A stretch of DNA of 20,113 nt, from positions 233,184-253,296 of the forward strand of contig MU646860.1 in NCBI GenBank assembly GCA_026770585.1, written 5' to 3'. Both the position numbers and the translations under genes were made by a program. Within the stretch, counting starts at the first letter, position 1. Every line of letters starts with the position of its first letter. Positions 1-20,113 of the stretch are shown here, one piece after another. This DNA is from Baffinella frigidus (taxonomy: Eukaryota > Cryptophyceae > Cryptomonadales > Baffinellaceae). Below the pieces are notes generated by a model that saw only the letters and a program-made list of their open reading frames with translations, made no database searches and had not been told where the DNA came from.

Positions 1-19
1 GGGGGGGGGGGGGGGGGGG
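1..19 (+). repeat. Poly-G tract at window start
   Basis: Nineteen G in a row at the first base. It may be a sequencing or contig-end artefact. Confidence 0.8.
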
Positions 20-235
20 TCACGTATCAGAGGGCTTGGTGTGCAGCTTTGTTCACACAGTTGTTTGCAGCAGCTGAAGCAAACACCCTCACGGGAGTTC
101 TCATGTGGAGACAGGTTTAAATTAAACCACCTTTGAAACAAATGGCATCGTGCAGATAGCACAGCACAGTGTCTTACATTGAACAGGATTTCGCCATTTT
201 GCTATCTTAGGGGTGGATGGTCGCGGGATGAGTTC

Positions 236-305
236 AGGGTTCAGGGTGCAGGGTGCAGGGTGCAGGGTTCAGGGTGCAGGGTCTAGGGTGCAGGGTTCAG
301 GGTCT
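236..305 (+). repeat. GGGTGCA/GGGTTCA heptad array
   Basis: About ten 7-bp units on the G-rich strand, a degenerate relative of TTTAGGG. Confidence 0.85.
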
Positions 306-402
306 CGTGTGCTGTGTCTAGCTGTGTAGAGGCTGAGATAGCAAACTTCACCTTTAAAACAGCACGACACAGTGTTTTAAATTGAACATGATGTCGCATC
401 AG

Positions 403-455
403 GTGGGGCGAATCGTGGCACACATCAAGAAGCTGCTGCCCTCGGCGTACACCCT
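403..455 (+). pseudogene. Exon 1 head copy
   Basis: Acceptor GCATCAG plus the first 17 codons of exon 1, then abrupt loss of similarity. It differs from 931-983 at six third positions and at no amino acid. It lies upstream of the intact exon. Confidence 0.65.
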
Positions 456-574
456 AAGCACTGAACCCAATCCCTACACGACTGACGGCAGTTGGGGCGC
501 GCATGAACTAACCAGAGGGCTTGGTTTGCAGGTTTGTTCGCACAGTTGTCTCTGAGGCGGGCCCGTTTCTTAAG

Positions 575-655
575 GCTCCTAGACTTTTGTATCACTCAAC
601 TCAAGGCTCAAGGGCCTCATTTAGGACCCGTGTCGAGAGTAATAAAAAAGAAGAA
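575..655 (+). repeat. Dispersed repeat, one of two inverted copies
   Basis: About 65 bp from ATCACTCAACTCAAGG to AGAGTAATAAAAAAGAAG match the reverse complement of about 1803-1875. Read in opposite strands both give CIT-LKAQ-P-LGPVSRV followed by Lys. A GAGGCGGGCCCG motif precedes this copy at 552. Confidence 0.6.
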
Positions 656-705
656 GACGTTGACTCTGATTAGCAAACAGCTGATCACCGCACCCTTCTC
701 AGCAG

Positions 706-717
706 GTGGGGCGAATC
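706..717 (+). pseudogene. Exon 1 head remnant next to an inverted-repeat element
   Basis: TCAGCAG acceptor plus GTGGGGCGAATC, matching the exon 1 start. The sequence then passes directly into the element at 717-869. The upstream context (CAGCTGATC, CACACCCTTC-like) is also shared with that of the intact exon 1. Confidence 0.5.
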
Positions 718-869
718 GGGCTTCGAGGGGATTTTCGGCCCAAATCGGGCCAACATTCAGTTACCTTGTCCGTAGGAATCCCCCTTTGTCCCTACGGGTT
801 GCCTACCGTAAGGTCGTAGGTCTGATCACTTTGGGGAGATTCAAACCCCCTTCCAAGTCCGCTGTGTGG
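717..869 (+). mobile_element. Small inverted-repeat element, family A, copy 1 (left end worn)
   Basis: Shares with 4333-4500 the segments CGGGCTTC, GGGATTTTCGGCCCAAATCG, CCGTAGGAA, CCCTACGGGTTGC and the right end AAGTCCGCTGTGTGG. The left terminus is missing its CACACAG part. No coding capacity, so it looks like a non-autonomous MITE-type element. Confidence 0.65.
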
Positions 870-930
870 CTGAGCCTGTACGTCCCTACACCCTGCACCC
901 TGCAGCTGATCCCCACACCCTTCGCGGCAG

Positions 931-1029
931 GTGGGGCGGATTGTGGCGCATATTAAGAAGCTGCTGCCCTCGGCTTACACCCTCTGGACTATGGAGTGCT
1001 TCTTCAAACTCTCGGTCTGCCACCAGTGG
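931..1029 (+). CDS. Exon 1 (first visible), unrecognised protein
   Basis: It opens after the acceptor GCGGCAG and reads 33 codons in phase 0, beginning VGRIVAHIKKLLPSAYTLW and continuing TMECFFKLSVCHQW. The donor is GTTAGT at 1030. It is the only one of about six copies in 0.4-2.15 kb that has the head, the tail and a GT donor together: the copy at 2080 has AT at that position and the copy at 403 stops after the head. An ATG inside (TMEC) is tempting as a start, but the frame is open back to the acceptor and the head is conserved with only synonymous changes in the copy at 403. An internal exon is therefore more likely. Confidence 0.5.
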
Positions 1030-1661
1030 GTTAGTGGTTCGTGAAGGGAGGGAGGGAGAGAGAGAGAGAGACAGACAGAGAGAGAGAGAGAGACAGAGAG
1101 AGAGGGAGAGATGGAGAGATAGAGAGGACATAGAAGCAAGAAGCTGCTGCCCTCGGCGTACACCCTCTGGACCATGGAGTGCTTCTTCAAACTCCCGGTC
1201 TGCCCACACGGCTTCGGGTTTCTCCTCCAGTATTATTAGGGCAGTCTGCACCCTGAACCCTGAACCCTGAATCCGACGACCCTCTGGACTATGGAGTGCT
1301 TCTTCAAACTCCCGGTCTGCTGCCACCCCGCCTCTGATTAGCAATAGCTATTGCTTATCAGCTATTGTTAATCAGCGGCAGGGTGCAGGTTGCCCTATCC
1401 AGTCCATTACAGGGCAACCTGCATTCTGCACCTAGGGCAACCTGCTCGGGAGTCAGAAGCATTAACCCCAGCAGCCTGCCCTCGGCGTACTCCCTCTGGA
1501 TTATGGAGTGCTTCTTCACACTCCTGGTCTTCTGCCGCCACCCCGCCTTTGATTAGCAATAGCAACTATGCAGGGAGCAGGTTGCCCTATCCAGTCCATT
1601 GCGGGGCAACCAGCATCCTGCACCTAGGGCAACAGCTTCTTGCTTCTATGTCCTCTCTATC

Positions 1662-1700
<39 letters not shown>

Positions 1701-1703
1701 CAA

Positions 1704-1741
<38 letters not shown>

Positions 1742-2335
1742 CCTCTCTGAGCCGGTCTGTCCCGGTTAGCCGCCATCCCTCGACGTGAGCTCTTTTTCTT
1801 CTTCTTCTTCTTCTTCTTCATTACTCTCGATACAGGTCCTAATCGAGGCTCTTGCGCCTTGAGGTGCGTGATGCAAACGACTTGAGCGGGCACCTCTATT
1901 CTCGCGACGTTGTTAGCGGGCCCGCTCGACCCTGCACCCTAGACCCTGCACCCTGAACCCTGCACGCCAGTGACGTGCATGTTTCTGGACCCTGAACCCT
2001 AGACCTGCAAAGGCATGCAGGTTTCGAAACCCTGGACCCTATATCCTGAATCCTGAACAACGTCGCGAGGATAGAGTAGTTGGCGCACACCCTCTGGACC
2101 ATGGAGTGCTTCTTCAAACTCTCGGTCTGCCGCCATTGGATGAGTGGTTCGGTGTGTGGGTTTAGGGGTTGGATTTGGTGGTTAGTTTGGGGGGTTTGGG
2201 GGTCTGGGTTTGGGTGTAGTGTTTGGGAATTGGGGGTTGGGGTCCCATTTATTAGACCGGTCCATTTATTCTCGTGGTAATTATTTAGAAGTGTTCGAAC
2301 ACTATTTATAAACCCGAAACCCTGAACCCTAAACC

Positions 2336-2367
<32 letters not shown>

Positions 2368-5300
2368 TTCCCCGCAGGGCAAGAACAAATTCCTCTTCCT
2401 GTGGCGCAACGACGAAATAAATCAAACTAAAATTGAAATTAAAATAAACCCTCAACAATAAAGCCTGAAAAATAAATCCTAAACACCTCGATCAGGGCAA
2501 GAACAAACTCCTGTTCCTGTGGTGCAACGATCTGCGCGTGTTCACCCCGAACGACCCCCCCAAGATCGAGGCGCCCAACGCTGTCAGCCACAGGGCACCG
2601 TATGACACCACATTAATTTCGGAACAAGACAGATTCTGTCCCGCTATCTTAGGCTTCTGACGCCGAAGATAAGGGTGTATGTGCTGTTTTAGGCATACGA
2701 TGATGCTATCTTGCACCTTTGTATGTGGGCAGATTCTGGTATGGTCCGAGATGACCATGCTGTCATCCACAGGGCGGGCTCCGCAGGCGACCCAAGCCAG
2801 AAATCCGGGTTTCCGAAATCGCGGTTTGTAAAATGTCTTGACACGCCCACATTATCCCGCCTGAACCCTAAACACCTCGATCAGGGGAAGAACAAGCTGC
2901 TCTTCCTGTGGTGCAACGACCTGCGCGTGTTCACCCCGAACGACCCCCCCAAGATCGAGACCTTCCTCGCACCCCCCGTCAACTCCCACGTAACCCCCCC
3001 CCCTCCACACCACCTGGTTTAGGGTTTAGCGTTTAGCGTTGAGAGTTGAGAGTTTAGAGTTCAGGGGTTTGTGGGGTTTTGGGCCAACGAATTCCCGCAT
3101 ACTTCTAAACACTTGACACTTCACCCCTGAACGACGCCCCGTAGACCCTACACTTGTAGCTACACCCTAAACCCTGAATGCTTGAGACGTCACCCCGAAC
3201 GATCCGCCGAAGATCGAGACCTTCCTCGCACCCCCCGTCAACTCCCACGTACCTCCTCCCCCCCCACCGAAAACCGAAACCCGAAAACCCCATCCCCACG
3301 TCTAAATGCTTTACAAAATAAAGATTACATTATAGTAAATGAGTAGATTTAAATCGTCAGTTGACTCCGAAGGCTTGCATGCTTCCGCGTGCTTACCCAA
3401 TCCACGTCGCGCGTCAACAGGCTCTCTATGATTTGTACCGATTCCTCTTGCTTCTCGACTGCCGTGGCACGCCCTGAAAGAGCGCTGCCCACCGAGACAA
3501 AAGTCGAGAGTGGAACGTCTCAAAGCAAAAGTGGAACCTCTGTTAACTTAAGAAGTAACAGTGGAGAATCAACCACGCCAACGCAGGATCCCCAGGACCG
3601 AAAACACGCGCAAACTGACTTTTGGCGTTCTCAGGTGGCGTCGAAGCACAGGTACGTCTTTCTATTATCTGTACCGCGAACCAACCACTTTTGGCGAGAA
3701 CGCAGGATCCCCGGTACCGAAAACACGCGAAAGTGACTTTTGACGCCTCCCTCCTTGGGGCAAGGTGCGACCTAATCCGCAAAGTTAATTACTTCCATGT
3801 TGTACCAGATGAATTGACCTTTGACATTCGCAGGTGGCCAGATGAATTGACTTTTGGCATTAGATGAATTGACGTTTGGCGTTGGCAGGTCGCGCCGATA
3901 CACAAGTACGAGAAGAAGAAGGCTTTCTATTATTTGTACCGCGAACCAACCACTTTTGGCGAGTACTCAGGATCCCTGGTGCCCAAAACACGAGAGATTG
4001 ACTTTTGGCGTTCGTAGGTGGCATCAAAGCAAGGTAAGTCTTTCTATTGTTTGTACCGCAAACCGACCACTTTTGGCTTGAACAGAGGATTCCCAGTACC
4101 GAAGACACACGAAAAAATGACTTTTGGCGTTCGTAGGTTGCGCCGAAGCACAAGTACGAGAAAAAGGACCTCAAAAAGGAGTACTTCAAATGCCCGTGCG
4201 CCGGATTCAACATCGACCCAGGTACCTCCATCACTAATGTTGCGAGGCTCTTTCATAAGGTTACGAGACTCACTCTGTTCTGGAACAGTTATGCCCGTGC
4301 GCGGGATTCAACATCGACCCAGGTACACGCACCACACAGCGGGCTTCAAAGGGATTTTCGGCCCAAATCGGGCGACCTTTCCGTTACCTTATCCGTAGGA
4401 ACTCCCCTATGTCCCTACGCCCTACGGGTTGCATACCGTAGGGTCCTGGGTCTTATCGCGTATGGGTTATTCAAAAATCTCTTCGAAGTCCGCTGTGTGG
4501 AATGCAGGTGCGCATTCCACACAGCGAATCAACATCGACCCAATCAACATCGACCCGATTCAACATCAACCCAGGTACCTCCTCCACTTAGGCTGCGAGG
4601 CTCGTTGATAAGGTTACGAGGCTCACTCAGTTCTGGAACAGTTGTGTAAAGTCGTTCGTTTTAGGTACGGCGTTACTCCCCAATTCTGCATTTAGGCAAA
4701 CCCCCCGTGCGCGGGCTTCAACATCGACCCGGGTTTAGGGTTTGGAGTTGACACATGAAAGCCAACACAGCATGAAAAGTGACATTGAGTCAGTGATCTT
4801 CCGAAATGCAATTGACATTTGGAGGGTCAAATTGACTTTTGACGCGTCCTGGTGGCAGCGTGCGACCGATCGGGGGGCCTGTTCGAGGTCTCTCAGATGA
4901 AGATCACGACCTACTTCCGTCTTTCTATCACCTGTACCGCAAATCAACCACTTTTGGCGAAAACGCTGGGTTCCCGGTACAAAAAGCTCGCGTAATTGAC
5001 ATTTGGCGCGAGTAATTGACTTTTCCCGATGGTAAGTTGACTTTTCCCGATGGCAGCGTGCGACCGGTCGGGGGGTCTGTTCGAGGTCTCTCAGATGAAA
5101 ATCACGACCTACCGCTACATGATCCTCTACCACCAATCCCAGGTGCCCCTCAACCCAAACTCCTAACCCCCAAACCCCTGAACCCGAAATCTGAACCCAG
5201 GAACCCGAAACCTGAAACCCGAAACCCAAAACCATAACCCGAAAACTACCACCAATCCCAGGTTCGCGAAGCGCCCTATTTCAGGTTAGTTGAGAGGCGC

Positions 5301-8300
5301 GTTTTGTACGGGAATTGGAGCCAATTCTTCAGATTCGGCCGGGTTTTGTACCAGATGAAGATTACGACCTACCGCTGCTTGATCCTCTACCACCAATCGC
5401 AGGTACCCCATCTCTGTCCCAGTCTATTTGGGCTCACTGATTTGGTGGTCCCAGACTCTTTTTTTCTCTCGAAAGTTGACGGATTTGTACCGCACACCCA
5501 GCATGTCAACTTGAGAATAGTCCTCCAACGTGCCGCTGCTTGATCCTCTACCACCAATCCCAGGTACCCCCAAACCCTAAACCCTGAACCCGAAGCCCTG
5601 AATCCTGAACCCTAAACCCTACACCATAAACCCTAAACTCTAAACCCTGAAACCTGAACCCTGAACCCGAAACCAGAAATCAGAAACCCAAACCCAAAAC
5701 CCAAAAACCCAAACCCAAAACCCCAAAACCCGCCCTAAACTCTAAACCTCGAAATCACGGCGGCAGGCCCACTTCGAAAAGGACGTAGCGATTCTAGAGG
5801 ACCCCTAAACCCAAAACCCGAAACCCGAACCCCGAAACCCGAAACCCAAAACCCGAACTCCGAACCCCGAAACCCGAACCCCGAAACCACACAAAAATAT
5901 CAACCCTAACCACGCCAGGGTGCACTCTGGCGATTTTTTTCCTTTTTTTTTCGAGGGGGTGTTTTAAAGCGTCTCAGGAGACGCTTGTTGACTTTTGAAG
6001 ACCACGGCCTTGCGGGGGGGTTGACTTTTGGCGACACCTTTTCAAGACTCTAGCGTGGAACCCACCCGAAACCCTCCGCCAGGCGCACCTCGAAAAGGAC
6101 GTGGCGATTCCAGAGGATGTGGAGCTAGTCAAGCTCTCGCCCTACCGCAAGAAATGGATCGAGGAGGACGAAATGGTAACCCCCCCCCCCCCAACAAAAC
6201 AGCATAAAAGCTAATGCCTAATACGTAATGCCTAATAGCTAATGCCTAATACGGAATAGGTAATAGCTAATGCCTAATACGGAATAGGTAATAGCTAATG
6301 CCTAATACGTAATAGGTAATAGGTAATAGCTGATATCTAGCGCCTAGAACACGTGGAGTTAGTCAAGCTCTCGCCCTACCGCAAGAAATGGATCGAGGAG
6401 GACGAAAGGGTGCACCCTCATCCATGAACCCTAATGAGTGTAGGGTGCAGGGTGTAGGGTGCAGGGTGCAGGGTGCAGGGTGAAGGGTGAAGGGTGTAGG
6501 GTGCAGGGTGCAGGGTATAGGGTGTAGGTGCGAGGTGTTAGCCAGAGGATGTCGAACTTGTGAAGCTTTCCCCCTACCGCAAGAAATCGATCGAGGAAGA
6601 CGAAATGGTGCACCCTAAACCCTAAACCCTAAACCCTAAACCCTAAACCGTACAGAAATGGTCCCGAACCCTCAACCCTAAATGGTCCCGAACCCTAAAC
6701 CACAATCCCTAACAGCTTATACCTAGCCCCCACAACCTGATCCCTAAACCCCAAACCCCAAACCCTAAACCAGGTTAAATTCCGCGAAAATGCCGACCTC
6801 AAAGCCTACGAGCTCAAGTCAATCCCTGGACCCTAAACCCCAAACCCTAAACCCCACGCCAGGTTAAATTCCGCGAAAACGCGGACCTCAAAGCGTACGA
6901 GCTCAAGTCGGGGTCGCTTGTGTACCAGGTTCGCCCTAAAGCCTAAACCCTAAACCCTAAAACCTGAACCCTAAACCCAGACGGCGACTGGTAGAAACCC
7001 TAAGCCCCAAACCCCAAACCCTAAACCCTGAACCCTGAACCCTGAACCCTGAACCCTCAAACCTAAACCCTAAACCCAAAACCCAAAACCCTAAATTCAA
7101 AACCCTAAACCCTAAAGCCTAAACCCTACCCAACCCCCTACCTAACCCCCTACCTACCCCCCTACCTAAACCCCTACCTAAACCCCTACCTAGAACCCTA
7201 AACCATAAACCATAAACCATAAACCCTAAACCCTAAACCCTAAACCCTAAACCCTAAACCCTAAACCCTAAACCCTAAACCCTAAACCCCAAACCTGAAA
7301 CCCGAAAACAGATGCCGCGGTACAGAGACCATGTGCGCGAGCTGAACGGGTAAACCCCGAAACCCTTACCCCAAACCCTAAACCCTAAACCCCAAACCCC
7401 AAACCCCAAACCCGAAAACCCCAAACCCACATCCCGGAAACGGGAACCATGAACCATGAACCATGAACCATGAACCATGAGCCATGAACCATGAACCATG
7501 AACCATGCACCCGAAGCCCGAGACCCGGATCCCGGAAACGGGAACCCGAAACCCGAAACCATGAACACGAAACACGAAACCCGAAACCCGAAACCCAAAA
7601 CCCCAAACCCCAAACCATGAACCCCAAAACCCTAACCCCAAAACCCGAACCCCAGGTGGGAGCAAATCCCGCCTTTGCCCGTGTCCAACGCCGACCCCCT
7701 GGTCTTCAAGTTCCTCTCAAAGCTCGCCATCGTCGACGGGCAGGTGCGAGCAGTTCAAATCACGATAAATCACATATGCTATCTTAAGGGTGTAACTTGC
7801 TATTTTTGCTCCGGCAGAGCTCTGAGATAGCACGAAGCCTACCCGTAAGATAGTGAAGAGGTGGTGTGTCGAACGCCGACCCCCTCGTCTTCAAGTTCCT
7901 CTCAAAGCTCGCCATCGTCGATGGGTAGGTGCGAGTACCTCAAATCACGATAATGTGGAAAAATATTCAATTTAAATCACGTTTTTTGCTGTCTTACGCG
8001 TGTGTAATTTTGTTGTCTTCGCCTCGATGTAGCTGTAACGTAGCACGGAACCCACCCGTAAGATAGTGGAAAGGTGGTGTGGCAAACGGGGATCCGTTCG
8101 TGTTGAAGTTCCTTTCGAAACTCGCGATCGTCGATGGTCAGGTGCGATGACCTTAGATAACGTTGTGTGATATCTTACGGGTGTAATTTGCGATCTTAGC
8201 CTCGAGATAGCTTCAACACGAAACCAAACGCTAAGATAGTGGTCACGGACCTGCACCGGTGCATTAATGAACCCTGCATCTCGATTCAGGGTTTACCCTA

Positions 8301-11300
8301 ACCCTCACACCCTAAACACCAAACCCTAAACACCAAACACCAGAAACCAGAAACCAAACACCAAACACCAAACACCAAACACCAAACACCAAACACCAAA
8401 CACCAAACACCAAACACCACACCCCACACTCCACACACCCACACACCCACACACCCACACACCCACACACCCACACACACCCCACACCCACACCCCAAAC
8501 CCCACAACCCACACCCCAAACCCCACATCCCACACCCCAAACCCCAAACCCCACTCCCTAAACCCCAAACCCCACTCCCCAAATTCCACACACTACACCC
8601 CCAAACTCCAAACCCCAAACCCTAAACCCTAACCCCCAAACCCTGAAACCTAACCCCACACCCCAAACAGGTGCTGCAAAGCCACCCGGTCAACGAATAC
8701 TCCAAGCAAGACATCCAGGTGACCCTACACCCCAAACCCTAAACCCGAAACCCGAAACTTGAAACCCGAAACCCTACCGCCCCAAGGTCAATTTCTTACA
8801 TATATATATACGAAAACACCAGAAAACACCAGTTTTGAAACACCAGTTTTCGGTGTCGGGGATGCTGCTTCCTGTGACGTAGAAATTAAGATTTCTTCGA
8901 TTTTCCAGGAAACTCTGCAAAGGTGGGTGATTCGCGGGTTAGGGTTCTCGGGTTAGCCTAACCCGGCCAGCGAATACTCCAAGCAGGACATCCAGGTGAC
9001 CCTAAAACCGAAAACCGAAACTCTGACCCCTCAACCCTGACCCCTCAACCCGAGACCCGAAACCCGAGCCCCCCTAAACCCTAAACACTAAACCCTAAAA
9101 CCCTCAACCCCAAACCCTAAACCCTAAACCCTAAACCCCAAACCTCAAACCCCAAACCCTTCCTCCAGGACTTCCGGCGGTTCTTCCACAACATAGTGAT
9201 GAAGAACGCGGACCACGATTCCTTCCTCGAACGCAAGATGAAGGTCTCACCTCACCTCTAAGCCCCACCCCCAAAGCCTCCAGGATTTAGGGTTTAGGGA
9301 TCTGACCTATACCCTCAACCCTAAACCCGAAACCCTAAACCCTAAACCCTAATCCCTAATCCCTAATCCCTAATCCCTAAACCCTAAGCCTAAGCCCTAA
9401 ACCCTAAACCCTAAGCCCTGAACCCTAAACCCTAAACCCCAAAGCGACGGCCACCCTCTGCCCTAACGTACTGGCACGGGCCCAACTGCTTGAAAAGAGT
9501 TGGGGTTCAGGTCCAAAAGAGTTGGGGTTTAGGTCTTAGGATTCGTCTCAACGACTCTCTCTCACACAATCAGCAACCCTAAATGCTGAACCGCCCCAGG
9601 TGTGTGAGCCCGAAAATAGATGGGCTGGTCATTAAAGCTCACTGTGTGGCCCAGTGTGTAACCCTAAACCCTAAACCCTAAACCCTAAACCCTAAACCCT
9701 AAACCCTAAACCCTACCAGGTGTGTGATGCGTGCTGCATCAAATTCACGTCATCAGCAGACGACAACATCTCTAACCTGAAAAAAATCGGTTAATAAAAT
9801 GTGTTTGTACCGAGCAATTCTTAATTAGTACCACGAAAATAGATAGACCGATCTGCGAAAACCACTGTGTGGGAAGGCCCTCAATCGCACCCGTAAACAC
9901 TATCTCGCCAGGTATGTGGCGCGTGCTGCATGGAATTCACATCCTCGGCGGATGACAACATTTCGCTCGAGACAATAAAATATGTTTGTACCGTGCAATT
10001 GTTAATTAGTACCACGAAAATAGATGGACTGGGCATTAAAGCTCACTGTGTGGCCAGGTGTGTGACGCGTGCTGCATCAAATTCACGTCATCAGCAGACG
10101 ACAACATCTCGCTCGAAATGACCAAGCTGGTCGTCGGAACACCCAACGACACTTTCTTTTCCACCCGCAAGTAACCCCCCCCCCCCTACGGGTTTGGTGC
10201 ACGGCTTACTGCTTTAGGGTTTAGGGGTTTGGGTCCTAGCCTTTTTTTTTATGGTGTAGGGTGCAGGGTGAAGTGTGTAGGGTGTGGGGTTAACCGTGTA
10301 GGGTTCAGGCGGCAACATCTCTCTCGAAATGACCAAGCTGGTTCTGTAGAGTGTAGGGTGTAGGGTGTAGACTGTAGGGTGAAGTGTGTAGGGTGTAGGG
10401 GGCGTAAACGTGGGTAGGGTGTAGGGGGCGTGAAGAAGGTGTCGTCGGAACACCCAACGACACCTTCTTCTCCACGCACAAGTGCGTCCCCCCCCCACCC
10501 CACCCCCCCACCCCAGCATTTTGGTTCACGGCTTACTGCTTTAGGAGTTGGGGTTTCGGGTCCTAGCCTTTCTGTATGGTGTAGGGTGCAGGGTGCAGGC
10601 TTGGGGGTTGACACTGTAGGGTGTAGGGTGTAGGGTGTAGGGTGAAGTGTGTAGGGTGTAGGGGGCGTAAACCCCGACTGTTGTGGGGCTGACCCCGCAC
10701 ACCGGCGCTCAGTAAGCACACAGCCACAGCCCTTCACGCCATGGAAGAAAGAATGTATTACCCAACTTGATGGTCAAACCCTCGTGGCAGGGCTCATAAC
10801 CCTAGTGGATTCTACCGCCACGACTCTGACCCCCACCCCGGAACCCCTGGCTCGCACGGTAAACCACCCCCAAACTCCACATCAGTGAAGGGGGCAGGGG
10901 CCTCACCCTGAACCCTAAACCCTAAACCCTAAACCCTACACCCTAAACCCTAAACCCTAAACCCTACACCCTAAACCCTAAACCCTGTGACCCTGTGACC
11001 CTAAACCCTGTCTCGGATCAAACCCCTCAACCCTAACCCACCCTCCCCTCCCCTCTCCCCCACAGATCCATGCGCTCATCAATGTCAAGCTCCAAATTCC
11101 TCGACCCAGCCGCACACTCCTTCAAAGCCTTCCAGTCGGAGCCGTCACACGGGATGCTCCCCGCTTTGACGAAGCAGGGCTCAGGCCGCCCCCCGCGCTC
11201 CAAGACCTCGCTGGTACACCCTACACCCTACACCCTACACCCTACACCCCTTTTTTCGCGGCACCCTTCACAACCCACCCTGACACCCAATCCCCAACCT

Positions 11301-12931
11301 CAAACCCCACACCCCACACCCCACACCCCAAACCCCTAAAACCCACACCCCACACCCCAGGGCTTCAACGATAAGAAACACGCGGAGGCTCAGGGGGAGG
11401 ATGAGGAGGGTCCGCGGTCCAACTCGGTTATGGAGGGGGGAGAGCGGCCAGGGGACGCGGGTTAACCCCAAACCCTATATACTGAACACTAAACACTTAA
11501 ACCCTAAACCCTAAACCCTTCACCCTAAACCTTAAACCCTGACCCATCACTATAAACCCTAAACTCGATACCTGAAACCTTGAACCCTAAACCCTAAACC
11601 CTGACTCATCACTATCAACCCTAAAACCTAAACACTAAAACCTAAACCCTAAATCCTAAACCCTAACACATCACTATAATCCCTAAACCCTAAACCCTGG
11701 ACCCTTAACCCCAACCCATCACTAAAACCCCTAAACCCTAAATCCTAAATCCTAAGTCCTAAACCCGAAAACTTAAAACCTAAACCCTCGACCCTAGGGA
11801 CGGATGGGAGAGGGCGTGGCACTGGGAGTTTGGCGGCGATCGGGGGGGCATCAACAGCATCAGTAGGAGGTACACCCTACACCCTACACCCTACACCCTA
11901 CACCCTACACCCTACACCCTACACCGTCAACCCTACACCCTACACCCTACACCCTACCCGAAACCCGAAACCCGAAATCGCAAAGATAACTCTCTTGGGG
12001 GGTTTGGCGGCGATTGGGGGGGCATCAGCAGCATCAGGGTGTGTAGGAGGTACTCCCTACAACTTAAACCATGAACTCTGAACTCTGAACCCTGAACTCT
12101 GAACCCCAAACCCCACACCCCAAGCCCCAAACTCCAAACCCTAAACACCAAGCGCGAGACTATTCGTCTCCTAAACCATAAACCACAAACTCTAAACCCG
12201 CACCCCTCAACCCTAACCCCTGAAACCAGGAGGAAATGCGTCATTGTCGATGTCTCTCCCGAACAAGAACCCTACACCCTGAACCTTAAAAACCCTGAAC
12301 CCTGAACCCCAAACACACACACTCTCTCTCCCCTCCTGCCTCTCCAGCCGAAAACCTAAACCCCACACCCCAACCCCAGGGGGGAATGCGTCATTGTCAA
12401 TGTCTCTCCCGAGCAAGAGCGCGGGGCGCATGCACTCCAAGAACGTCCGGGATTGGATCCAGTTCTTCTATCAGGTGCGCCTCACACCCTCCCAACCTTT
12501 ACCCCCATTACAGCAGCCCTGAACGACGCCTCACCCCCATTACAGCACCCCTAAACCGGTACCCCGTTTTTAGGAGGCGGATCTGCGGGCGTCAGCGGCC
12601 GCGCGCGCAGCCTCCAAGAAGCCTCACAACCTGTGTTGTATCCTCACAACCTGTGTTCTAGCCTCCCTAGAGTTGACGAATTACCCTACCTCCCTAGAGT
12701 TGACGAATTACTACCTCCCTAGAGTTGACGAATTACCCCCGTTACAGCACCCCTAATCCACACCTTACCCCCATTACAGCACCCCTAAACGGCGCCTCAC
12801 CCCCATTACAGCACCCCTAAAACTTACCCCGTTTTCAGGAGGCGGATCTGCGGGCGTCAGCGGCCGCGCGCGCAGCCTCCAAGAAGTCCATGGCCTCCCC
12901 CTACGAGATGCCCCTGCCCTTCCGCGAATGA
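931..12931 (+). CDS. Fifteen-exon gene, unrecognised protein, 5' end probably outside window
   Basis: This is the overall gene model. Fifteen exons (listed separately) join through 14 GT-AG introns whose phases agree at every junction and give 1332 coding bases, or 443 residues plus a TGA stop. No in-frame stop occurs in the joined frame. The first exon begins at an acceptor (CAG/GTG), not at an ATG, so upstream exons are expected. The protein has no obvious signal peptide or membrane segment. Its middle is rich in charged and aromatic residues, and the last roughly 140 residues are Ser/Ala/Lys-rich and low-complexity. I do not recognise the family. The exons are assembled by eye from frame, splice sites and the presence of eroded copies around each one. 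In some places a different copy could be the one used, especially for exons 1 and 2. Confidence 0.62.
1045..1130 (+). repeat. GA microsatellite
   Basis: Imperfect (GA)n with GACA and GGGA interruptions. It explains the long Arg/Glu and Ser/Leu frames on both strands. Confidence 0.9.
1138..1204 (+). pseudogene. Exon 1 tail copy
   Basis: Repeats the exon 1 codons from KKLLPSAYTLWTMECFF to the cysteine near its end, downstream of the intact exon and just after a GA microsatellite. Confidence 0.6.
1278..1330 (+). pseudogene. Exon 1 tail copy
   Basis: Repeats ACCCTCTGGAC through CGGTCTGC, the 3' half of exon 1. It forms the start of a duplicated block that continues with GATTAGCAATAG and the 1385 palindrome. 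Confidence 0.58.
1385..1636. repeat. Two-copy block with internal palindrome
   Basis: The segment beginning GCAGGTTGCCCTATCC at 1385 recurs at about 1577. The first copy holds the inverted repeat GCAGGTTGCCCT ... AGGGCAACCTGC (1385-1422). Each is preceded by a copy of the exon 1 tail and GATTAGCAATAG, so the full unit is roughly 190-200 bp. Confidence 0.65.
1475..1545 (+). pseudogene. Exon 1 tail copy, more diverged
   Basis: A further copy of the 3' two-thirds of exon 1 with several substitutions (TTATGG for CCATGG, CACACTCC for CAAACTCC). It belongs to the second unit of the duplicated block. Confidence 0.55.
1655..1748 (+). repeat. CT microsatellite
   Basis: Long (CT)n broken by a GTCCAACCCCCCC insert. 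Confidence 0.9.
1789..1875 (-). repeat. Dispersed repeat, inverted copy with CTT tract
   Basis: A (CTT)n tract followed by ATTACTCTCGATACAGGTCC, the reverse complement of the copy at 575-655. GA- and CTT-type microsatellites lie at the ends of both copies. Confidence 0.6.
2080..2142 (+). pseudogene. Exon 1 tail copy with lost donor
   Basis: Copy of the exon 1 tail including the following TGAGTGGTTCG. The donor position reads ATGAGT instead of GTTAGT. Confidence 0.58.
2378..2413 (+). pseudogene. Exon 2 head copy
   Basis: CCCGCAG acceptor plus GKNKFLFLWRND codons, followed by AT-rich intron sequence. Upstream of intact exon 2. Confidence 0.6.
2496..2570 (+). pseudogene. Exon 2 head copy, 25 codons
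   Basis: Acceptor CTCGATCAG as in exon 2, then 25 codons identical in protein sequence to exon 2 with five third-position differences and none changing an amino acid. It diverges after AAGATCGAG. Confidence 0.68.
2641..2713. mobile_element. CTATCTTA inverted-repeat element (family C), diverged copy
   Basis: Contains CGCTATCTTAGG, AGATAAGGGTGTATGTG and GATGCTATCTT, the end motifs seen in the three elements near 7.8-8.24 kb. The arrangement is scrambled. Confidence 0.4.
2885..2989 (+). CDS. Exon 2, unrecognised protein
   Basis: The acceptor is CTCGATCAG and the exon has 35 codons in phase 0, including GKNKLLFLWCNDLRVFTPND and PPKIETFLAPPVNSH. The donor is GTAACC at 2990. It is the only complete one of four related copies: the copies at 2378 and 2496 are heads with acceptors and lie upstream, and the copy at 3192 is a tail with a GTACC donor and lies downstream. 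The segment is hydrophobic and aromatic at first, then proline-rich. Confidence 0.65.
3192..3248 (+). pseudogene. Exon 2 tail copy with donor
   Basis: The last 19 codons of exon 2 with three synonymous differences, ending CCCAC and a GTACC donor. Downstream of intact exon 2. Confidence 0.66.
3300..3557 (+). other. Intron 2 unique stretch
   Basis: Non-repetitive, AT-richer sequence (AAATAAAGATTACATTATAG near 3318). No coding exon, RNA gene or repeat family could be supported here. Confidence 0.4.
3635..3655 (+). pseudogene. Exon 3 head copy
   Basis: TCTCAG acceptor plus GTGGCGTCGAAGCACAGGTA, matching the start of exon 3 with a Pro to Ser change. Confidence 0.55.
3889..3921 (+). pseudogene. 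Exon 3 head copy
   Basis: TGGCAG acceptor plus the codons VAP-HKYEKK, then a jump into TTTCTATTATTTG of the next array unit. Confidence 0.58.
4018..4034 (+). pseudogene. Exon 3 head copy, short
   Basis: TTCGTAG acceptor plus GTGGCATCAAAGCAAGG, then the next array unit. Confidence 0.5.
4137..4221 (+). CDS. Exon 3, unrecognised protein
   Basis: The acceptor is GTTCGTAG and the exon has 28 codons plus one base (phase 0 in, phase 1 out). It contains VAPKHKYEKKDLKKEYFKC then PCAGFNIDP. The donor is GTACCT. The first half is strongly basic and the second half carries a CPC pair. Three head copies lie upstream (3635, 3889, 4018) and three tail copies downstream (4292, 4527, 4703). This is the only full-length copy. 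Confidence 0.7.
4292..4321 (+). pseudogene. Exon 3 tail copy with donor
   Basis: TGCCCGTGCGCGGGATTC through ATCGACCCAG followed by GTACAC. Downstream of intact exon 3. Confidence 0.6.
4333..4500 (+). mobile_element. Small inverted-repeat element, family A, copy 2 (complete)
   Basis: Terminal repeats CACACAGCGGGCTTC and GAAGTCCGCTGTGTG enclose about 140 bp without coding capacity. The right end continues into a perfect 15-bp inverted repeat, CGCTGTGTGGAATGC at 4491-4505 and its complement at 4512-4526, suggesting a second abutting terminus. It inserted close to the tail copy at 4292. Confidence 0.72.
4527..4574 (+). pseudogene. Exon 3 tail, tripled
   Basis: The AATCAACATCGACCC motif appears three times in a row. 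The last ends CCCAGGTACCTCC, identical to the exon 3 donor. It lies immediately after the family A element and its palindrome. Confidence 0.58.
4703..4731 (+). pseudogene. Exon 3 tail copy, donor changed
   Basis: CCCGTGCGCGGGCTTC through ATCGACCCGGGTTTAG: the donor AGGTAC has become GGGTTT. Confidence 0.55.
4859..4914 (+). pseudogene. Exon 4 head copy
   Basis: GGTGGCAG acceptor, the two-base phase overhang and 18 codons of exon 4, with three synonymous and no amino-acid differences. It then breaks into TTCCGTCTTTCTAT of the array seen before exon 3. Confidence 0.68.
5057..5142 (+). CDS. Exon 4, unrecognised protein
   Basis: The acceptor is GATGGCAG. The exon has two bases completing the split codon from exon 3 and then 28 codons, including CDRSGGLFEVSQMKITTYRY and MILYHQSQ. 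The donor is GTGCCC. The phase fits exon 3 exactly. The aromatic, beta-strand-like pattern suggests a folded domain but does not identify it. One head copy lies upstream (4859) and tails lie downstream (5246, 5352, 5534). Confidence 0.72.
5246..5261 (+). pseudogene. Exon 4 tail copy, short
   Basis: CTACCACCAATCCCAG followed by GTTCGC, the last codons of exon 4 plus a donor. Confidence 0.5.
5352..5402 (+). pseudogene. Exon 4 tail copy
   Basis: The last 17 codons of exon 4 with a GTACCC donor. Three synonymous and two amino-acid differences (Y to C, M to L). Confidence 0.65.
5472..5523 (+). mobile_element. 52-bp hairpin element (family D), single copy in the plus-strand gene
   Basis: AAAGTTGACGGATTTGTACC at the left and GTCAACTT plus GAGAATAGTCC at the right. 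The same element is abundant at 15.1-18.1 kb. It sits between two exon 4 tails. Confidence 0.75.
5534..5563 (+). pseudogene. Exon 4 tail copy
   Basis: The last 10 codons, sharing the C and L variants of the copy at 5352, with a GTACCC donor. The shared variants show it derives from the 5352 copy or the same source. A hairpin element lies between the two. Confidence 0.62.
5568..5890 (+). repeat. Degenerate telomere-like heptads
   Basis: CCCTAAA, CCCTGAA, CCCGAAA and CCCAAAA units on the coding strand, filling intron 4 around the exon 5 head copy. Confidence 0.85.
5767..5802 (+). pseudogene. Exon 5 head copy
   Basis: GCGGCAG acceptor plus 12 codons of exon 5 (three synonymous and two amino-acid differences), then heptads. 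Confidence 0.6.
6083..6175 (+). CDS. Exon 5, unrecognised protein
   Basis: The acceptor is CTCCGCCAG and the exon has 31 codons in phase 0, including AHLEKDVAIPEDVELVKLSP then YRKKWIEEDEM. The donor is GTAACC. It is highly charged. The head copy is at 5767 and the tail copies are at 6353 and 6542. The tail at 6542 has seven synonymous changes and one amino-acid change (W to S) across 22 codons. Confidence 0.72.
6195..6340 (+). repeat. Tandem repeat of GCTAATGCCTAATACG units
   Basis: Five or so units of about 30 bp built from CTAATGCCTAATACG and GAATAGGTAATA. Unlike the heptads, it is AT-rich. Confidence 0.85.
6353..6409 (+). pseudogene. Exon 5 tail copy
   Basis: The last 19 codons of exon 5 with one synonymous change and ATG to AGG at the end, followed by GTGCAC. 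Confidence 0.65.
6431..6536 (+). repeat. GGGTGCA/GGGTGTA heptad array, G-rich on plus
   Basis: About 13 units, oriented opposite to the neighbouring CCCTAAA arrays. Confidence 0.85.
6542..6607 (+). pseudogene. Exon 5 tail copy, synonymously diverged
   Basis: The last 22 codons of exon 5 with seven synonymous changes and one W to S change, followed by GTGCAC. It shares the GTGCACCCT downstream sequence with the copy at 6353. Confidence 0.68.
6774..6820 (+). pseudogene. Exon 6 head copy
   Basis: CAG acceptor plus 15 codons of exon 6 with three synonymous and no amino-acid differences. Confidence 0.68.
6863..6928 (+). CDS. Exon 6, unrecognised protein
   Basis: The acceptor is CACGCCAG and the exon has 22 codons in phase 0, starting VKFRENADLKAYELK and ending SGSLVYQ. 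The donor is GTTCGC. A head copy with the same acceptor sits 89 bases upstream at 6774 and differs only at three synonymous sites. Confidence 0.7.
6929..7300 (+). repeat. CCCTAAA heptads, longest perfect run
   Basis: Includes ten or so perfect CCCTAAA units at about 7222-7288, plus CCTACCTAACCC and AACCATA variants. It is an interstitial telomere-type array inside intron 6. Confidence 0.9.
7312..7349 (+). CDS. Exon 7 (38 nt), unrecognised protein
   Basis: The acceptor is GAAAACAG. The exon has 12 codons plus two bases, MPRYRDHVRELN, with donor GTAAAC. It is a very small exon sitting between two long heptad arrays. Its phase 2 end is exactly completed by the single leading G of exon 8. No copies were found. 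Confidence 0.62.
7448..7506 (+). repeat. (GAACCAT)n heptad array
   Basis: Eight 7-bp units, bracketed by the palindrome-like CCCGGAAACGGGAAC at 7433 and again at 7532. Confidence 0.88.
7656..7743 (+). CDS. Exon 8, unrecognised protein
   Basis: The acceptor is CCCCAG. One base completes the split Gly codon, then come 29 codons: WEQIPPLPVSNADPLVFKFL and SKLAIVDGQ. The donor is GTGCGA. Two tail copies with the same donor follow at 7866 and 8079 as part of a tandem unit of about 210 bp that also carries a small inverted-repeat element. Confidence 0.72.
7779..7853. mobile_element. CTATCTTA inverted-repeat element (family C), copy 1
   Basis: CTATCTTAAGGGTGTAA at the left and TACCCGTAAGATAG at the right, about 75 bp, non-coding. 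Confidence 0.68.
7866..7928 (+). pseudogene. Exon 8 tail copy with stop
   Basis: 21 codons of exon 8 with three synonymous changes. The final Gln codon is TAG, followed by the same GTGCGAG donor context. Confidence 0.66.
7989..8066. mobile_element. CTATCTTA inverted-repeat element (family C), copy 2
   Basis: CTGTCTTACGCGTGTG at the left and CACCCGTAAGATAG at the right. It follows the second exon 8 tail. Confidence 0.62.
8079..8141 (+). pseudogene. Exon 8 tail copy, diverged but open
   Basis: 21 codons with nine synonymous and four amino-acid differences, a usable frame and a GTGCGA donor. It could serve as an alternative exon, but no acceptor directly precedes it. Confidence 0.66.
8170..8239. 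mobile_element. CTATCTTA inverted-repeat element (family C), copy 3
   Basis: ATATCTTACGGGTGTAATTTG at the left and ACGCTAAGATAG at the right. It follows the third exon 8 tail, giving one element per tandem unit. Confidence 0.6.
8310..8640 (+). repeat. AACACCA and CACACCC minisatellite passing into CCCCAAA heptads
   Basis: Tandem AAACACC units at 8336-8418, then ACACACCC units at 8430-8490, then CCCCAAA/CCCACAC units. It explains the long Gly/Val/Trp/Cys frames on the minus strand. Confidence 0.88.
8671..8718 (+). CDS. Exon 9 (48 nt), unrecognised protein
   Basis: The acceptor is CCAAACAG and the exon has 16 codons in phase 0, VLQSHPVNEYSKQDIQ. The donor is GTGACC. A tail copy (SEYSKQDIQ plus GTGACC) lies at 8969. 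Confidence 0.66.
8969..8995 (+). pseudogene. Exon 9 tail copy
   Basis: Nine codons ending the exon 9 sequence with a GTGACC donor (one synonymous and one N to S change). Confidence 0.6.
9000..9165 (+). repeat. Heptads of intron 9
   Basis: CCCTAAA, CCCGAAA, CCCTCAA and CCCCAAA units directly before the exon 10 acceptor. Confidence 0.8.
9169..9243 (+). CDS. Exon 10, unrecognised protein
   Basis: The acceptor is CTTCCTCCAG and the exon has 25 codons in phase 0: DFRRFFHNIVMKNADHDSFL then ERKMK. The donor is GTCTCA. It is predicted to be amphipathic and helical. It is one of two exons for which I see no copies. Confidence 0.7.
9310..9445 (+). repeat. CCCTAAA/CCCTAAT/CCCTAAG heptads
   Basis: About 18 units in intron 10. 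Confidence 0.88.
9657..9716 (+). repeat. Perfect CCCTAAA run
   Basis: About eight perfect units ending directly at the acceptor of an exon 11 head copy. Confidence 0.9.
9720..9773 (+). pseudogene. Exon 11 head copy
   Basis: Acceptor ACCAG plus 18 codons of exon 11 with two synonymous and no amino-acid changes. Confidence 0.68.
9912..9971 (+). pseudogene. Exon 11 head copy, strongly synonymous divergence
   Basis: Acceptor CGCCAG plus 20 codons with eight synonymous and three amino-acid differences. The codons for SSADDNISLE differ at six third positions without any protein change. Confidence 0.7.
10058..10170 (+). CDS. Exon 11, unrecognised protein
   Basis: The acceptor is GTGGCCAG. The exon has 37 codons plus two bases: VCDACCIKFTSSADDNISLE then MTKLVVGTPNDTFFSTR. 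The donor is GTAACC. It carries a CxxCC cluster. Heads at 9720 and 9912 lie upstream. A middle fragment at 10311 and a tail with a GTGCGT donor at 10441 lie downstream, so the exon appears cut in two on its downstream side. Confidence 0.72.
10311..10343 (+). pseudogene. Exon 11 middle fragment
   Basis: NISLEMTKLV codons within heptads, downstream of the intact exon (two synonymous differences, one D to G). Confidence 0.6.
10441..10481 (+). pseudogene. Exon 11 tail copy with donor
   Basis: VVGTPNDTFFST codons, three synonymous differences and R to H, ending in AA before a GTGCGT donor, as in the intact exon. Confidence 0.65.
10671..10900 (+). other. Intron 11 unique stretch
   Basis: Non-repetitive sequence between heptad arrays. 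I see no exon or RNA gene in it. Confidence 0.35.
10905..11035 (+). repeat. CCCTAAA/CCCTACA heptads
   Basis: About 15 units just before the exon 12 pyrimidine tract. Confidence 0.88.
11066..11213 (+). CDS. Exon 12, Ser-rich segment of unrecognised protein
   Basis: A good pyrimidine tract precedes the acceptor (CTCTCCCCCACAG). One base completes the Lys codon begun in exon 11, then 49 codons follow, including SMRSSMSSSKFLDPAAHSFK and SGRPPRSKTSL at the end. The donor is GTACAC. It is low-complexity, Ser/Pro/Lys-rich and probably disordered. No copies were seen. Confidence 0.7.
11361..11460 (+). CDS. Exon 13, acidic segment of unrecognised protein
   Basis: The acceptor is CACCCCAG. The exon has 33 codons plus one base: GFNDKKHAEAQGEDEEGPRS then NSVMEGGERPGDA. 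The donor is GTTAAC. It is acidic and Gly-rich, probably a disordered linker. The donor is the weakest in the chain, but the phase is confirmed by exon 14. Confidence 0.62.
11462..11800 (+). repeat. CCCTAAA heptads in higher-order units
   Basis: Heptads punctuated by CCATCACTATAAACC or its variants at 11544, 11607, 11664 and 11716, giving a larger unit of about 55-65 bp. Confidence 0.8.
11828..12060 (+). repeat. Duplicated block around a CCCTACA array
   Basis: TTTGGCGGCGAT(C/T)GGGGGGGCATCA, then CAGCATCAG and AGGAGGTAC, is present at 11830 and 12001, flanking about 11 CCCTACA units. The first copy is followed directly by the array. Confidence 0.75.
12230..12268 (+). pseudogene. Exon 14 head copy
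   Basis: AAACCAG acceptor plus NASLSMSLPNK codons. It ends at ACAAGAAC and passes into CCCTACACCC. Confidence 0.62.
12380..12474 (+). CDS. Exon 14, unrecognised protein
   Basis: The acceptor is CAACCCCAG. Two bases complete the Gly codon, then 31 codons follow, including SMSLPSKSAGRMHSKNVRDW and IQFFYQ. The donor is GTGCGC. A head copy with its own acceptor is at 12230 (one synonymous change, one Ser/Asn change). Confidence 0.68.
12498..12825 (+). repeat. Intron 14 short tandem motifs
   Basis: Three 26-bp units of CTCCCTAGAGTTGACGAATT at 12660-12738, and five scattered copies of CCCCATTACAGCACCCC. The second motif ends in ACAG and could act as a decoy acceptor. Confidence 0.75.
12574..12621 (+). 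pseudogene. Exon 15 head copy, identical
   Basis: TTTTTAG acceptor plus 16 codons identical in DNA to exon 15, so it is a recent duplication, unlike the older copies of other exons. Confidence 0.68.
12839..12931 (+). CDS. Exon 15, C-terminal end of unrecognised protein
   Basis: The acceptor is CGTTTTCAG. The exon has 30 codons (EADLRASAAARAASKKSMAS then PYEMPLPFRE) and a TGA at 12929-12931. The tail is Ala/Lys-rich. A head copy identical over 48 nt lies at 12574 after a TTTTTAG acceptor. The GAGGCGGGCC motif array starts about 20 bases after the stop. No clear polyadenylation signal was seen. Confidence 0.7.
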   Translation, partial: EADLRASAAARAASKKSMASPYEMPLPFRE

Positions 12932-12944
12932 GCCCCGAATGTCC

Positions 12945-13255
12945 CGAGGCGGGCCGATCCGTCCCGAGGCGGGCCCGTCTCTGTTCTGAAGCGGGCCCGT
13001 CCCATGTCCCGAGGCGGGCTCGTCACTCCTGAGGCGGGCCGTCACGTTCCGAGGCGGGCCCGTTGTCACGTTCCGAGGCGGGCCCGTTGCGGGATACTAC
13101 ATGTACCCCGTCAGTCCTGAGGCGGGCCCGTCAGTCCTGAGGCAGGCCCGTCCCCTTCCGCGAATGAGCCCCGAGGCGTGGGGGGTGTCCCGAGGCGGGC
13201 CTGTCTACATGTGGACAGGCCCGTCTCGTGGCAGGGATAGGCCCGCCTCGGGAGA
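12945..13255 (+). repeat. GAGGCGGGCCCG motif cluster
   Basis: About ten copies of (T)CCCGAGGCGGGCCCGTC at 12-40 bp spacing, starting just after the gene's stop codon. The orientation flips near 13210, after which copies read GGCCCGCCTCGGGA. The core CCCG-AGG-CGGG can fold as a short hairpin. Confidence 0.85.
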
Positions 13256-13301
13256 TAGCTCGGGGGGGGGGAGGGGGGAAAGGTCGGCAAGGCGAGAGGA
13301 G

Positions 13302-13435
13302 TACAGGGGTACCTCGCTCATAAGAAACTGCCCCCCCCCCTATGGTCACCATAGGGCCCTAGGCATAGGCCTACTGTAGGGTCCTAGGGGGTGGCAGGGG
13401 GGGGGCGGTTTCTTATGAGTGAGGGGCCCCTGTAG
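13302..13435. mobile_element. TACAGGGGTACCTCGCTCATAAG element (family B), copy 1
   Basis: Near-palindromic element of about 134 bp. Arms TACAGGGGTACCTCGCTCAT and its complement (with ATGAGTGAGGGGCCCCTGTA) are 25-28 bp long. The centre is CCTAGG/CCTACAGTAGG-type palindromes. No coding capacity. Confidence 0.78.
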
Positions 13436-13517
13436 GGTAGTGTCGCGTGGATCAGTTACGTGTGTGGAAGGGCGAGGCGGGGCGTGTAACCTTTAGGTTT
13501 TGAGGGGTGTGTGTGTG

Positions 13518-13551
<34 letters not shown>

Positions 13552-13622
13552 GCGCGCGCGCGCGAGAGAGAAAGAGAGAGAGAGCGAGAGAGATACAGAG
13601 AGAGAGAGAGAGAAAGAGAGAG
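13518..13622 (+). repeat. GA microsatellite
   Basis: Imperfect (GA)n with a GCGCGCGCGCGC insert. It accounts for the Arg/Glu frames. Confidence 0.9.
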
Positions 13623-13722
13623 GCTGCGGAAAGGTGAGCTGGGAAAGGCCTGCTTCGGGGCAGATGATAGGCCCGCCTCGGGAAGTGGTTACGATGCTGC
13701 GATCCTCTGCACCAGGGGGCCT

Positions 13723-13861
13723 GATGTGATCCGGAAGGAAGCATGGCTTTTCTGCAGATAAGTTCCAGTGTCCGCCTATGTTGGGAGATGTGATCCGAAA
13801 GGAAGCATGGTCTGCAGATAAGTTCCAGCGTCCGCCTATGTTGGGAGCTCGAAGAACCTAA
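13723..13861 (+). other. Tandem duplication with a short open frame, possible terminal exon piece
   Basis: A 60-64 bp unit starting GATGTGATCC(G/C)(G/A)AAGGAAGC is present twice. The second unit reads DVIRKEAWSADKFQRPPMLG then ARRT and TAA at 13859-13861. The first unit has four extra bases (CTTT) that both shift the frame and create a CTTTTCTGCAG acceptor-like tract. It could be the end of another plus-strand gene or chance. I do not recognise it. Confidence 0.3.
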
Positions 13862-13970
13862 AGGACCTCAGGGGGGTGGGGGGGGGGGTGATGCATGTAG
13901 GTCCTCCTGCCACCCGCGCGGGGAGGTTGGGAATCAGTGAAATGGTCAATCATACATGTACCACGCCTCT

Positions 13971-14478
13971 CTACAAGGGTACCTCGTTCATAAGAAACCG
14001 CCTTCGCCTAGGACCCTACGGTAGGCCTATGCGTAGGCCCCTATGGTGCTACTGAAAAGCTTCACCCCGCCCTGTCCATCTAAACGTTTCAAAACGAATT
14101 TGGGTTTAATAGCCAGCTTTTGGGTAAAATATGTTAACTTTGGGGTCTAAAATGATTTTAATGACCGCCTAAAGTTGTGGGAATTAGAGCCGTCGCGGAC
14201 GGAATCTGTCCGCGGTTACCGCTACTGGAAAGCCCCAGGGGAAGTTTCAAAAAGTAGCGGAAGCATTTGCTTCCGCTACTTTGGAGCCATTTTCACCTCA
14301 AAAGACCATTTCTGCCCCAAGGACATGACCAAAAATCGTCAAAAGGCAACAATAGTGTCGTGTCCAGAGAAATTGAGACTTCCCCTGTGGCTTTGCAGTA
14401 GCGGATAGGGTGGGGTGGGGCTTTTCAGTAGTGGTCCTAGGGGGGTGGGCGTTTCTTATGAGCGAGGTACCCCTGTAG
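13971..14478. mobile_element. Family B element, copy 2, split by a nested element
   Basis: The left arm CTACAAGGGTACCTCGTTCA and the right arm TGAGCGAGGTACCCCTGTAG are separated by a 383-bp insert. Removing the insert leaves CTATGGTGGTCCTAG, the normal centre of this family (compare 15050). Confidence 0.75.
14049..14431. mobile_element. Nested inverted-repeat element (family E), 383 bp
   Basis: Terminal inverted repeats start CTACTGAAAAGC and match about 25 of 29 positions. A TG dinucleotide flanks both sides, consistent with a 2-bp target duplication. Inside is a perfect 12-bp hairpin AGTAGCGGAAGC/GCTTCCGCTACT at 14253-14280. The internal frame of 77 codons (14175-14408) has no recognisable transposase motif, so it is probably non-autonomous. 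Confidence 0.75.
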
Positions 14479-14547
14479 GTCCTCCCGCCACCCGCGCGGG
14501 GGGGTTGGAAATCAGTGAATTGGTCAACCGTACCCCGCCCCTCTACA

Positions 14548-14707
14548 ACACAGCGGACTTTGAAGGGGTTTTGAATAACCCCTAAGCGACAAGACCTAGG
14601 ACCCTACGGTAGGCAATTCGTAGGGGCATGGGGGGGTTCCTACGGATAAGGTTAACGGAAACTCGGGCTCTCAGAGCCCGAAAATCCCTTCGTAGCCTGC
14701 TGTGTGG
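14548..14707 (-). mobile_element. Family A element, copy 3 (reverse orientation)
   Basis: AACACAGCGGACTTTGAAGG at the left and CTGCTGTGTGG at the right. The interior matches the reverse complement of 4333-4500, including CGGGCTCTCAGAGCCCG where the forward copies read CGGCCCAAATCGGGC. Confidence 0.72.
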
Positions 14708-14803
14708 ATGGGTTACTCGCGAATAATTGCACGCACCGCCCCTAGGGTGGTCCCATGTTCCGAGAAATAACCATACCGTAGGACCCTAGGGCGGCGCGTG
14801 TCC

Positions 14804-14916
14804 TTGCATGTATCCCTTAAGTGGCCAGTAGGCTCATACGCCCTACCGTAGGGCCCTAGGACCTGCCTAGGACCTCTTGGCCGTCAAATTTGCCTGGCCA
14901 CTTAAGGGATATGCAA
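14804..14916. mobile_element. Inverted-repeat element (family F), 113 bp
   Basis: Arms TTGCATGTATCCCTTAAGTGGCCAG-like and CTGGCCACTTAAGGGATATG, 23 matched bases with a 2-base indel. The centre has CCTAGGACCTGCCTAGGACC, resembling the centre of family B. Confidence 0.7.
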
Positions 14917-14967
14917 GCAACCCCTGTAGGCTTTCTGTCACGATGCCCTTTGTACGTGGCACTTTCC

Positions 14968-15090
14968 CTACAGGGGTACCTCGCTCATAAGAAACAGCCC
15001 CGCCCTAGGACCCTACAGTAGGCCTATGCGTAGGGTCTTATGGTGGTCCTAAGGGGGGAGCGGTTTCGTATGAGCGAGGTACCCCTGTAG
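14968..15090. mobile_element. Family B element, copy 3 (complete)
   Basis: CTACAGGGGTACCTCGCTCA to TGAGCGAGGTACCCCTGTAG, 123 bp, with CCTAGG-rich palindromic centre. Confidence 0.8.
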
Positions 15091-15121
15091 ACCTGCTTCG
15101 TTGGCCTGAGAGCGCTCTCAC

Positions 15122-15149
15122 GACTTCTCGTCCGCGTCCACCGCCGCCG
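15122..15149 (+). pseudogene. Inverted copy of the minus-gene WKDD exon tail
   Basis: DFSSASTAA codons followed by a GTACC donor, here on the plus strand, 20 bp from a hairpin element in the matching orientation (15170-15222). The exon tail plus element moved or inverted as a unit. Confidence 0.65.
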
Positions 15150-15169
15150 GTACCCCCCTCCCCCGCCCC

Positions 15170-15222
15170 AAAGTTGACGGATTTGTACTGAGATCCCAGC
15201 TTTGTCAACTTATGAATAGTCC
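15170..15222 (+). mobile_element. 52-bp hairpin element (family D), plus orientation
   Basis: AAAGTTGACGGATTTGTACT ... TTTGTCAACTTATGAATAGTCC. The inner sequence GAGATCCCAGCTTTG matches the copy at 18037 more closely than other copies. Confidence 0.8.
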
Positions 15223-15311
15223 GGCAACCCTAGGTGTGAGCGTGTCGCGAAGGCGGCTCGCGGCTCTGGGAAGGGTGTCCGCGGGCGGGTAGCTGGCAGG
15301 TAGGTGTGCAG

Positions 15312-15402
15312 TGCTCCCCTAGGACCACCATAGGGCCCTACGCATAGGCCTACTGTAGGGTCCTAGGGGGGAGCGGTTTCTTATGAGCGAGGTACCCCTG
15401 TA
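15312..15402. mobile_element. Family B element, copy 4, left end missing
   Basis: GCTCCCCTAGGACCACCATA to GAGCGAGGTACCCCTGTA. The left arm is absent. Confidence 0.72.
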
Positions 15403-15725
15403 TCACGCAACCCCCGCAGGGGCGCGCCAGGCAGCCCGGGGCCTCCAGGGCTCACAACACCGTGCCTCACATAATTACAGGAAGCGGGACGTGGCGGGAC
15501 TTGCGCTGTCATGGCCTGCATGCGACCTACATACGGCGCAGAGACGCTGCTGAATGCGTGGACCCTCGGGCTTGCAGATTTCGTGTGAACTTTGCTGAAT
15601 TCGTGAAACAGCTGTCCCATCTGTGGGAAACAGCCCTCTCCCACCGCACAAATAATCAACCCCCTCTCCTAGGAGGCTAAACAATACCCCCCCCCCTTCC
15701 GGGAGAGGAGGTGGCGTCGGCCGCT
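15403..15725. other. Unique-looking stretch without supported gene
   Basis: This is the least repetitive part of the right half. Both strands have open frames of 70-90 codons (for example 15462-15680 plus and 15381-15659 minus), but none shows a recognisable motif, codon pattern or copy elsewhere in the window. Confidence 0.35.
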
Positions 15726-15734
15726 TCAGACCCT

Positions 15735-15805
15735 GGAGAGGCCCGCCTCGGGACGGACTGACAGGCCCGCCTCGAAAAAAACAAATACCACAGGCCCGCC
15801 TCGGG
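15735..15805 (-). repeat. GGCCCGCCTCGGGA motif, three copies
   Basis: Copies at about 15739, 15762 and 15792. The middle one runs into an A-tract. Confidence 0.8.
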
Positions 15806-15840
15806 ACGCACTTGAAGCCACGTCAGAGCGCGATGAGCTT

Positions 15841-16012
15841 GCAGACTTTAGCGCCATGACGCCCTTGCGGACTTTAGGCCTTCGCGGACTTTAGGCTTTG
15901 CGGACTTTAGGCCCTTGCGGCCTTTAGGCTTCGCGGCCTTTAGGCTTTGCAGACTTTAGGCGCTTGCGGACTCTAGGCGCTTGCAGACTTTAGGCTCTTG
16001 CGGACTTTAGGC
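15841..16012 (+). repeat. 17-bp minisatellite, CTTGCGGACTTTAGGC
   Basis: About ten imperfect units of 15-17 bp (GCGGACTTTAGGC with CTT, TT or GC spacers). Confidence 0.88.
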
Positions 16013-16123
16013 CATGATGTGCGTGCGCATGACGTACCCGCCGACGGGCGAGGTCGCCTCCGCTGCATAGGGTTTCGGGTTCAGAGTTCAGGGATCAGGG
16101 TTCAGGGTTCAGGGTTGGCCGAC

Positions 16124-16175
16124 AAAGTTGACGGATTTGTACCGCGGACCCAGCATGTCAACTTACGAATAGTCG
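16124..16175 (+). mobile_element. 52-bp hairpin element (family D) with extended inverted flanks
   Basis: AAAGTTGACGGATTTGTACC ... GTCAACTTACGAATAGTC. Here the inverted symmetry extends outward as TTGGCCGAC and GTCGGCCAA, giving outer arms of GGTTGGCCGAC. Confidence 0.8.
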
Positions 16176-16329
16176 GCCAACCGCCAACGAGGGACGTCGC
16201 ATCTGCTGCGTAAGGTTTCGGGTTCAGGGTTCAGGGTTCAGGGTTCAGGCTTCAGGGTTCAGGGTTGGCCGACAAAGAAACCCTGAACCCTGAACCCGGT
16301 GGATGGTTCAGGGTTTCGGGTTTCGGGTT

Positions 16330-16413
16330 TACAGGGGTACCTCGCTCATAAGAAACGCCCACCCTAGGACCCTACAGTAGGGGACCATGCCGAGTGTCCT
16401 ATGATAGGGTTTC
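16330..16413. mobile_element. Family B element, copy 5, right end missing
   Basis: TACAGGGGTACCTCGCTCAT followed by CCTAGGACCCTACAGTAGG, then loss of similarity before heptad and GA repeats. Confidence 0.68.
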
Positions 16414-16425
16414 GGGATTAGGATT

Positions 16426-16429
<4 letters not shown>

Positions 16430-16490
<61 letters not shown>
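16430..16490 (+). repeat. GA microsatellite, perfect
   Basis: About 30 GA units without interruption. Confidence 0.95.
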
Positions 16491-16493
<3 letters not shown>

Positions 16494-16627
16494 CGGTGGG
16501 TTCAGTCCTTCCAGGCCGCGAAAAGAATGAAACCATCTACCGGCGGCGATGAGACAGGGCTACGTACCAGGGTTCAGGGTTCAGGGTGCAGGGTGCAGGG
16601 TGCAGGGTTCAAGGTTCAGGGTTGGCT

Positions 16628-16680
16628 GACTATTCATAAGTTGACATGGTTGGTCCGCGGTACAAATCTCTCAACTTAAG
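16628..16680 (-). mobile_element. 52-bp hairpin element (family D)
   Basis: GACTATTCATAAGTTGACAT ... TCTCAACTT. Its inner GGTCCGCGGTACAAAT is closest to the copy at 16124. Confidence 0.75.
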
Positions 16681-16740
16681 GGCGGAAAACACCCCGGGCC
16701 CCCCAAATTGGTTATCCCAAATAAACCCCAACCTCCCTAC

Positions 16741-16790
16741 CGGCGGCGGTGGAGGCCGACGAGAAGTCGTCCTTCCAGGCCACGAGCCAG
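16741..16790 (-). pseudogene. WKDD exon tail copy
   Basis: Minus-strand WLVAWKDDFSSASTAA-like codons ending at a GTAGGG donor. Followed on the minus strand by a hairpin element. Confidence 0.62.
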
Positions 16791-16811
16791 CTCTCCCTCA
16801 CTCGGGTTGGC

Positions 16812-16863
16812 GGACTATTCATAAGTTGACACCCTGACTTCCTGGTACCAATCCGTCAACTTT
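16812..16863 (-). mobile_element. 52-bp hairpin element (family D)
   Basis: GACTATTCATAAGTTGACAC ... CCGTCAACTTT. Confidence 0.78.
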
Positions 16864-16883
16864 GGATCGGAAGAGGGAGGTAC

Positions 16884-16925
16884 CGGCGGCGGTGGAGCCG
16901 TTCGAGAAGTCGTCCTTCCAAGCTG
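16884..16925 (-). pseudogene. WKDD exon tail copy
   Basis: Minus-strand WKDDFSNGSTAA-like codons with a GTACCT donor. Confidence 0.58.
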
Positions 16926-16949
16926 CGAGTTCTTGCAGTCCTCCTTGCT

Positions 16950-17000
16950 GACTATTCATAAGTTGACATGGTGGGTTCTCGGTACAGACCCGTCAACTTT
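16950..17000 (-). mobile_element. 52-bp hairpin element (family D)
   Basis: GACTATTCATAAGTTGACAT ... CCGTCAACTTT. Confidence 0.78.
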
Positions 17001-17074
17001 GGGGCGGAAAACACCGCGGGCGCACCAAACTCCTGAGTCCCAATAAACCGATAAAGAGAGAGAGTGCTAGGTAC

Positions 17075-17120
17075 CGGCGGCGGTGGAGGTTGACGAGAAG
17101 TCGTCCTTCCAGGCCACGAG
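17075..17120 (-). pseudogene. WKDD exon tail copy
   Basis: Minus-strand RLVAWKDDFSSTSTAA codons and a GTACCT donor. Confidence 0.62.
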
Positions 17121-17131
17121 CCGCCTTGGCT

Positions 17132-17183
17132 GACTATTCATAAGTTGACATGCCTGGCTTCCTGGTACAAATCCGTCAACTTT
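17132..17183 (-). mobile_element. 52-bp hairpin element (family D), in the intron of the intact WKDD exon
   Basis: It lies 20 bp beyond the donor of the exon at 17204-17291. The sequence is almost identical to the copy at 17893. Confidence 0.78.
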
Positions 17184-17203
17184 GGATCGGGAAACGGCGC
17201 TAC

Positions 17204-17291
17204 CGGCGGCGGTGGACGCGGACGAGAAGTCGTCCTTCCAGGCTGAGAGCCAGTTCTTGGCATCCTGCTTCTGCACCAGCTTGCCGGTCGC
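17204..17291 (-). CDS. Minus-strand gene, intact WKDD exon, unrecognised protein
   Basis: Acceptor CGTGTGCAG, 29 codons plus one base: ATGKLVQKQDAKNWLSAWKD then DFSSASTAA. The donor is GTAGCG. It is the only copy with the 5' half (ATGKLVQKQDAKN). All other copies begin within the second half. It is basic then Ser/Ala-rich. Its entry phase 0 agrees with the phase 0 exit of the LLGAME exon family upstream (18.4-18.9 kb). I do not recognise the protein, and the exon after it could not be found. Confidence 0.55.
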
Positions 17292-17308
17292 CTGCACACG
17301 CCCGCGTT

Positions 17309-17472
17309 CATAGGCTAACAGACTAAAAAGGGGGTAGTTAGGCCTAAGGTATTGCCTACCGTAGGCCGTAGGGCTCCTATGACCAAATCGTCCTAGGGTT
17401 TTGGCCGTCAGTAGGAGGTCCTAGGCAATACCGTAGGCCTAACTACCCCATTTTTGGTCCGTTACCCTATTA
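17309..17472. mobile_element. Long inverted-repeat element (family G), about 164 bp
   Basis: GACTAAAAAGGGGGTAGTTA at the left pairs with TAACTACCCCATTTTTGGTC at the right. The arms extend at least 36 bp with few mismatches and into flanking CTAACAG/CCGTTA. The interior has CCTACCGTAGG and GTCCTAGG motifs as in families B and F. Confidence 0.72.
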
Positions 17473-17529
17473 GCGTGTTAGGACGTTTCTTTGGCAGATG
17501 GACACGGCGCGTCACGCATAGTAGTAGTA

Positions 17530-17589
17530 GGGACTTGTCAACTTTCAGCGGTCGAGACCGCTCTCGACCGCTGAAAGTTGACAAGTCCC
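17530..17589. repeat. Perfect 27-bp-arm palindrome
   Basis: The left arm starts GGGACTTGTCAACTTTCAGC at 17530. The right arm at 17563-17589 is its exact complement and the spacer is six bases (ACCGCT). The arms contain the GTCAACTTT/AAAGTTGAC core of the family D element. The DNA would form a very stable cruciform or RNA hairpin. Confidence 0.92.
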
Positions 17590-17880
17590 GACAGCGCCCT
17601 CAAGACCGCTGAAAGAGCGCTGTTCGCCGAGCTCCGCGAGGGGCGCGTCCCTCCATGGCGCCGAGGCGGAGGCCATGGAGGAGATGGAGGCACCTCCCGA
17701 GGCGGGCCCTAGCCGAGGAGACGGAGGCATGGTGGTGGAAGGGGTTTGGGTTGTTCGCAGACGTACACTGTTCGTACAGTGCCTTGCGGGACTGCGGGAC
17801 GTGTCACAGCAGTTACAGTGTCCGTGGGACACTGTTACTGTAGTTACACTATCATCCGCGAGCACCTCCACGGCGCCGAG
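17590..17880 (-). other. Spacer with small dyads and a weak exon remnant
   Basis: Contains GCGCCATGG fragments (17655, 17671) resembling the GAME exon end, a single GAGGCGGGCC motif at 17700, and the inverted repeat ACAGTGTCC/GGACACTGT at 17815-17835 with a GTG loop. No gene is supported. Confidence 0.4.
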
Positions 17881-17892
17881 GCGCTCTTGGTG

Positions 17893-17944
17893 GACTATTC
17901 ATAAGTTGACATGCCTGGCTTCCTGGTACAAATCCGTCAACTTT
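17893..17944 (-). mobile_element. 52-bp hairpin element (family D)
   Basis: GACTATTCATAAGTTGACAT ... CCGTCAACTTT, nearly identical to 17132-17183. The similarity continues through GGATCGGGAAACGGCGCTAC into the next exon tail. Confidence 0.8.
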
Positions 17945-17964
17945 GGATCGGGAAACGGCGCTAC

Positions 17965-18025
17965 CGGCGGCGGTGGAGACCGACGAGAAGGCGTCCTTCC
18001 AGGCCGAGAGCCAGCTCTCCCGCAC
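17965..18025 (-). pseudogene. WKDD exon tail copy, upstream of the intact exon
   Basis: Minus-strand ESWLSAWKDAFSSVSTAA codons and a GTAGCG donor. Confidence 0.62.
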
Positions 18026-18036
18026 TCGGGTTGGCG

Positions 18037-18088
18037 GACTATTCATAAGTTGACAAAGCTGGGATCTCAGTACAAATCCGTCAACTTT
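18037..18088 (-). mobile_element. 52-bp hairpin element (family D)
   Basis: GACTATTCATAAGTTGACAA ... CCGTCAACTTT. Confidence 0.78.
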
Positions 18089-18108
18089 GGAGCGGAAGAG
18101 GGAGGTAC

Positions 18109-18200
18109 CGGCGGCGGTGGAGGCGGACGAGAAGTCGTCTTTCCAGGCCGAGGCGTTCGGTGCCCTCCTCGGGGGGTAGGCGGGAGCCGCGAGAGGGGCG
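18109..18200 (-). pseudogene. Mosaic of PPTPEE-type exon and WKDD exon tail
   Basis: Reading the minus strand, GCTCCCGCCTACCCCC and GAGGAGGGC of the LPPTPEEG exon (compare 19612-19680) are joined directly to ASAWKDDFSSASTAA with a GTACCT donor. The two parts are in different relative frames, so it is a broken junction, not a fused exon. Confidence 0.55.
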
Positions 18201-18321
18201 CGTGCCTCGACCCCGAAACTCTCAGCCCTCAACCCTCAACCCTCAGCCCTCAGCCCCACACCCTGAACTGTGAACCCGACTCGGGGGGGGGAGGGGGCGC
18301 GGGGGGGGGCGGGGGCATGGG

Positions 18322-18390
18322 ACGGGCCCGCCTCGGGACAGACAGGGCGGCTAGGCCCGCCTCGGGATGGATAGGCCCGCCTCGGGTTCG
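18322..18390 (-). repeat. GGCCCGCCTCGGGA motif, three copies
   Basis: Copies at about 18325, 18352 and 18371, between a G-rich tract and the GAME exon copy. Confidence 0.82.
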
Positions 18391-18411
18391 GGTGTAGGGT
18401 TGAGGATTTAC

Positions 18412-18495
18412 CTCCATGGCGCCGAGAAGGCGCGCGGGGCCGCACAGGAGCAGGTGGCATGGGGACGCAGGGGTCGCCTTCTTGCCCGGGGCCGC
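18412..18495 (-). pseudogene. GAME-type exon copy a
   Basis: Minus-strand APGKKATPASPCHLLLCGPA then RLLGAME and a GTAAAT donor (the best donor of the set). It could be the real exon. I cannot choose among the three copies, and its acceptor side is unclear. Confidence 0.45.
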
Positions 18496-18558
18496 GTCAC
18501 GTCCAAATAAGCCAGGCATGGAGTCGCGTCCAAATAAGGCAGTCGGCGTGGCACGGAC

Positions 18559-18660
18559 CTCCATGGCGCCGAGGAGGCACGCGTGGCCGCACATGATAAG
18601 GTGGCCGAGGGACGCAGAGGTCGCCTTCTTGCCCGGGGCCGCCTCTGGACGGATATAGGC
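18559..18660 (-). pseudogene. GAME-type exon copy b
   Basis: Minus-strand RPEAAPGKKATSASLGHLIM then CGHACLLGAME with a GTCCGT donor. Confidence 0.45.
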
Positions 18661-18785
18661 GGACGTACCCGGACGCGCCTCGGTACAAAACGCAGCAATA
18701 GATGGCTCTACAACCCATTTAAAACACCCATTGTAGTGTTCCGGGTTTCGGGTTCCGGGTTTCGGGTTTCGGGGTTCGGGGTGAC

Positions 18786-18900
18786 CTCCATGGCGCCGAG
18801 GAGGCACGCGTGGCCGCACATGAGGAGGTGCCCGGGGGACGCGGGGGTCGCCTTCTTGCCGGGGGCGGCCTGGTTGAGGTGGTCGGGTTCAGCCACCGCG
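18786..18900 (-). CDS. Minus-strand gene, GAME-type exon copy c, unrecognised protein
   Basis: Minus-strand AVAEPDHLNQAAPGKKATPA then SPGHLLMCGHACLLGAME, exit phase 0 with a GTCACC donor. Its 5' side matches 19062-19120, where the frame continues farther upstream. The CT microsatellite between the two suggests that one exon was duplicated and the repeat expanded between the copies. No family recognised. Confidence 0.4.
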
Positions 18901-18921
18901 GTCCACCCTCTGTGGGGCTGT

Positions 18922-19060
18922 CCTGTCCTCTCTCTCTCTCCCTCTCTCTCCCTCTCTCTCCCTCCCTCTCTCTCTCTCTCCTCTCTCTCTCTCCTCTCTC
19001 CCTCTCCCACTCCCCCTCCCCCCCTCTCTCCCCTCTCCCCATCTCTCTCCCTCCCCTCCG
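18922..19060 (+). repeat. CT microsatellite
   Basis: Imperfect (CT)n with CCCTCC interruptions between two copies of the AEPDHLNQAAPGKK coding segment. Confidence 0.92.
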
Positions 19061-19061
19061 C

Positions 19062-19154
19062 TTCTTGCCGGGGGCGGCCTGGTTGAGGTGGTCGGGTTCA
19101 GCCACCGCGCGCTCGGGATTGACAGGCACGCGCTTTGGGACATGCGGAGGTGTC
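19062..19154 (-). pseudogene. Head of the GAME-type exon
   Basis: Acceptor TATCCCCAG on the minus strand, then a frame TPPHVPKRVPVNPERAVAEP followed by DHLNQAAPGKK, ending abruptly in the CT microsatellite. It supplies the 5' part missing from copies a-c. Confidence 0.45.
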
Positions 19155-19171
19155 CTGGGGATACGCAGGGG

Positions 19172-19310
19172 GGTCGCCTTCTTGCCGGGGGCGGCCTGGT
19201 GGGGTTTGAGGGTTTAGGGGTTGGGGTTTATGGTCCGCCTTGGGATTGATAGGCCCGCCTCGGGACATGAGAAGGTCGGCTTTTTGCCCGGGGCGGCCTG
19301 TGTTTGGGGG
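19172..19310 (-). pseudogene. Two short AAPGKK fragments with motif copies
   Basis: GCCTTCTTGCCGGGGGCGGC at 19175 and GCTTTTTGCCCGGGGCGGCC at 19279 repeat the QAAPGKK segment. GGCCCGCCTCGGGA copies lie at 19232 (worn) and 19252. Confidence 0.5.
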
Positions 19311-19560
19311 TTGCGGGTTAGGGTTGAGGGTTTGGAGGTTAGGGTGTAGGGTTGATGGTTGAGGGGTTGGGGGTTGGGGTGTAGGGTGTAGGGTGTATAC
19401 AGGGGCTGGGGTTAGGGGCTGGAGCTTAGGGTTTAGGGTGTAGGGTGTAGGGTGTATATAGGGGTTGGGGTTTAGTGGTTAGGTGCAGGGGTAAGGGTTT
19501 ACGTTCAGGCCTGTTTGGGTGTAGGCCTGGTTTTTGAGATCGGTTCGGTGTAGGGTCTAT
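19311..19560 (+). repeat. GGGTTTA/GGGTGTA heptads
   Basis: G-rich on plus, in a region where exons are on minus. Confidence 0.85.
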
Positions 19561-19611
19561 CGTGCAGGATTTGCCTTGGCAGAAGGCGAGGGTGTAGGGT
19601 GTAGGGTTTGC

Positions 19612-19680
19612 CTTCACAGCCGCGGCGGACTCCTGCGTGAGGAAGACGCCCTCCTCGGGGGTAGGCGGGAGGACCTTGCC
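19612..19680 (-). CDS. Minus-strand exon, LPPTPEEG type, copy 2
   Basis: Acceptor CATATCGCAG, 23 codons GKVLPPTPEEGVFLTQESAA then AVK, followed by GCAAAC (a GC donor) or, with GTGAAG, a donor six bases earlier. It has the same length as the exon at 19923-19991 with many amino-acid differences, so it is an older exon duplication or a paralogous exon. Confidence 0.42.
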
Positions 19681-19687
19681 CTGCGAT

Positions 19688-19915
19688 ATGAAACCCTAAA
19701 CCCTACACCCAACACCCTACACCGGAACCCCTGAACCCTGAACAGTTGCGTAACCGCTCTCGCAACCCTGAACCCTACAACCATACACCCTACAACCCCG
19801 AACCCTAAACCCCACACTCCGGGGTGACGCACGCTCAACACATAAAACCTACACCCTACACTCTCAACCCCAAACCCCACACCTTGACCTAACCCCTACA
19901 CTCTCCACCCTGACC
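19688..19915 (+). repeat. CCCTAAA/CCCTACA/CCCTGAA heptads
   Basis: Degenerate heptads between the two related exons, C-rich on plus. Confidence 0.85.
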
Positions 19916-19922
19916 CACACAC

Positions 19923-19991
19923 CTTGAGGGGTGCGGCGGACTCCTCCGCGACGAATTTGCCCTGCTCGGGGGTAGGCGGGAGCGCCTTCGC
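19923..19991 (-). CDS. Minus-strand exon, LPPTPEQG type, copy 1
   Basis: Acceptor GCCCCAG, 23 codons AKALPPTPEQGKFVAEESAA then PLK, donor GTGTGT, phase 0 at both ends. The intron on either side is heptads. Unrecognised protein. Confidence 0.5.
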
Positions 19992-20000
19992 CTGGGGCTT

Positions 20001-20113
20001 TGGGGTTTGGGGTTTAGGGCTTGGGGTTTGGAGTGTGGGGGGGGGGGTTGGGGGTTTGGGGGTTGGGGTTTGGGGGTTGGGGTTTGGGGTTTGGGGTTTG
20101 GGGTTTGGGGTTT
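20001..20113 (+). repeat. GGGGTTT heptads at window end
   Basis: About 14 units of GGGGTTT/GGGGGTT running to the last base, truncated by the window edge. Confidence 0.9.

Follow-up and report, generated by a model that had tools for sequence, protein, structure and literature searches.

Truncated exon copies in introns of Baffinella frigidus carry coding-constrained divergence

Why would partial copies of exons, lying in introns where coding constraint is not expected, differ from the intact exons mainly at synonymous sites? This question is raised by a window (the whole stretch of DNA analyzed) of 20,113 nucleotides from the cryptophyte Baffinella frigidus (GCA_026770585.1, contig MU646860.1, positions 233,184 to 253,296). 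Features are given below in window coordinates, and all lie on the forward (+) strand. The window holds a single gene, which probably encodes a flagellar outer-dynein-arm docking-complex protein. A Pfam search with this gene and three orthologs returned no family match. Family searches of the genome matched PF08083 and gave no match for PF00562, so such searches may overlook multi-exon genes here. The intact exons are E1 (VGRIVAHIKKLLPSAYTLWTMECFFKLS; 931..1014), supported by its frame, AG/GT borders and matches P0001-P0010, followed by E2 (2885..2989), E3 (4137..4221), E4 (5057..5142), E5 (6083..6175), E6 (6863..6928), E7 (7312..7349), E8 (7656..7743), E9 (8671..8718), E10 (9169..9243), E11 (10058..10170), E12 (11066..11213), E13 (11361..11461, with its 3' end placed to within one base), E14 (12380..12474), and the last exon, E15 (12839..12931, stop codon included). 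With blastn at E ≤ 0.01, copies were found in the window for 11 of the 15 exons and none for E7, E10, E12 or E13. The copies sit between exons of a gene model that is otherwise intact; the copy at 403..455, ahead of the window's first exon, is presumably also intronic.

We compared each copy with its exon and counted synonymous (S) and amino-acid-changing (N) differences. Upstream of E1 lies a copy of its 5' part (403..455; 6 S, 0 N), and downstream lie copies of its 3' part at 1138..1196 (2 S, 0 N), 1279..1313 (0 S, 0 N), 1476..1525 (1 S, 3 N), and 2087..2123 (1 S, 0 N). E2 has 5' copies upstream at 2378..2413 (3 S, 2 N) and 2496..2570 (5 S, 0 N) and a 3' copy downstream at 3190..3249 (3 S, 0 N). 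Around E3 are 5' copies upstream at 3635..3656 (1 S, 2 N) and 3889..3918 (2.5 S, 1.5 N), with 3' copies downstream at 4291..4321 (1 S, 0 N), 4554..4573 (0 S, 2 N), and 4704..4731 (3 S, 0 N). E4 is preceded by a 5' copy at 4855..4914 (3 S, 0 N) and followed by 3' copies at 5352..5401 (3 S, 2 N) and 5533..5562 (0 S, 2 N), the latter having both of its residue changes in common with the former. The same arrangement surrounds E5, with a 5' copy upstream at 5767..5801 (2 S, 2 N) and 3' copies downstream at 6353..6409 (1 S, 1 N) and 6542..6607 (7 S, 1 N). E6 has a 5' copy upstream at 6774..6820 (3 S, 0 N). Downstream of E8 are 3' copies at 7866..7927 (3 S, 0 N), with a TAG directly after the counted codons, and at 8079..8140 (12 S, 4 N), which has the same cut junction; downstream of E9 is a 3' copy at 8961..8995 (1 S, 2 N). 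E11 has 5' copies upstream at 9720..9772 (1 S, 0 N) and 9912..9970 (7 S, 3 N), an inner piece downstream at 10306..10342 (1 S, 2 N), and a 3' copy downstream at 10441..10480 (3 S, 1 N). Finally, 5' copies lie upstream of E14 at 12230..12268 (2 S, 1 N) and upstream of E15 at 12574..12621, where the counted codons are identical to the exon. Very short or gapped matches were excluded (5246 and 13146 from blastn; 703, 4017, and 9596 by eye). The copies at 7866 and 9720 appear to have been matched to their respective exons recently.

In total, the 29 copies carry 77.5 S versus 31.5 N differences, bearing out a sequence-only reading that had described the differences as mainly synonymous. That reading tallied 16 copies from a set that proved larger. 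The four cases it quoted are present (403-455, 2496-2570, 6542-6607, and 9912-9970); at 9912 it had counted 8 S and 3 N, of which the N count held and the S count fell to 7. The codon-based comparison that it proposed gave a pN/pS of 0.114 (0.084-0.154; pS 0.279, pN 0.032), far from 1. The probability of the S excess was 6e-23 under a model in which the copy alone mutates freely, and 2e-10 when the exon lineage adds S changes alone at an equal rate. Planted neutral fragments were recovered by the identical blastn search in 572 of 600 cases with pN/pS of 0.65-1.12 at five rates; hence, the search did not create the S excess. Third-position differences between exon and copy appeared symmetric, and third-codon-position GC content (GC3) was 0.827 in exons and 0.818 in fragments of the window, compared with 0.817 and 0.803 elsewhere in the genome.

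The same pattern was present in other genes. The sample comprised 46 stretches (30 of 51 kinesin matches, namely those with loci, 11 of 11 dynein AAA_6 matches, and 5 of 6 PROCN matches), with exon limits that are those of the HMM matches and not splice sites. No copy was found for 25 of the 46, some of which are short exons. Six were set aside: L040 for telomere-like repeat matches, L042 and L071 as themselves copies of L037 and L064, respectively, and L047, L048, and L050 for weak, low-complexity, or minus-strand matches. The remaining 15 had an accepted copy and 14 were counted, the sole copy of L027 being gapped. Across these 14 exons, 39 copies had a pN/pS of 0.177, like the window gene, from 160 S versus 78 N differences, or 166 S versus 85 N if three omitted ungapped copies are added (L054 +858, L056 -442, and L067 +227; gapped copies were all omitted). 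The fragments elsewhere include four stops and several gapped copies. Copies were local, same-strand, and homologous to the adjoining exon, with two minus-strand matches among the searches elsewhere.

The copies are truncated within the exon in an ordered way. Those upstream keep more of the 5' part and those downstream more of the 3' part in 67 of 68 cases, the E11 inner piece being the sole exception; elsewhere, this rule was scored by the stretch end with fewer missing bases, and some pieces are short at both. None of the 68 counted copies spans a whole exon or whole matched stretch. Outside the count, L072 +158 is a gapped near-whole copy (91 of 123 bp, three gap openings). At the intact side, a splice dinucleotide was present in 28 of the 28 window copies checked. 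At the cut ends of the 29 window copies, splice dinucleotides were not clearly enriched: GT occurred in 3 of 12 versus a frequency of 0.30 at random places, and AG in 9 of 17 versus 0.33, which is somewhat above. This makes the copies unlikely as present-day alternative exons. Upstream and downstream break points of the same exon lay closer together than when shuffled (mean 7.0 versus 13.6 nt, P = 0.005, 13 exons, with L067 kept out because its matched stretch contains an intron), although those of E3 do not match, the nearest being 23 nt apart. Up to five upstream copies occur at a single exon.

Changes private to single fragments numbered 77 S versus 56 N, with 26% S expected under neutrality (P = 1e-14, from counts not fully independent given that fragments of the same exon are partly related). 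Changes private to the exon numbered 19 S versus 3 N. The S bias of the fragments' private changes implies that the fragment branches themselves were once coding, and these branches carry coding-constrained divergence with codon GC retained. Across the 68 fragments, pS and pN were uncorrelated (rho = -0.09), whereas rho should be 0.31-0.59 under a single clock (P ≤ 0.0013). The N changes look like decay, with 21 of 31 falling at residues invariant across all orthologs seen, as compared with 118 invariant residues of 253 overall. Taken together, the private S bias, missing S-N correlation, stable GC3, and N changes at invariant residues indicate that coding divergence came first, then cutting and silencing, and then decay.

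Fragments sharing a junction that is not an exon border must have split after cutting, as for the sets at L072 and L069. Both are compatible with neutral change: 8 N versus 4 S over three overlapping pairs of the L072 trio, whose third member was matched at the junction by eye and with an offset, and 3 N versus 2 S at L069. Other junction-sharing pairs are S-biased and not neutral (10 S versus 4 N at E8, 3 S versus 0 N at L057), and the E11 pair at 9720 and 9912, with post-cut intron sequence in common by eye, is also S-biased (8 S versus 3 N). Free decay after truncation is supported but not uniform. Over all same-side fragment pairs pN/pS was 0.24. Intron flanks show about 15% divergence in addition to indels, so that the neutral clock is further advanced than pN indicates. 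No outward aging of the fragments was found, outer copies being older in 25 versus 19 pairs. The spread of S among fragments was moderately above binomial (chi2 = 112.7, df = 67) and, by our reckoning, below the expectation of a simple neutral coalescent. Mutually diverged fragments at single exons (L057, L066, and L067) suggest that the source versions numbered more than two. A strict two-haplotype origin is disfavored, given several mutually diverged fragments at some exons.

We lean slightly toward reading the copies as halves cut from other working versions of the neighboring exons and captured by recombination or break repair. A recombining population of high diversity might have supplied these source versions as alleles or haplotypes, or they might have come from a hybridizing relative. 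Unequal exchange, or repair of an intra-exon break from the homologous chromosome, would leave the old exon as broken halves with a full exon lying next to them or between them, and only arrangements retaining one intact exon would survive. The S bias would then be inherited from before silencing, and not maintained within the intron. Tentatively, and with more doubt than belief, the process might be exon-in-exon replacement, wherein a diverged working exon is repeatedly inserted into the old exon and leaves its halves in the flanking introns, which would thereby grow genome-wide and layer past alleles. Recombination from diverged working alleles or paralogs was among three options raised by the sequence-only reading, and the private S bias and separate S and N clocks make it the best supported. 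Its donor part fared worse: the search for a paralogue or second allele, run on the available assembled sequence of the 382-Mb assembly, found no donor and no second locus or allele of the window gene. In the protein search 29 of 30 matches were at the window locus and one weak match lay elsewhere (E = 1.06), and the DNA of two fragments matched the assembly at the window locus only. Hence, the donors of the favored reading would be hypothetical versions. Also against it, pS averages about 0.3, which is above the approximately 0.13-0.20 quoted for very diverse species (PMC8270832).

The failure to find a second copy of the window gene in the available assembled sequence also counts against the unlikely alternative that the sources were other in-genome copies (tandem or homeologous genes, or polyploidy), which would have diverged while under selection and contributed fragments before being lost. 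Private coding-constrained branches and several mutually diverged sources fit any multi-copy past, but the kinesin and dynein pattern would need donor loss at many loci (the donor search covered the window gene only). Long coding constraint, and the splice dinucleotide at the intact side of every window copy checked, would suit former full tandem exons, mutually exclusive or redundant, that were truncated later. We consider this origin distinctly unlikely: if truncation were random, pieces of either end should lie both upstream and downstream of an exon, against the near-universal rule observed. No counted copy covers its entire exon, and the gapped L072 +158 is the only hint of a whole-exon copy. 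Patching by gene conversion, another option of the earlier reading, is disfavored by argument, since conversion should reset S and N sites alike and alone should not yield an S bias.

It is improbable that the assembly is a chimera of diverged haplotypes. A chimera would place diverged exon halves beside full exons, and four flanking stretches are all N, but up to five upstream copies at a single exon, junctions held in common, and decayed invariant residues are hard to obtain from two mixed haplotypes. The remaining option of the sequence-only reading, long-translated alternative exons, is unsupported for the present copies given the lack of whole-exon copies among those counted and of a clear splice excess, and is further opposed by the N changes at invariant residues. 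Translation of the copies as alternative partial exons, now or until very recently, would account for the S bias and for counted codons without stops in the window fragments; the cut ends without a clear partner splice site, the invariant-residue changes, and the stops and gapped copies elsewhere make it very improbable. Plain partial duplications decaying from birth, beside a live exon whose synonymous sites are unusually fast, would explain the geometry and the near-neutral L072 and L069 pairs. The S bias of fragment-private changes and the missing S-N correlation largely contradict this account, leaving it scarcely probable.

If the favored reading is true, one genome samples other, perhaps extinct, exon versions, and past diversity and exchange could be read from one individual. 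Introns may thus hold a readable record of gene variants otherwise lost. It would also identify a mode of intron growth in which coding sequence stays behind in the introns and could mislead gene finders, and would make testable predictions on cryptophyte diversity and recombination. To our knowledge, little is known of the nuclear population genetics of cryptophytes, and no open-license title among the matches listed describes the pattern.

Several known systems offer comparisons. In templated insertion, a copied stretch is inserted at a double-strand break. This candidate route could set a full exon between two halves, although here the diverged template would have to contribute an entire functional exon. 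Hyperdiverse species could provide working exon versions whose differences fall almost entirely at synonymous sites. A published account (PMC8270832) gives neutral diversities of about 20% in a barnacle, 16% in C. brenneri, and 13% in Schizophyllum commune in some populations. Unlike those values, the algal diversity is deduced from pieces within a single genome and not from population data. Where exons duplicated in tandem are spliced in a mutually exclusive manner (PMC9741552), whole exons encode homologous but distinct peptides. The algal copies are similarly local, same-strand, and coding-constrained, but the pieces keep one splice site and an almost unchanged peptide. Exon relics can also be left in introns by partial tandem duplication, and relics of plain duplication decay neutrally from birth. 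The algal fragments resemble these relics in their local origin, intra-exon breaks, and retention of one intact exon, yet differ from them in that their private branches were coding first (77 S versus 56 N).

The window (C548:233184-253296 in the 382-Mb assembly) holds the 3' part of a single + strand gene, with 15 recognised exons (E1-E15) running from 931 to the stop codon at 12931. The translation of the joined exons matched ten proteins, the top match having 78% identity with the query covered entirely. Sources of these proteins included Rhodomonas salina and one abbreviated 'Hemise', which we take to be Hemiselmis; by these hits the window would come from a cryptophyte. A Pfam search found no family matching the gene or the orthologues tried. 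Because the orthologue P0003 matched the solved structures of TbDC65 (E 3e-21; Tb presumably being Trypanosoma brucei) and of the ODA distal docking-complex protein dDC4 (E 9e-21), the gene probably encodes an outer-dynein-arm docking-complex protein. Between E13 and E14, 11786-12060 contains a pair of mutually similar coding-like pieces that could not be fitted into the gene model. The four flanking 10-kb stretches fetched were all N.

Using each exon plus 30 bp as a blastn query, we located partial copies of 11 of the 15 exons in adjoining introns, all on the same strand as the exon among the window matches listed. Upstream copies comprise the 5' part of the exon and downstream copies the 3' part. 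Of the 68 copies counted across the window gene and the other genes, 67 (35 upstream, 32 downstream) followed this rule when scored by the end with fewer missing bases. The one that did not is an inner piece, 10306-10342; some other pieces are short of bases at both ends. On the side where the exon end is preserved, 28/28 window copies checked have the splice dinucleotide (AG for upstream copies, GT for downstream ones), at E4 four bases further in than the aligned line. At the cut ends of window copies, GT occurred in 3/12 cases (0.30 at random places) and AG in 9/17 (0.33), the latter slightly high and not clearly in excess over random. Degenerate arrays of CCCTAAA-like (telomere-like) heptamers fill the introns together with CT/GA runs, e.g. 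at 7000-7300, 8300-8640 and 9660-9720. Interspersed-element families, partly MITE-like by eye, occur in opposite orientations (763-874/14541-14652; 14969-15084/15287-15402; 15120-15233/18025-18138), and near 720 a short E1 fragment has one of these elements directly at its cut end.

The claim of the sequence-only reading that the copies differ from the intact exons mainly at synonymous sites was borne out. The 29 window copies carried 77.5 synonymous (S) and 31.5 amino-acid-changing (N) differences (pS 0.279, pN 0.032), with 79 at third codon positions and 30 at first and second. The S share of 71% was far outside values from neutral simulation, which gave 26% if the copy alone changes and 41.5% if the exon adds S changes only (one misaligned row was included, with slight effect on the spectrum). 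Among 600 planted neutral fragments, the same search recovered 572 at a pN/pS of 0.65-1.12, and therefore did not create the bias; over the 29 window copies the ratio was 0.114 (0.084-0.154 by bootstrap over exons), well under that range. Intron sequence beside the fragments, more than 8 bp from the splice site, served as the neutral reference. Its divergence was 15.6% over 570 bp in the window and 14.8% over 731 bp in the other genes, and the alignments held 36 gap events; both percentages should be underestimates because the alignable part alone was counted. pN was well under this divergence and pS over it.

Family searches of the same genome with PROCN of PRP8, dynein AAA_6 and kinesin led to 46 stretches, of which 25 lacked a copy, 15 had an accepted copy and 6 were set aside. 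The 39 ungapped copies found elsewhere, from 14 exons, had 160 S and 78 N differences (ratio 0.177, 0.122-0.242). No copies were present in long-exon stretches (C65, C82, C131, C942) or in many short-exon stretches among the 46 examined. In the match listing of a helicase search, C231 had a similar overlapping pair. At two kinesin loci, a single exon is preceded by several partial copies, four at L067 and five at L072. Two copy pairs at L072 share a 369 bp spacing, which suggests further duplication of stretches that carry silent copies. A complete copy is hinted at only by a gapped, near-whole one at L072 +158 (91/123 bp, 74.7% identity).

Four results separate the time before silencing from the time after it. 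Over 68 fragments, pS and pN were uncorrelated (Spearman -0.09), versus an expected 0.31-0.59 if both rise with fragment age (P<=0.0013). Changes private to one fragment, where the exon agrees with every other fragment covering the site, numbered 77 S and 56 N over 295 codons (P 1e-14 vs 26%), and those private to the exon 19 S and 3 N; therefore fragment branches were coding, not the exon branch alone. Third-position GC was retained (exons 0.827 and fragments 0.818 in the window; 0.817 and 0.803 elsewhere) and C/G exchanges were prominent, as two working versions, and not decay, would give. Finally, of 31 residue changes in the window (two of which occur in both sister fragments of E4 and were counted each time), 3 match an orthologue and 21 fall at residues common to the exon and all orthologues seen, against 118/253 invariant residues overall. 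The N changes therefore avoid conserved residues no better than random ones would, and so look like decay.

A non-exon junction common to a fragment pair implies a split after cutting, and such pairs gave mixed evidence on neutral change. Three overlapping pairs at L072 (N 8, S 4; for one member the junction was matched by eye) and a pair at L069 (N 3, S 2) were compatible with it, whereas pairs at E8 (N 4, S 10), L057 (N 0, S 3) and E11 (N 3, S 8; junction shared by eye) were not. All same-side pairs pooled had a pN/pS of 0.24. The near copy of E8 starting at 7866 is nearly the same as the exon despite drift in its intron, and the E11 copy at 9720 is likewise close to its exon (1 S); recent conversion to the exon is a candidate that would explain both. 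At 7681-8245, the 3' part of E8 together with ~100-150 bp of intron forms three tandem units. Units one and two have almost the same exon part, but their intron parts are clearly diverged.

Of the three origins offered by the sequence-only reading, we favour diverged working versions, although donors of the window copies were unseen. The proposed paralogue or second allele did not appear in the assembly sequence searched: 29 of 30 protein matches lay in the window-gene locus, with one weak match elsewhere (E 1.06), and DNA of fragments 8066-8145 and 6542-6607 matched this locus only. Fragments at L057, L066 and L067 were as different from one another as from the exon, and therefore more than two versions were involved. 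Whole alternative exons, also on offer, are disfavoured by the one-sided geometry of 67/68 copies, and present-day translation of the fragments by cut-end GT and AG not clearly in excess and by N changes at invariant residues. Plain decay beside a fast-evolving exon is disfavoured by the S bias of fragment-private changes and the uncorrelated pS and pN.

The favoured sources are alleles or haplotypes of a very diverse recombining population. Unequal exchange, or break repair on the homologous chromosome, would have joined them, with a full exon set between the two halves of an old one. Upstream and downstream break points of one exon were close (mean 7.0 nt vs 13.6 shuffled, P 0.005, 13 exons), which hints at such insertion, but E3 is at odds with it, and there is no clear sign that outer copies are older (25 vs 19 pairs). 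The available part of PMC8270832 quotes neutral diversity of 13-20% for hyperdiverse species; since the mean pS of ~0.3 exceeds this, hybridisation or a multi-copy past is a possible source of the versions.

Among the literature matches listed, no title dealt with exon halves so arranged or with a synonymous bias of such halves. Tandem exon duplication, in the available part of PMC9741552, involves whole exons, whereas here exon parts are duplicated. The copies are like known local partial duplication in kind, but that kind lacks their coding past.
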